From a virus, in the IMG/VR virus record IMGVR_UViG_3300043395_002542, positions 1 to 64,000 of that record: DNA of 64,000 nucleotides; one strand, given 5' to 3'. Position 1 is the first letter of the stretch; each line of letters opens with the position of its first letter. Made by a program: the position numbers and the translations under genes. Positions 1-64,000 of the stretch are shown here, piece by piece. The notes below the pieces were generated by a model. The model made no database searches and was not told the DNA's origin. It was given only the letters and a program-made list of their open reading frames with translations.

Positions 1-67
1 ACTTCAGTCCGCTAGGCGCAGTTGGGTCAAGCTCAACAAAAAGCTGGGCTCTCGAAAGTTCAGGCAC
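1..67 (-). CDS. Possible partial small protein cut by the left edge
   Basis: A GTG at 67-65 lies two bases after the TGA of the upstream gene (72-70) and opens a frame that stays open to the window edge (22 codons visible, starting VPELSRAQLF). The position fits the tightly packed leftward operon. There is no clear Shine-Dalgarno sequence and the visible part is too short to assign. It could also be non-coding. Confidence 0.25.
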   Translation of the reverse strand, partial: MPELSRAQLFVELDPTAPSGLK

Positions 68-69
68 TC

Positions 70-252
70 TCACAGCTCAGCATCCTTTTTGTTTTGCAAG
101 TCCGTCGGCCCCTGCGGCTCGGGCTGGGCCAGGGCGGCGCGGGCGCGGTCTACAAGCGCGTGTGCATCGGCGCAGTCAGCTTCATCGCCGAAAGCAACCC
201 AGTCTTCAAGCTCGTCAACAAGCTCAGCGCAAAGTGTTCGTAAGTCAGTCAT
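70..252 (-). CDS. Small conserved phage protein, paralogue of the next gene (MTD family)
   Basis: 60 residues, beginning MTDLRTLCAELVDELEDW. It shares the start MTD-x-R-x-LCAELVD and the ending RARAALAQP with the product of 245-493, so the two look like a tandem duplication. A 24-base direct repeat at 121-144 and 368-391 lies in the shared 3' part. I chose the ATG at 252 because it overlaps the upstream stop by eight bases (ATGACTGA), a junction used repeatedly in this operon. No catalytic motif is visible. Function unknown. Confidence 0.65.
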   Translation of the reverse strand: MTDLRTLCAELVDELEDWVAFGDEADCADAHALVDRARAALAQPEPQGPTDLQNKKDAEL

Positions 253-493
253 CGAGTTTCTCCAGGGCGCGGCGAATGGTGTCAAGGGAGTCCTTGGTGA
301 GGATTGTTTCCCCAGTCATGTACCGCCCCAGTGCAGCCAGCGCCTGCTCCTTCAAGCTCGGCGGCTTGGGCTGGGCCAGGGCGGCGCGGGCATCGGCAAG
401 GCAGATTTCAAAAAGAGTCTTATGCCGCAAGGGCCAGTTGGCTTTTTCCAAACAGTCAACCAGCTCAGCGCATAGTGCTCGGAAGTCAGTCAT
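245..493 (-). CDS. Small conserved phage protein, paralogue of the neighbouring gene
   Basis: 82 residues starting MTDFRALCAELVDCLE, with the segment ARAALAQPKPP in the middle and a helical C-terminus. The start at 493 makes an ATGA overlap with the stop of the HNH gene. An in-frame ATG nine bases upstream is possible but lacks that coupling. Related to the 70-252 product, with a longer tail. Function unknown; probably a soluble helical protein. Confidence 0.65.
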   Translation of the reverse strand: MTDFRALCAELVDCLEKANWPLRHKTLFEICLADARAALAQPKPPSLKEQALAALGRYMTGETILTKDSLDTIRRALEKLDD

Positions 494-1038
494 GGGTTCC
501 AATGGTGTTCCAGTCGGTGGGCGAGTGCGGCTAGGTGAGCTTCGTAGGGAGTGTCGTGGGTGCCACAGCTAATCAGGTTTCTGCCTGCTCTTGGTCTGTA
601 GCGAGCCTGGTACCTACCTGAAGGCATTAGGTACGCAAACTTGAAGCCAGAGGCTGTGCGGCACTGCGTGTTCTTTGTATTCTGAGCTTTAGTGACCCAT
701 CTTAAGTTGTCTACTGTGTTGTTGCTTCTGTCCCGGTCTATGTGATCGACCATGAGCCCATCTCGCGGCTTAGTAATAAACGCCTCCGCTACAAGCTGGT
801 GAACTCTGGCTACTCGAAATTCGCCGTCGCGCCAAAGTCTCAATGAGAGATAGTTGTTAGTCGTGCGGTTTTGGCAAAGAATGCGCTCTCTTACCGTTCT
901 TGAGGAAGATCCGTGAGCAGTTCTGCGCTGTTCACTGCGCACATCGCCTAACGATGATACGGAGTACAGCCCTTCGTATCCGGGTACAGGCCGCCACTGC
1001 TGCACCAGCTCCGGCGGTGGGGTGATGGGGTCAGTCAT
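490..1038 (-). CDS. HNH homing-type endonuclease with NUMOD4 motif
   Basis: 182 residues. Residues 15-35 match the NUMOD4 motif (WRPVPGYEGLYSVSSLGDVR). Residues 77-116 carry the HNH core: RVHQLVAEAF, then VDHIDRD with His99, then NLRWVT. This family cuts DNA with one metal ion and is typically a selfish gene in phages. The first 14 residues (MTDPITPPPELVQQ) do not belong to the nuclease but resemble the start of the neighbouring 1035-1316 product, so the endonuclease seems to have taken over the 5' end of a resident small gene. It starts with an ATGA overlap on the upstream gene. The family is secure; the target site cannot be told. Confidence 0.88.
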   Translation of the reverse strand: MTDPITPPPELVQQWRPVPGYEGLYSVSSLGDVRSEQRRTAHGSSSRTVRERILCQNRTTNNYLSLRLWRDGEFRVARVHQLVAEAFITKPRDGLMVDHIDRDRSNNTVDNLRWVTKAQNTKNTQCRTASGFKFAYLMPSGRYQARYRPRAGRNLISCGTHDTPYEAHLAALAHRLEHHWNP

Positions 1039-1316
1039 TCTTCAACCTCATAGCGCTTGCCAATGGCAGCAGCCCAAGCCATCAGGTCACTGGCCCGCAC
1101 AAGCTGCACTCCATCTTCAGGGCCATCAGCAACGCGCCAGTGGCAGGATGCAGTGTCCTTGAGAGCGCACTCAATGGCAGTCTTTGCGCCCCAGGTTGCA
1201 GCCTTAGCGGCGATGTAGAGGGCCTTGTCGCAATGGGCACTGCCGCTGTTGTCCCATTCGGCTTCCCACTGGCGGATGATTTCGGCGGGTGGAGAGATTA
1301 GGCGTTGATCAGTCAT
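1035..1316 (-). CDS. Small phage protein of unknown function (MTD...PPAEIIRQW family)
   Basis: 93 residues beginning MTDQRLISPPAEIIRQWEAEW. A Trp- and Ala-rich middle contains AAKAATWGAK. The start at 1316 overlaps the upstream stop by eight bases (ATGACTGA); upstream in-frame alternatives would run through the whole neighbouring gene. The N-terminus is shared with the adjacent HNH protein. No enzyme motif is visible. Function unknown. Confidence 0.65.
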   Translation of the reverse strand: MTDQRLISPPAEIIRQWEAEWDNSGSAHCDKALYIAAKAATWGAKTAIECALKDTASCHWRVADGPEDGVQLVRASDLMAWAAAIGKRYEVEE

Positions 1317-1491
1317 CTTCGTTTGGCAAGAGTTCAAGAAGCGAGTCGATAGAAAGACCTGTTGTATTTTCGGCGCCTGGCGTGTAATACTGCGCCTCAA
1401 CTAGCGCCAATCGCAAACGCTCAACAACAGGCCAGGGGTCTTTCAGTTCAAGTGAAAAATCATTGAACGGAGCAGGGTGAAATTTAGTCAC
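1309..1491 (-). CDS. Small acidic protein of unknown function
   Basis: 60 residues ending LLELLPNEDD. The GTG at 1491 forms a GTGA overlap with the stop of the 1488-1823 gene. A TTG one codon earlier is less likely. It is part of the leftward translationally coupled chain. No motif recognised. Confidence 0.55.
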   Translation of the reverse strand: MTKFHPAPFNDFSLELKDPWPVVERLRLALVEAQYYTPGAENTTGLSIDSLLELLPNEDD

Positions 1492-1823
1492 CAAAAATCT
1501 CCAAGGCTGGGTTCTACATCACCAAGAAGCTCTTGGGCATAGCGCAAGCTCCCTCTCTTGAAATCAGAATCACGAAAGTCATCTGTTTTGCCGCGACGTT
1601 TATACCAGTACAAGACGCCGTGTCCAACATCGCAGCGACTCACGATTTTCATGTAACTGTCGTCGCACCATACGTCTTGACCCTCCATGTAACGCAAAGC
1701 GATTAGAGTCGCACAATTCCAATTGTTTTCAAGAAAGTTTCCGTTTTCGTCAAAACCGCATATCGGATCGTCGCCAGACCAATCTTTTATTCTTGATCGA
1801 CAGCGAGGGCATTGATAAGTCAT
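1488..1823 (-). CDS. Zinc-ribbon-like small protein
   Basis: 111 residues. The N-terminus MTYQCPRCRSRIKDWSG gives Cys5 and Cys8 in a CxxC pair, with further cysteines at PIC, NC, WC and RC, so a zinc-bound fold is possible. The ATG at 1823 lies seven bases after the ERF gene stop and has GAGTGAAAG upstream as a ribosome-binding site. It follows the annealase gene in the same operon, so a DNA-transaction role is possible but unproven. Confidence 0.65.
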   Translation of the reverse strand: MTYQCPRCRSRIKDWSGDDPICGFDENGNFLENNWNCATLIALRYMEGQDVWCDDSYMKIVSRCDVGHGVLYWYKRRGKTDDFRDSDFKRGSLRYAQELLGDVEPSLGDFW

Positions 1824-1830
1824 AAAACTT

Positions 1831-2589
1831 TCACTCGTCTCCAAAAGCATCCTCTGCTGCTTTTGCAAGTTCATCAATCGAGCTTTGTCCGCTCACTTGA
1901 TCCTTCACGGGCGCCGGAAGAATTTGAGCACCCTTGCTGTTCTTGCCCTGATTGAACATCTTGACGTGATCAGCGCCGATTGCTTTTGCAAGCTTGTTCA
2001 GCTTTTCGGCAGGGATTTGCTCAAGCTTCTCGACTTCGCAGATCGCTGCAAAAGTTTTGATGCCATAGGGCGTGATGCCCAGCTTCTCCAGCTTCTCCAG
2101 CAGATCGGCTGCAGTGGCCTCAGGGGCAGCCTTGGCAGCAGCAGGCGGGCGACCGGGTGAACGGGGCGCAGAGCCGCTTGTGCTAGGCGTATCTGCGCTT
2201 CGGGCTTCACCGTTGCCAATCGTTGCATCAAGGGCATCGTGCTCAACGATTTCCATAGCCGTAACCCATAAATAACGACGCAAATAAGTTTGAACAGCGC
2301 CTAAATTTTGTATTTCGTGAACACCTTTCAACGAAGCAGTAGACATTGGAGAGCTAATTTCAATCGTATCACCTGGATTTTCGCAGTCAAAAATAGTTAA
2401 AGTTGCGCATTCGGCCCCATAGGAAACAACTCCGCAAATTTGAAGTGACGAAAAAATTTCCTGTACTGTTGGTAAGAAATCACTAAGTTCAAAATAGCTA
2501 AAACCTGCGAACTTGTTTTTCCCTGTCTTGGAAAGCTTTTTGCCTTGAAGAATGATGCGTGCTTGCATCAGTTTTTGGTGAACAGACAT
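1831..2589 (-). CDS. erf: ERF-family single-strand annealing protein
   Basis: 252 residues. The N-terminal 120 residues fit the ERF (essential recombination function) family: MSVHQKLMQARIILQ at the start, KFAGFSYFELSDF near residue 30 and the signature NLGAVQTYLRRYLWVTAMEI at residues 95-114. A Pro/Ala/Ser-rich linker (about 125-165) leads to a helical C-terminal domain. ERF proteins anneal complementary single strands during phage recombination and genome circularisation. I preferred the ATG at 2589 over one 63 bases upstream because the family starts with MSVHQKL and the longer form would overlap the HNH gene. It is the core recombination gene of the left arm. Confidence 0.85.
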   Translation of the reverse strand: MSVHQKLMQARIILQGKKLSKTGKNKFAGFSYFELSDFLPTVQEIFSSLQICGVVSYGAECATLTIFDCENPGDTIEISSPMSTASLKGVHEIQNLGAVQTYLRRYLWVTAMEIVEHDALDATIGNGEARSADTPSTSGSAPRSPGRPPAAAKAAPEATAADLLEKLEKLGITPYGIKTFAAICEVEKLEQIPAEKLNKLAKAIGADHVKMFNQGKNSKGAQILPAPVKDQVSGQSSIDELAKAAEDAFGDE

Positions 2590-2632
2590 TTTGTTAAAAC
2601 AAGGAAAAGGTTGAATGGGTAAATGTGGCTTG

Positions 2633-3184
2633 CTATGCTGCCATGGATTCAAACCATAGCTTTCTTGCTTTTATCGCTTCGTTTTTCTCGCAAAAATAAC
2701 CAAGTGAATGACGAACGCCGTTAATGTTTCCATATGCGACCCATTTATTTCTATTTTTGTTCCATGAAACTCCTTTGGTGCCGGATGTATTATCTAACCG
2801 CAGATCTTGATTGAATTTGTTTTGGGTCCCAGTGACAGCCCTAAGATTTGAGAAGTTATTATTGTCTGGGTTTCTATCTATATGATCCACTTCCAGTATT
2901 CCTGGATCAATTCCAGTTCCAAGTGCATATACAACCCTTGCCTTTGAATACCGGACAGAATCAATATTTACGTACCAATATCCATGGGGTTTTCTTGAGC
3001 CGGTTGCCTGCCCGTCACGATAAAGAATTCCATTGCGCAATTCAAACAATTCTTTTATGCGCTTCATGGGCAGCGCCCTTGTTCCTCGATTGTCAATTCT
3101 GTAATCTGCCTTGAAATTGCCCGTTCCTTTTGTTGAAACGTCGTCCGTAGTGATAACGCCTGCAAGATTCGGACGTTGCACCAT
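2633..3184 (-). CDS. HNH/AP2 endonuclease, apparently fused to the start of another phage gene
   Basis: 183 residues. Residues 1-39 (MVQRPNLAGVITTDDVST...) do not look like an endonuclease. A canonical HNH protein begins at Met40 (MKRIKELFELRNG), with the HNH core VDHIDRNPDNNN at 99-110 and an AP2-like DNA-binding segment GTKGVSWNKNRNKWVAYG at 135-152. The first ATG (3184) has the best ribosome-binding site (CAGGGATCA) and lies just downstream of the promoter at 3214-3242. The start at 3067 is an alternative. I infer that an HNH element inserted into, and replaced most of, an early gene. The nuclease call is firm; the fusion is an inference. Confidence 0.85.
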   Translation of the reverse strand: MVQRPNLAGVITTDDVSTKGTGNFKADYRIDNRGTRALPMKRIKELFELRNGILYRDGQATGSRKPHGYWYVNIDSVRYSKARVVYALGTGIDPGILEVDHIDRNPDNNNFSNLRAVTGTQNKFNQDLRLDNTSGTKGVSWNKNRNKWVAYGNINGVRHSLGYFCEKNEAIKARKLWFESMAA

Positions 3185-3213
3185 TGATCCCTGTTGATGG
3201 GTGTACGTGTTCG

Positions 3214-3242
3214 ATGGTACGGTTCTTACACGCTTTTGTCAA
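3214..3242 (-). promoter_or_regulatory. Sigma70-type promoter for the leftward operon
   Basis: On the minus strand, -35 TTGACA (3242-3237), a 17-base spacer and -10 TACCAT (3219-3214). The -35 is perfect and the spacing ideal. Transcription would start near 3207, about 23 bases before the ATG at 3184. No stem-loop follows, unlike the promoters of the plus-strand small-gene region. Confidence 0.8.
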
Positions 3243-3257
3243 GCCCCTTTTTGCAAA

Positions 3258-3548
3258 ATGGTCACACGCGGCGCAACCTCACTTAATAGGATCCTGCGCG
3301 TAACAGCGAATTTGCTTTTTGAAAGAGGCGAAGACGTTCAAGCAATTGCAAACTTGATGCAGGGCTTTGTCGATCGCAGAATGATACAAACATGGTATGA
3401 AAAATACTGTGAAATCAATGGCGTGCCAACAAGTATCAATCAATCTGGGCGAGCAAAAAGAAAAATTCCTGTTGCGCCCATTGACTTTGATCAAGTGACG
3501 CTTGAAGAGCTTGAAGAAAAGCTTGAAGATAACGATATTGATTTTTAA
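3258..3548 (+). CDS. Small basic/acidic protein, possible DNA-binding regulator
   Basis: 96 residues: a basic N-terminus (MVTRGATSLNRILRVTANLL), a helical middle and a very acidic tail (LEELEEKLEDNDIDF). The ATG at 3258 is chosen because upstream in-frame codons fall inside the divergent leftward promoter. The gene sits back to back with the ERF operon, a typical place for a regulator, but no clear helix-turn-helix can be shown. It overlaps the convergent gene 3545-3742 by four bases. Confidence 0.55.
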   Translation: MVTRGATSLNRILRVTANLLFERGEDVQAIANLMQGFVDRRMIQTWYEKYCEINGVPTSINQSGRAKRKIPVAPIDFDQVTLEELEEKLEDNDIDF

Positions 3549-3742
3549 CGCTTGTCGTTTCGCCCAAGCGCACGCTTTTTCTTTTTCTCTTTTATTTCCG
3601 CCTTTTTTGTTTCACTCGGCTTGATACGCGGATTTTCAATCGTTTCTATAAAAGCCTGAGCGTATCCCGGAGCATCAAGCTCGGGATGCACGGAAAAGAT
3701 TGCGGTCCAGTTGGGCGCAGGGGAAATTTTGGGGTAGGTCAT
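3545..3742 (-). CDS. Small protein of unknown function with lysine-rich tail
   Basis: 65 residues, beginning MTYPKISPAPNWTAIF and ending in a run of Lys/Arg (KKAEIKEKKKKRALGRNDKR) that could bind nucleic acid. Convergent with 3258-3548 (stops overlap). No -35/-10 pair stands out upstream. No family recognised. Confidence 0.5.
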   Translation of the reverse strand: MTYPKISPAPNWTAIFSVHPELDAPGYAQAFIETIENPRIKPSETKKAEIKEKKKKRALGRNDKR

Positions 3743-3866
3743 GTATTGGGTAAATCTTTAGTCTCGCTGATATTAGGTGAGACTACTTGTCATTTCAGAA
3801 AACACCGTTAGCGTCTATCGGTCCCTTCTGGTGCGGGTTTTGGATCCGGCTACAAGAAAGCATTCG

Positions 3867-4043
3867 ATGGTCGTCAAAGTAACGATCGACGAGCAAACGG
3901 CAATGAAATTGCTTTCAATCAAGCCGAACACAACGCCAACGGCTACATTCTGCGCCCTACTTATCGAGTACGGCTTAATAGAATGGGAAAATCTTCAGGC
4001 GGCAAAGAAAGAATTGGAGGCGCAGAAGAAAAATTGGCAATAA
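3867..4043 (+). CDS. Small protein of unknown function
   Basis: 58 residues from the ATG at 3867 (MVVKVTIDEQTAMKLLSIKP), which has AAGAAAG upstream. A GTG at 3777 would add 30 residues and is also possible. Helical, with a charged C-terminal helix (NLQAAKKELEAQKKNWQ). Its stop is joined directly to the hairpin at 4047-4069. Function unknown. Confidence 0.5.
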   Translation: MVVKVTIDEQTAMKLLSIKPNTTPTATFCALLIEYGLIEWENLQAAKKELEAQKKNWQ

Positions 4044-4046
4044 AAA

Positions 4047-4069
4047 AGCCCGAGTAGCAAGCTCGGGCT
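4047..4069 (-). terminator. Intrinsic terminator, minus-strand orientation
   Basis: An eight-base-pair stem (4047-4054 with 4062-4069), a seven-base loop and a run of U on the minus strand (4047-4041). It is oriented to stop leftward transcription although no leftward gene lies immediately to its right, so it probably blocks antisense read-through from the replication operon. Confidence 0.6.
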
Positions 4070-4101
4070 CGATCGAGTTCATAGCAAAGCAATCCTACAC
4101 C

Positions 4102-4353
4102 ATGACCGAATCGGCTGAGAGCGCGGACCCGATGGTCTTCGCGTGCATGTTGCACAAGTTTGAAAACGAGCTTTCTGCAGAAGCTTTTTCAAGAACAAGC
4201 GCGATACGAGAGCATATAGTCAAATTATCAATTCGCAAGCTTGCAGCAGCGAGAGACAAAAAGCGCGCTGCATTTTACACGATCTGCACAGAGCAACAGC
4301 GACTTGCAATAGAAGGAATTAAGATTATCAATCAGGATTTGCAAGCAAGCTGA
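4102..4353 (+). CDS. Small helical protein of unknown function
   Basis: 83 residues, mostly helical, with a basic centre (KLSIRKLAAARDKKRAAFY). It ends at 4353 in a TGATG overlap with the winged-helix replication protein, so the two are translationally coupled. Possibly a small partner in replication; no motif shows this. Confidence 0.55.
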   Translation: MTESAESADPMVFACMLHKFENELSAEAFSRTSAIREHIVKLSIRKLAAARDKKRAAFYTICTEQQRLAIEGIKIINQDLQAS

Positions 4354-5189
4354 TGTCTGACACTTCAAAAAGAGCAACGCTTTCTCGTTCTCGCTTCGTA
4401 CAAGTTCCTTCTGATTTTCTCGCGCTTCTTGTTAAAAACAAAGAATATGCGTGGGTTTGGATGGTGCTTTGGGAAAAAGCTGGTGCATCAAGAGAGGCTT
4501 GGATTTCAGTCGCAGGTCTTGTAGATGCGTGCAAGATGAATATTCATACGATTAAAAACGCGCTGAAATGGCTTGTAGATAACGGTTACGTCAAAAGAAT
4601 TTCACGCCCTGGCGAGGTTAGTCACTACGAACTGAGCCTTGAAAAACGCTGGGCGAAAGATGAGGATGAGAGTCCCGAAAGGTGCATACCTGGGGCTCCC
4701 AAGAGCCCTAGGGCTCCATCGGACCTGGGGCCTCCAGGAGCCCCACCTACCTGGGGCCTCCAAGAGCCCCACGAACCTCAGAAAACAAAAACCTCAGAAA
4801 AAACCCCCTATATCCCCCACAAGCCATCACAGCCCGCTGCACGCTCTCAGACCCCTCCAGGAGCCTCTGTACGGCGTTCTGAGCAGCTTCAGCTGCCCGC
4901 ATACGCTGAGCCCGTCAGAACGGCCCTGGAGGCGTGGCTGGCGCAGAGCAGGAAGAAGCATCGAAGCAGCAAGCGACAGCTCTCGCCGAGCGACTTGCGC
5001 GGCATCAAGGCAGCGCACGAACTGGGGGTGCTTGCGGAGTATGCAGAACTTGCATCGGAGTCAACGTGGATGTCTCTGGGCTTCTCAGGACATGTTGATG
5101 TTTTGCAAAAGCTGCAACGCGATTCAAAGTTTCATGGTGGCGCAGTGAAAAAGGAAATTAAAGAAATCTCAGATGAAGCGTTTTTATAA
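4353..5189 (+). CDS. Winged-helix replication protein (initiator/loader type)
   Basis: 278 residues. Residues 1-100 look like a winged-helix domain: FVQVPSDFLALLVKNKEYAWVWMVLWEKAG, then SVAGLVDACKMNIHTIKNALKWLVDNGYVKRI, which is the recognition helix and wing. A long Pro-rich low-complexity linker (about 110-170) follows, then a C-terminal helical domain. This architecture, just ahead of a DnaB-type helicase, is typical of phage replication initiators or helicase loaders. The start overlaps the previous stop by one base. The exact role (origin binding or helicase loading) is inferred from position. Confidence 0.7.
   Translation: MSDTSKRATLSRSRFVQVPSDFLALLVKNKEYAWVWMVLWEKAGASREAWISVAGLVDACKMNIHTIKNALKWLVDNGYVKRISRPGEVSHYELSLEKRWAKDEDESPERCIPGAPKSPRAPSDLGPPGAPPTWGLQEPHEPQKTKTSEKTPYIPHKPSQPAARSQTPPGASVRRSEQLQLPAYAEPVRTALEAWLAQSRKKHRSSKRQLSPSDLRGIKAAHELGVLAEYAELASESTWMSLGFSGHVDVLQKLQRDSKFHGGAVKKEIKEISDEAFL
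4684..4772 (+). repeat. Imperfect GC-rich short repeats in the linker of the replication protein
   Basis: Four imperfect copies of a motif like CTGGGGCTCCAAGAGCCC, in which CTGGGGC/GCTCC and GAGCCC blocks alternate. They encode the Pro-rich linker (PGAPKSPRAP, PPGAPPTWG). Base composition here differs sharply from the flanking AT-richer codons. Confidence 0.55.
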
Positions 5190-5354
5190 GTGCAAGATAA
5201 TAGCGATAAACTTTTGCTTCAATCTCTGATCACGCAATGGAGCGAGATCAAAACTCTGCAACACTTGCTTTCTACAACAGATGACGACGAACTCTTACTC
5301 GCAATTTTCAAGGAATGTGAAAAGCGATTCTGCGACAAAGGAAAATCTGCTTGA
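5190..5354 (+). CDS. Possible 54-residue helical protein between initiator and helicase
   Basis: GTG at 5190 directly follows the TAA of the replication protein and opens 54 codons (starts MQDNSDKLLLQSLITQW, ends FCDKGKSA). The composition is protein-like and amphipathic-helical. It overlaps the start of the helicase frame by 38 to 74 bases, depending on the helicase start. No good ribosome-binding site is present, so translation would depend on coupling to the upstream stop. Confidence 0.45.
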   Translation: MQDNSDKLLLQSLITQWSEIKTLQHLLSTTDDDELLLAIFKECEKRFCDKGKSA

Positions 5355-6792
5355 ACAGCTAACTACATGGAACTGTGACGTTTTTGAACGCATATTTCTA
5401 GGATGGTGCTTGAACAGTTTGCATTCATCGCAGCTCGCATCACTTCTGCTAACTGTTGATAAAAGTTGGTTTGTTGATCGCGCACGCAAACTTGTTTATA
5501 CGGCAACTGTTAATTGCATTCTTGAAGCGTCTGCACAAAGAGATTCATTCATATCAACAATCACTGTTGAAAATGCAGCAGAAAATCTTGTAGATACTTT
5601 TGATGACAGCTTTGAAAAACAGTGGGCGGAAAATACAGTTCTTGATTGCTCGTCTCTCGCAAACAAATTTGTTATCGGGCGCGAGCTGATCGTCTCAGAA
5701 ATCCTGCCCAGATGGAAAGTTTCTCTTGGGCGCCCGCGTGTAAAAGAAATTCTCGACTCGACTTTACAAGAACTGAGTCACGAAAGCTTTGATCCTGGCG
5801 CCCCGGAAAAAGTCACTGACTTACTTGCAAAAGCAAATCATGAATGGTTCAAATCAAACTATGGCGTTGCAGATGATCACGAACTCACAGAAGACGAATT
5901 CTTCGATCAGATTCTCGTTCCGCTACCGGATGAAGAGGTTTCTGTTTCGACGGGCCTTGAAGCGTTTGATCAATTCGCAGCTGGTGGAATTGCAAAAGAA
6001 TCAGTTGGCGAAGGAGAAAAGAAAGCTATTAATACTGAAGCCGGGCGCATTATTACTGTTGCTGCTCGCCCTGGATGTGGCAAAACAGCAATGCTGACTT
6101 CACTTGTGCATGGCATTTCACAGGAAGGCGGCAAAGGTGTGATCTACACACTTGAAGTTCCCATTGCGCAAATTTATGCACGCGCAACGGCCATTCATGA
6201 CTTCAAGTCTCAAGTCACGCAAAAGAACGCAATTGTTGATGGTTTGCGCACGACTCAATTCGGTCGCCGCAGTTTTTCTGAGGCTCAACGCAATCGAATG
6301 CTCAGCTACAAAGGCAAGACGCTACCTGGGGTTTTGGTCAAGGAAAAGCTTCGTTCCATTGATCAAATTGTTGCTAATGCGCGCTTGCTTAAGCGTCGTG
6401 ATCCTGAATTGCGTTTCATCGCCATTGATCACCTGGGATGTATTTCTCACCCGCAATCGGATAAACCCTATCTCGCAATCAGAGATATTATGGAAAAATT
6501 GCTGCAGCTTGTAAATGAAATCAAGATCGACGTTATCTTGCTATGTCAGCTGAACAGAAATCTCGCTGCACGATCCGATAAGCGCCCAACGCTTACAGAT
6601 TTGCGCGATAGCGGATCAATCGAGGAATTCAGTCACATTGTTATCGGGCTATACAAGGAAGAGGACAACGATCAGCAGGAAACGCAAGAGATTGAGATTC
6701 ATGCGCTGAAGAACAGAAATGGCCCTACGGGAATGAAAAAAGCAATGTTCTACAAGCGCTATTCAATCATCGCAAACGCAACCATTCAATGA
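5281..6792 (+). CDS. dnaB: DnaB-like replicative helicase
   Basis: 503 residues, normal length for the family. The N-terminal half is a helical primase-interaction region. The RecA-like motor has Walker A AARPGCGKT at 261-269, Walker B FIAIDHLG near 379-386, the sensor LLCQLNR near 420 and the motif LTDLRDSGSIEEFSHIVIGLYKEE near 441-464. It unwinds duplex DNA ahead of the fork as a hexamer. The ATG at 5281 is in-frame but overlaps the small gene 5190-5354; a GTG at 5317, after AAGGAA, is an alternative. The next gene starts with an ATGA overlap. The helicase call is secure; the start is not. Confidence 0.9.
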   Translation: MTTNSYSQFSRNVKSDSATKENLLEQLTTWNCDVFERIFLGWCLNSLHSSQLASLLLTVDKSWFVDRARKLVYTATVNCILEASAQRDSFISTITVENAAENLVDTFDDSFEKQWAENTVLDCSSLANKFVIGRELIVSEILPRWKVSLGRPRVKEILDSTLQELSHESFDPGAPEKVTDLLAKANHEWFKSNYGVADDHELTEDEFFDQILVPLPDEEVSVSTGLEAFDQFAAGGIAKESVGEGEKKAINTEAGRIITVAARPGCGKTAMLTSLVHGISQEGGKGVIYTLEVPIAQIYARATAIHDFKSQVTQKNAIVDGLRTTQFGRRSFSEAQRNRMLSYKGKTLPGVLVKEKLRSIDQIVANARLLKRRDPELRFIAIDHLGCISHPQSDKPYLAIRDIMEKLLQLVNEIKIDVILLCQLNRNLAARSDKRPTLTDLRDSGSIEEFSHIVIGLYKEEDNDQQETQEIEIHALKNRNGPTGMKKAMFYKRYSIIANATIQ

Positions 6793-7373
6793 AACATTCT
6801 TCACGCAAAGAACCCTGCCCCATTTGCAGCAGAGACAAAGATGACAAATGCAGGTGGAATGATTTCAACATTTTCTGTTACTACGGAAATTCTTTTCACC
6901 CGCCCTCTGGTTTGCGCCTGGGCGATTTCATAGAAGCTTTCGGCAGGCGCTGGAAACTTGTAAAGCTGAACGGTGGCTTTTCGGGCGGATCTTACATTTT
7001 TGCGACGGCATCAGAGCATGAGCGAGTGCGTCGTCAAACAAGAGAAGAGCGCGAGCACTACAGAAAACAGATTGACTTTGTGAGTCACAAATCAAAAAAG
7101 ATGTTTTCTGAATTGCGCAAGAAGGTGCATCAGTGCTGCGCGTTACCTGATTTTCACGCGATGAATTCAGATGAAATTCGCAAGGCGAGCTTGCTTTTGC
7201 AATTAACAGTTGATGATTGCGATGCTGCCTTGAAATTCGTTTATCGCAATCGCCGCTTGATTTCTGACTTCGCAAAGCTCAGAACTGCTTACATGATTTG
7301 GCAGAAGTCAATGCGGTATCAGAAAAAGAGTTTTGATTTTTTCGTGCTCGACTGTCTTGGGATCCCGCAATAA
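6789..7373 (+). CDS. Zinc-finger protein, primase-like N-terminus
   Basis: 194 residues. The start MKHSSRKEPCPICSRDKDDK places Cys10, Cys13, Cys21 and Cys30 as a likely zinc site of the kind seen in phage primase zinc-binding domains. The remainder is basic and helical with no visible TOPRIM or AEP catalytic motif, so it may be a primase fragment or a helicase partner rather than a full primase. It is translationally coupled to the helicase (ATGA). After its stop there is a C-rich non-coding stretch and then a minus-strand terminator. Confidence 0.65.
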   Translation: MKHSSRKEPCPICSRDKDDKCRWNDFNIFCYYGNSFHPPSGLRLGDFIEAFGRRWKLVKLNGGFSGGSYIFATASEHERVRRQTREEREHYRKQIDFVSHKSKKMFSELRKKVHQCCALPDFHAMNSDEIRKASLLLQLTVDDCDAALKFVYRNRRLISDFAKLRTAYMIWQKSMRYQKKSFDFFVLDCLGIPQ

Positions 7374-7457
7374 AAAAGGAGCGCTGCCCCACGGCTGCGC
7401 CCCCACCTCTGCGTCTCCCCACGCATTAAAACCCTAGCGAGCAAACCCGCGCAGTCA

Positions 7458-7480
7458 ATAAAAAGCCCCGAGACCGGGGC
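7458..7480 (-). terminator. Intrinsic terminator for the leftward 7526-8668 operon
   Basis: Six-pair GC stem (7465-7470 with 7475-7480) and a four-base loop. On the minus strand it is followed by U5AU. It lies downstream of the stop of 7526-7900 and would also insulate the convergent replication operon. Confidence 0.75.
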
Positions 7481-7525
7481 GATTGGTGCAGATTGGTTCT
7501 GTACTCGTGACAGTAGTACAGAGTG

Positions 7526-7900
7526 TCACACGGTGGCGGGTTCCTTGGGGTGGGCCTTCACGACCTTTTTCTTGCTGGCCTTTTTCTCGTCCTCCTGTCG
7601 TTGTGCGTGTTGTGCAAGATGGCGCTGCAGTGCGTTCATATGAGGGCACTTGCTGCCAACTTCATGCCGCTTGAAGTATTCGCGCAGCTCAGATAACAAA
7701 TTGAATTCGTACTCGCTTTGTTCAGCCCCCCACCGCCCGAATTCTCGATCAAGAACATGAAGCTCGTACCATTCTTTGTCATCTAGGTAACGACGCTTCG
7801 CAGCCCAAAATAAATCCTTGTGCCGAAGTTTTCTGACCCTTTTGTCAAGTTGTTGTTGAGCTTTTTCTTCTTTGACCTGTCGCTTGGATTTCCAAGACAT
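7526..7900 (-). CDS. Highly charged helical protein of unknown function
   Basis: 124 residues, rich in Lys/Arg and Glu, with basic termini (MSWKSKRQVKEEKAQQQ; KKASKKKVVKAHPKEPATV). The central part has alternating aromatic and charged residues. Its ATG immediately follows the TAA of the upstream gene. It could be an RNA- or DNA-binding accessory factor; no family recognised. Confidence 0.55.
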   Translation of the reverse strand: MSWKSKRQVKEEKAQQQLDKRVRKLRHKDLFWAAKRRYLDDKEWYELHVLDREFGRWGAEQSEYEFNLLSELREYFKRHEVGSKCPHMNALQRHLAQHAQRQEDEKKASKKKVVKAHPKEPATV

Positions 7901-8140
7901 TTACTGAACCCTGAGTGTAAGTTGTTTTCGGTTGTGATCTCCAACTAAAAACGACACTTCCTTGCGAGAAAGATGAATTTCTGGAATCATCCAGTATTCA
8001 TCACGCCGACCGCCAAAAGTCTTGCAAATCCAGTGCGGAAAGGATGAGTCGCACATTGCACGACCGACCAGCTCAAACTCTGTTCGGCCCTGCCAACGGG
8101 CGTAAACCCTGTCACCGGCTGCAAAGGCTGGGCGTGGCAT
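7901..8140 (-). CDS. Small protein with SH3/KOW-like beta segment, unknown function
   Basis: 79 residues beginning MPRPAFAAGDRVYARWQGR, a pattern common to small SH3-like barrels (AGDRVYARW). I chose the ATG at 8140 because it has ACAGGGCA upstream and because the longer frame would start inside the -35 box of the promoter at 8166-8194. It is the first gene after that promoter and is adjacent to 7526-7900. Confidence 0.6.
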   Translation of the reverse strand: MPRPAFAAGDRVYARWQGRTEFELVGRAMCDSSFPHWICKTFGGRRDEYWMIPEIHLSRKEVSFLVGDHNRKQLTLRVQ

Positions 8141-8165
8141 TGCCCTGTCGTTGGAGAACCTTACA

Positions 8166-8194
8166 AATCTAGTAGCACGCTCGCTACGTGTCAA
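8166..8194 (-). promoter_or_regulatory. Promoter of the AAATTTAcTTGACA family, minus strand
   Basis: -35 TTGACA (8194-8189), 17-base spacer, -10 TAGATT (8171-8166), preceded by GAAATTTAC as in the plus-strand promoters at 9747, 11033, 12928, 14039, 15594 and 17465. Unlike those, no stem-loop follows; the leader runs directly to ACAGGGCA and the ATG at 8140. Confidence 0.8.
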
Positions 8195-8223
8195 GTAAAT
8201 TTCACGTTCTGATCTGCAAACAA

Positions 8224-8490
8224 TCAGGAGTCTCTAGAAATGATGCGCGTCTGAAAGCTGCGCATTTTATGCAAGGCAACGTTCAGATCCCAGAGCGCTA
8301 CATCAATTCCCATCGACGCAACAAATAATTCCTTGCGATGCCATTCGTCAATCGCAAGAAAATTATCGTCAAGCATTTCCACAAAGTCTTGTGCAAGCTT
8401 TGAGGACTGCATCAGACTTTCTTTAAGCTCGCTCATCGCTGAACGAACCGCCTCAACTTCCTTTTCCGAAGGAGGAATGTTAAAGGACAA
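8224..8490 (-). CDS. Small helical protein of unknown function
   Basis: 88 residues, almost entirely helical (EVEAVRSAMSELKESLMQSS...). The TTG at 8490 lies one base after the TAA of 8492-8668, implying coupled translation. No motif. Probably a small cytoplasmic protein of the same minus-strand cluster. Confidence 0.5.
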   Translation of the reverse strand: MSFNIPPSEKEVEAVRSAMSELKESLMQSSKLAQDFVEMLDDNFLAIDEWHRKELFVASMGIDVALWDLNVALHKMRSFQTRIISRDS

Positions 8491-8491
8491 G

Positions 8492-8668
8492 TTAACAAAG
8501 CGCGGCAGCTTTGTAACTGTACTTGCGGATTTGAAATTCTAGTGCTGTCGGATACCGTTCTTCAAGCGTGCGAGTGGCGGCAAGCATGTCGATTTCGTTC
8601 AGGCGACCGGAAATGATTTCCGTCTCGCTGCCAAAAGGCAGTGTCACGCAGTAGAAGAAGTCAGACAC
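8492..8668 (-). CDS. 58-residue protein of unknown function
   Basis: GTG at 8668 with AAAGGAG nine bases upstream. It reads MSDFFYCVTLPFGSETEII and ends SYKAAALC. The good ribosome-binding site, continuous frame and coupling to the next gene make it a real gene. A weak promoter (CTGACA, 17 bases, GATCTT on the minus strand) lies just upstream. Confidence 0.6.
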   Translation of the reverse strand: MSDFFYCVTLPFGSETEIISGRLNEIDMLAATRTLEERYPTALEFQIRKYSYKAAALC

Positions 8669-8737
8669 GACATGAAGCTCCTTTAGCTTTTTTGAACTCT
8701 AACGTGTAAGATCCCTGGCGCAAGAGAAGATGTCAGG

Positions 8738-9301
8738 GTGGGAAAACCGAAACCGTTTGCACACGGGATTCAACTGGCGCCCGAAGGTTTTCGCCCGGCG
8801 CGAAAAGTAACAAGGCCGACAAAAAGGGGTAGCTGGAAACACGACGCATTAAACAAAATGAGAATGCGTTTTTACTTTCAAGTATTAAAAGCAGAAGTCA
8901 AATTCAAAAGACACTGGTGGAATAATTACTGCATTGTTCGTATTGGCGCACCCGGAAAATATGAGTTTTTATGCTACGAGACTAATTATGTCGCTACGAT
9001 AATTGAACAAAAAGAGGCGACAAAGTACAGAACTTATTGGGTGAAGTGCTACAGGAAGTCACTTGAAATTTTGCAGTGGCTCTGGCAGATACAACACGAA
9101 AACTACTCTTGGGACTTGCATCAGCATTTGAAACAGCTTATTGTTACGCCCCGCCCGATTCTTTCAGAAGTACAGCGCTATGGCAAGCTCACAGAAAAAG
9201 AAGTTACATCTGAAGTATTCAGAAAGTGGGGCGATATTATTCACAGAGCAGCAGACGAAAAAGAGATTCGCAATTTGCAGAACAGCACTGACAAACAATA
9301 A
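8738..9301 (+). CDS. Basic protein of unknown function
   Basis: 187 residues from a GTG at 8738 (MGKPKPFAHGIQLAPEGFRP) preceded by GTCAGG. Strongly basic N-terminal 50 residues, then an aromatic-rich region (RHWWNNYCIVRIG; ILQWLWQIQHENYSW). A -10-like TAAGAT lies at 8708-8713 without a good -35. First gene of the plus-strand small-gene region. No family recognised. Confidence 0.6.
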   Translation: MGKPKPFAHGIQLAPEGFRPARKVTRPTKRGSWKHDALNKMRMRFYFQVLKAEVKFKRHWWNNYCIVRIGAPGKYEFLCYETNYVATIIEQKEATKYRTYWVKCYRKSLEILQWLWQIQHENYSWDLHQHLKQLIVTPRPILSEVQRYGKLTEKEVTSEVFRKWGDIIHRAADEKEIRNLQNSTDKQ

Positions 9302-9311
9302 GAAGTATTCA

Positions 9312-9728
9312 TTGCGACTGAAAAGAATTTATAGATCGCAGCAGGAGATAGAAGATTTTTCATTGCAGAAATTCGTGACAATTACACGATTCACGAATCA
9401 CTATTTTCAGCTTGCGCAACGTGGCTGGGGTGGTGAATACTTTGCGTATGACAAAACATGTGCAACGGAAGGTGCATTTTATCCTTTCGTTCGCACAAGA
9501 TTTAATTCTCACCAACCAGTTGATGAGGGTTGCATTTGGATTGGCGCACTTGATTGTTATCCGCTGATTTTTGTTGCAAATACGATTGCGCAATGGGTCT
9601 GTCCATATTCGCAGGGTGGATTTTTAAGAACAGAACCATTTCTTCCGTATCACGAAGCGATGCAAATTCTTCCTCGCCTAATGAACAAAAAGATCTACCC
9701 AGATCTCGACGTGCAATTAACTTATTAA
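9312..9728 (+). CDS. Protein of unknown function
   Basis: 138 residues if it starts at the TTG at 9312, six bases after AGAAG. A TTG at 9363 is an alternative, and earlier starts would lie inside the 8738-9301 gene. It contains the aromatic-rich segment QRGWGGEYFAYDKT. Coupled in position to the preceding gene. Function unknown. Confidence 0.55.
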   Translation: MRLKRIYRSQQEIEDFSLQKFVTITRFTNHYFQLAQRGWGGEYFAYDKTCATEGAFYPFVRTRFNSHQPVDEGCIWIGALDCYPLIFVANTIAQWVCPYSQGGFLRTEPFLPYHEAMQILPRLMNKKIYPDLDVQLTY

Positions 9729-9746
9729 GATTGTTCGTGAATTTAC

Positions 9747-9797
9747 TTGACACGTTCCGACGCGCTGCTAACCTGTAACGGCCTCGGTCGCTGACCG
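9747..9797 (+). promoter_or_regulatory. Promoter of the repeated family followed by a leader hairpin
   Basis: GAATTTAC then -35 TTGACA (9747-9752), 16-base spacer, -10 TAACCT (9769-9774). A stem-loop follows at 9785-9797 (CGGTC, loop GCT, GACCG). This is the least canonical member of the promoter-plus-hairpin family. Confidence 0.65.
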
Positions 9798-10255
9798 TGT
9801 TCACCATTATTTCACGACAGGAGACTGTAAAGCGTGACCCACGCAAAAAGAATTTACACGAATGGATGTGTTTTACGGCAGAAGAAACTGTCCGTCACAA
9901 CTGGAACGATGTGGCGTGGCATGACAAAAGAATCCTGGAGAAAATGCGTCCGGGCGAAACAAGGCTCTGGGCAATCTACGAATTAGGCAGTGCATTTCTT
10001 CCGATGTACTGCAGAACTTACGAAAACAATCATTCAGGCGCAACGCAGCATGAATTTGCAGCTGTTGAAGTTTTCATGATGCGCTTTTTCAAAGAACATG
10101 AGATCGGACAGGTGGAGGCTAATTTCAGAAAAAACACAAGATTTTATTTCATTACTAAAGGCAACTCTGAGTATGACTACATTGTTACTCCCTCTACTCT
10201 TTCTGATGTCGTGGATCTGGTTTTCTGCGGCAACGCAAATTACCTTCTGAACTAA
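9797..10255 (+). CDS. Protein of unknown function, start codon uncertain
   Basis: Up to 152 residues. The frame is clear from HEWMCFTAEETVRHNW onwards. The GTG at 9797 is the first in-frame start but lies in the right arm of the leader hairpin. The ribosome-binding site CAGGAG (9819-9824) is followed by ACT GTA AAG, where an ATG would be expected, and the next in-frame ATG is 9866. Initiation may use GTG, a non-standard codon or the internal ATG. No domain recognised. Confidence 0.6.
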   Translation: MFTIISRQETVKRDPRKKNLHEWMCFTAEETVRHNWNDVAWHDKRILEKMRPGETRLWAIYELGSAFLPMYCRTYENNHSGATQHEFAAVEVFMMRFFKEHEIGQVEANFRKNTRFYFITKGNSEYDYIVTPSTLSDVVDLVFCGNANYLLN

Positions 10256-10256
10256 C

Positions 10257-10565
10257 ATGAAAATCAAGTCTGAGCTTTATTTGTACGAAACAATGTTCAT
10301 CCTTGAGGGAATCAATCTCAAGGCAGAGCAACTTTTCAAGCTGCTGAAAGCAGAACGCAGAAAAGCACAGGTGGCTTCATTTTTTGCGCCCTGGGCTGCT
10401 GGTGCTATTTGGTCAACACTTTCAATTAAGTGCGACATTATCATGCAGCAAATGAATATGCTTTCTGAGTTGCGTGAAAAAATCATGCTTGCTGAAGGGC
10501 AAGACGATGACATGCAACCAATCACTCTTGAGCAAATAATCGACAACTATCAGAAAACAAATTAA
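10257..10565 (+). CDS. Small protein of unknown function, possibly membrane-associated
   Basis: 102 residues, helical, starting one base after the previous stop. The central segment VASFFAPWAAGAIWSTLSI is hydrophobic and could associate with the membrane. The C-terminus is acidic (AEGQDDDMQP). No family recognised. Confidence 0.55.
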   Translation: MKIKSELYLYETMFILEGINLKAEQLFKLLKAERRKAQVASFFAPWAAGAIWSTLSIKCDIIMQQMNMLSELREKIMLAEGQDDDMQPITLEQIIDNYQKTN

Positions 10566-10609
10566 CATTCATTCAACGTTTAGATACTTACCGTTTACTC
10601 ATAGCCGCA

Positions 10610-11017
10610 ATGAATCCTTTGAACCCGACAGCAGAAGCTTTGCTTGAGACCCTTCTTTGGTCAACGACTGACGAATTTGGGAACCCGCTCGACAGAGATT
10701 TCAGGGCGAGTGATTTTAGCGAGGAAGACGTTCAAAAGCTTTATGGTGAATTTCAAAAGTTTGTTTCAATCGTAGAAAAACAAATTTCTGAAAAAGTTGG
10801 CGATAGCTGGGACTGCATTGATGACTTTTATGATTTAATGCAGCCCACTCAAAATCAAGCAGAACACGATTACATTTTGACTCGCAACGGTCGTGGTTGC
10901 GGTTTTTATGATGGAGATTGGGCGAGAGAAGTAGCTTTCATTCTTGCAGAAGCTGCACAGGATCAGGGAGAAATTACGCCATACATTGGAGACGACGGCA
11001 AGCTTTATATTTATTGA
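10610..11017 (+). CDS. Conserved phage protein with LTRNGRGCGFYDGDW motif
   Basis: 135 residues. The C-terminal part (HDYILTRNGRGCGFYDGDW, then an ending in YIGDDGKLYIY) resembles a small protein family common in actino- and cyanophages, where the motif is LTRNxHGAGFWDRGLG. Function unknown in all cases I know of. Acidic overall, and its N-terminal half is helical. Confidence 0.7.
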   Translation: MNPLNPTAEALLETLLWSTTDEFGNPLDRDFRASDFSEEDVQKLYGEFQKFVSIVEKQISEKVGDSWDCIDDFYDLMQPTQNQAEHDYILTRNGRGCGFYDGDWAREVAFILAEAAQDQGEITPYIGDDGKLYIY

Positions 11018-11032
11018 GATTCAAAATTTAGT

Positions 11033-11086
11033 TGACACGCCCTGGAGCGTCGTGCGATACTAGCTATGCGCTCGGGGATCGAGCGT
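11033..11086 (+). promoter_or_regulatory. Promoter plus 5'-terminal stem-loop
   Basis: AAAATTTAG then -35 TTGACA (11033-11038), 18-base GC-rich spacer, -10 GATACT (11057-11062). A six-pair stem (11070-11075 with 11081-11086, loop GGGAT) starts seven bases after the -10, that is, at the expected transcript 5' end. Drives 11110-12465. Confidence 0.8.
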
Positions 11087-11109
11087 TCAACTTCAACTAA
11101 CAGAAAATT

Positions 11110-11319
11110 ATGACGCGCATTCTTTCTGGTGAGGATTATTACGTTCTCACTGAAACAATGTCTCGCTATGGCGGGCATTTTTGCAAAAAGCTTGCAGAAG
11201 CTATCCGCGCTGCAGATGGCAACAACAAACAGAAAATTATCGACGCTTTTCCTGAGATCGTAAAAGATTACGGTCCCAGTTCAGTTTTTGCCCGTGCATC
11301 GGGTTTTGCTCATGTCTGA
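11110..11319 (+). CDS. Small conserved phage protein (LAEAIRAADGNNKQKIIDAFPE family)
   Basis: 69 residues. The segment KLAEAIRAADGNNKQKIIDA, followed by FPEIV, matches a short protein family seen in many phages (typically AxAWRxADxxNxxRLxxAFPE). No biochemical role is known to me. First gene behind the 11033 promoter. The leader ends CAGAAAATT-ATG rather than with a Shine-Dalgarno sequence. Confidence 0.65.
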   Translation: MTRILSGEDYYVLTETMSRYGGHFCKKLAEAIRAADGNNKQKIIDAFPEIVKDYGPSSVFARASGFAHV

Positions 11320-11665
11320 CATTTATGGTCGTCCGTCTGCACCTATTGAAGAACCCGAAACTATTTTTGTAGAGGAGGTTCTTCTTTGCAGCGCACACGG
11401 TGTTTTCATCCCAAAGTTTTTCACGCAAAGCATTAAGCGACCAGACTACGTTCCTGAATGGGCGTGGGAAAATTGTCTCAAGGGTCCAGGAGCTTTTGAG
11501 GATCAGGCTGATTATTGGGATTCATGGAGTGAAATTCTCGACACATTTCAATACGAAAAAACAGGCCCCGGAGGTTCTACCGAGCGTTATTTTCTTGATT
11601 ACGAAGAAGGCGATTTATGCCTGATGCGTGAAATTGTTGAGCCACCCGATTACAACGACGAATGA
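11312..11665 (+). CDS. Acidic protein of unknown function
   Basis: 117 residues beginning MSDIYGRPSAPIEEPETIF. The start at 11312 overlaps the upstream stop by eight bases (ATGTCTGA). Rich in Asp/Glu, Trp and Tyr (WAWENCLKGPG; DYWDSWSEILDTF). The acidic, possibly nucleic-acid-mimicking character is typical of host-takeover proteins, but this is inference. Confidence 0.6.
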   Translation: MSDIYGRPSAPIEEPETIFVEEVLLCSAHGVFIPKFFTQSIKRPDYVPEWAWENCLKGPGAFEDQADYWDSWSEILDTFQYEKTGPGGSTERYFLDYEEGDLCLMREIVEPPDYNDE

Positions 11666-11958
11666 TGAAACTTATTTTTGAGTCTGACAGTTCCTGCCCT
11701 GTCTTTGATTCTTTTCGCCTAGATCTCATGCGAAAAGAAATTCAGCGAATTTACGACGACAATGAAAAAGCTGGGCAAATGGATCATGATTATCAGCTCG
11801 CCGATTGCTTAAGCGAAGTGCTTGATCTTCTTGATGGTTATCTGGATTACGATCCAACGCCACAATTTTTGTACGATGCTACGGGTGGCGAGCCCCCAGT
11901 AACTTCTGCAGAAATGCAAGCAAACGCTTTTCAACAAAAAATGGAGCTTCACAAATGA
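11662..11958 (+). CDS. Acidic helical protein of unknown function
   Basis: 98 residues with an ATGA overlap to the upstream gene. Contains DCLSEVLDLLDGYLDYDPTP, then a Gly/Pro-rich turn and a helical end. Next gene again coupled by ATGA. No motif recognised. Confidence 0.55.
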   Translation: MMKLIFESDSSCPVFDSFRLDLMRKEIQRIYDDNEKAGQMDHDYQLADCLSEVLDLLDGYLDYDPTPQFLYDATGGEPPVTSAEMQANAFQQKMELHK

Positions 11959-12299
11959 TGATCGAAGACTGCAGCTTTTCTGAATCTCTCGTCGCAACTT
12001 ACACGTCTTACAAAAATGGTGGGCGAGACAGGGAAAAACTTACGCCCGAACAGATTTCAACTGCATTTATTCTTGAGTCTGAATTTCTTCTGACTGCCGT
12101 GTATTACTTCACGCAATACATGGAAAGCCTCAAAGGGGGAGAATCTTTTGATTGCATTAGTTCTCCTGCTCATGTAATTGATGCGGTTGACTTTGCAGAC
12201 ATGGTTGACATTTCAAACGTCTTTCTCAAAAGTCGCTTGCAAGAAACAAACGTTGAAGTCGATAAACTTGAAGAACTACTAAGTAATGGCGCTGAGTAA
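11955..12299 (+). CDS. Helical protein of unknown function
   Basis: 114 residues, coupled to its upstream neighbour (ATGA). Sequence is helix-rich with acidic patches (VIDAVDFADMVDISNVFLKS). It overlaps the 12286-12465 gene by 14 bases. No family recognised. Confidence 0.55.
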   Translation: MMIEDCSFSESLVATYTSYKNGGRDREKLTPEQISTAFILESEFLLTAVYYFTQYMESLKGGESFDCISSPAHVIDAVDFADMVDISNVFLKSRLQETNVEVDKLEELLSNGAE

Positions 12300-12465
12300 A
12301 AAAGAAAAGCTGACGCTTCTTGCAGCGCTCAGCTTTTTTCATAACATCGGCGAAAACTATGTCGATGTAGTAAAAAACGGAACAGCAGAAGAAAACAAAG
12401 CGGCGTGGAAGGAAGCACGCAAGATCTGCAAAGAATTGCACGCTCGCATTAAGTCACAGCTCTAA
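12286..12465 (+). CDS. 59-residue basic helical protein
   Basis: ATG at 12286 inside the end of the previous gene. It reads MALSKKEKLTLLAALSFFHN and ends HARIKSQL. Codon pattern and composition look genuine. Unusually, the first 18 codons form a complete intrinsic terminator (12307-12339), so expression would depend on read-through or on translation melting the hairpin. Confidence 0.55.
   Translation: MALSKKEKLTLLAALSFFHNIGENYVDVVKNGTAEENKAAWKEARKICKELHARIKSQL
12307..12339 (+). terminator. Intrinsic terminator located inside a coding region
   Basis: Ten-pair stem with one bulge (12307-12316 with 12325-12335), eight-base loop and T6 tract (12334-12339). Orientation plus. It would end the 11033 transcript after four genes, within the first codons of the fifth gene. 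Confidence 0.7.
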
Positions 12466-12481
12466 CTTAATTTCGATTAAG

Positions 12482-12527
12482 TAATCGTTGCCGGGGCGTC
12501 AAATCCTTTCCGACGCCTCGATTATTT
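12482..12527 (+). terminator. Hairpin with weak T tract, probable terminator
   Basis: Inner stem of eight pairs (12493-12500 with 12512-12519, one G-T) and outer pairing TAATCG/CGATTA (12482-12487 with 12519-12524), followed by ATTT. The rest of 12466-12660 is C-rich and holds no gene I can support. Confidence 0.45.
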
Positions 12528-12660
12528 CCCTCTCATCCCCGCCAGAATCGCCCGCAGCTGGCCTTTCCAGCCCCGCCCGAACCTTTCCCCGGCGCAGAAA
12601 ACAAGCCAGCTACAGAGCCTTCTGTGCGCTAGGTATTTCTACGCATTTGCAAAGTAATTG

Positions 12661-12927
12661 ATGAGTTCAAAATCTTTCTCTCTGCGCATGGCAGACATCA
12701 TCGCCGTGCAACACAAATCAAAAACTTGTAATTACTGGAAGAATCGTTATCTTTATACAAAGTCTGGATTTAGAATTTGTGGGGCATGTTGTGTCAAGCA
12801 TCGCAAAAAGTTTGCACTAGATCGGCATTGGCAGGTGCATGAGGACAAAATCAACACGTCGCAACTTTTTCTAAAATGCACTTGTTGTCAGGCAAAGATT
12901 CCTTGCATTGGCGAGCGTGAAATTTAG
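12661..12927 (+). CDS. Small zinc-binding-like protein
   Basis: 88 residues. Cysteine pairs ICGACC (residues 40-45) and CTCC near residue 73, plus single Cys at CNYW and PCIG, suggest a treble-clef or ribbon zinc site. Basic middle (KHRKKFALDRHWQVH). The TAG stop is embedded in the AAATTTAG of the next promoter. Function unknown. Confidence 0.6.
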   Translation: MSSKSFSLRMADIIAVQHKSKTCNYWKNRYLYTKSGFRICGACCVKHRKKFALDRHWQVHEDKINTSQLFLKCTCCQAKIPCIGEREI

Positions 12928-12982
12928 TTGACACGTCCGGGGGCGATGCCTTAAGATGTAGAAGCGCAGGGGAAACGCTGCG
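12928..12982 (+). promoter_or_regulatory. Promoter plus 5'-terminal stem-loop with T tract
   Basis: GAAATTTAG then -35 TTGACA (12928-12933), 18-base spacer, -10 TAAGAT (12952-12957). Stem CGCAG/CTGCG at 12965-12969 and 12978-12982 with an eight-base loop, followed by TATTTTTT, so this one could also attenuate. Drives 13004-14028. Confidence 0.8.
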
Positions 12983-13003
12983 TATTTTTTACCTCTCAGA
13001 AAA

Positions 13004-13285
13004 ATGAAGATTCAAGAAATTCAAGAGTTCAAAATCTTTAATCGCAGTCAAAAAGAATTGCGAATCATTCGTTTTCATCGCATTGATTGGGGCGCTTTTG
13101 AGAATTGTTTTCGCATGGTTGCGGAAAATCAAAAGGGCGAAATGGTAAATGCCAAGCCCTGCACAGAAGAATTTGCACAGCACATTCTTGATGATGCGCT
13201 GCAAAATCTTGACCCACAAGATGTGGAGATCACAAAGTTTCAGCCGGTTGACGTTTCTCGCCCTGAAGTCTCAAATCATTTCTGA
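13004..13285 (+). CDS. Small protein of unknown function
   Basis: 93 residues starting MKIQEIQEFKIFNRSQKELR. Mixed alpha/beta look, with a basic first half and an acidic second half. The leader ends CTCAGAAAA-ATG, a motif shared by several genes here, without a Shine-Dalgarno sequence. No family recognised. Confidence 0.55.
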   Translation: MKIQEIQEFKIFNRSQKELRIIRFHRIDWGAFENCFRMVAENQKGEMVNAKPCTEEFAQHILDDALQNLDPQDVEITKFQPVDVSRPEVSNHF

Positions 13286-13308
13286 TCGTTAATTTTCAAC
13301 TTAAAATC

Positions 13309-14028
13309 ATGAAACTCACTTACGCTACTTGTCAGGAAATTCTTTCTAAGCGTGACAGCAAAAAACTCGCAAACAACACTTATCTCTGTCGCAGCGATGA
13401 TGTATTTCGCGTCAAGCTGCACAATACTGACGTTGTTACTATTAACAGCGACGATACACAAACTCTCAACTCAGGCGGTTATCTCACAAAAACGACAAAA
13501 GATCGCTTGAACACTTTTTCGTATGCTTCTATTTTTCAGAAGCGCGGATTGTGGTTTATTCAGCAAGGCGATGCTGAAGTTGCATTTTTTGATGGTGTCA
13601 AACTTAATGCGTTTGGCGAGATTGTGCCGGGCGAAACGTCTGCGCCCGATGTGAAAGAATTGCTTGCTCGCAAAACGATTCTCGATCACAAAGTCAAAAA
13701 GTACATTGATGGCTTTGTTAAAGATGCAGTCGAAAATGGTTTGGGTGCCCCTGAACTTGGTGACTGTTTGTATTGTCAGATGTACGCACAAAATCCTGAC
13801 AAGATTGCAGAACACGACTTTGAACACATTTTCTCGCACATCGAGGAAGGTTATTACGTGCGATCTTTTCTGCTGATGGCGATCAAAGCTCGCGGCTACA
13901 ACAATGTTGGATTTATCTGGGATTATCATCGCAGCAAAATCGAACACGGTGACGGCGAATTTCTGCGCGAAGAACTTCGTGGGTTCTTCAAGAAATACAA
14001 GAGCAAGCTTCTGCAATTTATCGACTGA
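13309..14028 (+). CDS. Conserved phage protein, beta-rich N-terminus, unknown function
   Basis: 239 residues. The N-terminal 70 residues (KLANNTYLCRSDDVFRVKLHNTDVVTI...LNSGGYLTKTTKDRLNTF) match a conserved phage family with the pattern IANNTYLxRxxDxxxVxLHxTDIVTxxxDGxxTLxSGGWxTxTTKxRIN. The function of that family is unknown. The C-terminal half is helical with HxxxxxHxE-like polar spacing (EHDFEHIFSHIEE). One of the larger genes in the small-gene region, so probably its most informative member for comparison. Confidence 0.7.
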   Translation: MKLTYATCQEILSKRDSKKLANNTYLCRSDDVFRVKLHNTDVVTINSDDTQTLNSGGYLTKTTKDRLNTFSYASIFQKRGLWFIQQGDAEVAFFDGVKLNAFGEIVPGETSAPDVKELLARKTILDHKVKKYIDGFVKDAVENGLGAPELGDCLYCQMYAQNPDKIAEHDFEHIFSHIEEGYYVRSFLLMAIKARGYNNVGFIWDYHRSKIEHGDGEFLREELRGFFKKYKSKLLQFID

Positions 14029-14038
14029 TGAAATTTAG

Positions 14039-14109
14039 TTGACAGGTCGGGTGTCGATCGGTTACCATTAAAAGGTGAGGCGGGCGAGAGTTGCAACTTT
14101 CTCTCGTCT
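14039..14109 (+). promoter_or_regulatory. Promoter plus long leader hairpin
   Basis: AAATTTAG then -35 TTGACA (14039-14044), 18-base spacer, -10 TACCAT (14063-14068). Stem 14082-14090 with 14101-14109 (six Watson-Crick pairs plus a wobble extension), ten-base loop. It begins 13 bases after the -10. Drives 14138-14994. Confidence 0.78.
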
Positions 14110-14137
14110 CACAATTTTCAATCTTCACAACAGAATT

Positions 14138-14398
14138 ATGCAGACTCAAATTGATCACGCAGACGGATCTGTTACGCCCGTCTGGATTATTTACGCAGAC
14201 GAATCGCAATGTCGCGAGTGGAATACTTCTGAAGGACTTGGAAATTACGCAGACGACGATTGTTATTCGCCCGGCTTTTATTGGGCGGTCTGCCATCCAG
14301 GTTGTATTCCCGACTCAGATTTTTTCGGCCCGCACAAAACTGAAGAGTTGGCGGAAAAAGACGCTGAGGAATTTCTTACTGCTCACGATTGCTACTGA
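14138..14398 (+). CDS. Small acidic protein of unknown function
   Basis: 86 residues from the ATG at 14138, chosen because earlier in-frame codons fall in the leader hairpin. Rich in Asp, Tyr and Cys (NYADDDCYSPGFYWAVCHPG; a C-terminus near EFLTAHDCY). The leader ends CACAACAGAATT-ATG. No family recognised. Confidence 0.55.
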   Translation: MQTQIDHADGSVTPVWIIYADESQCREWNTSEGLGNYADDDCYSPGFYWAVCHPGCIPDSDFFGPHKTEELAEKDAEEFLTAHDCY

Positions 14399-14403
14399 TA
14401 ACG

Positions 14404-14778
14404 ATGGAAATCTTTGACGGCTACAAACTTCGTCAGGCGATTGAAGCTTTTGGTTTTGACGTTAAATGTTCTGATCCTCTGAAGGATTGGTATTTAACTG
14501 TTGGTGACAATGCAATTTTTCTGAACTGGGAAGTTTCACGTGACAGTCTGATTGATCTGTATCTCGAAAAGAATCGCACACATTCGATTGATTTCTTCGT
14601 CGGAGATCTTGATCTTTCTGCGATTGATTCAGAGCTGCAAGTTTATGCGCCCTGGCTTCATTTTGAAATGATTGATCTTTGGGAGCTTGCAGAAGTTGCA
14701 AAGCGCTGCGAAAAGTGGCACGTTCGCTGCATGTTGTACGTTCAGGATTCTCCTCACGCCCCGACACTTTTTGAATAA
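14404..14778 (+). CDS. Protein of unknown function
   Basis: 124 residues, MEIFDGYKLRQAIEAFGFDV. Alternating helices and strands, acidic (pattern DLDLSAIDSEL). It follows the previous stop by five bases. The start at 14404 is preferred over an ATG-less extension. Function unknown. Confidence 0.55.
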   Translation: MEIFDGYKLRQAIEAFGFDVKCSDPLKDWYLTVGDNAIFLNWEVSRDSLIDLYLEKNRTHSIDFFVGDLDLSAIDSELQVYAPWLHFEMIDLWELAEVAKRCEKWHVRCMLYVQDSPHAPTLFE

Positions 14779-14790
14779 CAATCAAATCTC

Positions 14791-14994
14791 ATGAAAAATC
14801 TAATCTCTGACAACGAAGAATTTCTCAAGAGCGTTCTTGCAATTTCTGTAGGACTTGTTCTTGGATTTACTGGCGCACATTTAATTCAGACTGCAGCAAA
14901 TGATCGCGTGCAAAAAACATGCGATGACAAAATTGTTGCGATCAGAACTTTACTAACAACAGAGTCGTTTTACTGCGTTAAACAAACAGATTAA
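14791..14994 (+). CDS. Single-pass membrane protein of unknown function
   Basis: 67 residues with one transmembrane helix at about 15-34 (VLAISVGLVLGFTGAHLI), a cytoplasmic-looking N-terminus and a polar C-terminus containing two cysteines. Could be an inner-membrane effector; no known family. Confidence 0.55.
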   Translation: MKNLISDNEEFLKSVLAISVGLVLGFTGAHLIQTAANDRVQKTCDDKIVAIRTLLTTESFYCVKQTD

Positions 14995-15010
14995 AAATTT
15001 GTTTTGCAGC

Positions 15011-15067
15011 TTGCTTTTCTCTGATGACTTGTTAAGATGCGTCGGCGCTCGGACTTTTATCGAGCGC
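15011..15067 (+). promoter_or_regulatory. Promoter variant plus perfect 5'-terminal stem-loop
   Basis: Weaker -35 TTGCTT (15011-15016), 16-base spacer, -10 TAAGAT (15033-15038). The upstream AAATTTAG box is missing. The stem-loop is present and perfect: seven pairs, 15045-15051 with 15061-15067, nine-base loop, beginning six bases after the -10. Drives 15093-15597. Confidence 0.65.
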
Positions 15068-15092
15068 TTTCGCAACTTCACTAAACAGGATC

Positions 15093-15281
15093 ATGAAGGT
15101 CTCCGTCAAGAAATTTATTCAGTCGGACATGAGTTTCTTCTGGCTCACTCTTTCTGATGGGCGCAGAACTTATTGCCGTTCGATTTCTGGAGAATTCGAC
15201 AAGCGAACAGAATCTGCAGCTCGCGGAGTTATTGATGCTATCTACAACATTCGCCCTAACAACATTAAATTTGAGATCTGA
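15093..15281 (+). CDS. Small protein of unknown function
   Basis: 62 residues, MKVSVKKFIQSDMSFFWLTL; beta-hairpin-like first half, helical second half. The leader ends ACTAAACAGGATC-ATG, one of the few here with an AGGA-type site. No family recognised. Confidence 0.5.
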   Translation: MKVSVKKFIQSDMSFFWLTLSDGRRTYCRSISGEFDKRTESAARGVIDAIYNIRPNNIKFEI

Positions 15282-15303
15282 AATGTTTACAAGAAAGGAT
15301 TAC

Positions 15304-15597
15304 ATGTCTGGGAAATGCAATGAAAATGAATACTATTCTCAATTCTTAAACGAGAAAGTTATTGACGTTATCAAACGTTCAGTAACTTACAAATATATTG
15401 TTCAGGCGAGAGATAAAAAAGACTTTTTTGATGTTTCGGCGCAGCAGTGGGACTTTGCTACTGGCGCAATTCTTTGTTTGCTCGGCAAGGAACCTTTTAA
15501 GGAGCGGGGCGATTATGTCACGCACAACGGTTTAATTTGTATTGCAAAAGCTGCAGCGCGTCAAATCCTTGCAGAAAGGGAGGTGAAATTTAGTTGA
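15304..15597 (+). CDS. Protein of unknown function
   Basis: 97 residues from the ATG at 15304, which has AAGAAAGGA five bases upstream. An ATG at 15283 would add seven residues. Helical with a Lys-rich middle. The stop (TGA) lies inside the -35 box of the next promoter, so gene and promoter are fused. Function unknown. Confidence 0.55.
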   Translation: MSGKCNENEYYSQFLNEKVIDVIKRSVTYKYIVQARDKKDFFDVSAQQWDFATGAILCLLGKEPFKERGDYVTHNGLICIAKAAARQILAEREVKFS

Positions 15598-15662
15598 CAG
15601 ATAGCGGGGCGATGTCCTAAGATACAAAGGTGCGGGAGAGGGAGTCTTTCTTTTTCCCGCAC
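15594..15662 (+). promoter_or_regulatory. Promoter plus 14-pair 5'-terminal stem-loop
   Basis: GAAATTTAG then -35 TTGACA (15594-15599), 18-base spacer, -10 TAAGAT (15618-15623). The hairpin starts six bases after the -10: eight Watson-Crick pairs (15630-15637 with 15655-15662) extended by six more pairs including wobbles, with loop GTCTT. The best structured of the leaders. Drives 15690-16808. Confidence 0.82.
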
Positions 15663-15689
15663 TGCATCAAAAATCTCATCTTCAGAAAA

Positions 15690-15878
15690 ATGACTACTTA
15701 CAAAACCATTCTGTTTCGTTTTGAGGGCAAGAATAAAGTTCTCGATCGTGGGCTAACTCTTGAGCAGGCGCAAGAGATTTGCAGCGACCCGAACACTTCT
15801 TCTCGCACTTGCGAAAAAGCTGCCAACTTCAAGAAATGGGGCGATGGCCCGTGGTTTGTCGGCTACGACGAAGAATGA
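15690..15878 (+). CDS. Small conserved phage protein (LTLEQAQEICSDPNTSSRTC family)
   Basis: 62 residues. The motif LTLEQAQEICSDPNTSSRTC and the ending GPWFVGYDEE are shared by a widespread short phage protein family (LTLEEAQxHCxDPETSSxTC...WFDGYEE). Function unknown. The leader ends CTTCAGAAAA-ATG. Confidence 0.65.
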   Translation: MTTYKTILFRFEGKNKVLDRGLTLEQAQEICSDPNTSSRTCEKAANFKKWGDGPWFVGYDEE

Positions 15879-15907
15879 TTCTCTCGCAAACTTCATCTTT
15901 TAGAAAA

Positions 15908-16276
15908 ATGACTGATTTCGTTTGGACTGATTATTCACGAGGTTTTCGTGGTGGGGAATTTACTTCTGCGCCGATTGTTGTTTTTGACGAAGATGGAGAA
16001 AAAACTACTCTGATGTTTACCGTCAAAGAATACACTTCGGAAGATACAGATTATTTTGGTGTAGAGGTTGCAAAGTGGTATCTCGAAGTAGAAATTGTCG
16101 ATACTAAAAAAATCGGCGACATGCAGGAATACGACACTGCACGAACTTATGGGCTCGGCGACGACTTTTCGCGAGCTGATTATGCTAAAGAGTTTGCAGA
16201 TTTTGTTCTGCAATCTTACAAAACTCATCAGTCTTTGGCAGTTATGCCCGTGGCTGTTCTTGACGGTTATCAGTAA
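15908..16276 (+). CDS. Acidic protein of unknown function
   Basis: 122 residues, MTDFVWTDYSRGFRGGEFTS. Strand-rich first half and acidic throughout (EYTSEDTDYFGVEVAKW). Leader CTTTTAGAAAA-ATG. No family recognised. Confidence 0.55.
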   Translation: MTDFVWTDYSRGFRGGEFTSAPIVVFDEDGEKTTLMFTVKEYTSEDTDYFGVEVAKWYLEVEIVDTKKIGDMQEYDTARTYGLGDDFSRADYAKEFADFVLQSYKTHQSLAVMPVAVLDGYQ

Positions 16277-16287
16277 TTATTTTCATC

Positions 16288-16614
16288 ATGATTAAATTTC
16301 CAAGCAAAAGAGACTGTCAAGTGCTTTGGGTTTTTGCAGCACTTGAAAGATTGCAGAATCTAGGGATGATTGGCGGGGCAAATTACAGTCTCACGCCCGA
16401 TGGAATTGATCTGTTCATCGAAATTGATGAGCATCGTGACGTACTTTTTGACAGCGAGCGTGATTTTGATCTGGCAGTGACACTTGTATGTCGCGACAAA
16501 AATCCTGATCACTCAGAAGAAGACATTGCTGGAATAATACAAGTTGTTAGAGATTTTCGCGATCGACGCGAAGATCTTGTAAAGTTTGCTCTTAATGAAA
16601 TTGTCAACAAATGA
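16288..16614 (+). CDS. Protein of unknown function
   Basis: 108 residues. Helical, with an acidic core (DLFIEIDEHRDVLFDSERDFD). It has no strong ribosome-binding site (TTTTCATC-ATG). It lies in the transcription unit from the 15594 promoter. No family recognised. Confidence 0.55.
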   Translation: MIKFPSKRDCQVLWVFAALERLQNLGMIGGANYSLTPDGIDLFIEIDEHRDVLFDSERDFDLAVTLVCRDKNPDHSEEDIAGIIQVVRDFRDRREDLVKFALNEIVNK

Positions 16615-16649
16615 ATGCTCGCATGAAAAACTTGTATTCCTTCTCAAAA

Positions 16650-16808
16650 ATGAAAACGTTCAGAATTCTTTTTGAGCGCAACGATCATTCGGGCAAAATA
16701 GGATGGACAACAATCGAAGAATGTTATGACATGGATGAAGCTGTTTCTTATTTTCAAAAGCATTTCCCCGAGCAGGAAATTATTCAAGTGCGAGAAATTG
16801 CTGAGTGA
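16650..16808 (+). CDS. Small protein of unknown function
   Basis: 52 residues, MKTFRILFERNDHSGKIGW. The ATG at 16650 is chosen over starts at 16611 and 16623 because it is preceded by CCTTCTCAAAA, the leader motif common in this region. The following 157 bases (16809-16965) are C/G-rich and hold no gene I would support. Confidence 0.5.
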   Translation: MKTFRILFERNDHSGKIGWTTIEECYDMDEAVSYFQKHFPEQEIIQVREIAE

Positions 16809-16965
16809 GAGCTGATTGCTCGCCTCAGGGATTCTTTCAGCGCCGCTCAGAAGCCTCTGGAAGCCCGTTGTTTTGCCCGGCAGGTATCTTTCCCGCCCGA
16901 GGCAGTTTCGACGGCTCTCAGGGGCTTTTCCGCGAGGGCTAAAAGGTGACTGCATTTAAGAAAAA

Positions 16966-17427
16966 ATGAGATTCTTCACTGCTGCAGAAGTTCAAAGAAG
17001 ATTGCGTGCAACAAAAACTTATTTGATGAAGTATAGAAATCAAAGAATTAAATTTCTGTGCTCGCACAATCTCCCCAGACTTGAACTTTTGTATTACGAC
17101 GCAGAAGATGAAATGAATTTTATTTGTGCGAGTGAGTTGAAAGAAGATGCGTTTAAGAAGGTTGTACGAGAGAATCTAGATTTATTTGCTGATGAAAATA
17201 ATTACAAGCACATGAGTTTATCTGATTATGTAGATTCTCATTGTGCGCAACTTCAACAGCTATTTACTTTTACGTGTTTTTATTTATGTGATACGCAAGG
17301 AAAAAATTTGTTCAAGGTGATAATTTGTCTCGGGAGTTTACATCATGCGCCGAGACTTCTTTATCGCGATGAGCTGTTAAATAGAACGTATTATGAAAAA
17401 TTAGTTGCTTATGATGATTTGCAGTGA
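16966..17427 (+). CDS. Protein of unknown function
   Basis: 153 residues, MRFFTAAEVQRRLRATKTYL. The first 40 residues are basic and could bind nucleic acid. The rest is AT-rich in codon use and contains several aromatic pairs. No family recognised. Confidence 0.55.
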   Translation: MRFFTAAEVQRRLRATKTYLMKYRNQRIKFLCSHNLPRLELLYYDAEDEMNFICASELKEDAFKKVVRENLDLFADENNYKHMSLSDYVDSHCAQLQQLFTFTCFYLCDTQGKNLFKVIICLGSLHHAPRLLYRDELLNRTYYEKLVAYDDLQ

Positions 17428-17464
17428 GTGCTCGTTCCTTGCAAAAACTGGTGTCGAAATTTAC

Positions 17465-17528
17465 TTGACATGCGATCCTTGAGGGCTTACAATGTAGGAG
17501 TCGGAAGGGAAAGAAATTTCTTTTTCGA
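17465..17528 (+). promoter_or_regulatory. Promoter plus 12-pair stem-loop with GAAA tetraloop
   Basis: GAAATTTAC then -35 TTGACA (17465-17470), 17-base spacer, -10 TACAAT (17488-17493). The hairpin starts seven bases later: 17501-17512 pairs with 17517-17528 (nine Watson-Crick, three wobble pairs) and is closed by a GAAA loop. Drives 17561-18891. Confidence 0.82.
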
Positions 17529-17560
17529 TCACAACTGAATCTTTCGCTTTTCAAAAAATC

Positions 17561-17920
17561 ATGAGCAATCAGCAGCTTTTTGGTCTTGGCGAAATTGCAC
17601 TCGTCGCCACCAAGACTTTTCGTTACAAAGATCAATTTTCGTTCAGGTATTATTTCAACACTTGGAAAAAGGTTGAGCACTGCGGTGAAAATTGCGTTCT
17701 GTTTGAGCGTTTTTATGTTCATGCAGAAGCTGTTGACATTGCGTACAAAATTGCAGTGCAGCATCTTTATCGTGAGCTGAACGAAAAAGTTGACGGCGCT
17801 GAACTTATTTCTGACTCGCTTGTTTTTGTTGGTGACAAACAGTACGAGGTCTCGCTGAATGTTCAGCACGAAGAAGTAATTTTCGATGACGCAGAGGATT
17901 TCGCTTATTGCTGTGATTGA
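17561..17920 (+). CDS. Protein of unknown function
   Basis: 119 residues, first gene behind the 17465 promoter. Mixed alpha/beta with an acidic C-terminus (VIFDDAEDFAYCCD). Leader CTTTTCAAAAAATC-ATG. No family recognised. Confidence 0.55.
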   Translation: MSNQQLFGLGEIALVATKTFRYKDQFSFRYYFNTWKKVEHCGENCVLFERFYVHAEAVDIAYKIAVQHLYRELNEKVDGAELISDSLVFVGDKQYEVSLNVQHEEVIFDDAEDFAYCCD

Positions 17921-17959
17921 TTTCTGATCATTTCTAACTTTTCACATCGCAAACAGAAA

Positions 17960-18220
17960 ATGAACTATCGCGCCCCTTTGTTTCTCAACGACAAAAAAGA
18001 AGTTGACTACGATGTTTGGCAGCTTCTGACAGATGCGCAAAAAGCAAAACTTTGCACTTGGGCAATGATTCTTGAGGTGCAAGTCAAAGAAATGCTTGCT
18101 GATGCAAAGTTTATGGTTGAGCAAATTAACTCTGACAGCCAAGAAGTTTTCTTGTTCGGAATGTTGCCGAACTGCAAACTTTATGGGTGTGTTGCGCCCG
18201 ATGGTTCTTCTCACACTTAA
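17960..18220 (+). CDS. Small helical protein of unknown function
   Basis: 86 residues with a long central helix (LCTWAMILEVQVKEMLADAK) and a Cys/Gly-containing end. Leader GCAAACAGAAA-ATG. No family recognised. Confidence 0.5.
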   Translation: MNYRAPLFLNDKKEVDYDVWQLLTDAQKAKLCTWAMILEVQVKEMLADAKFMVEQINSDSQEVFLFGMLPNCKLYGCVAPDGSSHT

Positions 18221-18240
18221 TTTTCACTCGCATTAGAAAA

Positions 18241-18375
18241 ATGATTGATCACGAACAACTTGCGCAAGAGTCACAACTTTTCCCGTGGCTCGATTCTGAT
18301 TGCATGAGCGATAGTTTCATCGAAGAAGACTTTTTCGATGAAGCAAATCTTTTTGATGAAATGGACGAGGATTGA
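18241..18375 (+). CDS. Very acidic 44-residue peptide
   Basis: MIDHEQLAQESQLFPWLDSD, then about half Asp/Glu (EEDFFDEANLFDEMDED). Strong negative charge without metal-binding spacing; such peptides in phages can act as DNA mimics, but that is only a possibility. Leader GCATTAGAAAA-ATG. Confidence 0.5.
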   Translation: MIDHEQLAQESQLFPWLDSDCMSDSFIEEDFFDEANLFDEMDED

Positions 18376-18379
18376 TCTT

Positions 18380-18541
18380 ATGTATTTTATCAATCGTCAA
18401 TCTAATAACTATCACGAAACTGTTGATGAGTATGAAACAAAAGCAGAGGCGTTGAAAGTTTTGCCCGAGTATCAATTCTCTGAACACGGGCGAGCTTTTT
18501 ATTATGTTAGTCAAGTTTCTCAAAACAACTGGAAAAATTGA
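18380..18541 (+). CDS. Small conserved phage protein (YFINRQ...ETVDEYETKAEA family)
   Basis: 53 residues. The pattern ETVDEYETKAEALKVLPEYQ, followed by the aromatic YYVSQ segment, matches a common short phage family (ETVDEFETRxEAxxMLxEYxxSDxxxxYYIS). Function unknown. Confidence 0.65.
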   Translation: MYFINRQSNNYHETVDEYETKAEALKVLPEYQFSEHGRAFYYVSQVSQNNWKN

Positions 18542-18543
18542 TC

Positions 18544-18891
18544 ATGAACAAAGAAATTAAAGCTCGCTGGGTTGAAGCATTGCGTTCTGGAAATTATGAA
18601 CAGGGTAGATACAACTTGCGACATCAAAATCAATTTTGTTGCTTAGGAGTTTTGTGCGATGTAGTAAAAGATGAAGTGGGTTGTAATTGGTTGCCCGCGC
18701 AAGATGATTTCAGTGGTTACAGATTTGATGAGGCCGATGAAATTTTGCCCAAGGTCGTAGCTGAATACGCGGACTTACAACTTTCGCCCAGACTCAAAAC
18801 TTCTCAAGGCGTAGTTGAAATTGCAAATCTAAATGATTCGGCTGAGTATTCTTTTGAGCAACTAGCAGATTTGATTGAGGAGCAATTTTAA
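18544..18891 (+). CDS. Conserved phage protein (KARWVEALRSGNYEQGRYNLR...CCLGVLCD family)
   Basis: 115 residues. It begins MNKEIKARWVEALRSGNYEQ and contains FCCLGVLCDVV and the ending LADLIEEQF, the hallmarks of a widespread phage and bacterial protein family of unknown function. The ATG at 18544 is preferred over a TTG two codons earlier. Last gene of the small-gene region, followed by a strong terminator. Confidence 0.72.
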   Translation: MNKEIKARWVEALRSGNYEQGRYNLRHQNQFCCLGVLCDVVKDEVGCNWLPAQDDFSGYRFDEADEILPKVVAEYADLQLSPRLKTSQGVVEIANLNDSAEYSFEQLADLIEEQF

Positions 18892-18958
18892 TGATGTGAT
18901 TGTTATTTTGTAAGTAACAGGAAATTAGGGACTTTCACGCCTCGCCCAACGGCGCAGA

Positions 18959-18984
18959 AACCTCGCTCAGCGCGAGGTTTTTTT
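18959..18984 (+). terminator. Strong intrinsic terminator ending the small-gene region
   Basis: Eight-pair stem (AACCTCGC 18959-18966 with 18972-18979), five-base loop and T7 tract (18978-18984). Confidence 0.88.
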
Positions 18985-19022
18985 GTGCTTGCAACTTGTT
19001 GTTGCTCGCACAAGCTTTTTTA

Positions 19023-19051
19023 TTGCGCCCGAGCTTTTCGTGTGATACTAT
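19023..19051 (+). promoter_or_regulatory. Promoter upstream of the small terminase gene
   Basis: -35 TTGCGC (19023-19028), 17-base spacer, -10 TACTAT (19046-19051). No AAATTTA box and no stem-loop follow, so it belongs to a different class from the small-gene promoters. Start codon at 19075. Confidence 0.6.
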
Positions 19052-19074
19052 CTTTTCACGCACTAACTCTTTTT

Positions 19075-19716
19075 ATGAGCGATCTTAACTTCTCTGATCA
19101 AGAAATCTTCTCTGATGATGATTCTGATTTACAAGATCTAAATGTTGAAGAATCGAATCTATTCGCGCAAGACTCTAACGCAATTTTGCATGAACATCTT
19201 AATACAAAAAGTTTTTTTATTAGACAGGGTGGTGCAATTAATGAGAGTCAAAAAGAATTTGAATTGTTCGATTTCTACGCGAAGTGCGGTGGTGGTAGAT
19301 CTTACAATTATATCAGCGCAATATTTAATTTGCAAGAGTCGAGAGTAGCTCAGATTGCAAAGAAAAATAATTGGGCACAACGTGTAGCTGATTATGATCG
19401 TAATGAGTTTGCAAATAAATTACAGCTTGAGAAAGATGCAAGAGCAATTGAACATAAGCGCAAACTAGAAGAATATCGCTCTCAACAAGAATTTCTAGGG
19501 CGTGCTCTTTCTCATGATGCTGCAAAACTTGCGCAACTAGCTAATCGTACTTTAGATGAGTATCTAAATTCTGATCGCGCTTTAGATATGCGTGACATTC
19601 CTAGCATTTTGAACAGCGCTGCAAAAGTTGCTGAAGTTGCAAAAAGTTTGCAATCTAATGCTCTGGGCGTTGATCAACTACTTATTGCACTTGAAGAAGC
19701 AGATTTCGATGAGTAA
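19075..19716 (+). CDS. terS: Terminase small subunit-like DNA-binding protein
   Basis: 213 residues. After an acidic N-terminus comes FELFDFYAKCGGGRSYNYIS, then VAQIAKKNNWAQRVADYDR, a helix-turn-helix arrangement typical of phage small terminase subunits (ALxLYLELGPGRSLxxVA...WxxRxxxYD). The remainder is a coiled, helical oligomerisation region. Small terminase recognises the packaging site and recruits the large subunit. It lies 2.1 kb upstream of the large subunit, separated by the iteron array. The domain call is fair; the packaging role is inferred from family and position. Confidence 0.65.
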   Translation: MSDLNFSDQEIFSDDDSDLQDLNVEESNLFAQDSNAILHEHLNTKSFFIRQGGAINESQKEFELFDFYAKCGGGRSYNYISAIFNLQESRVAQIAKKNNWAQRVADYDRNEFANKLQLEKDARAIEHKRKLEEYRSQQEFLGRALSHDAAKLAQLANRTLDEYLNSDRALDMRDIPSILNSAAKVAEVAKSLQSNALGVDQLLIALEEADFDE

Positions 19717-19911
19717 TAGCTTTCGGAGTCGGCAAACATTTAATGTAGACGGCTTTTATCGTCTCTCATCTTTAGTTACTAAATATCCTAAATAAGTGTT
19801 CCCGAAATCGACTGCGCCGCAATAAGTTTCAGCCATGCTGCGATAGTATTTTCTCGCCGTTGCTCTAGTGAGCGACTGCGTTCTTATGTTGAGTCTAGAG
19901 CTTTCTCACTC

Positions 19912-20343
19912 ATGCCGAATTTTGCAGATCAGCGCGGAAAAGAAATGTTCAAAAACTTAATTGTTAAACGAAAAATACTAGGACTGACAACTTTTGACCT
20001 TGCGCTTTTTGGTTATTTGGCATTCATTTCTCGCAGCAGAGTTATTATTTCTGTCACCACAGCAGAACTTGCAGAGATAGTAGAAGAGCCCTATCAGAAA
20101 GTTTCTGCATCTATTAAAAAATTCATTCATCTAGATTTATTAAAGAAAGTGAAATATAAAAACCATTCAGGCCTAATGATTTCACCATTGATAATTAACA
20201 ATGGCGGGATGAAAACAAAGACATTCAAGGTAAAATTATGGCAGGGCGAACTTAACATTCAACAACCAAAAGAAATTAAGTTTGAGCGAATTTATCCCAT
20301 TCAACGCAAATCTAAAAATGATGAAAATTTGCATTCATCTTAA
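19912..20343 (+). CDS. Winged-helix protein (RepL/regulator-like)
   Basis: 143 residues. Segments LGLTTFDLALFGYLAFISRS and SVTTAELAEIVEEPYQKVSASIKKFIHLDLLKKV form a winged helix-turn-helix like those of plasmid RepL-type replication proteins and phage regulators. A perfect seven-base inverted repeat lies in its leader (19862-19868 and 19895-19901), and an iteron array begins inside its last codons. It could bind these iterons as an origin, centromere or packaging-site protein. The function is inferred from position. Confidence 0.6.
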   Translation: MPNFADQRGKEMFKNLIVKRKILGLTTFDLALFGYLAFISRSRVIISVTTAELAEIVEEPYQKVSASIKKFIHLDLLKKVKYKNHSGLMISPLIINNGGMKTKTFKVKLWQGELNIQQPKEIKFERIYPIQRKSKNDENLHSS

Positions 20344-20603
20344 AATTTGCATTCATCTATAAAATTTCATTCATTCATAAATTTTGCATTCATCTATAAA
20401 TTTGCATTCATCTAAAGTTTCGCATTCGCATAAATTTCACAGACGCGTAAATTTTATAAGTTGCATAAATTTTGCACTTGCGCAAATTTTGCAAGCGTGC
20501 TAAAATTTCACAGATGCTAAAATTTTACAATGTATAAAAATTATTGCAATTACAAAAGTTTTATAAATGCAAAAATTTTACAACTTACAAAAATTATAAA
20601 TGC
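20324..20603 (+). repeat. AT-rich iteron array, about 16 units of 15-19 bases
   Basis: Direct repeats each starting with AAA(A)TTT and then (in the first five units) GCATTCATCTAT. Units begin at 20324, 20342, 20361, 20379, 20398, 20414, 20432, 20449, 20467, 20484, 20502, 20519, 20536, 20554, 20571 and 20589. They decay in similarity from left to right. The first unit lies in the coding end of the winged-helix gene. The remainder of 20604-20852 is non-coding. Confidence 0.85.
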
Positions 20604-20644
20604 AAACTGAATCTGTAAAGTATAAATAAATTTTGCAATGTGCT

Positions 20645-20686
20645 AAATGTTAAACAGCAATCGTTAAATGTTAAATAGTAATCGTT
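20645..20686 (+). repeat. 21-base tandem repeat, two copies
   Basis: 20645-20665 and 20666-20686, identical except for two positions (AAATGTTAAA-C/T-AG-C/T-AATCGTT). It follows the iteron array directly and is AT-rich. Confidence 0.8.
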
Positions 20687-20852
20687 GTTTTATACTTTAC
20701 ACTTTACTGATTCTATAATTGATGCAAACTAGCTAACAGTGTGACAGCTTGCTAACTTGCACAGCGTGGTGTGGATGGGTCCCGATCGGTGCTGTAGGAT
20801 TGGCGCAAGCCGGAAGGAACCCGGCCCCCAAACAATCCGATAGGACCCACAG

Positions 20853-21371
20853 ATGACCCGCACCAACAAAGCCGCCGCCGCTTCCCCCGCTCCCGAGAAC
20901 GGCAACAACCGCCGTCCCCTGCCCACCGGCAAAGCCGGCCCGGTCCGCACCGTGAAGGCAGAGTCCGGCGCTGATCTCACTGACGACGCCATCGCCGCGC
21001 TACTGGCCAACGCGATGGTGGAGAAGGTCAAGCCGGCCCGCGCCGCCGCCAGCCCCCGCGTTACCCTGACCGCCGAGGCGGCCGCCACGTTCGCCGCGAT
21101 GGGGTGGAACGCCCCCCGCGTTGACCACACCCACACGTGGAAGCACAACGCCGAGCAGACCCGCTTCAACGAGTGCAAGGGATCCCGCCCTTACACCGTC
21201 GCCGTGCAGCTCCTGCAGTCCGGCCCGCTCACCCTTGAGACCCTCGGCCGTATCTGGCTCCGCAACGGCAACGAGCCTGCCAAGCTGAACGCCATTGCCA
21301 AGCAGCTTGCCAACCGTGCCGGCTGCCCCGTGCAGCAGATCGGCGACCGTTTGCAGCTGGTGACCGCCTGA
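20853..21371 (+). CDS. GC-rich gene of unknown function, host-like composition
   Basis: 172 residues. The Ala/Pro-rich disordered N-terminal 60 residues are followed by VTLTAEAAATFAAMGWNAP and a C-terminal winged-helix-like segment (QLLQSGPLTLETLGRIWLRN...LANRAGCPVQQIGDRLQLV). Nearly all codons end in G or C, in sharp contrast to the AT-rich flanks, so it is likely a recent acquisition from a GC-rich host or phage. The ribosome-binding site is AGGACC. Possibly a DNA-binding protein. Confidence 0.65.
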   Translation: MTRTNKAAAASPAPENGNNRRPLPTGKAGPVRTVKAESGADLTDDAIAALLANAMVEKVKPARAAASPRVTLTAEAAATFAAMGWNAPRVDHTHTWKHNAEQTRFNECKGSRPYTVAVQLLQSGPLTLETLGRIWLRNGNEPAKLNAIAKQLANRAGCPVQQIGDRLQLVTA

Positions 21372-21436
21372 CGCATCACGACCACGACCACCAGGGGCCG
21401 CACCCCGGCCCCTCAACCACACACCGACAGGACCCC

Positions 21437-21625
21437 ATGCCTCGCATCCTCTCAGCCATCGCAGCCGCCACCCTTACCGTTACCCTCAGTGCCGGCATGA
21501 TCGAAACCACCCGCACCATTGACCGCGCCCTCGCATGGCACGCCTGCCTGACCGAACAACAACGGGCCGGCCTTTATAAAGAGTCGCACGCTATCTGTAG
21601 AGGCAAACTACAAAACAACGTCTAA
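21437..21625 (+). CDS. Small secreted or membrane-anchored protein
   Basis: 62 residues with an N-terminal hydrophobic segment (ILSAIAAATLTVTLSAGMI) that reads as a signal peptide or membrane anchor, followed by a short polar domain with two cysteines. Ribosome-binding site CAGGACCCC like its upstream neighbour; both belong to the GC-rich island. Function unknown. Confidence 0.55.
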   Translation: MPRILSAIAAATLTVTLSAGMIETTRTIDRALAWHACLTEQQRAGLYKESHAICRGKLQNNV

Positions 21626-21640
21626 CCGTTAAAAGTTAGA

Positions 21641-21663
21641 ACCCCCCGAAACTTACGGGGGGT
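21641..21663. other. Perfect hairpin ACCCCCCG / CGGGGGGT
   Basis: Eight perfect pairs with a seven-base loop. No T tract on the plus strand and only a weak one on the minus strand. It could be a terminator of the GC-rich island or part of the packaging/cos region upstream of the large terminase. The sequence alone does not decide. Confidence 0.5.
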
Positions 21664-21761
21664 GACCACCTCGCCAGGAGGGGGGACACTACCCGTCAGC
21701 ACAAATTTTTTTTGGCTATTCTGTGACCGAATACAAAATGTAACTGCATTTCTTTTTCTAT

Positions 21762-21857
21762 ATGAACCCAACACTTCAAGAAATAATAACTGTAATGACG
21801 ATCTATGTAATTGTATGCTGCATTGCCGTGTATATTATGTCCAAAATACTCGATTGA
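21762..21857 (+). CDS. Possible 31-residue membrane peptide
   Basis: ATG at 21762, reading MNPTLQEIITVMTIYVIVCC and ending KILD: almost a single transmembrane helix. It stops four bases before the GTG of the large terminase. No ribosome-binding site, so only tentative. Confidence 0.35.
   Translation: MNPTLQEIITVMTIYVIVCCIAVYIMSKILD
21811..21838 (+). promoter_or_regulatory. Promoter candidate for the structural operon
   Basis: -35 TTGTAT (21811-21816), 16-base spacer, -10 TATTAT (21833-21838). The -10 is one base off consensus. Transcription would start near 21845, 17 bases before the terminase GTG. Confidence 0.5.
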
Positions 21858-21861
21858 CTCA

Positions 21862-23259
21862 GTGCCCGCAAAATCTCGCAGTTCGCGCTACGCCGATCGC
21901 GCTGCACTAAATTCGCTCGGGCTGTTTCAAGACGTTTCTGCCCTACGCAAACTTGCTAAAAAGAATAATACTGCTTTTGATACAAAAGAATGTGAATTAC
22001 GCATAATTAACGATCTACTCCCACACCAGTTCAACTTCGTAACAGACTTTACCCATCGCCTCGTTGCACTATGCGGCGGATTTGGTAGCGGGAAAAGCTT
22101 TGCTGCCGTAGCAAAAGCAATATTGCTCTGCTTCAAAAGTCAGGGCTTCACGCACCTATTCCTAGAACCCACAATCCCTCTCCTCCGAGACGTTGCAATC
22201 CCAGCCTGGCAAAACGTGCTTGATAAATACGGCATCCCTTATGAATTTCGTACTTCGCCCCTTCCTGTCTTTACCTTAAAACTCCCGAACGGCGACACAC
22301 CTGTACTTCTACGTTCATTTGAAAACTACAATCGCCTCATCGGCGTTAATGCTGCAAGTATGACTGTTGACGAAATTGATACAGTTTCGACGCAAACTGC
22401 TGAAGCAGCAATTATCAAATTACAAGGGCGCGTTCGTGTGGGCAACTGCCCTCAACTTTGTTTTGCATCTACGCCCGAGGGACACAAAGCGCTTTATAAC
22501 ATGTTCGTGCGTGAAGCATCAGATGAAAAAGCACTTTATAAAGCACGCACTGCAGATAACCCCTTCCTTGATCCGGGCTTTATTGAAAACCTGCGTGCTT
22601 CATATCCCGCCAACCTGATTGAAGCCTATCTGAACGGCGAATTTGTTAATCTCGCACAAGCAACTGTATTTTACGAATTCGATCGTCAAAAACATTGCAC
22701 AAGTGTATTCCATCCAGAGCCCAACGAACTTATTGTCTTCGGCGCAGACTTCAATATTGGCAAGAGTCAATCTTGTTACGCCGTTGTACGTCCGGGACCA
22801 ATGGGCCAAATGCTTCATATTTTCGCCGAACACACCTGTCGCACAACTTTTGATCTCGTCGAGCACATCAAACGTCAATACCCTCGTCAACTCGCCAATG
22901 GCATGATCACCTGCTACCCAGATGCCAGCGGCAGTCACGCCAGCACCAGCTCAACGGAAAGCGATCACGACATTCTGCGCGGCGCGGGCATCAAAGTCGT
23001 TGCCGAACGTCGCAACCCACCCGTTGCAGAGACTATTGCTCACGCAAACTTGCATATTCACTCGGGCACAGTGCTTGTAAATCCAACAACATGCTACGAA
23101 ACCATGCAAAGTCTTGAAAACTGGGGGTATGACGAGAGCTACAAGCCAATGAAGGGCGGGAAAAATGATCTTTCGCACGCCGGAGACTCCCTTCGTTATC
23201 TCGTTTGGCAGACGATGCCACGGGCAATTGCGCAAACAAATCGTCCTCGCTGGAGATAG
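21862..23259 (+). CDS. terL: Terminase large subunit
   Basis: 465 residues from the GTG at 21862. The ATPase has Walker A GGFGSGKS at 72-79 and Walker B MTVDEID at 167-173 (Asp170, Glu171). The nuclease domain begins VFGADFNIGKS with Asp296 as a likely metal ligand, and a final acidic motif lies at DLSHAGDSLRYL. It pumps DNA into the prohead and cuts it to length. A frame extension upstream (TTG 21811) would run through the promoter candidate. Followed by the portal gene, the usual order. Confidence 0.92.
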   Translation: MPAKSRSSRYADRAALNSLGLFQDVSALRKLAKKNNTAFDTKECELRIINDLLPHQFNFVTDFTHRLVALCGGFGSGKSFAAVAKAILLCFKSQGFTHLFLEPTIPLLRDVAIPAWQNVLDKYGIPYEFRTSPLPVFTLKLPNGDTPVLLRSFENYNRLIGVNAASMTVDEIDTVSTQTAEAAIIKLQGRVRVGNCPQLCFASTPEGHKALYNMFVREASDEKALYKARTADNPFLDPGFIENLRASYPANLIEAYLNGEFVNLAQATVFYEFDRQKHCTSVFHPEPNELIVFGADFNIGKSQSCYAVVRPGPMGQMLHIFAEHTCRTTFDLVEHIKRQYPRQLANGMITCYPDASGSHASTSSTESDHDILRGAGIKVVAERRNPPVAETIAHANLHIHSGTVLVNPTTCYETMQSLENWGYDESYKPMKGGKNDLSHAGDSLRYLVWQTMPRAIAQTNRPRWR

Positions 23260-23303
23260 ATAGATAGTCGTAGGGCTACACTGTCTGAAAAGACCCTAGA
23301 GCA

Positions 23304-25028
23304 GTGGCGATCGTTCCTAATTCTCTTGTTCCGTCCGCAGATGATCTCGTTCTGCCTTTTGAACGGCGTCATCCCGAGTACGAGCAAGCGATTGAGGGCG
23401 TTGTAGGGGTCGATTCTTACTCGATCGAGCAGTCTGAACAGATTGCACGTCTCGCCCCCATTCGATATTGCACGCTTCCTGAGTTCAGTCTCGTTGAAGC
23501 ATCATCCGAATACCTGCCGCAAGACTATTTAGAAGAAAATCCGAGCTATGAAGTGCGTAAAACACGCGCTCAAAGCAGCTTTCAGAACTACTACGCACAT
23601 CTACGCGACCTTGTAACGGGCACTGCACTGCGAAAGGGTGTATCTCTGCCCGAAAATATTGCTTCTCAATGGGGCAACTTCTTTGAAGATGTCGATTTAG
23701 AAGGGCATTCTCTGCTTTCCTTCGCCAAAGAAGCCTTCACTGAAGCTCTAGACGGGGGCGTGGCTGCAATTTGGGTCGAATACCCGAAATTACCAGAGAA
23801 TTTGAGCGCTGCTGAGGAGAAGAGACTCAATCCTCGCCCTTATTTTGTGTTAATGCGCATGGATCAAGTGCTTGAATGCCGTTATGACGTATTCAATGCA
23901 CAAATCAATGATCAAAACGTTTTCGGCGCATTCCCTACTTATCTGCGCGTCAAGTCTGAAATTCGTCGTCAGAGCGTTGACAACGAGTTTTTTGAAGAAG
24001 TCGTGCCTGCAGTGCGTGTTTATGACATTGTTTCTCTCGCCGACAACAGTGTTTCACTGCTGAGCGACACGCCTGAGTACATGACAGTGACCGAGCGCGT
24101 TCGCTGCCGTCTTTATGCAAAGATGAACACTCCGGGCGATGTAGACAAATACTCGCTTGAAGAGACAACGTATCTTTCTGTGCCATTTATTCCGTTTGTG
24201 CCCGTATTCGGGGGCAAGAAAGAAGCATTCTTCCGAGGGCGTCCCTTACTTTTTGATATTGCACGCCTCAATCTGCATCATTGGGCAGTGTCTGCTGACC
24301 TTGCAGAGTCAATCCACCTGACTTCCTCGCCAATTCTTACTGGTACGGGCGTGCGTCCCGACGATGAGATCAAGGCGGGTGCGGGCCGTGCCCTGTTCTC
24401 CCAGAACCCGGACGCCAAATTCAACCTGATGAGTGCCTCGATGGAGGGCGCTTCCGTCACCCTGGAGAACCTGAGGCGCATTGAATCGGCCATGGAGCGG
24501 CTTGCTGCCGTCGCCATGACAACCGGCAAGACGCAAGCGGAGAGCGGCTTTGCGAAGCTCCTGGACCGCTCTCAGAGCGATTCTCAGCTGGCTGTGCTTG
24601 TGCAGTCCCTTGAGGATGCCTTGAATCGAGCACTCCTTTACGCCGCCTCTTATCGCCAGTTCCCCGAGGTGCGCGTAACGATTAGCAAAAACTTCATCCC
24701 CGTCAAGTTGCATTCTCAGCAAGTCATGGCGCTCAGCTCGCTGTTCAAAGACAGCAACGCCATCACGATTGGCATGTTCCTGCGGATGCTTGAAGCGGGC
24801 GAAATGTTTGAAGGGCTGCCCGAGTTTAGTGTCAGCAACATGCTTGACGACATGGGGCTTGACGGCACTGAAACGGCCCGTGACCTTGGAATTGGTGCAG
24901 TCGGGCGCGAGGTTGCAAATCGCGGGCAAATCCCTGTTGATAACAGCTCGCCGCTCAGCGAGGGTCTTGACAGCGAAGATGTCGAAGTGACCGTACAAGC
25001 AAATGAAGCAACTGGTGCTATCATTTGA
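23304..25028 (+). CDS. Portal protein (DUF4055-like)
   Basis: 574 residues from a GTG at 23304. Features include LRDLVTGTALRKGVSLP, ALDGGVAAIWVEYP, the repeated PF IPFVPVFGG strand region and a long stem helix (SASMEGASVTLENLRRIES...), as in DUF4055 portal proteins of siphoviruses. Twelve copies form the DNA channel at one head vertex. The position between terminase and scaffold supports the call. GC content rises in the second half of the gene. Confidence 0.85.
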   Translation: MAIVPNSLVPSADDLVLPFERRHPEYEQAIEGVVGVDSYSIEQSEQIARLAPIRYCTLPEFSLVEASSEYLPQDYLEENPSYEVRKTRAQSSFQNYYAHLRDLVTGTALRKGVSLPENIASQWGNFFEDVDLEGHSLLSFAKEAFTEALDGGVAAIWVEYPKLPENLSAAEEKRLNPRPYFVLMRMDQVLECRYDVFNAQINDQNVFGAFPTYLRVKSEIRRQSVDNEFFEEVVPAVRVYDIVSLADNSVSLLSDTPEYMTVTERVRCRLYAKMNTPGDVDKYSLEETTYLSVPFIPFVPVFGGKKEAFFRGRPLLFDIARLNLHHWAVSADLAESIHLTSSPILTGTGVRPDDEIKAGAGRALFSQNPDAKFNLMSASMEGASVTLENLRRIESAMERLAAVAMTTGKTQAESGFAKLLDRSQSDSQLAVLVQSLEDALNRALLYAASYRQFPEVRVTISKNFIPVKLHSQQVMALSSLFKDSNAITIGMFLRMLEAGEMFEGLPEFSVSNMLDDMGLDGTETARDLGIGAVGREVANRGQIPVDNSSPLSEGLDSEDVEVTVQANEATGAII

Positions 25029-25049
25029 CGAGTCAAGTTCTGACTTTGC

Positions 25050-25880
25050 GTGACGAACACCCCAGAAACCCTTGAAGAAGCCCTGGCGCAAATCGCCGAG
25101 CTGCAGAAGAAAGCCAATTCCGTAGAAAGCGAAAATGCGAAATTAAAGGCTACAAAAGAAGGTTTGATGTCTGATCTTAAAAAGAAAAAGGCAATCGACT
25201 CTTTCTTGAAAGTAGCCGGCATTGAACTGAGCGACGATATTGATGAAGAGGCAATTGCTGATCGCATTGCTTCTCTTCGCACCGTTCAGGAGCAACAGGA
25301 GCCTCAGTCTCAGTCCGCCGCCCAAGTGCCTCAGGGGCAAACCCCTGCTGACGCCATGAATGAGGCGGTCAAAGCGCAGTTTGCTTCCCTGCGCAAAGAG
25401 CTTGACGATCTGCGCAAAGCAAAAGAGCAAGTTGAGGAAGAGCGCAATCTTGAGCGTCAAAAACGCCGCGAGAGCAAGCTTGAACAGCTTGTGACCGATG
25501 AGCTTGCAAAGGCTGAGTGCCGCCGTCCGCAGCATCTCTTCAAGTTGATGAAAGAAAATTTCCGTCTGCTTGAAGATGAAAGCACTGTCGTGTATGGGAC
25601 TGAGCAAGATCCCGTTGCACTGCGCGATGCTGTTATTCGTCTGCGAGACGATGAAGAGTATTCTCCGTACTTCATGGGCAGCGGCGCAACCGGTTCGGGC
25701 ATGACAACTACCCGTGCCGCCACTCCGTCTTACACAAACAACCCATTCGCCTCGGGCAGTGTTAATGCAACGAAAGTTGCTGAGCTGATGCAAAAAGATC
25801 CCGACAAAGCTCGTCGCCTTATGAACGAAGCGCGTCTTGCGGGCAAGCTCGATCCCGTCATGGCACGCGCCTTCAGCTGA
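25050..25880 (+). CDS. Capsid scaffolding protein
   Basis: 276 residues from a GTG at 25050. Long coiled coil at about 1-50 (LEEALAQIAELQKKANSVES), a Gln/Pro-rich linker (85-105) and a second coiled coil (FASLRKELDDLRKAKEQVEEE), then a C-terminal domain with a Gly/Ser/Thr-rich segment. Typical phage scaffold layout, located between portal and major capsid genes. No protease motif. A strong terminator follows. Confidence 0.75.
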   Translation: MTNTPETLEEALAQIAELQKKANSVESENAKLKATKEGLMSDLKKKKAIDSFLKVAGIELSDDIDEEAIADRIASLRTVQEQQEPQSQSAAQVPQGQTPADAMNEAVKAQFASLRKELDDLRKAKEQVEEERNLERQKRRESKLEQLVTDELAKAECRRPQHLFKLMKENFRLLEDESTVVYGTEQDPVALRDAVIRLRDDEEYSPYFMGSGATGSGMTTTRAATPSYTNNPFASGSVNATKVAELMQKDPDKARRLMNEARLAGKLDPVMARAFS

Positions 25881-25909
25881 TATAGAATCAGCAAGTGGTT
25901 GAAGCTCTC

Positions 25910-25937
25910 TACCTCCCGCAAGGGGGGTATTTTTTTT
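25910..25937 (+). terminator. Intrinsic terminator after the scaffold gene
   Basis: Eight-pair stem (25910-25917 with 25922-25929, one G-T), GCAA loop and T8 tract (25930-25937). It separates the packaging/scaffold unit from the small basic genes and capsid gene. Confidence 0.85.
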
Positions 25938-25970
25938 GACCGCTATTCTGCTAGCAGATTCCCGCGTGAC

Positions 25971-26258
25971 ATGGCGATCCCCGAGCGCGTTAAAGCAGCA
26001 ATGAAAAAGAACGGGCTTACCCGTGTAAATTCTCCCAAGCGCACGCCAAATCACCCAACCAAAAAGGGTGTTGTCATGGCGAAAGAGGGCGACAAGTATA
26101 AGTTGATTCGTTTTGGCGATGCAAATATGACGACTGCGGGCAATCGAAAAGATTCCGAGTCGAAGCAGCGTCGCGAAAAATTCCGTTCTCGCCACGCGAA
26201 AAACATTGCACGCGGCAAGATGTCGGGCGCCTACTGGGCCGATAAAGTTTTATGGTGA
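25971..26258 (+). CDS. Basic cyanophage-type protein (KLIRFGD...RHAKNIARGKMSGAYWADKV)
   Basis: 95 residues, very basic. The motifs HPTKKGVVMAKEGDKYKLIR and FRSRHAKNIARGKMSGAYWA match a small family found in cyanophages and other marine phages (DUF6321-type, from memory). Probably a nucleic-acid-binding or virion-internal protein. The ATG at 25971 is chosen because earlier codons lie in the terminator. Confidence 0.72.
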   Translation: MAIPERVKAAMKKNGLTRVNSPKRTPNHPTKKGVVMAKEGDKYKLIRFGDANMTTAGNRKDSESKQRREKFRSRHAKNIARGKMSGAYWADKVLW

Positions 26259-26273
26259 CCTGCCGCTCTCGCC

Positions 26274-26447
26274 ATGAAAAAGAAAACTAAGACTGAAAAG
26301 AAAATCAGCAAAGTCATGCGTGAGTATGGCAAGGGCACGTTGAAATCCAGCTCGGGCCAGAAAGTGAAGAGCCGCAAGCAAGCCATTGCAATTGCAATGT
26401 CTGAAGCGGGCATGACTCGCAAACCCAAGAAAGGCGCCAAGAAATGA
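26274..26447 (+). CDS. Small basic protein (KVMREYGKGTLKSSSGQKV family)
   Basis: 57 residues, MKKKTKTEKKISKVMREYGK, then TLKSSSGQKVKSRKQAIAIA and MSEAGM. This pattern is a recurrent small phage protein (DUF6496-type, from memory). Lys-rich, probably nucleic-acid associated. Coupled to the next gene by ATGA. Confidence 0.68.
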   Translation: MKKKTKTEKKISKVMREYGKGTLKSSSGQKVKSRKQAIAIAMSEAGMTRKPKKGAKK

Positions 26448-26614
26448 AAAAGAAAACTGGACCCTACGAAAACATCAGGCGAAAGCGCGAGCGTATTGCT
26501 GCAGGTAGTGGCGAGAAAATGCGTAAGCCGGGCGATCCTGGTGCGCCAACTGCTACTAATTTCCGTGCCGCCGCAAAAACCGCCAAGAAGCGCAAGTCCA
26601 AAAAGAAACGCTAG
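26444..26614 (+). CDS. Small basic protein (RIAAGSGEKMRKPGDPGAPTA family)
   Basis: 56 residues with a Lys/Arg-rich end (KKRKSKKKR) and the conserved stretch RKRERIAAGSGEKMRKPG, known to me from cyanophages. It forms a cluster of three basic genes with the two upstream. Translationally coupled (ATGA overlap at 26444-26447). Confidence 0.65.
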   Translation: MKKKTGPYENIRRKRERIAAGSGEKMRKPGDPGAPTATNFRAAAKTAKKRKSKKKR

Positions 26615-26771
26615 TATTTGTGAGTTAGGGGCCGTGCCCCGTGTGCGCAGAAAGTGGCCGTGCCTCATTCTGCCTGTCTTGAGAGTGTGGACATAGGCCG
26701 TGCCTGTCCGCTCGCAAACTTTTGCGGTCGAACCGCAGCCAACTCCAATCATTCTCTTTTGAGGCAAAGCC

Positions 26772-27764
26772 ATGCTTCTCGCAGGTGTTCCGCTGATCCC
26801 CGAACTGTTCCTGGGCTATCAGCAAGAAGAAGTGCAAGACCGTAACGCTCTTGTGACTTCTGGTCTTATGACCACCAATGGTGCCATCCAAGGTGAATTC
26901 CAGAAGGGCGGCAAAACCATTGATCTGCCTTTCTTCGGTGATCTCTCGGGTGACTCTGAGATCCTGAATGACACCACCGGTCTGACCCCTCAGACCCTGG
27001 CTGGTGGCGTGCAGATCGGTGTGCGCAACATGCGCGGCAAGAGCTGGAAGTCTTCTGATCTGGCCGCCGAACTGGCTGGTTCCGATCCGATGCAGGCCAT
27101 TGCCCGCAGCACCGGTCGCTACTGGGTGCGTGACATGCAGAAGACCCTGATCAATGTGATCAAGGGCCTGTTTGCAACTGGCGGCCCCCTGGTCAGCTCC
27201 CATGCTGCTGGCGGCACCGGTACTGCCCTGACCCCTGATGCTCTGATCGACGCCATCGCCAAGCTCGGTGATGCCGGTGAAGAGCTGACCGGTGTGTTCA
27301 TGCACTCCCGGACCTTCTACGCCCTGATGAAGCAGGATCTGATCGTTCCTGCCTCCACCACCTCCCAGCTCGATTCCCGCCTGTCTGCCGAGCGTCTGGA
27401 GAAGGGCACCTATCTGGGTCGCCCGGTGTTCGTGGATGACACCCTGCCTGTTGATGCTGGTGCTGGCACCGGTAGCGGCTCTGGCAAAGATGTGCTCTCC
27501 ACCTATTTCTTCGGCCCTGGCGCCTTCGCTTATGCGACTGCTCCTGCCAAGACTCCTCTGGAGACCGACCGCGATTCCCTGAAGGGCATCGACTTCCTGA
27601 TCAACCGCACCCACTATCTGGTGCATCCGAACGGCATCAGCTGGACCGGTACTGCTGCTGGCAACTCGCCCAGCAATGCTGAACTGGCCACTGGCACCAA
27701 CTGGACGAAGGTGTTCACGGACAACCGGAACATCCGCATCACCCAGCTCAAGGCTTACATCTGA
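26772..27764 (+). CDS. Major capsid protein
   Basis: 330 residues, MLLAGVPLIPELFLGYQQEE. It contains the beta-rich core KTIDLPFFGDLSGDSEILND, the long helix region YWVRDMQKTLINVIKGLFA, and VFMHSRTFYALMKQDLI, features of HK97-fold capsid proteins in cyano- and pelagiphages. Codons are strongly G/C-ending, as expected for the most highly expressed structural gene. Its leader contains a short hairpin (26723-26737) and three GCCGTGCC repeats. A terminator follows. Confidence 0.85.
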   Translation: MLLAGVPLIPELFLGYQQEEVQDRNALVTSGLMTTNGAIQGEFQKGGKTIDLPFFGDLSGDSEILNDTTGLTPQTLAGGVQIGVRNMRGKSWKSSDLAAELAGSDPMQAIARSTGRYWVRDMQKTLINVIKGLFATGGPLVSSHAAGGTGTALTPDALIDAIAKLGDAGEELTGVFMHSRTFYALMKQDLIVPASTTSQLDSRLSAERLEKGTYLGRPVFVDDTLPVDAGAGTGSGSGKDVLSTYFFGPGAFAYATAPAKTPLETDRDSLKGIDFLINRTHYLVHPNGISWTGTAAGNSPSNAELATGTNWTKVFTDNRNIRITQLKAYI

Positions 27765-27782
27765 TCGGTGTAAGTTGTAAAT

Positions 27783-27807
27783 GCCCCCTTCGGGGGGCTT
27801 CTTTTTT
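27783..27807 (+). terminator. Intrinsic terminator after the major capsid gene
   Basis: GCCCCC/GGGGGC stem (27783-27788 with 27793-27798), TTCG-type loop and a T-rich tract (27799-27807). Confidence 0.88.
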
Positions 27808-27825
27808 ACCTAGGAGGTATTTGTC

Positions 27826-27984
27826 ATGGGAATGGCTTCATTCCGCCTTGCAGAACAGGAGCGTCAAGAGCGTGAAGCTCAAGCCGCTGCTCCTGCAGAA
27901 TGCCCTATGCCCGAACCTGCTGCTGAGGAAGCCCCTAAAGCAGCTACGGTGACTGCAAAGGCTCGGACCACTTCTAAGGGCTGA
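27826..27984 (+). CDS. Small Ala/Glu-rich protein
   Basis: 52 residues behind a strong ribosome-binding site (AGGAGGT). MGMASFRLAEQERQEREAQA, then an Ala/Pro-rich tail ending in basic residues. Position between capsid and connector genes suggests a virion or assembly role; otherwise unknown. Confidence 0.6.
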   Translation: MGMASFRLAEQERQEREAQAAAPAECPMPEPAAEEAPKAATVTAKARTTSKG

Positions 27985-28003
27985 GCTGTAACGGAGCGGG
28001 TCG

Positions 28004-28663
28004 ATGGCCTTTGTATCAACACTTGGCGCTTCTAACGCCAACTCATTTTTGAGCGTTGCTCGGGCCACGACCCTTCTCGGTGAGCTTCCTGTGAGTGCGG
28101 GCATTACAGCTTGGCTCGCGCTGACTAGCACCCAAAAAGAGCAGACTCTTGTCGCTGCTTCGATGGCAATCAATCCTCTGAAGTGGAAAGGGACTGTTGC
28201 TACGCAAGAGCAGTCATTGGCATGGCCGCGCCGCATGAAAGTTGACGGGCGCGTTTTGCCATATGATGAGCTGCCGATTGATTTTGAGATTGCTGTTGCT
28301 TACATGGCGGCATTTCTTGGTGGCGGCGGTGGATATACGGCTGTTGCAGCAAATGATGGCGGTTCATCGCTGCTTAGCACAAATCAGTATGACGAAGTTG
28401 AACTTGGCAACGGCGCACTGCGCGTGAAGTTCAAGGGTGGCGACACTCCTCAAACGGGCATGGATTATATTCCGCCCTTCTCGATGGATATTCTGAGCCG
28501 TTATGCAATCGACTCAAGTTTTAATCAGCCCTATGTAACACGCGATAGCGTCGCAAAGCTTGATCCGTACTACGGAAATTCTGCGTTCCGCCCAAATCGT
28601 ATTCGTGTCGTGGGCAGTCAAATTTATCCTTCCTATGGTGGGTGGGCGAGCAACCCACTCTGA
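28004..28663 (+). CDS. Head-tail connector protein (DnaT-like fold)
   Basis: 219 residues. The start MAFVSTLGASNANSFLSVAR, the helical middle (AASMAINPLKWKG) and the motif SLAWPRRMKVDGRVLP resemble the protein family annotated as DnaT-like in phage head-tail regions, which are adaptor proteins attaching below the portal. Its position directly after the head genes fits. Confidence 0.7.
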   Translation: MAFVSTLGASNANSFLSVARATTLLGELPVSAGITAWLALTSTQKEQTLVAASMAINPLKWKGTVATQEQSLAWPRRMKVDGRVLPYDELPIDFEIAVAYMAAFLGGGGGYTAVAANDGGSSLLSTNQYDEVELGNGALRVKFKGGDTPQTGMDYIPPFSMDILSRYAIDSSFNQPYVTRDSVAKLDPYYGNSAFRPNRIRVVGSQIYPSYGGWASNPL

Positions 28664-28669
28664 TGAGCC

Positions 28670-29050
28670 ATGGCGCTGGTCGATGACATTTTCGGTTCAA
28701 TCCCGGCGCCACTGATCAATCAGTTCGGGATTAACGCCACGTATATCAAGCTTTCGCAAAATCAAACCTACAACCCAGAGACTGGCGTAGTTTCGGGCTA
28801 TTCGCAAGAGATTCCCGTTAAGGTTTTTATTTATACGCCGGGTGGCGATGATCTTGTTGGCGTTAAATTTGAGCAGACGGGCGTAAAAATTCTTCTTTCG
28901 GCGCAGGAACTTGGTGGGTACTACCCGCAACATGGCGATTCAATTCGTTACGCAGAAAATGGAGTCACTAGAACTGCGATAATTATTGGAACTGAAACAA
29001 GCCGTGGCGATAATCCTATACTGCACATGGTTGTTGCGAGGTTGAGCTGA
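28670..29050 (+). CDS. Head closure/connector protein
   Basis: 126 residues, beta-rich: FIYTPGGDDLVGVKFEQTG, then ILLSAQELGGYYPQHGDSIR. Small beta-barrel head-completion proteins have this size and place (second gene of the connector set). Family assignment from position and composition. Confidence 0.6.
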   Translation: MALVDDIFGSIPAPLINQFGINATYIKLSQNQTYNPETGVVSGYSQEIPVKVFIYTPGGDDLVGVKFEQTGVKILLSAQELGGYYPQHGDSIRYAENGVTRTAIIIGTETSRGDNPILHMVVARLS

Positions 29051-29051
29051 T

Positions 29052-29633
29052 ATGGCTCGTTTTAAGGGTGGCGGTCTTGAAAAAAGTATCGCATCAAAGC
29101 TCGCGGCAGATATAAATAACAGGCTTGCCGTGTCTATTCAGGAGTCTGCAGTTGCCATTACCAACGGGCTCGCAGAAGCCGGGCCAGCATGGACTGGTGA
29201 ATTTGCCGCTTCTTGGGATGTTGTACCAGAAGGGCAGGCAGCTCGTCAGCCGCGCTCATCAGGCGGACAACTTTACCAGTACACAAAAAGGAACTTTCCC
29301 GCCTCACGTTTTCAAAAAGCTCTTGAAAGAGGTGTTACTCAATTTCAGGTTATAAATACATCTCCTCATGCTGCTCAAGCGATGGATGAAGTCACTGATA
29401 TTTTTACTCGCCCAGACAGTGATCCTATTAAAACACCAGAACTTGGCGATTATCGACCGAGGCCAAGCTTCCGCTATGAGATTGGCGGCTCGTTCGCCGG
29501 CCTCCTGAAAGACGCTCCTGCGGCCAGAACGGCAGAGCCGGACTGGTTTTACACATATGCTAAGGGTGGTTCTTTGCAGCTGGATGTAAGGCGAGGCATT
29601 GAGCTTGGATTCAAGTCAAATTACTCCTTCTAA
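29052..29633 (+). CDS. Neck/tail-completion protein (HK97 gp10-like position)
   Basis: 193 residues. Two-part protein: helical N-terminus (KSIASKLAADINNRLAVSIQ) and a WTGEFAASWDVVP segment found in minor tail/neck proteins of siphoviruses. It starts one base after the previous stop. Assignment inferred mainly from gene order. Confidence 0.6.
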   Translation: MARFKGGGLEKSIASKLAADINNRLAVSIQESAVAITNGLAEAGPAWTGEFAASWDVVPEGQAARQPRSSGGQLYQYTKRNFPASRFQKALERGVTQFQVINTSPHAAQAMDEVTDIFTRPDSDPIKTPELGDYRPRPSFRYEIGGSFAGLLKDAPAARTAEPDWFYTYAKGGSLQLDVRRGIELGFKSNYSF

Positions 29634-29636
29634 GCA

Positions 29637-30065
29637 ATGAACTATCAATCAATCCGCGCAAAAATTGAAGCTCCGCTTCTCACGGCATACAATAATCAGG
29701 CGCCCGCGATTCCAGTGTATTTTGACAATATAACTTTTGTTCCTCCTGATCCGCCTAAGGAGTATGTGCGTGTTAATTTAACTTTTGGCATGATGTCGGA
29801 ATGCGCCCTGACAGATGAGTTTGATTTTGCCAGGGGTGCAATTATCATTCGTTGCTTTGCGCAAAAAAGCAATGGCCCTGCTCGCTGCCAGCAGCTATTA
29901 ATGATCGCTAAAAGCGTAATAGATTCAATAAATGCCACTGGCAAGACAGCAAGCTCGACCTATGTAAGAATCAAAGATATTAGCGGCCCATCTTTTACTT
30001 CCATGGAAGACAATCCACACTTTATGGGCAAAATGGAAGCCGGTTGGCAAGCAACTGTGAAGTAG
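29637..30065 (+). CDS. Tail terminator protein (DUF4128/gpU-like)
   Basis: 142 residues. VYFDNITFVPPDPPKEYVRV, followed by the GAIIIRCFAQKSNGPARCQQ segment, matches tail terminator proteins, which form a ring ending tail-tube growth. Directly before the tail-tube gene, as in lambda-like phages. Confidence 0.75.
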   Translation: MNYQSIRAKIEAPLLTAYNNQAPAIPVYFDNITFVPPDPPKEYVRVNLTFGMMSECALTDEFDFARGAIIIRCFAQKSNGPARCQQLLMIAKSVIDSINATGKTASSTYVRIKDISGPSFTSMEDNPHFMGKMEAGWQATVK

Positions 30066-30122
30066 TCGCTACGCTGCTGTTAGCCGGGCAGTGCCCGCAC
30101 AAGCCACTACCCCCTGTTTGTC

Positions 30123-30890
30123 ATGGCAACCGTTCTGTCCGGTATTTCCGGGGCTTTTTATTACAAGCCCGCTGGCACCAAAGCAACCTTTGGTGAAACC
30201 GATGTAAATGCAACTAACAACACACTTTTTGTTGGCACTTACATGGGTTTTCGCGTTGGCGATCCCGTTAAGTTCAGCATTGTGAATACCACGACCGGTG
30301 GAGCTGGTACTGGTACGCTTCCCGGCACGCTGAGTGATTCCACTACCTATTACGTGCTGACCTACGTTGCTAGCACGGGCCTGATGACTGTTTCCACCGC
30401 TGCTGGTGGCACCGTTGTTGATATTACTGACGACGGCACCGCAACCGGCTCTAACAAGTTCCAGGTCGCTTATGCCACTTTCGGCGCTGTTGCAGAGGTT
30501 CGCGACTGGAGTATTGAGATCTCTCGCGCTGAGATCGACGTTACCACCATTGGCCAGACCCAAGGCCAGTACGTTCCCTTCCGTTCGTACATCTCTGGCT
30601 TCGGCGATGCAAACGGCAGTGCAACGGTCTATATGACCGACGAGGATAATGCTTTTGCCAACCGCATTATTCAAGACGTGCTTCAGCGCAAGCAAGTGGG
30701 CGCCACGATGAAGCTTTACATCGACCGCGTTGAAGCTGCTGGCGTTGTTGATGACACGAAGAGCCGCTCGATCGAGACTGAGGTTACCCTGACCTCCGCC
30801 TCGTTCACCGTCAACCCGGACGATGCTCAGAGCATCGCCATCAACTTCCGTCCTTCCTCTGCCGTGTCCTTCGATCTTACTACCACCTGA
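30123..30890 (+). CDS. Major tail tube protein
   Basis: 255 residues. It has the tail-tube motif GAVAEVRDWSIEISRAEIDV...TIG, then a beta-rich end. An insertion near residues 55-100 looks like an extra Ig-like domain. Shorter relatives sit at 42023 and 42457. The upstream leader contains a CGGGC/GCCCG hairpin (30085-30097). Followed by a strong terminator. G/C-ending codons indicate high expression. Confidence 0.8.
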   Translation: MATVLSGISGAFYYKPAGTKATFGETDVNATNNTLFVGTYMGFRVGDPVKFSIVNTTTGGAGTGTLPGTLSDSTTYYVLTYVASTGLMTVSTAAGGTVVDITDDGTATGSNKFQVAYATFGAVAEVRDWSIEISRAEIDVTTIGQTQGQYVPFRSYISGFGDANGSATVYMTDEDNAFANRIIQDVLQRKQVGATMKLYIDRVEAAGVVDDTKSRSIETEVTLTSASFTVNPDDAQSIAINFRPSSAVSFDLTTT

Positions 30891-30907
30891 TCACAGGCCG
30901 CTTGATT

Positions 30908-30929
30908 GCCCCGCTTCGGCGGGGCTTTT
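30908..30929 (+). terminator. Intrinsic terminator after the tail tube gene
   Basis: Seven-pair stem GCCCCGC/GCGGGGC (30908-30914 with 30919-30925), TTCG loop, T4 then CTTTT. Confidence 0.85.
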
Positions 30930-30950
30930 CTTTTATTTGGAGCCATTGCA

Positions 30951-32240
30951 ATGCCTACTTCTGTCACCCACGGAACACTGCCTGATGGCAGCATTCTGGA
31001 AATTGGCTCAACTGATGATGGCAGGCTTGAAGTAGATGCTGACTTTTCTGACTCTTCCGTAGATTCGTTTGGCCGTCTTCGCACGTCAACACCATTTACG
31101 TTATTCGATTCCAGTCATCGCTTTTCTGATAACGGTCACTGGGCAACTTCTGTATCCACTGGTGGATCAGCAACCTTCAATGCAAATCAGGGACTTGTTG
31201 ATCTTGCTGTTACTGCAGCCTCTGGGTCCGAGGTAATTCGTGAAACAAAGCGCGTATTTGCCTATCAGCCGGGCAAGTCGTTGCTGATGATGAACACGGT
31301 TGTTTTTGCCGCTGCAAAGACGGGCCTTCGTCAGCGCGTTGGCTATTTCGGGATAGAAAATGGAATCTACCTTGAGCAAGATGGTGCAACTGTAAATCTT
31401 GTACTTCGCTCAAAGGTTTCCGGTTCTATCGTAGACACCAAGGTTGCGCAATCTGACTGGAATGGCGACGATAAATTAAATGGAACCGGACTGTCAAAAA
31501 TCACCCTTGATTTATCCAAGGCGCAAATTTTCTGGGTTGATCTTGAATGGCTTGGCGTTGGCACTGTTCGTGCTGGCTTCGTGATTAATGGTCAATTTAT
31601 TCACTGCCATTCCTTCCATCACGCCAACCTGATTTCCTCTACATATACAACTACTGCTTGCCTGCCGCTTCGTTATGAAATAACAAATACGGCTGCGACT
31701 TCGGGCGCAAGCACTATGAAGCAGATTTGCTCCACGGTGCTATCAGAGGGCGGCTACGAACTTCGCGGCATCGCCGAAAGCGCTGGCACTGCAATTGGAT
31801 CCGCTTATTCCTTGGCCGTCGCTGGAACCTACTATCCAGTTATTTCTGTTCGCCTGAAATCAACTCGATTGGATTCGATCGTTGTTCCCATCGGTGGCGC
31901 TTTGATGGGCGTTGGCAACGGCCACAATTATTCGTGGCGCGTTTATGAAGCGTCAACGATTTCCGGTGGCAGCTGGCTAACTACAAGTGCAGACTCATCA
32001 GTTGAATACAATTTGTCGGGAGCGTCGTTTTCCGGCGGCAAAATTATTTCCTCTGGATATTTTTCCTCTTCAAATCAATCGACTCCGATTGCAAGTATTA
32101 TCAGGCAAGCTTTATTTAGCCTTCAGCTTCAGCGGAATAGTTTTACTTCTAGTGCTGAAACTCTTACAATTGCCGTTGCGTGCGATACGGCCACAAGTAC
32201 CGCATATGCAAGCCTTGACTGGGGCGAGATTACGCGTTGA
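30951..32240 (+). CDS. Virion structural protein of the FGRLRTSTPFTLFDSS family
   Basis: 429 residues, beta-rich. The motif DSFGRLRTSTPFTLFDSSHR followed by YQPGKSLLMMNTVVF recurs in cyano- and pelagiphage structural proteins, thought to decorate heads or tails. No enzyme motif. The ATG at 30951 follows TTGGAGCC. Located among tail genes, so a tail or adhesion role is inferred. Confidence 0.65.
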   Translation: MPTSVTHGTLPDGSILEIGSTDDGRLEVDADFSDSSVDSFGRLRTSTPFTLFDSSHRFSDNGHWATSVSTGGSATFNANQGLVDLAVTAASGSEVIRETKRVFAYQPGKSLLMMNTVVFAAAKTGLRQRVGYFGIENGIYLEQDGATVNLVLRSKVSGSIVDTKVAQSDWNGDDKLNGTGLSKITLDLSKAQIFWVDLEWLGVGTVRAGFVINGQFIHCHSFHHANLISSTYTTTACLPLRYEITNTAATSGASTMKQICSTVLSEGGYELRGIAESAGTAIGSAYSLAVAGTYYPVISVRLKSTRLDSIVVPIGGALMGVGNGHNYSWRVYEASTISGGSWLTTSADSSVEYNLSGASFSGGKIISSGYFSSSNQSTPIASIIRQALFSLQLQRNSFTSSAETLTIAVACDTATSTAYASLDWGEITR

Positions 32241-32307
32241 TTGACAGTCGGCCCATTGTGCTTTTGCTTATTGTGCATTACGCTTTGGGCTGACCATTTT
32301 TCCTTTT

Positions 32308-32676
32308 ATGGCCAACGCACCCGCCGTTTCTGGTCCGATGAGGGCTATCGACATCCTGCGCAAAGCAGCGAATTTTGAGCCTATCAAGCAGGAGATCACG
32401 CTCAGCGATGGCACTGAGTTTGTTTTTTATGTTTCTCCGCTGAATGCCGCCGAGCGCGAAAAAGCGCAGAAGGATGGCGGCGCAGATAGCAATGGCTTTG
32501 CTATGCAGCTTCTCATTCAGAAGGCCCTCGATGAAAATGGCGAGCGGATGTTCAAGTCTGGTGACATCCCCGTTCTGAAGCGTGATGTTGAAGACGAGGA
32601 TCTCCAGAAAATGATCCTTTGTGTTCTTCGCCCGCGTGGTGGAAAGGACGAAGATACTGATCTGAAAAGCGCTTGA
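32308..32676 (+). CDS. Tail assembly chaperone, short (G-like) product
   Basis: 122 residues ending ...DTDLKSA. Small alpha/beta protein with DILRKAANFEPIKQEITLSD at the start, like siphovirus G proteins. A CTG-AAAA-GC run at 32662-32670 allows a +1 slip into the 32666-32866 frame, creating the longer G-T chaperone. It lies before the tape measure gene, which it is expected to coat. Confidence 0.78.
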   Translation: MANAPAVSGPMRAIDILRKAANFEPIKQEITLSDGTEFVFYVSPLNAAEREKAQKDGGADSNGFAMQLLIQKALDENGERMFKSGDIPVLKRDVEDEDLQKMILCVLRPRGGKDEDTDLKSA

Positions 32677-32866
32677 GAAAGAGCTTGAGTTTGATAGTAG
32701 ACTCATGTTTCAGCTCTCTCTTGCAGAGGAGCTAAAGATGACATTGGCTCAACTCAAAGAGTCAATGACAGACGAAGAAATGCTCCTCTGGGCTGCATAT
32801 TTCCGCATCAAGAAACGTCAACACGACAAAATGATGCAAGATGCAAAAAGAGGGGCAAAACGCTAA
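32666..32866 (+). CDS. Tail assembly chaperone T domain (frameshift extension)
   Basis: Frame open from 32666, giving KALEKELEFDSRLMFQLSLA, then LKMTLAQLKESMTDEEMLLW. The segment MTLAQLKESMTDEE...WAAYF is the T-type domain seen in many phages. The coding sense begins upstream of its first ATG (32705), so it is probably made by +1 slippage at AAAA (32665-32668). In the P site AAA re-pairs perfectly with AAA. Independent initiation at 32705 is possible. Confidence 0.72.
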   Translation, partial: KALEKELEFDSRLMFQLSLAEELKMTLAQLKESMTDEEMLLWAAYFRIKKRQHDKMMQDAKRGAKR

Positions 32867-32875
32867 CGGTCATCA

Positions 32876-32898
32876 GCCGCCCACTTGGGCGGCTTTTT
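32876..32898 (+). terminator. Intrinsic terminator between chaperone and tape measure genes
   Basis: GCCGCCC/GGGCGGC stem (32876-32882 with 32887-32893), ACTT loop, T5 tract. It would lower expression of the tape measure gene. Confidence 0.85.
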
Positions 32899-32937
32899 CT
32901 TGCCTAGCTAGACTGCCACTAAGTTCAGGTCGAACAA

Positions 32938-35900
32938 GTGGCTAGTTACGACGCGCAAATTAATTTAATTATTGGCGGCGTCAGGCAGCTTCGTGAACTT
33001 GAGGACCGGTTAAATGGAATACAAAATACGATCGAAGAAATAAATGATCTCGGCGCTAACGCCGTGATGGGCAGAAATATTGACATGTCTGGCTATGCCA
33101 GAGTCCTCAGAAACCTTGAAGCAATAAGAGCTTCGACGAATGCGCAGGCAGGGGAGCAGCAGAGAGCAAATGCATTGGTCAGGGATCAGCTACTTCTTTA
33201 TTCTCAGTTAAACAGAGAGCAAAACCTTTATCGCCGTAGAAGCTCCGCTTTCACGGAAGAGTCTCGTGGCGTTCGAGAGACGAACCAACAAGTAATTGAA
33301 CTTACTACTCAGCTCCGCACGGCCCAAAGAGCTTTTAGTCAGCTTTTTGCCGAGGGTGACATTCAGGGTGTTCGGACGATTAATGCTGAAATTGGGTCTT
33401 TGCTTGAAGAGCTGCGCGAAATAAATCGTGTTGCTACGGGCACCAAGAATGTTGGCGCAAATACTGCACAGCTTCAGTCTCAGGCCGACGCCTGGCAAAT
33501 TCAGATAAATGCACTGCGTCAACGCGCAGGACTTCTCTCTGAAAACGAAGAAATTCTTGCGCGTTTATTGACCGCAGAAAGGAATCTGATTCAGCTTCGG
33601 AATGTTGACATGACATTTCGTGATGACGCAAATGTGCGCCTTGGCAGACAAGAGCTTGAAAACGCCAAGCTTTTATTAAAGGCGGAAGAAGATATAGCCA
33701 CAAGAAGAGATAGGGATGCAAGAGCTTATCAGGCGCAAATAGAGCAACAAACACGTCAAATTCAACAGCAAGCGAAGGAGCTTCGCTCCGTGTTGTTTAG
33801 CGCTGGCAAATTAGCTGGCAAGGCTGGCTCTGCAGCCCTTGATGCGCTGACATTTGGAAGGGGGTCACAAATTGCCAAAGGAGCAAAAAATGCTGCAATT
33901 AGAGGGGGAATTGGACTTGGGGCACTTGGGCTTGGTGGGGCCTATACCGCCGTTGAAGGTGCGTTGGGAAATGTCGATCTTGGAATACTTCAGGGGCCAG
34001 CGACGCAAGCAGCAAACGCAGTCGGCGGCGCCATAAATAATGCCCTCGGGGGAATTCCTGAGATCGTAGGAAATCTTCTTTCTGCGCTTGGCGATATTCC
34101 CGGCGCTCTCGGTCTTGCGTCTGTTGCTGCATTAGCATTTGCGCCTGCAATGAAAACGGCCGGTGAGGCTGTTTTTGAAGCTGGGAAGAAATTCGGCTCA
34201 ACTAAGTTTGGTGAAAACGTAAAACTAACACTTGAAAGGCAGACAAATTTATTTGAGTCTGTAATAAATGCAGCGTCAGAAATGAACATGACGCTTGACG
34301 CATCTAAATCTGGGCTTAATGCAGTTGGCGCCGCGATTAAATCCCTGCCGGCCCTTCCAGCTGCTGGACAGACTTCTTTCCGTGGGGAGGTTCGTCGCGG
34401 TAGAAGTGGCGCATTCATTGGCGGCGGGGCAAGGGATTTACTTTCCAACCCTGACTACTTAGTTGGCGCAGCCGGAATTATTGCTGAGCGAACTCAAGAT
34501 GCTGCGGATACCTCGCTTCGTTTTGCCGAGGGTCTTGGCCAGGCTGCAGTAGAGGCAAAAACTGTTGCAGATTATTTAAGCGAGGCCGTAAAACTTCAGA
34601 AAACGTCAGAGACATCCGCTCAAAGGTTTGTTCGTCAAACGATAGAGAAAGGGCGCGCAATACTAGAAAATCAAAGAAGCGCCGATATAGCTAGAGAACG
34701 CTCCGCGCAGTTCCTCGGTGGTCAGTATTCACTCGCGCAGGTTCCTCCGCGAGGGGAGCTTCTTCCTGGGGGTCGAACCGAGACTCGTCAGCCCGATTAC
34801 AGGGAAATGCTCAACCAGGCTGCTCAAGCGCGAGCAGTCATCGAGGATTCCCTTAATTCCCTGAGAAGTAGGGCAATTCAGAGTCTTGGCCTCTCCAAGG
34901 CTGTTATTGACGCGATGACAGAGGAGCAGCGCATTGCATTGGCAAACGAACAAATACAAAAAAGGTCCCTTGGCAGTGTGTCTGAGGCAGTCGCCGCCAG
35001 AAGGACATCCCTTGGTGTTATGCGGCAGGAGCAAGTTACGCTTGCTAGTATCAACGCTGAAAATGAGCGTTCTGTTGAAATAATTAGACAGCGAAATCGT
35101 GAATTGCGCGCAACTCCAGTTGCCGCAATGACGCCGCAGGAGCGAGTTGGGCAAGGCATTTTTGATCCTGCGACCCTCCGCGCAGATCGTCGTCGTCGTG
35201 TTGCCGCTGGTCGTGCGCGTCAGGAAGCAATAGGTCGTGCAACAAGCGAAGGCTTAATCGGCGGCGCCTTCCCTCTTCTGTTTGGTCAGGGTGTTGGCGC
35301 GTCGCTTGGCGGCCTTGCTGGCGGCATTGGCGGTGGCCTTGCTGGTGGCGGCCTTGGCTTTGGCTTGTCGCTAATTGGTACAGCTCTCGGCACTGCTATA
35401 GACACGCTTGGCGCAAAGGCCACGGAAGTTGGCAAGTCACTTCGCTATCCAGCCGAAGCATTTGAAAAACTGAAAGAGGCCGGACTGCTTGCAAGTCGTC
35501 AACAAGAATACTATATTGCAAAATTAATCGAATCTGGCAGAATCGTAGAGGCGAATGGCGAGATCCAGAAAGAAATAATCAAAAAAGTTGGCGTTTCTGG
35601 TGTGAAAGACCTAGCGGCTCTTGGTGACTCTTCAACGAAACTGAGCAAAGTTTGGGCCGAGTTTAATCTTCAGTTGCAGGCTGCTATTGCTGGGCCTCTT
35701 GCTGGCCTGCTTGATTGGGTGTCAAATATATTGGCGGTTGGAAATGAGGTCACAAGAGAAGCCGCCAGGCAACAGCAAATATTAGATAGCCTTTCGCCAG
35801 AAAACAAAAAAGCCTTGCTTGGTGAGCAGTCTCAAATTCAGCAAGGCATGACACTGTTTAATGAGGCGCAGAAAAATAAGCAAATTTCTGAACTCTACAC

Positions 35901-37749
35901 TAGGTATCAGCCACTTGGCGCGGCGCCAGCTATTCAGCCTGGCGCCCTGACCCCGGAGCAAAGAGATGCTGTTGCTCAAGCGCAAGCGCAAACACGTCAG
36001 CTTCAGGCCCAAGTGGAGCTTGCGGCTAAGCGACTTTCCCTCACTGGCTTAACCTTAGAAAGGGATGGCGCTCGGTATATTCAGGCATCAAAATCAATCG
36101 CGCTACAAGAATACGAAAACAAGCTTCTTGAAATCAAGGATGGCTGGATAGGAAAAGTCTTTGACAAAGAAAAAAATATAGCAATGATTCGCGCAGCAAA
36201 TCTTGAGTATGCTGCAAAACTCAAGCAAATTGAAGCAGAAGTTGCCGAAGCCGCTCGCGCAAGAGCTTCGGCCTTGTATCAAGCGGAAATACAGTATTAC
36301 CAAGAGGTGGAGAAAAGACTTGATCTTGCCGCGAGAGAAGAGGAGGTTGCAAATGGTCAACAGGCTGGCATCAAAAGACAGATTGAACTATCGGAGACTC
36401 TGCGCGCCACTCGCGAACAAATACTTTTAAGAGAGGAAACATTGGCGCTTGTAGAGGCAAGAAAGAATGGAACAGAGCAACAAGTTCGCGCAACTTTCGA
36501 GCTTAGGTTTGCGAGCCTCCGAAGAGAGTTTGCGTTAAATGAAAAAATTCTTAAGCAACGAGAGGCTGAATACAGGTTTGATAGGATGATGTCAATAGAG
36601 CAGGCAAAGAATCAGGCTGCTCAACCATTTATTCAGTTCCGCCAAGATCAAGAACTAAGCATTCAATACGCGAAAACATATCACAGGCTTCTCACGGAGG
36701 GTGTCGCGCCTACCGAAGCAAAAAGAATTGCCGATTTTGAGAGAATGGTGGCTCAGCAAAAGAATTCTCTTGATCTTCAAATCTTAATTGCGACTGCAGC
36801 AGTTACGCAGGCGGAATCATACGGCGTTAGTGTTGATAAAATTGCTGAATTACGGCTTGAGCTTGAGCGCCTGAACAAGGCTAGAGAGGAGACCGATAAA
36901 TACGCTCAGCAAGGCCCCGGAGAAAAACCAAAAGATATTCCTGGGGCTAAAATTCAAGAATTTATTTCCGAAGCAACGGCCCAGCTCAATGATCTTGAGT
37001 CAGTCGCCATTCGCGTATCACAAAGCATTGGCGACGCCATAGGCAACTCTCTTGCCAATGGCATTTCTGGCCTGATTGAAGGCACAACTACTGCCAAGCA
37101 AATCTTTGCCGACTTCTTAAAGAGCGTTGGCCAGATCCTTGTGCAAGAGGGCACGAAGATGATTGCAACTTACATTGCAATTGGTATTGCGAAGATGTTT
37201 GCCGGTCTTTTTACTGCTGGATCGTCAAGTGCAAGCGCGATTCCATCAAGCGGTATTCCTTCTGCTCCCACGATTAACGGATTTGACACGGGCGCTTTTG
37301 CAAACATTGCTGCGAATGGTGCTTATTTTTCTGGCGGAGCTTCATATTTCGCCAATGGTGGTGTGTTCACAAACAAGATCGTTTCCTCGCCAACTCTCTT
37401 CAAATTCGCTGATGGCGGCTCCATGAACACTGGCGTCATGGGCGAGGCCGGACCTGAGGCAATCATGCCCCTGCGTCGCGGTGCTAGCGGTCGCCTAGGT
37501 GTTGATGCCTCCGGCCTCCGCGAGGCCATGGGTAGCGCTCCTGGCGCCTCTTCTGGCAGTTCCGTCTTGAATATGACCTTTGAGACGACTTCGATCAATG
37601 GCGTGGAATACGTCAGCAGGGAGCAGCTTGAGTCTGCAATGGCTGCCACTCGACGCCAAGCAGCTTCGGACGGCGCAAAGCGTGGAATGTCGATGGCCTT
37701 AGATAAACTTCAACAGTCACCCCAAGCTCGTCGTCGGATCGGGATCTAA
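32938..37749 (+). CDS. Tail tape measure protein
   Basis: 1603 residues from a GTG. Long coiled coils (about 60-285 and 1130-1400) alternate with Gly/Ala-rich hydrophobic segments (about 320-400 and 772-826: GLIGGAFPLLFGQGVGASLG). The end contains FADGGSMNTGVMGEAGPEAI, the usual tape-measure C-terminal pattern. By the common rule of about 1.5 A per residue it predicts a tail near 240 nm. It sets tail length and probably helps DNA enter the host membrane. No lysozyme or peptidase motif was seen. Confidence 0.92.
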   Translation: MASYDAQINLIIGGVRQLRELEDRLNGIQNTIEEINDLGANAVMGRNIDMSGYARVLRNLEAIRASTNAQAGEQQRANALVRDQLLLYSQLNREQNLYRRRSSAFTEESRGVRETNQQVIELTTQLRTAQRAFSQLFAEGDIQGVRTINAEIGSLLEELREINRVATGTKNVGANTAQLQSQADAWQIQINALRQRAGLLSENEEILARLLTAERNLIQLRNVDMTFRDDANVRLGRQELENAKLLLKAEEDIATRRDRDARAYQAQIEQQTRQIQQQAKELRSVLFSAGKLAGKAGSAALDALTFGRGSQIAKGAKNAAIRGGIGLGALGLGGAYTAVEGALGNVDLGILQGPATQAANAVGGAINNALGGIPEIVGNLLSALGDIPGALGLASVAALAFAPAMKTAGEAVFEAGKKFGSTKFGENVKLTLERQTNLFESVINAASEMNMTLDASKSGLNAVGAAIKSLPALPAAGQTSFRGEVRRGRSGAFIGGGARDLLSNPDYLVGAAGIIAERTQDAADTSLRFAEGLGQAAVEAKTVADYLSEAVKLQKTSETSAQRFVRQTIEKGRAILENQRSADIARERSAQFLGGQYSLAQVPPRGELLPGGRTETRQPDYREMLNQAAQARAVIEDSLNSLRSRAIQSLGLSKAVIDAMTEEQRIALANEQIQKRSLGSVSEAVAARRTSLGVMRQEQVTLASINAENERSVEIIRQRNRELRATPVAAMTPQERVGQGIFDPATLRADRRRRVAAGRARQEAIGRATSEGLIGGAFPLLFGQGVGASLGGLAGGIGGGLAGGGLGFGLSLIGTALGTAIDTLGAKATEVGKSLRYPAEAFEKLKEAGLLASRQQEYYIAKLIESGRIVEANGEIQKEIIKKVGVSGVKDLAALGDSSTKLSKVWAEFNLQLQAAIAGPLAGLLDWVSNILAVGNEVTREAARQQQILDSLSPENKKALLGEQSQIQQGMTLFNEAQKNKQISELYTRYQPLGAAPAIQPGALTPEQRDAVAQAQAQTRQLQAQVELAAKRLSLTGLTLERDGARYIQASKSIALQEYENKLLEIKDGWIGKVFDKEKNIAMIRAANLEYAAKLKQIEAEVAEAARARASALYQAEIQYYQEVEKRLDLAAREEEVANGQQAGIKRQIELSETLRATREQILLREETLALVEARKNGTEQQVRATFELRFASLRREFALNEKILKQREAEYRFDRMMSIEQAKNQAAQPFIQFRQDQELSIQYAKTYHRLLTEGVAPTEAKRIADFERMVAQQKNSLDLQILIATAAVTQAESYGVSVDKIAELRLELERLNKAREETDKYAQQGPGEKPKDIPGAKIQEFISEATAQLNDLESVAIRVSQSIGDAIGNSLANGISGLIEGTTTAKQIFADFLKSVGQILVQEGTKMIATYIAIGIAKMFAGLFTAGSSSASAIPSSGIPSAPTINGFDTGAFANIAANGAYFSGGASYFANGGVFTNKIVSSPTLFKFADGGSMNTGVMGEAGPEAIMPLRRGASGRLGVDASGLREAMGSAPGASSGSSVLNMTFETTSINGVEYVSREQLESAMAATRRQAASDGAKRGMSMALDKLQQSPQARRRIGI

Positions 37750-37752
37750 GTC

Positions 37753-38142
37753 ATGTCGATACCATTCCCCGCACTTGTTCCGACCGGACGCAGAGTAAAG
37801 CTCGGCGAATACCCGACGAGGGTTTATAGGTCAATGTCGGGCGCAACTGCAAAACGCAGCTTTGGTAACAGAGCGTTCAGGTATCAGTTAACACTTGAGT
37901 TCAAAAACATACTTGATGCAACCGCCGCTTCAATTGTTACACACTACACAAGCGTTAATGCTGGTTTTACGCGCTTTACGCTTTCAACGCAACTTTTTGA
38001 TGGCATGGATTCAACTTTGAGTTCACAGCTTCGCGCTCCGACTGGAATTTTATGGGAATATGCATCGCCCCCCGATGTTGAATCAGTGACGAAGGGCATT
38101 AGTACTGTTAGGGTTGAGCTTGTAGGAGAAATTGATCCATGA
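37753..38142 (+). CDS. Minor tail protein (M-like)
   Basis: 129 residues, beta-rich. RRVKLGEYPTRVYRSMSGAT and KRSFGNRAFRYQLTLEFKNI are typical of the first small gene after the tape measure in cyanosiphoviruses. Overlaps the next gene by four bases (ATGA). Assigned by order and pattern. Confidence 0.65.
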   Translation: MSIPFPALVPTGRRVKLGEYPTRVYRSMSGATAKRSFGNRAFRYQLTLEFKNILDATAASIVTHYTSVNAGFTRFTLSTQLFDGMDSTLSSQLRAPTGILWEYASPPDVESVTKGISTVRVELVGEIDP

Positions 38143-38606
38143 CACTCGAAATTAGAGTTGCGCAGTTTTTCAAGCTTCTCGATAAAGCTGGAAATACTTA
38201 TCGCTATCAAAATTATTTTATTAACTCAACGTCATCTATTCCGGGCGAAAGTTATAGCTTCGCGCCATTTCAAGTGCAAGGAACGATGTCAACCCTCGGG
38301 GGCGACAATGAACTGCTACAGATTTTATTTCCTAATGTTGAATTTGCGATTCGTCTCTTAGAGGCTGCCGATGGCAATAGGCTATCCAAGTTGACACTTG
38401 GAACCTACTGGCTTAGCGCATCTGGCTCTGTACTTAAGTCATACACAGAAAAATATATTGGCATTGGCTCAAGTTTTAGCGATACTACAATCGAGCTTCG
38501 CTATAGGGCCGCAACCGACGCAGCAGGCAATCAGTTTCCCGCCTTGACACTTACAAGAAATCTTGTTGGCATCCTTCCTCTTGATTCAGAAATTTCGACA
38601 AGATGA
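38139..38606 (+). CDS. Minor tail protein (L-like/DUF1833 type)
   Basis: 155 residues, beta-rich, with NSTSSIPGESYSFAPFQVQG. In lambda-like tails this position holds the L protein, which carries a zinc/iron site; no Cys cluster is visible here. Coupled to both neighbours by ATGA overlaps. Confidence 0.6.
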   Translation: MTLEIRVAQFFKLLDKAGNTYRYQNYFINSTSSIPGESYSFAPFQVQGTMSTLGGDNELLQILFPNVEFAIRLLEAADGNRLSKLTLGTYWLSASGSVLKSYTEKYIGIGSSFSDTTIELRYRAATDAAGNQFPALTLTRNLVGILPLDSEISTR

Positions 38607-38983
38607 ACGACCTAATTGGACTCAAAAGAGCCTGGAGTGCATTGCCGGGCGATGGCTCTGGCACGGTTGATTGCTGCGCTCTTGCAGCAGAAGTGCACAA
38701 AAGACTTGGGTATCACGATTACACGAATGAATTAATTGAGATATTCAGTAAGTACACAGACGATTCACTGCCTAAAAGCTTTATAGCAAAATGGCTGCTG
38801 AAGAATGCTGAGCGAATTGACGGCCCAGAGCCACACGCTGTAGTTTTGCTACCCGGCAATCGAGCTGGAGCACTTGGCACAGTTCTCGACGATGGAAGTG
38901 TTCTTTTTATCGCGCCGAACAGCTATGTTGTACGTGCGCCAATTCCAGAAGGGATGGGCTGGTACTTTCGGATGAGAAAATGA
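38603..38983 (+). CDS. NlpC/P60-like tail protein (K-like)
   Basis: 126 residues. TVDCCALAAEVHKRLGY gives the catalytic-type cysteine pair, and PHAVVLLPGNRAGALGTVLD resembles the His-containing strand of papain-like tail peptidases (DUF6950-like). Could hydrolyse peptidoglycan peptide links during infection or be an inactive structural copy. Confidence 0.6.
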   Translation: MNDLIGLKRAWSALPGDGSGTVDCCALAAEVHKRLGYHDYTNELIEIFSKYTDDSLPKSFIAKWLLKNAERIDGPEPHAVVLLPGNRAGALGTVLDDGSVLFIAPNSYVVRAPIPEGMGWYFRMRK

Positions 38984-41970
38984 CTCGCAAGCTTCTCCCC
39001 TACGAACACCAGCTCATTGAAGCCCTCGGTGTGTCAGAAGAAGAATATATTCAGTTCTTGTACCATCAGAAAGAGTACAAGGACATAAAAACAGGCACAC
39101 AACTAGACATACGGAACGACGCTGGAGTAGTTGCTTTAGTTCTAACAATTGTAGGCACTCTACTTCAGGTCGCAGCAGCGCTGCTAGCTCCCAAACCCCA
39201 AATCCCAGACCAAAAAGGGCAAGGGCAGACCAAGGAGCAGCGCATAAATCCCCGCTACGGTTTTAACGGCGCGCAAGAACTTGCGGTCTACGGGGACGCT
39301 GTTCCCCTCGTATACACCAACACTATTCAAAACGCACAAGGAGGCGTCCGTCTAAGCACAGCTCTGTTGTGGTCGGCTGTGCTTTCATTTGGCTCCTCAC
39401 AATTTATGCGTCTGATGATGCTCGTGGGCGCGGGCGCCATCGCTCAGATCGACCCGAAGCGCACTGCGATAGGGAATGTCCTCGTCACGTCGATACCTGG
39501 AAGCGTGATGTGGCAGTATTTCAATAGCAACCGCTACACCACATATGGTGATCTGATCGAGGGCGGGAATGACGATCCCACCTTAATTAACGCTGGAGCA
39601 TACACAGCTAATTTCACCTGGAAGAACACCAGTGGGTTCAGCCAGGCTTACGCCCCTAGTTCAGTGAATGAAGCGACTATTACAGCTGTCATTCCTATTG
39701 GAACGGATATGTTAGCGATTGATCCCAGTGGTGATCGGCGCAGCGCAAAGACATTCACTGAATTCAAACCTCTGTCCGGTAGCGTTAATACTTACTGGCC
39801 GAGTTCATCTCAGCTCGGGCCTAGAGAAACAGTCCAGGTAGGTCAAGAGTGGGCACTTGTGATCCCAGCAGCAAACGAGAGCGCAGGGACTGATAACTAT
39901 GCTGCAGACTTTGCCCAAGAGACGAGGGTTGCGCTCTCCGAGATCGTAGAAGAGGGGTCTGTGTTCAAAATAGGCAGTGCGCTTTTTAAGCTCGTTTCGT
40001 ACTCATATGCAGGCAGCGAAGCAGATATTTCTATAAATCGGATGACGGCCATCTTGAAATGTACACAAGCGGGCAAGCTTCCTTATTTTCCTTACGAAAT
40101 AGGCCACCACATAGGACAAGCGGACTCCACGGGCGCCTCTTCCGAGAACTTCTACACGAAATGCTTATCACGGGTTTCAATTGCAAACTACTCCTCGATC
40201 ACGCGTAGCCATGCCATTGAGCTTGCTCTCCGCCTAAGTGCATACCGCCGTATTAGTGGTAGAGCCTCCGAGTACGGAACAGAAACCAACGATTTTGGGT
40301 ACTCAGACAGAGACAATGGCAAGAAGATGCGTACTTCTTTGTTTGTCATTAAGTATAGATTTGCGCCTACAGCGGCCTGGGTAACGTTTCCTGTTGTGTT
40401 CGCGTTTAACGGTAGCAGCGAGCAGGTTTACTTCAGCGCACTTAGGCTCATATCTCCTACCACGCAGAACTGGGAAATACAGGTCGAACCTGTGGTTGAA
40501 CTCAAAACAGAATATGATATTTGTGCCCACCAGGGTGTTTTTCTAATAACTCAAACAGAGACACACACGACATTAAGTCCTAGTGGCTCGCCGATCACGA
40601 TGCACGCGTATGGGGTGTACAAGCCTGGTGTATTTGCCTATCCACCAACGGGGCGCACAGATAAGCCCACGGATACTCATTCATTTGGTTTGTTTAGCCA
40701 AGAGACATACACAGATACTCAATTCTCGTTTGAGCAAACCGCAGAAGTGACAGTAACTGCAGTTAACGAGATTCAGGATATAGCCTGGGAATCTATCAGT
40801 ACTAGTCTTTACGACGGGCTTTCTACCTTTGCGCTACACGCTTTCTCGGGAAGAAACATACAACAATTACGCGATACCTCTGTATTTGTTACCCAGGGAA
40901 AGAAGTGTTGGACCGTGAGCGGGACAGGCGCTTTAAGCAAGTCCACAGTCTCCAGTAGCTATGCACCGGATATTTTCATTGACACCGTTCTTGACGCGGT
41001 TAACGGTATAGGGGCATACGCCGATAGTGACTCCATTCAGCTGACCAAGCTCGGTGAGGCTAAAACCTTTTGTGTGGCCAACAATCTCTTTATGGATGGG
41101 GTTATCGCAGATCTCGCCAATTGGCGAGAGTTCTGGTCGCAGTACGCACCGTTTAGCCTACTAGAGTTCGCACGTCTTAACGGACAGGATACCCTCATTC
41201 CTGCTGTTCCGTTTAACTCCGCAAATGGGCTTATTACAAATCAGATCACAGTATCTGCGCTGTTCAACCAAGGCAACATTATAGATGGTACTTACAAGGA
41301 AGAATTTACTGACTACATAAATAACACGCGCTACGTCAATGTCAGTGTTGTCTATCGTGATGGCTCAACATCTAGCGCTTTTCCCAAGAACTCGACAGTC
41401 AATGTGCGCCTAAGCGGGGCTCCGGCAAACGCTCCCCGAGAACGGATTGACATGTCTCAGTTTGTAACTAGAAAAGAGCAGGCAATACTTGTTGCAAAGT
41501 ATTTATGCAATGTCAGATTTTACAATCAACGCTCTGTTGAATTTAGTACGTTTCCGGGTGATTCTCCTGTTTCTCCCGGCGACTACTGTTTTGTCGATGT
41601 TGGCGTTAATCGCTGGGAAGGCATTTACACGGGCAGGGTTGAGGCGGGCGGCTTCCTTAATGCGCCGATTGCTTCGATTCCGAACGGCACCTACTCCGCC
41701 ATGGTGAGTCTTCCTGGCTCAACTCCAGCAACAGTTGGATCCGTTTCGGTCAGCGATAACATTGCCTCCGCGCTTTCTGCTTATACTGGCGCTTTATTTG
41801 TTCTTGGAACAACTGTTAGCACTAAAAGAGTTTTTCGTGTTGTCGAGGTCTCCATGGATGAAGAAGGGCAGGTGACAATTAAAGCCGTTGAACACCCGTG
41901 TGCTGGGTCTGGCGCAAATCTTACAAGTAAGATAGCTCAGTTCTCTTCTGGCTTTGTTGTCGAGGAATAA
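38980..41970 (+). CDS. Central tail tip protein (J/host-specificity-like)
   Basis: 996 residues. An N-terminal hydrophobic segment at about 49-71 (VVALVLTIVGTLLQVAAALL) resembles the I protein hydrophobic region. It is followed by NPRYGFNGAQELAVYGDAVP and phage tail hub-like beta domains, then a fibronectin-like end. In lambda-like phages this protein forms the tail tip that contacts the receptor. Codon choice in 39000-41480 looks different from the final 500 bases, suggesting mosaic assembly. Confidence 0.75.
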   Translation: MTRKLLPYEHQLIEALGVSEEEYIQFLYHQKEYKDIKTGTQLDIRNDAGVVALVLTIVGTLLQVAAALLAPKPQIPDQKGQGQTKEQRINPRYGFNGAQELAVYGDAVPLVYTNTIQNAQGGVRLSTALLWSAVLSFGSSQFMRLMMLVGAGAIAQIDPKRTAIGNVLVTSIPGSVMWQYFNSNRYTTYGDLIEGGNDDPTLINAGAYTANFTWKNTSGFSQAYAPSSVNEATITAVIPIGTDMLAIDPSGDRRSAKTFTEFKPLSGSVNTYWPSSSQLGPRETVQVGQEWALVIPAANESAGTDNYAADFAQETRVALSEIVEEGSVFKIGSALFKLVSYSYAGSEADISINRMTAILKCTQAGKLPYFPYEIGHHIGQADSTGASSENFYTKCLSRVSIANYSSITRSHAIELALRLSAYRRISGRASEYGTETNDFGYSDRDNGKKMRTSLFVIKYRFAPTAAWVTFPVVFAFNGSSEQVYFSALRLISPTTQNWEIQVEPVVELKTEYDICAHQGVFLITQTETHTTLSPSGSPITMHAYGVYKPGVFAYPPTGRTDKPTDTHSFGLFSQETYTDTQFSFEQTAEVTVTAVNEIQDIAWESISTSLYDGLSTFALHAFSGRNIQQLRDTSVFVTQGKKCWTVSGTGALSKSTVSSSYAPDIFIDTVLDAVNGIGAYADSDSIQLTKLGEAKTFCVANNLFMDGVIADLANWREFWSQYAPFSLLEFARLNGQDTLIPAVPFNSANGLITNQITVSALFNQGNIIDGTYKEEFTDYINNTRYVNVSVVYRDGSTSSAFPKNSTVNVRLSGAPANAPRERIDMSQFVTRKEQAILVAKYLCNVRFYNQRSVEFSTFPGDSPVSPGDYCFVDVGVNRWEGIYTGRVEAGGFLNAPIASIPNGTYSAMVSLPGSTPATVGSVSVSDNIASALSAYTGALFVLGTTVSTKRVFRVVEVSMDEEGQVTIKAVEHPCAGSGANLTSKIAQFSSGFVVEE

Positions 41971-42022
41971 ATCGCCAGCCCCGCTAACCTGAGGCCATTG
42001 AGCCCCCCAGTCCTGCTTTCAG

Positions 42023-42460
42023 ATGGCTTTCTACACGGGTTGCAACGGCTCTGTCGTCTATAACTTGAAGCCGGTTGCCAAGGTTCGTGACTGGTCGCTT
42101 GAGACGACAGTTACCCTGCTTGAAACTACAACTATGGGCAGCTGTATTAATACCTACATCACCGGCAACAAGAGTGCGACCGGAAGCGCAACTCTTATGT
42201 ACTATCGTCTGGAGACTGGTGAATCGACAAATTTCACTGAATTCACTGCACTGCTTTCCAATATTCACAAAATTGGTGATGTTTCAAAAACCCCAGTTCA
42301 GTTAACTCTAAAAGTTGGCACTGGAACCAATGATGACATTATCGCAAATGTCTTCATTACTTCCGCGTCAATTTCTGTTGGTACTGGCGAACTTGTAACT
42401 GTTCCCATTCAGTTCACGGTTGATGGTGATTTTCTTGCTGGTGGTGTTATTACTGCATGA
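42023..42460 (+). CDS. Tail-tube-fold paralogue
   Basis: 145 residues. LKPVAKVRDWSLETTVTLLE, followed by TTMG, mirrors VAEVRDWSIEISRAEIDVTT of the major tail tube (30123-30890) but lacks the insertion. A minor tube-like ring or baseplate part is likely. Overlaps the next gene by ATGA. Confidence 0.65.
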   Translation: MAFYTGCNGSVVYNLKPVAKVRDWSLETTVTLLETTTMGSCINTYITGNKSATGSATLMYYRLETGESTNFTEFTALLSNIHKIGDVSKTPVQLTLKVGTGTNDDIIANVFITSASISVGTGELVTVPIQFTVDGDFLAGGVITA

Positions 42461-43323
42461 CATATTTTGTTGGCTATCAAGGCGGGATAAAGCTTAAGCG
42501 CTCATCCACCGGATTTTTTTCGTCTTCAATTTTACCAGATGACGTAAATACGATCCTAAATCGTATTGGCATCGAGGACGCCATAAATAATTTACTAACA
42601 GGAGACAGAATTGTTTTAACTACGGAAGATCCAAGGGGTTTGGAGTGCTTTCCAGTTGGGACATGGGACAGCTTGACGATTGAATCTGAAATTGATGCTT
42701 ACATTAATATAAACGCTGCTGGCGGAGTTCGCTTATTTACGAGTTTCGAGGATGCAGTCAATAACAATAGATCTGCTGAGCTGATAGTCGCTGAATTTTC
42801 TGGCGATCCCATTCCTGTCTTGGTTCAAATCAAAGACAGCACATACAAGCTTCTTGGTGACGTTACCGGCTATACGATTAATACAGACAGGGAGGCTATA
42901 GATGTCACCAGTCTTTCCGACAAGTTTAGAAAGCAGTATAGCGCCGGTTTAATTAGTGGAAATGGTAGCATTGATTGTATTTTCAATCCTTTTTCATCTG
43001 GACTTGAAGAAGCTTCAATGCTGATGCTTCAGTTAGTGCAGCGCATTGATGTGGGAAGTGGATTCCAGTGTGCCCTATATTTGGTTAATTCAGAAAATCA
43101 AAGTGATCAGCGAAGCATTTTTTATGAATTTTCGGGCATAGTAACCAGGGCTGGCGTTACCGTTGATAACGATGTTGCGATTACATGCAGTATTGATTTT
43201 GTTTCTACTGGCGATATCAGGCTTCTTGTTGGAGAAATTCAAGGCTATGTTCTGCAAGAGAACGAAGACAAGCTGATTGTCGAGCCAACGCTTGGCTACC
43301 TGTTGAAGGAAACCATAGACTGA
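42457..43323 (+). CDS. Second tail-tube-fold relative, minor tail protein
   Basis: 288 residues. The segment LLGDVTGYTINTDREAIDVT, followed by SLSDKFRKQYSAGLISGNGS, follows the tube pattern (V-x-D/G-x-S-hydrophobic-x-hydrophobic-x-R-x-x-I/L-D-V-T). The first 120 residues are an extra domain. It lies between the tail tip and the fibre genes, so it may form a baseplate or tail-tip ring. Confidence 0.55.
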   Translation: MTYFVGYQGGIKLKRSSTGFFSSSILPDDVNTILNRIGIEDAINNLLTGDRIVLTTEDPRGLECFPVGTWDSLTIESEIDAYININAAGGVRLFTSFEDAVNNNRSAELIVAEFSGDPIPVLVQIKDSTYKLLGDVTGYTINTDREAIDVTSLSDKFRKQYSAGLISGNGSIDCIFNPFSSGLEEASMLMLQLVQRIDVGSGFQCALYLVNSENQSDQRSIFYEFSGIVTRAGVTVDNDVAITCSIDFVSTGDIRLLVGEIQGYVLQENEDKLIVEPTLGYLLKETID

Positions 43324-43347
43324 GGCATCGTCTTCTACTGCAGCGAC

Positions 43348-46300
43348 GTGGCCGACTCGCGCATAACACAGCTAACCGCTCTTTCCGGTGCTGCTTTAGC
43401 TGCAAATGATGTTCTGCCTATAGCAGACATAAGTGCGAGCGAAACTAAAAAGATTACGTCGAAAGATCTCATCCAGTTTGGTCTTGGGCTAACCGATGCT
43501 GGGTCAATTGATCTCGAAAAGCTCAACCAGTCAAGTGTTACAAAAATTGGCTCTACTGCAATTGGTACTGGAGCTATTACAGCAAGCAAGTTTGCCAGCA
43601 GTTCCAGTATTGCGGTTCAAACTGGTGCACCCATTTCTGACAATTTCGAAGGACGCGGATGGTTTGATAGCGCAAACAATAAACTTAGTATCTATGAATC
43701 TGGCGCATTTTCACCACTAACGATTTCTGGCGCCAACATTGATGTTGGCAGTATTGGCGCTGATCAGATAGCCAGTGGTGTCATTACCACTGCAAAAATT
43801 TCGGCAACCGGACTGAGCACTGCTGCTTTTGCTGATCTTAGCATTACAACTGAAAAAATTGCAGTTGGTGCCGTAACCGACACAAAGCTTGCCACTGGTG
43901 CCGCAATTGCAAATATCTTAGACGGCTCAATTGACATCGCAAAGATCAATCAGTCAAGTATAACGAAGCTCGGCGCCTCTGCTATTGCGGATAGCTCAAT
44001 TATTGCCTCCAAGTTTGCGGGTAATTCAAGTATTGCTGTTCAGGCTGGCCAGCCAGCAGTAGATAATTTTGAGGGTCGTGGCTGGTACAACACAACCACT
44101 TCAGTTCTCAGCATTTACAGCAGTGGCGCCTATGAGACACTCGCTCTTGGGGGCGAAAGCATCGCAGATGGTTCCATCACCAATGCAAAGATTGCTGACG
44201 ACACAATTACAACTGCGAAAATAGTATCAACAGGGCTGACGACGAGTGCCTACGCAGATGGAAGCGTAAGCACCTCAAAGATAGCTTCGCAGGCCATAAC
44301 CTCTGGCTTGTTGTCGGACTCGGCAGTCACTGAAGCCAAACTTGGTGCTGGCGCAGTGACGACTACAAAAATTGCAGACGCAAGTGTAACATTCTCCAAG
44401 CTTCAAAGCATTTCGCCCAATGTTCTGCTCGGGCGGGGAACAGGTGGCGCCGGCAACGTCGAAGAAGTCGCTTGTACTGCGTTTGGTCGTTCAATCCTTG
44501 ACGATGTTGACGCAGCAACCGTGCGCAGCACACTCGGGCTCGGCACGCTCGCGACGCAGAACGGCACAGTCTCCGGCACGAATACCGGAGACCAGACTAT
44601 TCAGCTCACAGGCGACGTTACAGGAAGCGGCACGGGCAGCTTTGCGACCACAATTAGCTCACTTGCCGTTACCTCGGGCAAGCTTGCCGATAGCGCTGTT
44701 ATCACTACAAAGCTAAGTGATAACGCTGTTACTAACGACAAAATCGCCAGTGGCACAATAACAGGGTCACGCCTCGCAAATCACTCCGCCTGCAAAGTAG
44801 AGGCAAACGCTCCCGTAGGTAGTGGTGATTTCGTAGGTCAGAGCTGGTTCAACTTAAACACAGGCATCGAATACACCTGGAGCGGAACTAACTGGATCAG
44901 GCAGGCCGCAATAGGGTCTCTAAGTTTCTCTGATGCGTCCCCTCTCAGCTTTGCTGTTTCTTACCCTGATACCTATAGCGCAACGATCACTACAAGCCTA
45001 GACGTACAAGGCGCGAATACTGTCTGGGCCGGACCTACAACCGGCGCGGACGCATCCCCATCATTCAGGGCACTAACGCCTGCTGATTTACCTGAAGCCA
45101 GCGCCACAACAAAAGGTATTATCGTGCCTGGTACAGGGCTTTCTGTTGCTTCGGGCACGTTAAACCACAGCAACTCAGTAACGGCAGGCACTTATACCAA
45201 AGTTGGTGTTGACGCACAGGGGCACGTCACAGTTGGTAGCGCACTTGCTAGTAGCGACATCCCCGAGCTTGACGCTTCCAAAATTACCTCAGGCGCTTTC
45301 TCCACAGCGAGGCTAGACGACGACGCCGTAACAGCCGCCAAGCTCGCTAACTATTCGATTGCAAAAATCACAGACACCCTCCCGAGTTCGGTAGTCGCAG
45401 ACTTTACCTCTCAGCTCTTGCTCAACACGCTTGAGCGTACATTCTATATGTACGACGGGAACGTATGGCAGCCAATTGGTATTTCTGCGGGTGCAATTAC
45501 ATTTGCGGGGACTTACGACGCTAGCACCAACACCGTCGCTTCAGTAACAGCCGAGGGCTCAGCTATCGGGCTGACCGTCGGCAACGCGCTTCCAAACTCC
45601 TCGACTGCCAACAAGAGCTACTACGTTGTTGTCTCTGAGCTGGGCACGGGCACAGCCCCTGCGCCGACCGTTGCGCTTGCCCCTCCTGACATCCTGCTGA
45701 GCACGGGCACCGCTTGGGTTGAAATTGATGTTTCGAGTACGTACACAGCGCAAAGTGCATCTAACGTTGCCTTTAGCCCCGCTGGTCAAATATCTTCCAC
45801 AACAGTGCAGGCGGCGGTCGAAGAAGTTAGTAGTGAATGCCGAAACGCCGCCAACATTACAAGTGGGACACTTTCAGTTGCCCGTGGCGGCACAGGCTTA
45901 ACAAGCTACACAAAAGGCGATCTACTCGCTGCCACAGCCTCAACACTGACGGCGCTCACCGTTGGCACCAATGGACAGGTTCTCGTAGCCGACAGTACTA
46001 CTGCCACAGGTCTCAAGTGGTCTTCAGCCGCGACAGGCACAGTTACTAGCGTCACAGCATCAGCACCTCTTTCTGTAAGCAATGGCACTTCGACACCTGC
46101 GATCTCAATTAGCGCAGCAAGTACATCAGCCGCAGGTGTAGTACAACTAAGTGACTCTACTAACACAACAAGCAGCACTACTGCTGCTACATCGACCGCA
46201 GTTAAGGCGGCCTACGACCTAGCAGCGCTCGCGCTACCGAGTGCGGGGGGCAGTATCACAGGAGAGCTTCGAATTGCACCGCTGGGCTCTATTGTTTTTG

Positions 46301-46431
46301 AAGGCAGCACTGACGATGCCTTTGAAACGTCGTTCGCGTTTTCAAACCCTACAGCAGACCGCACCGTAACTTTTAGAGATCAGAGTGGCACAGTCGCCTA
46401 CACATCCGAGCTTGACGACGGGACATTCTGA
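43348..46431 (+). CDS. Large tail fibre protein with repeats
   Basis: 1027 residues from a GTG. Low-complexity beta-fibre: many units of the type ADGSITNAKIADDTITTAKI, and four copies of a module DNFEGRGWFDSANNKLSIYE / FVGQSWFNLNTGIEYTWSG / LLLNTLERTFYMYDGNVWQP. C-terminal region resembles other phage fibres (TVTFRDQSGTVAYTSELDDG). Probably trimeric and receptor-facing. Confidence 0.8.
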   Translation: MADSRITQLTALSGAALAANDVLPIADISASETKKITSKDLIQFGLGLTDAGSIDLEKLNQSSVTKIGSTAIGTGAITASKFASSSSIAVQTGAPISDNFEGRGWFDSANNKLSIYESGAFSPLTISGANIDVGSIGADQIASGVITTAKISATGLSTAAFADLSITTEKIAVGAVTDTKLATGAAIANILDGSIDIAKINQSSITKLGASAIADSSIIASKFAGNSSIAVQAGQPAVDNFEGRGWYNTTTSVLSIYSSGAYETLALGGESIADGSITNAKIADDTITTAKIVSTGLTTSAYADGSVSTSKIASQAITSGLLSDSAVTEAKLGAGAVTTTKIADASVTFSKLQSISPNVLLGRGTGGAGNVEEVACTAFGRSILDDVDAATVRSTLGLGTLATQNGTVSGTNTGDQTIQLTGDVTGSGTGSFATTISSLAVTSGKLADSAVITTKLSDNAVTNDKIASGTITGSRLANHSACKVEANAPVGSGDFVGQSWFNLNTGIEYTWSGTNWIRQAAIGSLSFSDASPLSFAVSYPDTYSATITTSLDVQGANTVWAGPTTGADASPSFRALTPADLPEASATTKGIIVPGTGLSVASGTLNHSNSVTAGTYTKVGVDAQGHVTVGSALASSDIPELDASKITSGAFSTARLDDDAVTAAKLANYSIAKITDTLPSSVVADFTSQLLLNTLERTFYMYDGNVWQPIGISAGAITFAGTYDASTNTVASVTAEGSAIGLTVGNALPNSSTANKSYYVVVSELGTGTAPAPTVALAPPDILLSTGTAWVEIDVSSTYTAQSASNVAFSPAGQISSTTVQAAVEEVSSECRNAANITSGTLSVARGGTGLTSYTKGDLLAATASTLTALTVGTNGQVLVADSTTATGLKWSSAATGTVTSVTASAPLSVSNGTSTPAISISAASTSAAGVVQLSDSTNTTSSTTAATSTAVKAAYDLAALALPSAGGSITGELRIAPLGSIVFEGSTDDAFETSFAFSNPTADRTVTFRDQSGTVAYTSELDDGTF

Positions 46432-46474
46432 CTATGCTCTAGGCATAATCTCCGGCCCTTTTGGGTGTTAAGGA

Positions 46475-48613
46475 ATGGCTCTGCAGCACTACCGCAGCTC
46501 TACTGCTAACAAGCGCCCTGTCCCCTCAAACATGGCAGACGGGCAGCTAGCTATCAACACTGCTAGCGCGTCTCCTGGTGTGTTTGTTAAGGATAGCGGC
46601 GGCAATTTAGTAAAAATAGGCCCCGTCCACGTAGGTAGTACGGCCCCAAACGCCTCCCCTGCGCCTGGAGGAGCAACCGGCAACTCGATCGGCGAGATCT
46701 GGCTCGACAACTCCGGTGGGAACTATGTCTTAAAAGTATGGGACGGCGCAGCGTGGCGCACCGAGGACAATAGCTACGTCAACGTGACCGGCGATTCGAT
46801 GACCGGCAACTTGACGCTAGACGCGTCGAGCCTGGTGTTCGACACCGGCACTTTCAACACGACGGTCACAGCGGCCACGGCGACTGCGGCTCGAACTATT
46901 ACCGTGCCTGACACCACCGGCACGATGGTGACCACCGGTGACACCGGAAGCGTTACCAGCACAATGCTGGCCAACGGCACGATTGTGGATGAGGACATCA
47001 GCGCCTCAGCCGAGATCGCGGTGAGCAAGCTAGCTGACGGTGCAGCGCGACAAGTGCTTCAAACCGACGCTGCGGGCACTGGTGTTGAGTGGACGGACAA
47101 CCTCGACCTACCTGGAACCTTAAGCGTTACTAGTACAACCACGCTTAAGGGCGACGTTACGCTGAACGCCCAGTCGGATCTTCGCTTCGCCGACGCCGAT
47201 AGCAGCAACTGGGTTGCTTTTCAGGCCCCGACTACCGTGGCGGCCAATGTCACCTGGACGCTCCCGAGCGCGGATGGCTCCGCCGATCAGGTGCTCAAGA
47301 CCAACGGCTCTGGGACCCTTTCTTGGACGACGGTTACAAGCGGTGGTGGCGATGTCACCCTTGCAGGTGCAAACGCTTTCACTGGCGCCAATACCTTTAC
47401 CAATACAACGGGGCAAACGTTCCGCCAAGCCGCAACACAGGATGGCATTCTCCTCCGAGGACGGGCAGGCGGCACAACTTCCAGAACAGTTGAGATTGTT
47501 CCAGCGGCATTAACGGCTTCTAGGACGTTAACAGCGCCGGACACAAGTGGCACAATCATAACAAGCAATGACAGTGGAACCGTAACTTCTGCCATGATTG
47601 CAAGTGGCACGATTGTTGACGCCGATATTTCTGGTACAGCGGCTATTGCTGACTCAAAATTAGCAACAATTACGACGGCAGGAAAAGTAAGCGGAAGCGC
47701 TATTACTTCTGGTACGATTGGCGGGACCACTATAATTAATACCAGTGGCTCAATAATCAGTGGCGCAATAAGCGTTGGCAATATAAGCAGCAGTGGCAAT
47801 GTAAGTATTACCGGCTTTTTAGAAGTAACGGCAGGCACGCGCACATCACCTAATCTTAAAATTGGCGGGACAGGTGGAAGTTGGATTTATGGTGCTTCAA
47901 GCACTATAGGATTCGGTAGTTCCACCGGCCTCCTCGGTGCGTTACTTGGCTTCAGCGTAACTAACGGCTTCAAAGTTGGCTCAAATACAAATGGATCTTT
48001 CGATATAACCGCCGATGATTTTGCTGACATCGGCGAAACGAATAGCTTTTACAAGTCAGGCGCGACCGTGGCCACATTTCGTCGTAACACAAGCGACGGC
48101 ACAGTTATTTCTATCAACCAAGCTGGCACAGAAGAAGGCACTATCTCCGTCTCCGGCACCACCGTCTCCTACAACGGTGCCCACCTCAGCCGCTGGTCAC
48201 AGCTTCCAGGCGGCGCGGAGCGCACCGAAATCCTGCGTGGCACCGTGTTGAGCAACATTGACGAAATGTGCTCATGGGGAGAAGAAGCCAACGAGCAACT
48301 GAACCGCATGAAGGTCAGCGATGTTGTTGGCGATCCCAACGTGGCTGGCGTTTTCCAGGCGTGGGATGACGACGATGACACTTACGTTGACGACTTCTAT
48401 TGCGCCATGACGGGTGACTTCATCATCCGCATCGCCGAGGGCGTCACCGTACAACGCGGCGATTTACTCATGTCTGCAGGTGACGGCACCGCTACACCCC
48501 AGGCCGACGATATTATCCGCAGCAAAACCATCGCAAAGGTGACTTCAACAAACATCACCTGCACTTACGATGATGGCAGCTACTGTGTGCCCTGCGTCCT
48601 CATGGCTTGCTGA
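46475..48613 (+). CDS. Tail fibre/spike with C-terminal peptidase-G2/IMC-like chaperone domain
   Basis: 712 residues. The N-terminus (MALQHYRSSTANKRPVPSNM) is typical of cyanophage fibres. The middle has repeats like VTGDSMTGNLTLDASSLVFD shared with the 43348 fibre. The C-terminus from about 580 (LSRWSQLPGGAERTEILRGT...VSDVVGDPNVAGVFQ) is the intramolecular chaperone domain that self-cleaves after trimer folding. Cys residues at the very end (CVPCVLMAC) are unusual. Confidence 0.8.
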   Translation: MALQHYRSSTANKRPVPSNMADGQLAINTASASPGVFVKDSGGNLVKIGPVHVGSTAPNASPAPGGATGNSIGEIWLDNSGGNYVLKVWDGAAWRTEDNSYVNVTGDSMTGNLTLDASSLVFDTGTFNTTVTAATATAARTITVPDTTGTMVTTGDTGSVTSTMLANGTIVDEDISASAEIAVSKLADGAARQVLQTDAAGTGVEWTDNLDLPGTLSVTSTTTLKGDVTLNAQSDLRFADADSSNWVAFQAPTTVAANVTWTLPSADGSADQVLKTNGSGTLSWTTVTSGGGDVTLAGANAFTGANTFTNTTGQTFRQAATQDGILLRGRAGGTTSRTVEIVPAALTASRTLTAPDTSGTIITSNDSGTVTSAMIASGTIVDADISGTAAIADSKLATITTAGKVSGSAITSGTIGGTTIINTSGSIISGAISVGNISSSGNVSITGFLEVTAGTRTSPNLKIGGTGGSWIYGASSTIGFGSSTGLLGALLGFSVTNGFKVGSNTNGSFDITADDFADIGETNSFYKSGATVATFRRNTSDGTVISINQAGTEEGTISVSGTTVSYNGAHLSRWSQLPGGAERTEILRGTVLSNIDEMCSWGEEANEQLNRMKVSDVVGDPNVAGVFQAWDDDDDTYVDDFYCAMTGDFIIRIAEGVTVQRGDLLMSAGDGTATPQADDIIRSKTIAKVTSTNITCTYDDGSYCVPCVLMAC

Positions 48614-48664
48614 CCTTTGTCGGCAATGTTAATCTAATCCAGTGGTGTGATCACTTCAATTCCA

Positions 48665-48844
48665 ATGCCCTGCAAAAAAAGCGAATTGGTCTCTATGGTC
48701 AATTCCTATGTTGCTGCCAAGATGTCTGGCGATAGCAATCTGATTGCTTTTTCAGCAAATGCACTTCAGGCTGTGATCGACACCCTTGAGTATTCTCCAG
48801 AAGAGACTCAGGAGGATGCAGACAAAGAGGAGGCCGCTGAGTAA
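48665..48844 (+). CDS. Small acidic protein of unknown function
   Basis: 59 residues from the ATG at 48665. A GTG at 48647 would add six. Helical, ending YSPEETQEDADKEEAAE. Similar small proteins accompany cyanophage fibre genes. The stop overlaps the next ATG. Confidence 0.55.
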   Translation: MPCKKSELVSMVNSYVAAKMSGDSNLIAFSANALQAVIDTLEYSPEETQEDADKEEAAE

Positions 48845-48981
48845 TGGTCGTCAAAAGCAAGGTTGGTACTGCCAGGCTTGAACACCAGCCCGGCCGCCCT
48901 AAGACCACAGCTCAGGGCCAGGGGCAGCATTCTCGGCCTCATCGCAGAGGTAAGAAGAAAATGCGTGGCCAAGGCAGCTGA
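48844..48981 (+). CDS. 45-residue basic protein (PGRPKTTAQGQGQHSRPHRRG)
   Basis: MVVKSKVGTARLEHQPGRPK, then a Gln/Lys/Arg-rich tail. The PGRPKxTxQGQ pattern is a recurrent tiny cyanophage protein near tail genes. One-base spacing and overlaps to both neighbours. Role unknown. Confidence 0.6.
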   Translation: MVVKSKVGTARLEHQPGRPKTTAQGQGQHSRPHRRGKKKMRGQGS

Positions 48982-49143
48982 ATGAATGATTCCGCCCGAG
49001 AAAAATGGCTCAAGGTAAAACAAGCGCTTGAGGCATCAGGGAAAACGGATTCGCTGTATTACAAATTTGCCATTGACGCTCTTGCGAAAGGTGGCAAACG
49101 TATTAACGAATCTGAACTCGGGCGGGATCAATACAATGTGTGA
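48982..49143 (+). CDS. 53-residue protein of unknown function
   Basis: MNDSAREKWLKVKQALEASG and a Gly-Gly turn, ending GRDQYNV. It starts directly after the previous stop and overlaps the next gene by GTGA. No family recognised, but the frame and coupling support a gene. Confidence 0.55.
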   Translation: MNDSAREKWLKVKQALEASGKTDSLYYKFAIDALAKGGKRINESELGRDQYNV

Positions 49144-49499
49144 AACCCGCGTCGGGCGACATGGCGGTTTCACCCGGAACCTACAACATTAATCTTCAGC
49201 GTCGCGCCGACTACTCTTTGGCGCTGCAATTCAAAGATAGTACGGGCGCTCCGATTAATTTGACATCCTGGACTGTGTATGCACAGGTCTGGGATCGAGC
49301 GCGAACTGTAAAATATGCAGACTTCACAGTGACTTACACGAGTCGCCCGAACGGTCAGGTCTCTATTGCTTTGACTGATACGCAAACGACCTCGCTACCA
49401 AATGAATGTTTTTACGACGTTTTACTAGAAAATCCCAGCAGCTTGCGTGAGTATTATCTTGAGGGAAATATTTACGTTTCTGAGGGATACACGGCATGA
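49140..49499 (+). CDS. Baseplate/fibre-attachment protein (BppU-N-like)
   Basis: 119 residues. LQRRADYSLALQFKDSTGAP followed by NLTSWTVYAQVWDR resembles the N-terminal domain of receptor-binding protein adaptors. The GTG at 49140 overlaps the upstream stop (GTGA); an ATG at 49161 is an alternative. Coupled to the next adhesin by ATGA. Confidence 0.6.
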   Translation: MKPASGDMAVSPGTYNINLQRRADYSLALQFKDSTGAPINLTSWTVYAQVWDRARTVKYADFTVTYTSRPNGQVSIALTDTQTTSLPNECFYDVLLENPSSLREYYLEGNIYVSEGYTA

Positions 49500-51136
49500 C
49501 TTCAGTAAGTATTACAGAAAGCTATAAGACAGTCGTTGTCAGCGAAGGCGCTGGCGAGACAGTCATCGTTACAGCGCCCAGTCAGGCTGTCACTGTTTCA
49601 ACTGTTGGGCTTGGCCCTCAGGGGCCGGGCGGAGATCTCGGTCTCTACGCCAATTTCATTGACACAACGGATCAGCCGCTTGTTAGCACGGCCGCGAATC
49701 AAGTCATCACGTTCAATACGACACTTGGAAGTCGTGGTATCTCCCTAGTCGATAACAGCAAAATCACTTTTGCGCTTAATGGAACCTACAAAATTCTTGC
49801 TTCGTTGCAATTGACGAATAGCGGAAATAATATTTCCGAGATCAATGTATTCTTCAAGAAAAATGGAAGTACTATTGCGGATAGCAATACACGAATTGAT
49901 CTTGAGCCAAGAAAATCTGTAAGCACTCCGTATCACGGTTGCTTTACGGTTGAATTTCAGCTTGATCTTGTCGCTAATGATTATGTTCAAATCTTTTGGG
50001 CGGCAGATCACGACGGAATTTCAGTTGATACAATTCCAGCTGACACGCTTCACCCTCAAGCGCCTAGTGCAATTATCAATGTTGCACAGGTTCTATTTGC
50101 TCAGGCTGGTGTACCGACTGGCGGAAATCCTGGCGACATACTTACGAAAAGCTCGTCAACAAATTACGATACAGCCTGGACTGACTCGCCAACTGTTGAC
50201 AAGATCTCGCTTGATCTGACTGCAGCTGAATCCGTTGCGCCCGGTCAAATTGCATGGAATGCCACAGAGGGAACCCTTGATCTTGGCACGCCTGGTGTTA
50301 CCTATCAGCTAGGCCAAGAAATTGCTTTTCGATGCAAAAACGTTAGCGCTGACGTGATAACAGATGGCGAAGCCGTCATGTTTATGGGCGCAGATGCAAC
50401 TACTGGCTACATAGAAGTTGCTCATATGATTGCAAATGGCACACTGCCTGGATATGTATTTTTTGGCGTCGCCACTGAAGTAATTCCTGTTGGTGGTCTT
50501 GGATATGTGACGACGCTCGGCAAGGTTCGCGGAATTGATACAAGCGCTTTTCCTGATGATTCTGTTCTCTGGCTTGATCCAGTCAATCCTGGCGGATTTC
50601 AACTTACGGAGCCAGTAGCACCGCATCTAAAAATTGCCGCTGCGGCAGTTGTCAAATCGCACCCTACGGACGGAGTTCTTTTCGTTCGCGCAGAAACGGG
50701 TCGAAATATTTCCGAGTGCCACGACGTTGAAGTTGGTACTGGCGCACAGGATCGCGAGTATCTGGGCTGGAGTGAGGCGATGCAGCACTGGATGCCGCTG
50801 CCAATTCCTAATGCCGCCCCAAGATCTGCAACAATTGCGGGACCAAAAACCGGTGATAATTTTACTTTATTTCGCACTGATGTTTCAACAACAATTTCAT
50901 CGGTCAACGCTTTAGTAAGTGGCTTTTCTCCAAGTGTTACTTACGAAATCAGATACGCAACGAACCGTACATCGACTGGCACGCTTGCTATCACGCCAGC
51001 GACTACAGTTAACACGACAACAGGTAGCCCTGCTGTCGTTCAAAACCAACCCATTCCCGCCAACTCCTATGTTTGGCTGGTCATCACAGCGGTGTCCGGT
51101 ACAGTAGGGGAACTGAACGTCACCATCGCTTTCTGA
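49496..51136 (+). CDS. Tail adhesin with C1q/TNF-like jelly-roll domain
   Basis: 546 residues. After a short collagen-like turn (GLGPQGPGGDLG) comes a jelly-roll region NSKITFALNGTYKILASLQL, then FFKKNGSTIADSNTRID, the pattern of C1q/TNF-like domains in phage receptor-binding proteins. The second half (QLGQEIAFRCKNVSADVITD) resembles phage fibre modules. Probably binds the cell surface. Confidence 0.65.
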   Translation: MTSVSITESYKTVVVSEGAGETVIVTAPSQAVTVSTVGLGPQGPGGDLGLYANFIDTTDQPLVSTAANQVITFNTTLGSRGISLVDNSKITFALNGTYKILASLQLTNSGNNISEINVFFKKNGSTIADSNTRIDLEPRKSVSTPYHGCFTVEFQLDLVANDYVQIFWAADHDGISVDTIPADTLHPQAPSAIINVAQVLFAQAGVPTGGNPGDILTKSSSTNYDTAWTDSPTVDKISLDLTAAESVAPGQIAWNATEGTLDLGTPGVTYQLGQEIAFRCKNVSADVITDGEAVMFMGADATTGYIEVAHMIANGTLPGYVFFGVATEVIPVGGLGYVTTLGKVRGIDTSAFPDDSVLWLDPVNPGGFQLTEPVAPHLKIAAAAVVKSHPTDGVLFVRAETGRNISECHDVEVGTGAQDREYLGWSEAMQHWMPLPIPNAAPRSATIAGPKTGDNFTLFRTDVSTTISSVNALVSGFSPSVTYEIRYATNRTSTGTLAITPATTVNTTTGSPAVVQNQPIPANSYVWLVITAVSGTVGELNVTIAF

Positions 51137-51139
51137 CAA

Positions 51140-51559
51140 ATGGCAACTTTTACTAAATTCAACAGCTTCGTCGAAGCGCTGGCCGAAAAAGCTCACAATC
51201 TTGGCAGCGATACTTTGACGGTTGCCCTTACTAACACGTTGCCCGTCAACACAAATACTGTTATTGCAAACATCACGCAAATTGCTTATACCAATATTCA
51301 GAACGGTACTACAACCGGTCGCAACCTGACTGGTGTTACTTCCGCGCAGGCAAGTGGTAGCTACAAGCTCGACGCCAACGATCTTGTTCTTACCGCAACT
51401 GGCACAGTGCCGGAATTTCAATGGGTTGTCCTTTATAACCAAACGGCAGCCAGTGGTGAATTGATTGGTTTTTACGATTACGGCAGCAAGGTGAATTTGC
51501 TGAACGGTGAAACCTTCACGATCACCTGGGACGCTGCTGGCATCCTCACCCTGGCCTGA
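51140..51559 (+). CDS. Small virion structural protein
   Basis: 139 residues. MATFTKFNSFVEALAEKAHN and PEFQWVVLYNQTAASGELIG are shared with a common phage structural family (WVVLYNxTA...LIGYxDYGS). Role in the tail-adhesin region unknown. Confidence 0.7.
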   Translation: MATFTKFNSFVEALAEKAHNLGSDTLTVALTNTLPVNTNTVIANITQIAYTNIQNGTTTGRNLTGVTSAQASGSYKLDANDLVLTATGTVPEFQWVVLYNQTAASGELIGFYDYGSKVNLLNGETFTITWDAAGILTLA

Positions 51560-51581
51560 TAACTGAAGCGGAGGCGGGACG

Positions 51582-53750
51582 GTGGCTGTTGCCCATAGTG
51601 CTGCCTCCGAGTCCCACACAGGGACGACAGGCTCAGCAAACCAGGCGGCGTTCAGCTGGACGCACACGCAGACGGGCACGCCGCAAGGCGTGGTGGTTTT
51701 TGTATCAACGTATAACAGTACCGCAGATCTAATCACTAGCGTTACCTATGGCGGCGTTGCATTAACACGCCTTACAGGTGGCTTGGCGATTGATAGCGCC
51801 ACCGAGCCCGGCAGGCTCGACACGTTCTTCCTCGGCAGTGGCTTAGGCACCGGCAACCAGACCATCACGGTCAACCGCACGAACAATGCGACGGTGATGT
51901 ACGCGGCGGCGGCCACTGTCACCGCTGGTGCCAATACTGCTGTCCCCACCGCGACCATTGTCCTACTGGAGGGCGATGGCACGCTGACGGTTCAAAGCGT
52001 TAATGACACGTCGCCCGGCGTCAACAGCCTTCGCTACGCCGGTTGCTACTCGGGTCTGAACGCACCGCCGGCTGCTGGCACGGGCAGCACGCTGCTCAAC
52101 AGCATCGACATCGGCAACTACGGTTCTGCGCTGGTGCGCGAAACCACTGCCGGCCAAGGCGCCCGCAACGTTGGCTTCAGTGGCACCTCCGATGACCGTG
52201 CAGCGGTGCATCTGGCCATCCGCGAGCTGGTGCCGCGTACGGAGACGCCGATCGTTGGCGCCTTCGCGCTGACGGGTAACGACGCCACGCTGACGGTCGC
52301 CAGTCCGAAGGTCATTGAGCCTGTCGTCGGCACTTTTGCGCTGGCCGGCAATGCTGCGGATCTACGCCACAACCCGGCTATCGAGGCTGGGGTTGGCGCC
52401 TTCACGCTGACGGGCAACCCGGCCGACGCTCGTCACAACGTACGGCTTGAGGGCAGTACTGGTGCCTTCAGCCTCATCGGCAACGACGCCACGCTCAGCA
52501 AGGCCGCTGCGCCGAAGATCCTCACCACCGAGGTCGGCACGTTTGCGCTGAACGGTGGATCACCGGCGCTGAGCGTTGGCCATCACCTTGATGCCGCCCC
52601 CGGGCTGTTCACCCTGACCGGCAACCCAGCCGGCCTGGCTGACACCGACAATCTGGCGGCCGAAACCGGCACGTTCACGCTGGCCAGCAACGGCGCCACC
52701 CTGCGCCGGAACTATGCGCTCACGGCTGAAGCGGGTGCGTTCACCGCCGCTGGCCAGCCAGCAACCCTGCGGCACAACACCCGGATCGAAGCCGCCACCG
52801 GCTCGTTCGCACTGACGGGTGGCAGCCCTGCCCTGCTGCGCGGTTACTACCTGAGCGGTGGTGCCGGGACGTTCATTGAGACCGGCCAGCCTGCCACGTT
52901 CCGCCGCACCTGGGCGATCCAGGGCGGCACCGGCAGCTTTGCACTGACCGGCAACCCGGCCGGACTGACTGAGCTGGGCGCCTATGAGATCGACGCGATT
53001 GTTGGATCGTTCTCGCTCACGGGCAATGCAGCAACTCTGGCCCGAAGCCGGAGCTTTGCTGTTGACGCGGGTTCGTTCAGCCTGGCGGGCAATCCTGTCG
53101 GACTCGCGGAAAACGATCGCCTCGAAGTTGCAACGGGAGTCTTTGCGCTTGACGGCAAGCAAGCAGCACTGCGACGGAATTATGTAATTACTGCAGATCG
53201 AGGAGAGTTTTCTCTTTCTGGTGGCTCCGCGACGCTTTCGCATAAGCAAAGTCTTTCGGTAGGATCGGGCTCTTTCAATTTAGACGGTAATAATGCAACT
53301 CTAGCAAAGCAATATCGAATTGAATGCGGTGCAGGCAGTTTTTCTCTCATTGGAAATTCTGCAACACTTCAGAAGGTTTCAGCGAGTCAACTGCTTGCGC
53401 AGACTGGATCTTTTTCGCTAACAGGGAATAACACTTCTCTGCGGATAGTTCATGTCCTAAGCGCAGAGCGTGGCTTATTTGCATTTGCCGGTCAAGCAGC
53501 GTCTTTATTACAAAACAAAAAAGTTGCCGCAGAAACTGGCAGTTTTGCCCTCACTGGAAATCCTGCAACTTTAGGGCAGTCAGCTGGAGCAACACTTAAT
53601 GCAGAGGTCGGTTCTTTCACGCTTACCGGAAATCCCATCTTCTTTGAAGGCATCATAAATTTATCGCCACAAGTTGGTACTTATGTGCTGAGCGGGAAAA
53701 CCGTTCAGTTTGATCATCAGCAACGCAGAAGAGTTGTCATCATTTTTTAA
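51582..53750 (+). CDS. Repeat-built adhesin, 22 tandem 22-residue repeats (beta-solenoid-like)
   Basis: 722 residues. Residues 1-220 form an Ig/lectin-like head (SANQAAFSWTHTQTGTPQGV). Residues about 222-722 are 22 copies of a unit of 22 to 25 residues with consensus AETGSFALTGNPATLRHNYAL, expected to stack as a beta-solenoid. Up to about 53090 codons are G/C-ending; after that the same repeats use AT-rich codons, so the array appears to join two histories. Likely a long receptor-binding or spacer fibre. Confidence 0.7.
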   Translation: MAVAHSAASESHTGTTGSANQAAFSWTHTQTGTPQGVVVFVSTYNSTADLITSVTYGGVALTRLTGGLAIDSATEPGRLDTFFLGSGLGTGNQTITVNRTNNATVMYAAAATVTAGANTAVPTATIVLLEGDGTLTVQSVNDTSPGVNSLRYAGCYSGLNAPPAAGTGSTLLNSIDIGNYGSALVRETTAGQGARNVGFSGTSDDRAAVHLAIRELVPRTETPIVGAFALTGNDATLTVASPKVIEPVVGTFALAGNAADLRHNPAIEAGVGAFTLTGNPADARHNVRLEGSTGAFSLIGNDATLSKAAAPKILTTEVGTFALNGGSPALSVGHHLDAAPGLFTLTGNPAGLADTDNLAAETGTFTLASNGATLRRNYALTAEAGAFTAAGQPATLRHNTRIEAATGSFALTGGSPALLRGYYLSGGAGTFIETGQPATFRRTWAIQGGTGSFALTGNPAGLTELGAYEIDAIVGSFSLTGNAATLARSRSFAVDAGSFSLAGNPVGLAENDRLEVATGVFALDGKQAALRRNYVITADRGEFSLSGGSATLSHKQSLSVGSGSFNLDGNNATLAKQYRIECGAGSFSLIGNSATLQKVSASQLLAQTGSFSLTGNNTSLRIVHVLSAERGLFAFAGQAASLLQNKKVAAETGSFALTGNPATLGQSAGATLNAEVGSFTLTGNPIFFEGIINLSPQVGTYVLSGKTVQFDHQQRRRVVIIF
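52245..53720 (+). repeat. Degenerate coding repeat array, period about 66 bases
   Basis: 22 units of 66 to 75 bases encoding G-x-F-x-L-x-G-x-x-A-x-L cores. DNA identity between units is low, so the array is old or under diversifying selection. A base-composition break falls near 53090. Confidence 0.75.
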
Positions 53751-53793
53751 TCCGCCCACGGCTACTCTGTTTCAGTAGCTCGATCACCGGTCC

Positions 53794-54060
53794 ATGCCTG
53801 GCAGCGATGATGTCTCGCATGGAGACATTTACCACAAGCTCGGAAGCCTTGAGGGCAAGCTTGAAACCGTACTAATTCAACTTGGCGAAAAGCGCAGCGA
53901 TCTCTCTATTCTCTTTTCTCGTATCAGAGAAATAGAAGGGCGCGTTGGTATAGGAATCGGTATCGCAATTGCTTTTAGTTTTGCAATGCCATTTTTAATT
54001 CAAGCCATGAATCCAAAAGTTCACTTTGAGCATTCGCAGCCCGCTCAAGTAAAACAATAA
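53794..54060 (+). CDS. Membrane protein with coiled coil (XhlA/holin-like)
   Basis: 88 residues. Amphipathic coil (KLGSLEGKLETVLIQLGEKR), then one transmembrane helix (VGIGIGIAIAFSFAMPFLI). This layout recalls XhlA-type lysis helpers and phage minor membrane proteins. It is 4 kb from the endolysin, so a lysis role is not assured. Confidence 0.5.
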   Translation: MPGSDDVSHGDIYHKLGSLEGKLETVLIQLGEKRSDLSILFSRIREIEGRVGIGIGIAIAFSFAMPFLIQAMNPKVHFEHSQPAQVKQ

Positions 54061-54112
54061 AACTTTGCTTGGCTTTTGTGGCTAGCATCCAAGTACAGCA
54101 GTACGCAGTCCC

Positions 54113-54442
54113 ATGCCTGGCTCCTTTCTGATCGGGCGCACCTCGACGGGAACGACGATTCCCGTAAAGGTCAACGCCAGTGGTGAGCTTGTAACTGATA
54201 TTGGAACTGCAACTCTTAATGTCACAGCCGATGGCGTTGAAATCAAGAATGACGCCGGCAACCCGATTCCCACGATCGAGGGCCTGAGCATCCCCACGCA
54301 CGACTACATCAGTTGCACTTATACGGGCAGCAACTTGACTGGTGTTGTGTACAAAACAGGCGGATCCAGTGGTACAACTGTTGCAACGTTGACCCTGACC
54401 TACGACGGCAGCAACAACCTGACCTCCGTCACCAAGAGCTGA
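54113..54442 (+). CDS. Small beta-rich virion protein
   Basis: 109 residues, MPGSFLIGRTSTGTTIPVKV. Ser/Thr/Gly-rich with regular strand periodicity, likely an Ig-like structural or adhesin part. Family not recognised. Confidence 0.5.
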   Translation: MPGSFLIGRTSTGTTIPVKVNASGELVTDIGTATLNVTADGVEIKNDAGNPIPTIEGLSIPTHDYISCTYTGSNLTGVVYKTGGSSGTTVATLTLTYDGSNNLTSVTKS

Positions 54443-54445
54443 GCC

Positions 54446-55156
54446 ATGGGATACAAGTTCAACCCACTGACTGGCAACCTTGACGAGGTTGGCTCGGGCG
54501 GCGCCCCTGGCGGCTCCACCACGCAGATCCAGTTCAATGATGGAGGCAGCTTCGGCGGTGATGCCGACCTGACCTACAACAAGACCACCAACAAGCTGAC
54601 CACCGGCGGCGATGTTGAGCTGAACGACGGCGGCACTTACACCACCACGCTGCAGACCGTCACCCCAACGGCCAACCGCACCATCAGCTTCCCCGATGCA
54701 ACGGGAACGGTTGGTTTAGTTGCTGGGTCTAGTGGGCAGTTCATCTACAACAATGCTGGCGCTCTCGGTGGCACAACGGGGCTGACTTGGGATTCCACGA
54801 ACGGCACACGCTTTACCAATCCCTTTGGCTACGGCACTGGCGCTGGTGGCACCGTCACTCAAGCCACCAACAAGTCCACAGGCGTGACGCTGAACACTCG
54901 CTGCGGGCAGATTACGCTGAACAATGCAGTTCTGGCAGCCGACACCACTGTCTCCTTTGTTCTCACCAACAGCGCCATTGCCGCAGGTGATGTGCTGATC
55001 CTTAACCACATCAGCGGAGGCACGGCAGGCTCGTACCTGCTCAACGCTCGATCCGCAGCAGGGTCCGCAACGATTGATGTCCGCAACATCACAGCGGGCA
55101 GCCTTAGTGAAGCGATCGTAATCGCCTTCGCTGTCATCAAAGCCACTACTGCCTGA
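54446..55156 (+). CDS. Fibre-like virion protein
   Basis: 236 residues. MGYKFNPLTGNLDEVGSGGA, then GSTTQIQFNDGGSFGGDADL and RTISFPDATGTVGL, motifs found in phage tail fibres (QIQFNDGG... and ...DATGTV). Probably another fibre or collar protein in the adhesin locus. Confidence 0.65.
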   Translation: MGYKFNPLTGNLDEVGSGGAPGGSTTQIQFNDGGSFGGDADLTYNKTTNKLTTGGDVELNDGGTYTTTLQTVTPTANRTISFPDATGTVGLVAGSSGQFIYNNAGALGGTTGLTWDSTNGTRFTNPFGYGTGAGGTVTQATNKSTGVTLNTRCGQITLNNAVLAADTTVSFVLTNSAIAAGDVLILNHISGGTAGSYLLNARSAAGSATIDVRNITAGSLSEAIVIAFAVIKATTA

Positions 55157-55167
55157 GGAGGTTAATC

Positions 55168-55413
55168 ATGGCTCAATTCACTCTTGAGATTCCCGACGAG
55201 CTGCTGCCTGCTCTGGCAGCTGAGTTCAGCATCGTTTCTGCGGCTGGTGGCACTGATGCCACAACGGCTGAGGAATATTTCGCTGCCAGCGTGGTCGAGA
55301 CCGTGCGCCAACGTGCTGAGATCTACAAGGTCGGCCCGTACTACACCGGCCCCATCCCGCCACAGTTCAACGCTGATGGCACACCGTATGTAACATTGGA
55401 CGTAACAGAATGA
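55168..55413 (+). CDS. Small protein of unknown function
   Basis: 81 residues behind a strong ribosome-binding site (GAGGAGG). FTLEIPDELLPALAAEFSIV at the start. Helical with a Pro-rich end (YYTGPIPPQF). ATGA overlap to the next frame. In cyanophages similar proteins accompany fibres; role unknown. Confidence 0.55.
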   Translation: MAQFTLEIPDELLPALAAEFSIVSAAGGTDATTAEEYFAASVVETVRQRAEIYKVGPYYTGPIPPQFNADGTPYVTLDVTE

Positions 55414-55481
55414 TTAACACCGACTACAACATCTGTTTTAACCGTTTTGTTTTTACTTTTGTACTTGAAGGAGGCAGTTGA
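55410..55481 (+). CDS. Possible 23-residue peptide carrying the next gene's ribosome-binding site
   Basis: ATGA-coupled start at 55410, reads MINTDYNICFNRFVFTFVLE then GGS. Its last codons contain AAGGAGG, used for the GTG at 55485. It may serve only to couple translation. Confidence 0.35.
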   Translation: MINTDYNICFNRFVFTFVLEGGS

Positions 55482-55484
55482 TTC

Positions 55485-55619
55485 GTGACACTTGTAATTA
55501 AACCAGGAATAAAACTTGTTTTGATTCCTGACGTTGGACCTGTTGCTTATTGGGCTGATATGGGAGTGCAGATGTTTGACTGGGAATCGCTAGCCTATAT
55601 TGGATGGTGGGGTAATTAA
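55485..55619 (+). CDS. 44-residue protein of unknown function
   Basis: GTG at 55485, eight bases after GGAGG. MTLVIKPGIKLVLIPDVGPV then a Trp-rich end (YIGWWGN). The good ribosome-binding site supports it; role unknown. Confidence 0.5.
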   Translation: MTLVIKPGIKLVLIPDVGPVAYWADMGVQMFDWESLAYIGWWGN

Positions 55620-55625
55620 CTGATC

Positions 55626-55985
55626 ATGGCAGCACCTAATCTCAAGTCACCAATAACAATCACTGGCATCACCGTTGGCTATGCCGTGACTACCAGCCTG
55701 GCAGCCGCTCTCAGCAACAGTGCTGCCAGTGGCAAAGTGCTTAAGATCAACAGCGTCTACTGCGCCAACGTGGATGGCGCTGCTGCCGCTGACATCAGCC
55801 TGACCTACTACAACGGCACCACAGACTTCTACCTCGCCAAAACCATCGCGGTGCCGGCCGATGCAACGCAGGTATTGGTAACCCGCGAGGCGTATATCTA
55901 CCTCGAAGAGGGCGACAGCCTACGCGCTCAGGCAAGCGCCACCAGCGACCTGGAACTGGTCATCAGCTATGAGGAGATCAGCTGA
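55626..55985 (+). CDS. Small virion structural protein (beta-rich)
   Basis: 119 residues. INSVYCANVDGAAAADISLT, then VPADATQVLVTREAYIYLEE and the end LVISYEEIS, the standard features of a cyanophage structural family with this length. Stop and next start overlap by one base. Confidence 0.7.
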   Translation: MAAPNLKSPITITGITVGYAVTTSLAAALSNSAASGKVLKINSVYCANVDGAAAADISLTYYNGTTDFYLAKTIAVPADATQVLVTREAYIYLEEGDSLRAQASATSDLELVISYEEIS

Positions 55986-56746
55986 TGGCCGGGTTGATCG
56001 GCGCAGTACGCACATCTCAGCGTGGCGCAGCAGTAGGAATGTGGACGCTAAGCGAGCAGCTTGAGTATCAACGCTTAGGCACTTGGATTGGTGACGCTGA
56101 TTACGACAGCGTTAGCCTGCTGCTCCACATGGACGGCAGCAATGGCGGCACAACGTTTACCGACAGTAGCAAGAACGCAATTTCCGTCACCGCCAACGGC
56201 AACGCGCAGATCTCAACTGCCCAGAGCAAGTTTGGCGGCGCCAGTGCGCTGTTTGATGGCACAACAGATTATTTAACTGTTGCTTCTTCTGCGTCTTTTG
56301 CGCTGTTTGCTGGTAATTTTACGGTTGAATTCTGGGTACGGTTAAACGGAACAACAAATAACCAAGCAGTTGTACAGTTGTCATCTAGCGGCACAGAGAG
56401 AGCAAATATCTCTATCGTTTCAAATTTGATCGTCCTCTATACCGAAACCGGAGGTAATAACGCAACGCGAATTTCAGGCACTGCACCCAGCACAGGCACT
56501 TGGCATCACGTAGCTTGGACAAGAGATGGAACGACAAGTCGCCTGTTTCTGAATGGCACATCAGTGGGCACGGCAAGCTCCGCGCCATATCCATCTGGCA
56601 ATATGGCCGTTTCAATAGGCGCAAATGACCGCACCAGCGGCGGCACCTGCGTAGACGGCTATATCGACGAACTCCGCATCACCAAAGGCGTCGCCCGCTA
56701 CACCGCCAATTTTACGGCGCCAAGCAACCCATTCCCTAACTCCTAG
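55985..56746 (+). CDS. LamG/concanavalin-like lectin adhesin
   Basis: 253 residues. From residue 44 a laminin-G/ConA-like domain: VSLLLHMDGSNGGTTFTDSS, GASALFDGTTDYLTVAS, FTVEFWVRLNG, WHHVAWTRDGTTSRLFLNG and the closing YIDELRITKGVARYTANF. Such domains bind surface glycans. Probably a host-recognition or capsule-binding protein. Confidence 0.82.
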   Translation: MAGLIGAVRTSQRGAAVGMWTLSEQLEYQRLGTWIGDADYDSVSLLLHMDGSNGGTTFTDSSKNAISVTANGNAQISTAQSKFGGASALFDGTTDYLTVASSASFALFAGNFTVEFWVRLNGTTNNQAVVQLSSSGTERANISIVSNLIVLYTETGGNNATRISGTAPSTGTWHHVAWTRDGTTSRLFLNGTSVGTASSAPYPSGNMAVSIGANDRTSGGTCVDGYIDELRITKGVARYTANFTAPSNPFPNS

Positions 56747-56867
56747 ACTTCAACTAATGTTCCCCTCCTACTAAAAATAAGTTGAACTATCCTAGTCAAC
56801 GCGTTTGGAGCGGCTATCCCATGACGCACCCACTATCCACTGCCACTACTCGCCTGGAGGTGCGGTC

Positions 56868-57626
56868 ATGAGCTGGGTTATTACACCGTCCAACCTGCTC
56901 GTCGATGACCAAGACGCCTTGACTTACCTGACAGCCGTTGAGGCTGCTGATGGTCAGGCATTGGAGTCTGGTGTGCGGTTGGCCGTCAACGCCTTCGTGA
57001 AGGGCTGCAAGGCTGATGGTATCTGGCCTGCGATTAAGGCGAGCTGCATCCTTGCGGGCGCCCGGACGCTGAATGGAGCACTTGTGCCGCTAGTAGGTAC
57101 TGCACCAACAAACTTCAACTTTGTGAGCGGTGACTACAACCGGGAGACGGGGCTAGCTGGTAACGCCAGCACAAAATACCTTGGCAGCAACCGGAACAGC
57201 GATTCCGACCCGCAAGACAACTGCCACTTAGCTGTGTATGCCAGCACCGGCGGAACAGCTGCCACGGTTTACATCGGTGGTTCGGTGAACTTCGGCAAAA
57301 GAATCGCGGCAGACAGCGCCCGACTTAACTCCGGGACTAATAACTACGCCATCTCACCCACAGCCCCTACGCTGGTAGCCGCTAGCCGAAGCACAAGCGT
57401 CTCATACTCTGTACGCTATAACGCCCAAAACTTCACGGCAACCAATGCCTCCGTTTCGTCGGGCACGGCAGCGATGGCTGTATTTGCCACAAACAACAAC
57501 GGGTCTATTACGGGGCTCACAGACGCCCGCCTTGCCCTCTACTCCATCGGTGAATCCCTAGATCTAGCCAAGCTGGACACCCGCGTGACCACGCTGATCA
57601 ACGCCATCGCGGCGGCTATACCCTGA
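56868..57626 (+). CDS. Virion/fibre-associated protein
   Basis: 252 residues from the ATG at 56868 behind TGGAGG. Helical first part (ALTYLTAVEAADGQALESGV) and a lectin-like second half (HLAVYASTGGTAATVYIGGS, ARLALYSIGESLDLAKLDTR). Similar proteins close phage adhesin clusters. The preceding 121 bases contain no gene I support. Confidence 0.6.
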   Translation: MSWVITPSNLLVDDQDALTYLTAVEAADGQALESGVRLAVNAFVKGCKADGIWPAIKASCILAGARTLNGALVPLVGTAPTNFNFVSGDYNRETGLAGNASTKYLGSNRNSDSDPQDNCHLAVYASTGGTAATVYIGGSVNFGKRIAADSARLNSGTNNYAISPTAPTLVAASRSTSVSYSVRYNAQNFTATNASVSSGTAAMAVFATNNNGSITGLTDARLALYSIGESLDLAKLDTRVTTLINAIAAAIP

Positions 57627-57730
57627 GCCCCACTAGTGTCCCCGTCTAGCGCCGCTGCGGCTTAGATCAACGCACTACGCGGCCGGCAAGCAAAATATCG
57701 TCAGAATGATAGGTAGCCAACAGGATTCAC

Positions 57731-57985
57731 ATGCCCACCTGGCTTTGGCGATCAATCGTAGGAATATCTGCATCAATAGCACTGGTTTCCGTGATGCAAT
57801 GGGCATCGTGCAGATTTTTTGTATTGCCCAGAATTTGGCCATGGTATGCGCAATACATAGGAACAAAAGAGGGCACAAAAATAGATTTGACACCAATTGG
57901 CTGCAATGATGTTGATGCAAGAACAATGGCGGCGATGATGGCAGTGCTCACAACCTTGATTAGCCTGAGCAGGAAAGCGGACTGA
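57731..57985 (+). CDS. Holin candidate
   Basis: 84 residues with two transmembrane helices: about 6-24 (WRSIVGISASIALVSVMQW) and 63-80 (ARTMAAMMAVLTTLISLS), and a short charged end. Its location two genes before the endolysin makes it the best holin candidate in the window. Not provable from sequence. Confidence 0.55.
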   Translation: MPTWLWRSIVGISASIALVSVMQWASCRFFVLPRIWPWYAQYIGTKEGTKIDLTPIGCNDVDARTMAAMMAVLTTLISLSRKAD

Positions 57986-57987
57986 TC

Positions 57988-58248
57988 ATGCGCCCGATTT
58001 TTCTTTACCTCGCCAAATTCTTTCTTCGCCTCGCAGTAGACAAAGCCCTAGAAAAAACACTGCCGAAGATCTACGACCAACTTGACAAGGATCTGCCCCA
58101 GCTCCTCTACAACAACGCGCCAAAAGAAATTGTGGCCTTTGAAATCTCAAAGGTCATTGCGCAAAATGTAAAAACTGCTAAGTACAAGCCGATTGTCGAT
58201 ATTGTTACGATGCTGTATGACCCCGCTCAAGCGAGTCGGAGCAAGTAA
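57988..58248 (+). CDS. Small protein of the lysis cassette, unknown function
   Basis: 86 residues, basic/amphipathic N-terminus (MRPIFLYLAKFFLRLAVDKA), then helical. It sits between holin candidate and endolysin (gaps of 2 bases), so a lysis-accessory role is plausible. Confidence 0.5.
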   Translation: MRPIFLYLAKFFLRLAVDKALEKTLPKIYDQLDKDLPQLLYNNAPKEIVAFEISKVIAQNVKTAKYKPIVDIVTMLYDPAQASRSK

Positions 58249-58250
58249 AA

Positions 58251-59330
58251 ATGAGTGACTTCCTGACTGCTGCTCGCTGGACCGACAAAAAGCATCCAGA
58301 GCCTCATCAGATCGCCGCCTGGAACTTTGCCTGGGGCATCCTGAATAAAGAGCAGCAGCAGGAATTCCTTGAAATTTTCCGTTCCGCCCCTGCCGTTTCT
58401 CAGCCTCTCAATTTCGAGAACTCTTGGGATGGCGTAGTTGCTGCAGCAAAGAATTCAGGCGCAAAGTTTCCCGAATGCGTTGCTGCGCAATGGGCGCTAG
58501 AGAGCGGCTGGGGCAAACATACAAGCGGCAAAAACAACTATTTTGGTATCAAGGGGCCGGGCTCTAGTGTTAAAACGCAAGAAGTCGTCAATGGGAAAAC
58601 AATCACAATTACAGACGAGTTTCTTGATTTCAGAAGCTTAGGCGAATGTGTCGAATACCTAGTTGATCGTTGGTATCGCGACTGGAAAGAATACAAGGGC
58701 GTCAATAACACAAATTCGCGAGAGGAGTGCGCTCGCTCACTTGTAAAGCAAGGCTATGCAACTGATCCTGCATACGCAGAAAAGCTGATCAAGATCATGA
58801 GCGAAAAAGCTCCAGCAGTTAAGCCGGCAATGGCGCAAGCAAAAAATCCATTTCTTTATCTCACTCGCACGCACAAAACAAATGCCAATGGCCTTGAGCT
58901 GTTGAAGCTGCAGTATTTCAAAGAGGGGCGCTCGATCGACTCGATCAACGTCGTCTCCGGGGCGCCGGGCGCACAGCAGTTCAGGGTTGGCTCCCGCAGT
59001 CGCTCGGGCAGCCTTGAGCCCCTCCCAGAGGGCCGGTGGGGCGTTGAGGATGTGCAGTGGCAAGCCGGGAAGGACAACTACTCCGGCAACTGGGGGCCGG
59101 GCCTGGGGCCTGTCAGCACGCCTCTGCGGTATCTGGGGCCTGGGACCACGGAGCGCAGCGCGATCGAGATTCACATTGATTCCAACGCCCGCACGTCTCC
59201 TGGCACGGCTGGCTGCATTGGAATTGCGAATGAAGCGGACTATCGCAAGTTCGTTGGGTGGTTGCGTGATACAGATCCACGCGATCTTTTTGTTGATTAC
59301 TCTCTCGGTACTTGTCCTACGCCGAAGTAG
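58251..59330 (+). CDS. Two-domain endolysin: glucosaminidase plus L,D-transpeptidase-like domain
   Basis: 359 residues. Residues about 62-185 form a glucosaminidase domain (QWALESGWGKHTSGKNNYFG, Glu84 likely catalytic). Residues about 210-350 look like a YkuD-type fold: IEIHIDSNARTSPGTAGCIG places His308 and Cys322, with S/T-P-G-T-A-G-C in place of the usual S-x-GC. The pair could cut glycan strands and edit peptides. Convergent with the sigma factor gene with no gap and no terminator between the stops. Confidence 0.8.
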   Translation: MSDFLTAARWTDKKHPEPHQIAAWNFAWGILNKEQQQEFLEIFRSAPAVSQPLNFENSWDGVVAAAKNSGAKFPECVAAQWALESGWGKHTSGKNNYFGIKGPGSSVKTQEVVNGKTITITDEFLDFRSLGECVEYLVDRWYRDWKEYKGVNNTNSREECARSLVKQGYATDPAYAEKLIKIMSEKAPAVKPAMAQAKNPFLYLTRTHKTNANGLELLKLQYFKEGRSIDSINVVSGAPGAQQFRVGSRSRSGSLEPLPEGRWGVEDVQWQAGKDNYSGNWGPGLGPVSTPLRYLGPGTTERSAIEIHIDSNARTSPGTAGCIGIANEADYRKFVGWLRDTDPRDLFVDYSLGTCPTPK

Positions 59331-60218
59331 TCAGAGGTTGAGTTTGTTTTTAACTGAAAGAAGCAGGGCGCACTTTTGTATGCCCTTTCTTTCCAGTGCC
59401 TGCAATTTCCCCTTTGATAGTCCAGTCGTCTGCGACAGTTCAAGCCATGATGTTGGCTTTTCTCTGTGTCGCTCAAGAATGATATATCTTGTTTGCTCGT
59501 CAACAAATTCATCAAGTGCGTGATAAAGCGCTTCAATGTTAATCCTTTCCTCTGCATCATCAATTGTATTCGAGTTGCGCGGATCTGCGACTACATCAAT
59601 GATTGCGCTTGAATCATCATTGTCAGTGCATTTTCTATCAAGACTGAAGGCGTTTCTGGGCGCATCAAGAAGTTTTCTGATGTCTTCTAAATCAATGCCA
59701 ATTTCGTCTGATATTTCTTGAAGCGACGGTTCGCGCCCGAGTGATTGAGCAAGCCTTTCCCCCGCCCTCCTGATTTGATGCAGGGCGTCGTAGGTGCCGA
59801 TCGGGAGCCTGATCGTTGAGTCTGTCGCCTGCATCGCCCTCTGGATTGCCTGTCTGATCCACCAGTAGGCGTAGGTGCTCATGGCATAGCCACGAGTTGG
59901 ATCGAACTTCTCGACAGCTCGCGCCAAACCGATATTCCCCTCTTGAATCAAATCCATGAAATCAAGAGTTTTTGCAAGTCTTGTGTATTTACGTGCGATC
60001 GTAACCACAAGGCGAAGATTGCAGTTAATAAATTTTGCTCTCGCCCTGATTCCTATTTTTTCTATTCGCAGTTCTTCTTCAGAGTATTCAGAGCGATCTT
60101 TTTCCTGTATTGCAATCCACGCCTGTATCTGCGTCCCAAGCATGACCTCCTGCGTTTTCGTCAGCAGGGGGTAGCGCCCGATCTCATTGAGGTAAGCCTG
60201 GATCGTGTCGCTCGCCAT
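59331..60218 (-). CDS. Sigma-70 family RNA polymerase sigma factor
   Basis: 295 residues from the ATG at 60218, the size of primary-like (group 2) cyanobacterial sigma factors. Region 1.2 (DTIQAYLNEIGRYPLLT), region 2 (LRLVVTIARKYT...FDPTRGYAMSTYAYWWIRQA) and region 3 are canonical. Region 4.2 is divergent: SKGKLQALERKGIQK replaces the usual SRERVRQIExxALxK that reads the -35 box. It would redirect host polymerase to phage promoters. Two upstream in-frame starts exist but overlap the small gene 60184-60378. Confidence 0.9.
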   Translation of the reverse strand: MASDTIQAYLNEIGRYPLLTKTQEVMLGTQIQAWIAIQEKDRSEYSEEELRIEKIGIRARAKFINCNLRLVVTIARKYTRLAKTLDFMDLIQEGNIGLARAVEKFDPTRGYAMSTYAYWWIRQAIQRAMQATDSTIRLPIGTYDALHQIRRAGERLAQSLGREPSLQEISDEIGIDLEDIRKLLDAPRNAFSLDRKCTDNDDSSAIIDVVADPRNSNTIDDAEERINIEALYHALDEFVDEQTRYIILERHREKPTSWLELSQTTGLSKGKLQALERKGIQKCALLLSVKNKLNL

Positions 60219-60378
60219 TTTGCGCTTGGGAACCTGTAGCAGCTTGCATGTAGTGCAGTTTCCAGAGAGCCTGCCACTCTTGCGCATGATCCCACACCAT
60301 GCCCAATCCGTAAACGCGCCATTTCCACTGATTTTCTTCGCATGGCGCTTGAAGCCATGGCTCGTTACGCTCAGTCAT
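60184..60378 (-). CDS. Small Trp-rich protein of unknown function
   Basis: 64 residues, MTERNEPWLQAPCEENQWKW then YGLGMVWDHAQEWQALWKLH. The composition is unusual but protein-like; similar tiny Trp-rich proteins occur in picocyanobacteria. It overlaps the sigma start by 35 bases. Moderate confidence because no ribosome-binding site is visible. Confidence 0.45.
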   Translation of the reverse strand: MTERNEPWLQAPCEENQWKWRVYGLGMVWDHAQEWQALWKLHYMQAATGSQAQNGERHDPGLPQ

Positions 60379-60393
60379 AACTACTGTGTTTCG

Positions 60394-60660
60394 ATGTCTC
60401 ATTTAACGTATCGCCCGGAGGATCAGTTTCAGGAGAGACTCAATGCAGAACGCCTTAAGGAACTGTTCACGAAGCATGATCATCAGGGTTTACTTGACTT
60501 TGCGTTACTGTTAAACCATCAAGCGTCTTTCAATAACAGCAGGGCGTACTGGGCAATTTGCGAAGCAGCAAAGAATATGAGCGAAGAATTCAGCCTTGAC
60601 AAGTACATGTCAATGGCGTCTGATGTACTAAAAGATGAAAATACCCGAGGCGGGATTTGA
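60394..60660 (+). CDS. Small helical protein of unknown function
   Basis: 88 residues from the ATG at 60394. QERLNAERLKELFTKHDHQG, helical throughout. It is the only plus-strand gene in the right arm and its last codons overlap the tRNA-Leu gene on the other strand. Start codons of this and the minus-strand gene are 15 bases apart. Confidence 0.55.
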   Translation: MSHLTYRPEDQFQERLNAERLKELFTKHDHQGLLDFALLLNHQASFNNSRAYWAICEAAKNMSEEFSLDKYMSMASDVLKDENTRGGI

Positions 60661-60715
60661 ACCCGCGCTTGAGCGATTTTAAGTCGCTTGCCTCGTTCCG
60701 CTGGGCTACTCGGGC
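60642..60715 (-). tRNA. tRNA-Leu (anticodon UAA), short variable loop
   Basis: 74 nt, folds as acceptor GCCCGAG/CTCGGGT (one G-U), D-loop with GG, anticodon stem AGCGA/TCGCT with loop CTTAAAA (U33, anticodon UAA), T arm GCGGG-TTCAAAT-CCCGC, discriminator A. It reads UUA. The variable loop is only five bases, whereas leucine tRNAs normally have a long variable arm. Confidence 0.85.
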
Positions 60716-60721
60716 TTGTGA

Positions 60722-60793
60722 TAGGTCCGCCGAGAATTGAACTCGGTTCTGCCGCTTATAAGGCGACGGCCTTAACCAATAGGCGACGGACCC
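60722..60793 (-). tRNA. tRNA-Ile (anticodon UAU)
   Basis: 72 nt, acceptor GGGTCCG/CGGACCT, anticodon stem GTCGC/GCGGC with loop CTTATAA (anticodon UAU, reads AUA), T arm CCGAG-TTCAATT-CTCGG, discriminator A. Six bases from the tRNA-Leu gene. Both serve AT-rich codons that would be rare in a GC-rich host. Confidence 0.85.
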
Positions 60794-60797
60794 ATCT

Positions 60798-61358
60798 TCA
60801 CGCAGCGATCATATCAGATTCTTCTGCTAATTTCGCTATTTGCCAAATACTTGGCATCACCGTGTCGTTCATGTTGTAATGTCCCTTCATCGCATAGCTT
60901 GTGCGCGGAGTGGCCTCCATGCGATGGAAAACAATCTGCCCGATCAACATGCCTGGGTACAAAGGAATTGCATGTACCTGACGAATGTTATGCAGTTCAA
61001 GCGTCAGGCGGCTGCCGTAGAAGCCGGGATCAATAAATGCACTCAGAGCGTGAGAATATCCTTCTCGCCCACGGCTTGATTTAAGTGCAAATTGCCCGGC
61101 AACATCCTCGGGCATATTCAGAATTTCTTGCGTGCAAGCAAGACAGAATTGACCGGGGCCAAGCAGCCATGGATTTTCTTCTGTGTAGCCTTGCAGTGGC
61201 GCACGAACAAATTGCTCGCTAACAACTGATTCGATCATTATTTCGTCGCCCAGTCGAACGTCGTAACTCGCTGGGTTGACTTGATCGGGCGAAAAAGGAA
61301 GAACCATCGCCTGATCTTTGCACAGGCGCTCTATTTCGTAATCCTGAAGAATGGGCAT
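60798..61358 (-). CDS. dcd: dCTP deaminase
   Basis: 186 residues. PFSPDQVNPASYDVRLGDEI, the nucleotide-binding SSRGREG at 94-100 and the catalytic region IDPGFYGSRLTLELHN with Glu121 are the family signature. It converts dCTP to dUTP as the first step toward dTMP. With ThyX and the MazG-like enzyme nearby it forms a nucleotide-supply module; no separate dUTPase was seen. Confidence 0.92.
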   Translation of the reverse strand: MPILQDYEIERLCKDQAMVLPFSPDQVNPASYDVRLGDEIMIESVVSEQFVRAPLQGYTEENPWLLGPGQFCLACTQEILNMPEDVAGQFALKSSRGREGYSHALSAFIDPGFYGSRLTLELHNIRQVHAIPLYPGMLIGQIVFHRMEATPRTSYAMKGHYNMNDTVMPSIWQIAKLAEESDMIAA

Positions 61359-61375
61359 AGCAATTCAAGTGCCAA

Positions 61376-61675
61376 TTAATACCTGGAGGATTCGCTTAAC
61401 TTTTTGATCCCCTTGCGCAAATAAGCATAGTGCCGAGTGTCCTTAAGTAAAGCGGGCTGCCCGCAAATGCAACAAACGCCATGTGCTGATGTGCTCGCTC
61501 CTTCCCTCGGCTCTCCATAGAGAATTCCGCAACGCGAGCAGCAAGTGTTTGCGGTTACCAGCGTGCGCAGCAGATCAATGTTCTTCAAACGCCGCCTCCG
61601 CGATGGCCGGAAAACAGCGACCAAATATTTGCTGGCATTCCTCAGCAATTTCTCGATGCTCAAGTTAGGCTTCAT
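61376..61675 (-). CDS. Small zinc-finger protein
   Basis: 99 residues. CCSRCG and VCCICG pairs (residues about 45-71) suggest a zinc site; a basic first half (FRPSRRRRLKN). It overlaps the HNH gene by four bases (ATGA). Possibly a nucleic-acid-binding accessory protein. Confidence 0.6.
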   Translation of the reverse strand: MKPNLSIEKLLRNASKYLVAVFRPSRRRRLKNIDLLRTLVTANTCCSRCGILYGEPREGASTSAHGVCCICGQPALLKDTRHYAYLRKGIKKLSESSRY

Positions 61676-62265
61676 GTCTTAAATGGGAAAATTGCTTGAT
61701 GGCGCGAGATCCTCGATATATGCTCAAGAAATTTGTCGTGTGACATTTTATGTTTCATCCAATTGCACGTAGAACAGCATGGGACACAATTGCCATTAAT
61801 GTAGCCAATTTCATTGTATATCCTGTCAATGCCTGTATATGCAAAATTTCCACTTGTTTTGCCAAGTCCCTTTGATATGGTTTGTAGACCAGATCCACAA
61901 TAAACACAATTTTTTGTGCATATAGCTTTGAACTCTTCCTTTGAGAGCATAAAGTCAAGCCCGCGCCTATCTGCTCGATTTGCGTAAGAATAATAAAGCT
62001 GATTAAAAGCCGCTTCTCCAGGCGGAAGCTGCCATGATTTGTTTTTAGGACCAACGCTGCGCCATATACTTGATTCGTGCTTCATGCATCCACGGGAAAT
62101 CATTTTGTGCAAATGCCCGGATGCTATTACTTTTTCTTTATCGCAATAAGAGCAATGGATTTTAACTTTTGCTCTTTTGCTGGCGCCTTGTGATATAACT
62201 TCAAGCACTGTTATTTTGCCATTGCTAAATTGTTGGCCAGGGGAGTATTTCAGAGGTCTTGGCAT
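61672..62265 (-). CDS. HNH endonuclease
   Basis: 197 residues. The N-terminal zinc-ribbon-like part (IHCSYCDKEKVIASGHLHKM) is followed by the HNH core: CVYCGSG, YTGIDRIYNEIGYINGNCVP and CNWMKHKMS. Related to free-standing phage HNH nucleases. It overlaps the thyX end by 16 bases, so it inserted tightly behind that gene without breaking it. Confidence 0.88.
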   Translation of the reverse strand: MPRPLKYSPGQQFSNGKITVLEVISQGASKRAKVKIHCSYCDKEKVIASGHLHKMISRGCMKHESSIWRSVGPKNKSWQLPPGEAAFNQLYYSYANRADRRGLDFMLSKEEFKAICTKNCVYCGSGLQTISKGLGKTSGNFAYTGIDRIYNEIGYINGNCVPCCSTCNWMKHKMSHDKFLEHISRISRHQAIFPFKT

Positions 62266-62897
62266 TTGTTCCAGTTAAGAGCTTCGCCTATGATAGGAAA
62301 TTGCTCGACAAATATTTTCCTGCACTCAATAGCAATTTCCCTGTGCTCCAATTGAGTTTCTTTAGAGCTTCGCAATTCTATATAGTGAATCCACGACCTT
62401 AGTGTTGAATGCATATATAAAGTCGTTGGCGTACAGAGAGGAAGAATTCGACGAGCAGTTTCTTTTGCTACGCCCTGGGCCAACATTGCTTCGTACACGC
62501 CATAGGCTTTACCAATGACGTTTCCTGCTGCAGAGCGAAAACGAATCTCGTCGTCTTCAGGCAAATCATCAAAGCTGTTTTGACGATTCTTGTCATCCTG
62601 TCGCCGAAATTTGGGAATCTCAGCGATTGAAGTCTGCGCGTAGCGCGTAGAAAATTCCTGGAAGGAAAAGCTTCTGTGCCTAAGGATTTGAGCTGCAATA
62701 TCGCGCTCAGTATCAATCTTTAGGCACAAGGAAGCCATTTCAAATGGACTCCAGTGAGAGTGCTTGATCAAATAGCGCAACAACCTGGGTGCAGTTGCAT
62801 CGTTGTCTTGATTGGCGGGATTTGATACCCGCGCCATCCTGACAATTAATTTTTCAGCATCAGGTGTGCAATGAATGAACTCAACTTTATTATTCAT
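62250..62897 (-). CDS. thyX: Flavin-dependent thymidylate synthase
   Basis: 215 residues. The ThyX motif RHRSFSFQEFSTRY lies at 73-86, with HWSPFEMASLCLKI before and SWIHYIELRSSKETQLEHRE after. It makes dTMP from dUMP using methylene-tetrahydrofolate, FAD and NADPH. I chose the ATG at 62897, which overlaps the stop of 62890-63069 by eight bases; a longer frame would read through that gene. Common in cyanophages. Confidence 0.93.
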   Translation of the reverse strand: MNNKVEFIHCTPDAEKLIVRMARVSNPANQDNDATAPRLLRYLIKHSHWSPFEMASLCLKIDTERDIAAQILRHRSFSFQEFSTRYAQTSIAEIPKFRRQDDKNRQNSFDDLPEDDEIRFRSAAGNVIGKAYGVYEAMLAQGVAKETARRILPLCTPTTLYMHSTLRSWIHYIELRSSKETQLEHREIAIECRKIFVEQFPIIGEALNWNKCQDL

Positions 62898-63069
62898 CTT
62901 CGCCTTCATCTTCGTCTTCAAAGTTAGCTTCCACTTGCGCCAAAACATAACTCGCAAAAGCAACATGCGATGCCGCACTTTGCTTGTTTGCTGGAGCGTT
63001 GGGAAAAGACTCTTTCCAGTAGTCCTGGAATAGATCACTGAGAGCCTGATTTAATACTTCGTTAGTCAT
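62890..63069 (-). CDS. 59-residue acidic-tailed protein
   Basis: MTNEVLNQALSDLFQDYWKE, then a tail NFEDEDEGEDE. Real by frame and couplings (ATGA at 63069 with its upstream gene, ATGAATAA with thyX). Function unknown. Confidence 0.6.
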   Translation of the reverse strand: MTNEVLNQALSDLFQDYWKESFPNAPANKQSAASHVAFASYVLAQVEANFEDEDEGEDE

Positions 63070-63215
63070 TGCTTTAGCTCTTGTTTCATGTATTTGTGGG
63101 CCAATCCAGTATAGAGCATGTAGAACTCATGCCCTTTTTTATCTCGCCCATCTTGCAAGAACCAGCCATCAAGCCGTTCCTGCTTTTTGTTTTCTTCGAT
63201 TGGATCAATGAGCAT
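63066..63215 (-). CDS. 49-residue protein of unknown function
   Basis: MLIDPIEENKKQERLDGWFL, then LYTGLAHKYMKQELKQ. Start one base after the previous stop (TGAC-ATG). Charged, helical; no family recognised. Confidence 0.5.
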   Translation of the reverse strand: MLIDPIEENKKQERLDGWFLQDGRDKKGHEFYMLYTGLAHKYMKQELKQ

Positions 63216-63216
63216 G

Positions 63217-63372
63217 TCAATGAGTGCTGTGTTTCTCGATCCAGCGTGCGGCCTGGGCGCACCGCCACCCATAACAGGCAGCGGCACGCACCAGAGCCCT
63301 CAGATTGACCGTCAGGGGCGCCTCTGAGTTCCAGACCGACTCGATAATGGCATCGGTTTCGGCGTCAGTCAT
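63217..63372 (-). CDS. 51-residue protein (MTD-junction gene)
   Basis: MTDAETDAIIESVWNSEAPL, then the Ala/Arg-rich helix LRALVRAAACYGWRCAQAAR. The start overlaps the upstream stop by ATGACTGA, the same eight-base junction used in the left arm. Function unknown. Confidence 0.55.
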   Translation of the reverse strand: MTDAETDAIIESVWNSEAPLTVNLRALVRAAACYGWRCAQAARWIEKHSTH

Positions 63373-63550
63373 CGGGCGTCAGGAGCACTGCCTGACCGTA
63401 ATAAGGGGCAAGGTCACTGTTCATGAGAAGGTGCCTGGCCTCGATGGCCGACGCCGCCTGAAATGGACGGAAAATGTTCAGGCGAGGGATGTGAAAGACG
63501 TAGCGCTTGTCGTTCATTCTCTGTGTGGGTTTGGTTGTGATGCGCAACAT
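63365..63550 (-). CDS. Small protein of unknown function (NDKRYVFHIPRLNIFRPFQAA)
   Basis: 61 residues from the ATG at 63550 (MLRITTKPTQRMNDKRYVFH), or 50 from the ATG at 63517. The pattern HIPRLNIFRPFQAA looks conserved in phages, but I cannot name the family. It overlaps the membrane-protein frame 63414-63638 extensively, so one of the two may be partly spurious. Confidence 0.5.
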   Translation of the reverse strand: MLRITTKPTQRMNDKRYVFHIPRLNIFRPFQAASAIEARHLLMNSDLAPYYGQAVLLTPDD

Positions 63551-63638
63551 ACAAGATGTGCGAATGAAAAATAGCAGTAAAAGTAGCAGTCGCAATCAAA
63601 AGGCAAAAAGCATTTGCAAGCTTGTCGCGAAAGTTCAT
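63414..63638 (-). CDS. Possible small membrane protein coupled to the MazG-like gene
   Basis: 74 residues, MNFRDKLANAFCLLIATATF, with one hydrophobic helix. It starts with an ATGA overlap on the MazG-like stop. The C-terminal half overlaps the 63365-63550 gene in another frame, so its true end is uncertain. Confidence 0.45.
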   Translation of the reverse strand: MNFRDKLANAFCLLIATATFTAIFHSHILYVAHHNQTHTENERQALRLSHPSPEHFPSISGGVGHRGQAPSHEQ

Positions 63639-64000
63639 TTAACTAAATCCGTGAGGATGGGCGGTTTGTAGTTTGGCCCCTTCAGAACCTTCCCGTCGTG
63701 CCTGCGCATAACTTTTCCGTTTTCGTCAAGCTTGCTCATGTTGCTCTCGAAAACGCGATGCAGCGCTTCGTCAAGATCCCAGCCGAGATATTCGGCCATT
63801 TGATAGCAGACAAAAACAAGATCAGCTAATTCTTTGAGAAAATCTTCTCTTGCTGCTGTGGCGCCACGGCTGCCTTCATATGAAAAGCTTGCAACCATTG
63901 TTTCGTTATATTCTTCGCGAATCAATAATCGCTGCAATTCAAACTGATCTCGATTCCAGTCTTTTGGGAGCCCAAAAACTTCCCTGAATTTCCGTGCCTG
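63635..64000 (-). CDS. MazG-like nucleotide pyrophosphohydrolase (5' end outside the window)
   Basis: 121 codons visible, open to the right edge (begins QARKFREVFGLPKDWNRDQF in the visible part). FLKELADLVFVCYQMAEYLG and SKLDENGKVMRRHDGKVLKG are typical of cyanophage MazG-like enzymes, which hydrolyse NTPs or ppGpp-related nucleotides. Metal-binding acidic residues are present (Glu in KELAD). Its start is outside the window. Confidence 0.85.
   Translation of the reverse strand, partial: QARKFREVFGLPKDWNRDQFELQRLLIREEYNETMVASFSYEGSRGATAAREDFLKELADLVFVCYQMAEYLGWDLDEALHRVFESNMSKLDENGKVMRRHDGKVLKGPNYKPPILTDLVK

Follow-up and report, generated by a model that had tools for sequence, protein, structure and literature searches.

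A one-strand CATTCA array between the terminase genes of a virus record: a candidate packaging-initiation region

What is the function of an array of short direct repeats that stands between the two terminase genes of a virus? Few phages have a known site of packaging initiation, and such sites can rarely be recognised from sequence. The array discussed here lies in a 64,000-nucleotide stretch (the window), which forms part of the 69,161-bp IMG/VR virus record IMGVR_UViG_3300043395_002542. The original prediction for this locus offered three functions, namely a replication origin, a partition site or a packaging signal, with the product of the adjacent winged-helix gene as the binder. Among these the packaging signal is the best supported.

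The host is probably a picocyanobacterium, an assignment that follows from relatedness alone. The closest matches of the large terminase (TerL) include the phages KBS-S-2A, S-H1 and MED4-184, and those of the small terminase (TerS) are cyanophages; the assignment is weak because the best-scoring TerL matches also include Salmonella phages at 40%. Elsewhere the window carries a gene for a phage RNA polymerase sigma factor (59331-60287, minus strand; 34-58% conserved and also present in distant array-bearing lineages), adjoined by two tRNA genes, Leu(taa) and Ile(tat), at 60642-60794 on the minus strand.

The array matches its prediction in count and extent. Tandem Repeats Finder (TRF) places it at 20324-20606 (predicted, 20324-20603) with periods of 17-18 and ~35. 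At period 18 its autocorrelation reaches 0.58, against at most 0.48 at any period from 8 to 59 in 2000 Markov shuffles. It resolves into 16 tandem units of 16-19 bp in the same direction. Near-identical first units and later drift had also been described correctly: units 1, 2, 4 and 5 are alike (AAAATTTGCATTCATCTAT), and from ~20416 the later units have diverged and no longer carry CATTCA, though they keep an A/T-rich rhythm of 17-19 bp. The accompanying statement that every unit starts with AAATTT needs correction: 12 units contain an exact AAATTT, and those at 20416, 20537, 20555 and 20589 lack it. As had been noted too, the array begins inside the end of the winged-helix gene, unit 1 forming its last codons (...ENLHSS and stop, GAAAATTTGCATTCATCTTAA), and it separates the terminase genes (Table 1).

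Table 1. Features of the window that bear on the array
Feature	Position	Strand	Evidence
O-like replication initiator, apart from the array	4353..5189	+	phrog_270 E=3.8e-11
26-bp tandem repeats (x2.2) in the initiator gene, candidate lambda-type origin	4723..4778	+	TRF
DnaB-like helicase	5281..6792	+	DnaB_C E=1.7e-39
Small terminase TerS, likely start ATG 19075	18985..19716	+	phrog_6299 E=2.4e-10; clade homologues 44-90% identical
RepL/TubR-like winged-helix gene, last codons = array unit 1	19912..20343	+	AF2, Pfam RepL in relatives, TubR profile match
Six dispersed CATTCA sites in the winged-helix gene (20021, 20124, 20164, 20222, 20256, 20298)	20021..20303	+	site positions
CATTCA-bearing iterons, consensus AAAATTTGCATTCATCTA, 17-19 bp	20324..20428	+	repeat analysis
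Degenerate A/T-rich iterons without CATTCA, 17-19 bp rhythm	20429..20606	+	repeat analysis
13-bp perfect inverted repeat TGTAAAGTATAAA/TTTATACTTTACA around two 21-bp direct repeats	20614..20701	.	similar blocks in relatives
G+C-rich ORF in the variable TerS-TerL segment	20853..21371	+	ORF list; contents differ between relatives
Large terminase TerL	21811..23259	+	Terminase_6N E=2.4e-11; phrog_2 E=4.8e-34

Just 3' of the array, a pair of 21-bp direct repeats at 20644-20685 (TAAATGTTAAACAGCAATCGT) belongs to a second repeat family (TAAATGTTAAACAGYAATCGT), of which relatives have up to several copies and which adjoins a conserved inverted repeat (TTTATACTTT). The interval between TerS and TerL, which in the window takes in 20700-21810, is variable cargo there and in relatives, mostly of ~2-4 kb and of ~14 kb in the record G314; in it a G+C-rich (60-70%) gene directly follows a very A/T-rich stretch. 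A peak of cumulative GC skew at the array in several genomes was set aside, as a C-rich gene follows.

Which part of the array is conserved? Across six long related records, two hexamers alone, CATTCA and ATTCAT, show enrichment at the locus in every one; for AAATTT this holds in three. It is CATTCA (in extended form AAAWTYGCATTCA), always on one strand, that is deeply conserved, rather than AAATTT. A search for the same array in related phages, proposed with the original prediction, found a forward CATTCA cluster 3' of a homologous TerS gene in 26 of 26 loci. Each holds 5-25 copies within 1.5 kb, with ~0.5 expected per locus and 0-3 on the opposite strand; the loci are non-independent, yet they span winged-helix types only 18-29% identical to the window protein. 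Elsewhere in the long related genomes the hexamer is at background level. Unit sequences vary between phages and are alike inside one phage, as expected of tandem duplication and homogenisation.

These sites are not confined to the tandem units. Counting unit 1, the winged-helix gene of the window contains seven CATTCA where 2.5 are expected (P=0.001, synonymous-codon shuffle), and the same shuffle gives an in-gene excess with P<0.03 in nine of ten relatives. An excess over the synonymous-codon expectation points to selection on the nucleic acid, beyond selection on the protein alone. Forward enrichment is restricted to the upstream side, over ~600 bp in the clade and ~2 kb in distant lineages, and forward copies are nearly absent for kilobases downstream of the arrays. 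Between 0.3 and 8 kb downstream, the clade genomes hold 2 forward copies and 26 reverse complements, a difference of uncertain significance among related genomes.

Is the winged-helix protein the partner of this conserved core? In all clade loci that were examined, its gene precedes the array. The AF2 model (pLDDT 78) consists of an HTH and a wing with a confident core and a disordered tail, and Foldseek returned generic winged-helix matches only. The RepL-like label that the protein had been given is borne out at the family level, where Pfam RepL matches 5 of 16 members (best E=3e-6); the window protein alone falls below every cut-off and has no RepL match. Among solved structures (PDB) the family profile matches TubR best (E=1e-4), and DnaD_N and replication-initiation PHROG matches occur among family members. 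Judged by these profiles, the window protein is a RepL/TubR-like DNA-binding protein. Homologues were found neither in cultured phages and plasmids nor in 292 cyanobacterial genomes, the genome search having been run without a positive control. As the shared binder of the array, the role originally proposed for it, the protein is probably the wrong candidate, because arrays with the same core occur in eight contigs without its gene and because the motif remains the same across winged-helix sequences that diverge to 18-29% identity. In these eight, out of ten array-bearing contigs, the winged-helix profile was unmatched at E<=1; they are fragments of 9-35 kb, and the gene may lie elsewhere in the whole phages. 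As far as these contigs extend, the array is independent of the winged-helix gene.

A RepL-like gene ending in iterons invites the reading as an origin. In a lambda-type origin the iterons lie within or beside the initiator gene O, an arrangement that this genome has at its O-like initiator gene and not at the array. In five of five genomes (the window, G004, G005, G006 and G007) an initiator gene beside DnaB carries internal tandem repeats, of 26 bp x2.2 in the window and of 23 bp x3, 31 bp x2, 16 bp x4.5 and 15 bp x2.7 in the others. Repeats and initiators vary together, as they do for lambda O, and the repeats are likely to be lambda-type origins. Since these five genomes have separate initiators with iterons of their own, the terminase array is unlikely to be the main origin, and this part of the original prediction is disfavoured. 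A second, RepL-type origin could still be imagined, perhaps one used in a late or rolling-circle phase, at which the winged-helix initiator would bind the iterons that end its own gene and melt the A/T-rich part. RepL-type origins of Firmicute plasmids (PF05732) similarly combine a small winged-helix protein with repeats at the 3' end of its gene, and the constant position of the gene before the array in the clade, the RepL (E=3e-6), DnaD_N and replication-initiation matches of its family and the A/T-rich DNA alongside iterons that start inside the rep gene all agree with such an origin. We nevertheless regard it as rather unlikely: unlike in the plasmids, the window protein is below the RepL cut-off, arrays also exist in eight contigs lacking any winged-helix gene, CATTCA is constant though the winged-helix proteins differ strongly, and independent initiators with candidate origins are at hand by DnaB. 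Conspicuous iterons next to a RepL-like gene, then, need not mark the main origin.

The match to TubR raises partition, the second of the predicted functions. TubRC (type III partition) combines a winged-helix fold with direct repeats alongside (PMC5016525), the family profile matches TubR first (E=1e-4), and the winged helix modelled by AF2 is adaptor-like. The motor is missing from this picture: in seven records there is no tubulin/TubZ (PF00091), no ParA (PF13614) above cut-off (fragments only, inside DnaB-like ORFs of G005 and G006) and no tyrosine integrase, which argues against partition and against a plasmid-like prophage. The repeats also follow the gene, and in TubRC they precede it. 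A centromere-like site of the TubR/tubC type is therefore highly improbable.

Arrays are also found beyond the clade. A protein-blind DNA scan of viral sequences for three GCATTCA at iteron spacing, with the A-rich part left outside the pattern, returned iteron arrays in other phage lineages that share the core AAAWTYGCATTCA. In distant contigs they precede, by 3-5 kb, a TerL with 35-41% identity to that of the window. In L161, L170, L177, L214 and L215 the array comes directly after a TerS-like HTH gene, without a winged-helix gene, and in L214 and L215 it begins within 7 bp of the stop codon. The TerS-like label in this distant lineage rests on architecture and position, not on a family match, and the protein is barely comparable with the clade TerS. 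In L120, L179 and L142 the array follows a gene for a PD-(D/E)XK-type exonuclease, with a TerS-like gene beside TerL 3-4 kb further on. In the 86-kb G314 the group of TerS, winged-helix gene and array is intact, and TerL is ~14 kb away. Cultured relatives, whose TerS is 22-26% identical, have adjacent TerS and TerL genes and no array, and KBS-S-2A, S-H1, MED4-184, S-CBS2, S-CRES1/3, CL131 and PSS2 contain no CATTCA cluster.

Several by-products of these searches were set apart. Many matches of the first viral pattern scan were discarded as coding repeats (collagen-like GIQG), and short perfect repeats were also returned. A perfect 10-bp tandem repeat (GCATTCAACA) in the 12-18 kb contigs L116, L119, L122, L134, L138, L151, L166, L171 and L174 is apparently unrelated to the terminase arrays. 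Fur/Zur-box-like palindromes (TGAGAATCRTTCTCA) are repeated just 3' of the CATTCA arrays in L120, L179, L170 and L177. A role in host genomes was rejected: triple TYGCATTCA gave 32 matches in 84,980 genomes, mostly short perfect repeats and none with TerS, winged-helix or TerL homologues nearby. An RNA element was likewise rejected, Rfam matching two tRNAs only, and seemingly frequent contig ends near TerS are explained by the selection of short contigs.

Could the motif be read in passing rather than bound by TerS? An element with a direction, which a moving enzyme or a host factor would read and which might for example be a Chi-like signal close to a packaging end, would account for the strict one-strandedness of CATTCA, for its spread in the distant lineages (~1.5 forward copies per kb over ~2 kb upstream, none in 55 kb downstream), for the exonuclease gene next to the array in L120, L179 and L142 and for a core that is conserved across unrelated adjacent genes. 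Cyanobacterial genomes argue against it: TYGCATTCA is rare and strand-balanced in nine of them (14-54 each; the host may not be included), and AAAWTYGCATTCA is rare and dispersed in 59, extended forms having been counted rather than the bare 6-mer. The tandem, helical-scale spacing moreover suggests a bound double-stranded array, so that we consider a directional element unlikely. An operator or autoregulatory array, serving the winged-helix gene or the variable G+C-rich gene downstream, is quite unlikely as well. The clade array does lie between these two genes, with the conserved TTTATACTTT inverted-repeat block downstream; the distant-lineage arrays, however, are at 3' ends, with a plus-strand gene before and minus-strand genes after, and a plus-strand promoter scan was not above shuffles. 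A bidirectional terminator or promoter at the array was rejected, the scans being near shuffle level.

We arrive at the packaging signal and propose, with a probability of roughly 45%, that the array forms the core of a pac-type region for packaging initiation, with the small terminase as the protein that recognises it. The case begins with position: the array lies at the terminase genes, either between TerS and TerL or, in L120, L179 and L142, 3-5 kb from the pair, and the one-strand cluster 3' of TerS recurs in all 26 loci, its two hexamers being the sole ones enriched in all six long records. TerS, TerL, portal and MCP are conserved between genomes while the O-like/DnaB and winged-helix genes are replaced or diverged, and the array is kept alongside the former, so it goes with the packaging module. 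The distant lineage in which it adjoins a TerS-like HTH gene, the cohesion of TerS, winged-helix gene and array in G314 despite the remote TerL, and the existence of separate lambda-type origins point the same way. G006 and G007 circularise by end overlaps of 127 and 33 bp, as expected of circularly permuted genomes and compatible with headful packaging, although the overlaps may be assembly k-mers; the window record has no end overlap. The original prediction of a packaging signal thus leads, and its choice of binder is probably wrong.

Some observations argue against a pac site. The array follows an exonuclease gene and not the TerS-like gene in three distant contigs, the cultured relatives do without it, and a shared recognition sequence is surprising for two TerS proteins that are barely comparable. 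The small terminase of SF6/SPP1 has no sequence-specific affinity for its pac repeats (PMC4737164).

If the array is a pac region, the same-strand CATTCA copies (AAAWTYGCATTCA in the array proper) would be contacted by a ring of TerS HTH domains. TerS, encoded just upstream, would by this contact load TerL on concatemeric DNA for a putative cleavage at the array and determine in which direction a circularly permuted headful series runs. Bending or flexibility may come from the decaying half, which is rich in A/T. The winged-helix gene, placed between TerS and the array, would have been added in this clade specifically, and its product may also bind the region, for example to time or regulate packaging.

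A broader proposal, which we hold more tentatively, is that the one-strand AAAWTYGCATTCA array is a packaging or end-processing signal shared by several cyanophage-like lineages. The DNA signal would be kept while its neighbours (two barely comparable TerS types, RepL-like winged helices, an exonuclease) are exchanged, and its sites would have spread one-sidedly into upstream coding sequence under protein-independent selection. If the array is indeed a packaging-initiation site, it illustrates how the site that is recognised can outlast changes in the genes around it. A simple DNA pattern would then also locate pac in uncultured cyanophages, with direction and termini that are predictable and testable from reads.

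How does the array compare with known packaging sites? The pac site of bacteriophage P1 likewise has a short hexamer that is repeated several times around the small terminase gene, in part within coding sequence; its hexamer and copy number are different, and its sites lie inside the terminase gene itself. SPP1 pac, with direct repeats at terS, is a precedent (PMC4737164). It spans promoters and the start of terS, whereas the array described here stands on the 3' side of terS, with a winged-helix gene inserted between them. Its one-strand hexamer core is conserved and common to distant phages, and its cleavage site is putative. The features in common with SPP1/SF6 are direct repeats at the small terminase locus, an HTH small terminase and, possibly, circular permutation (PMC4737164).
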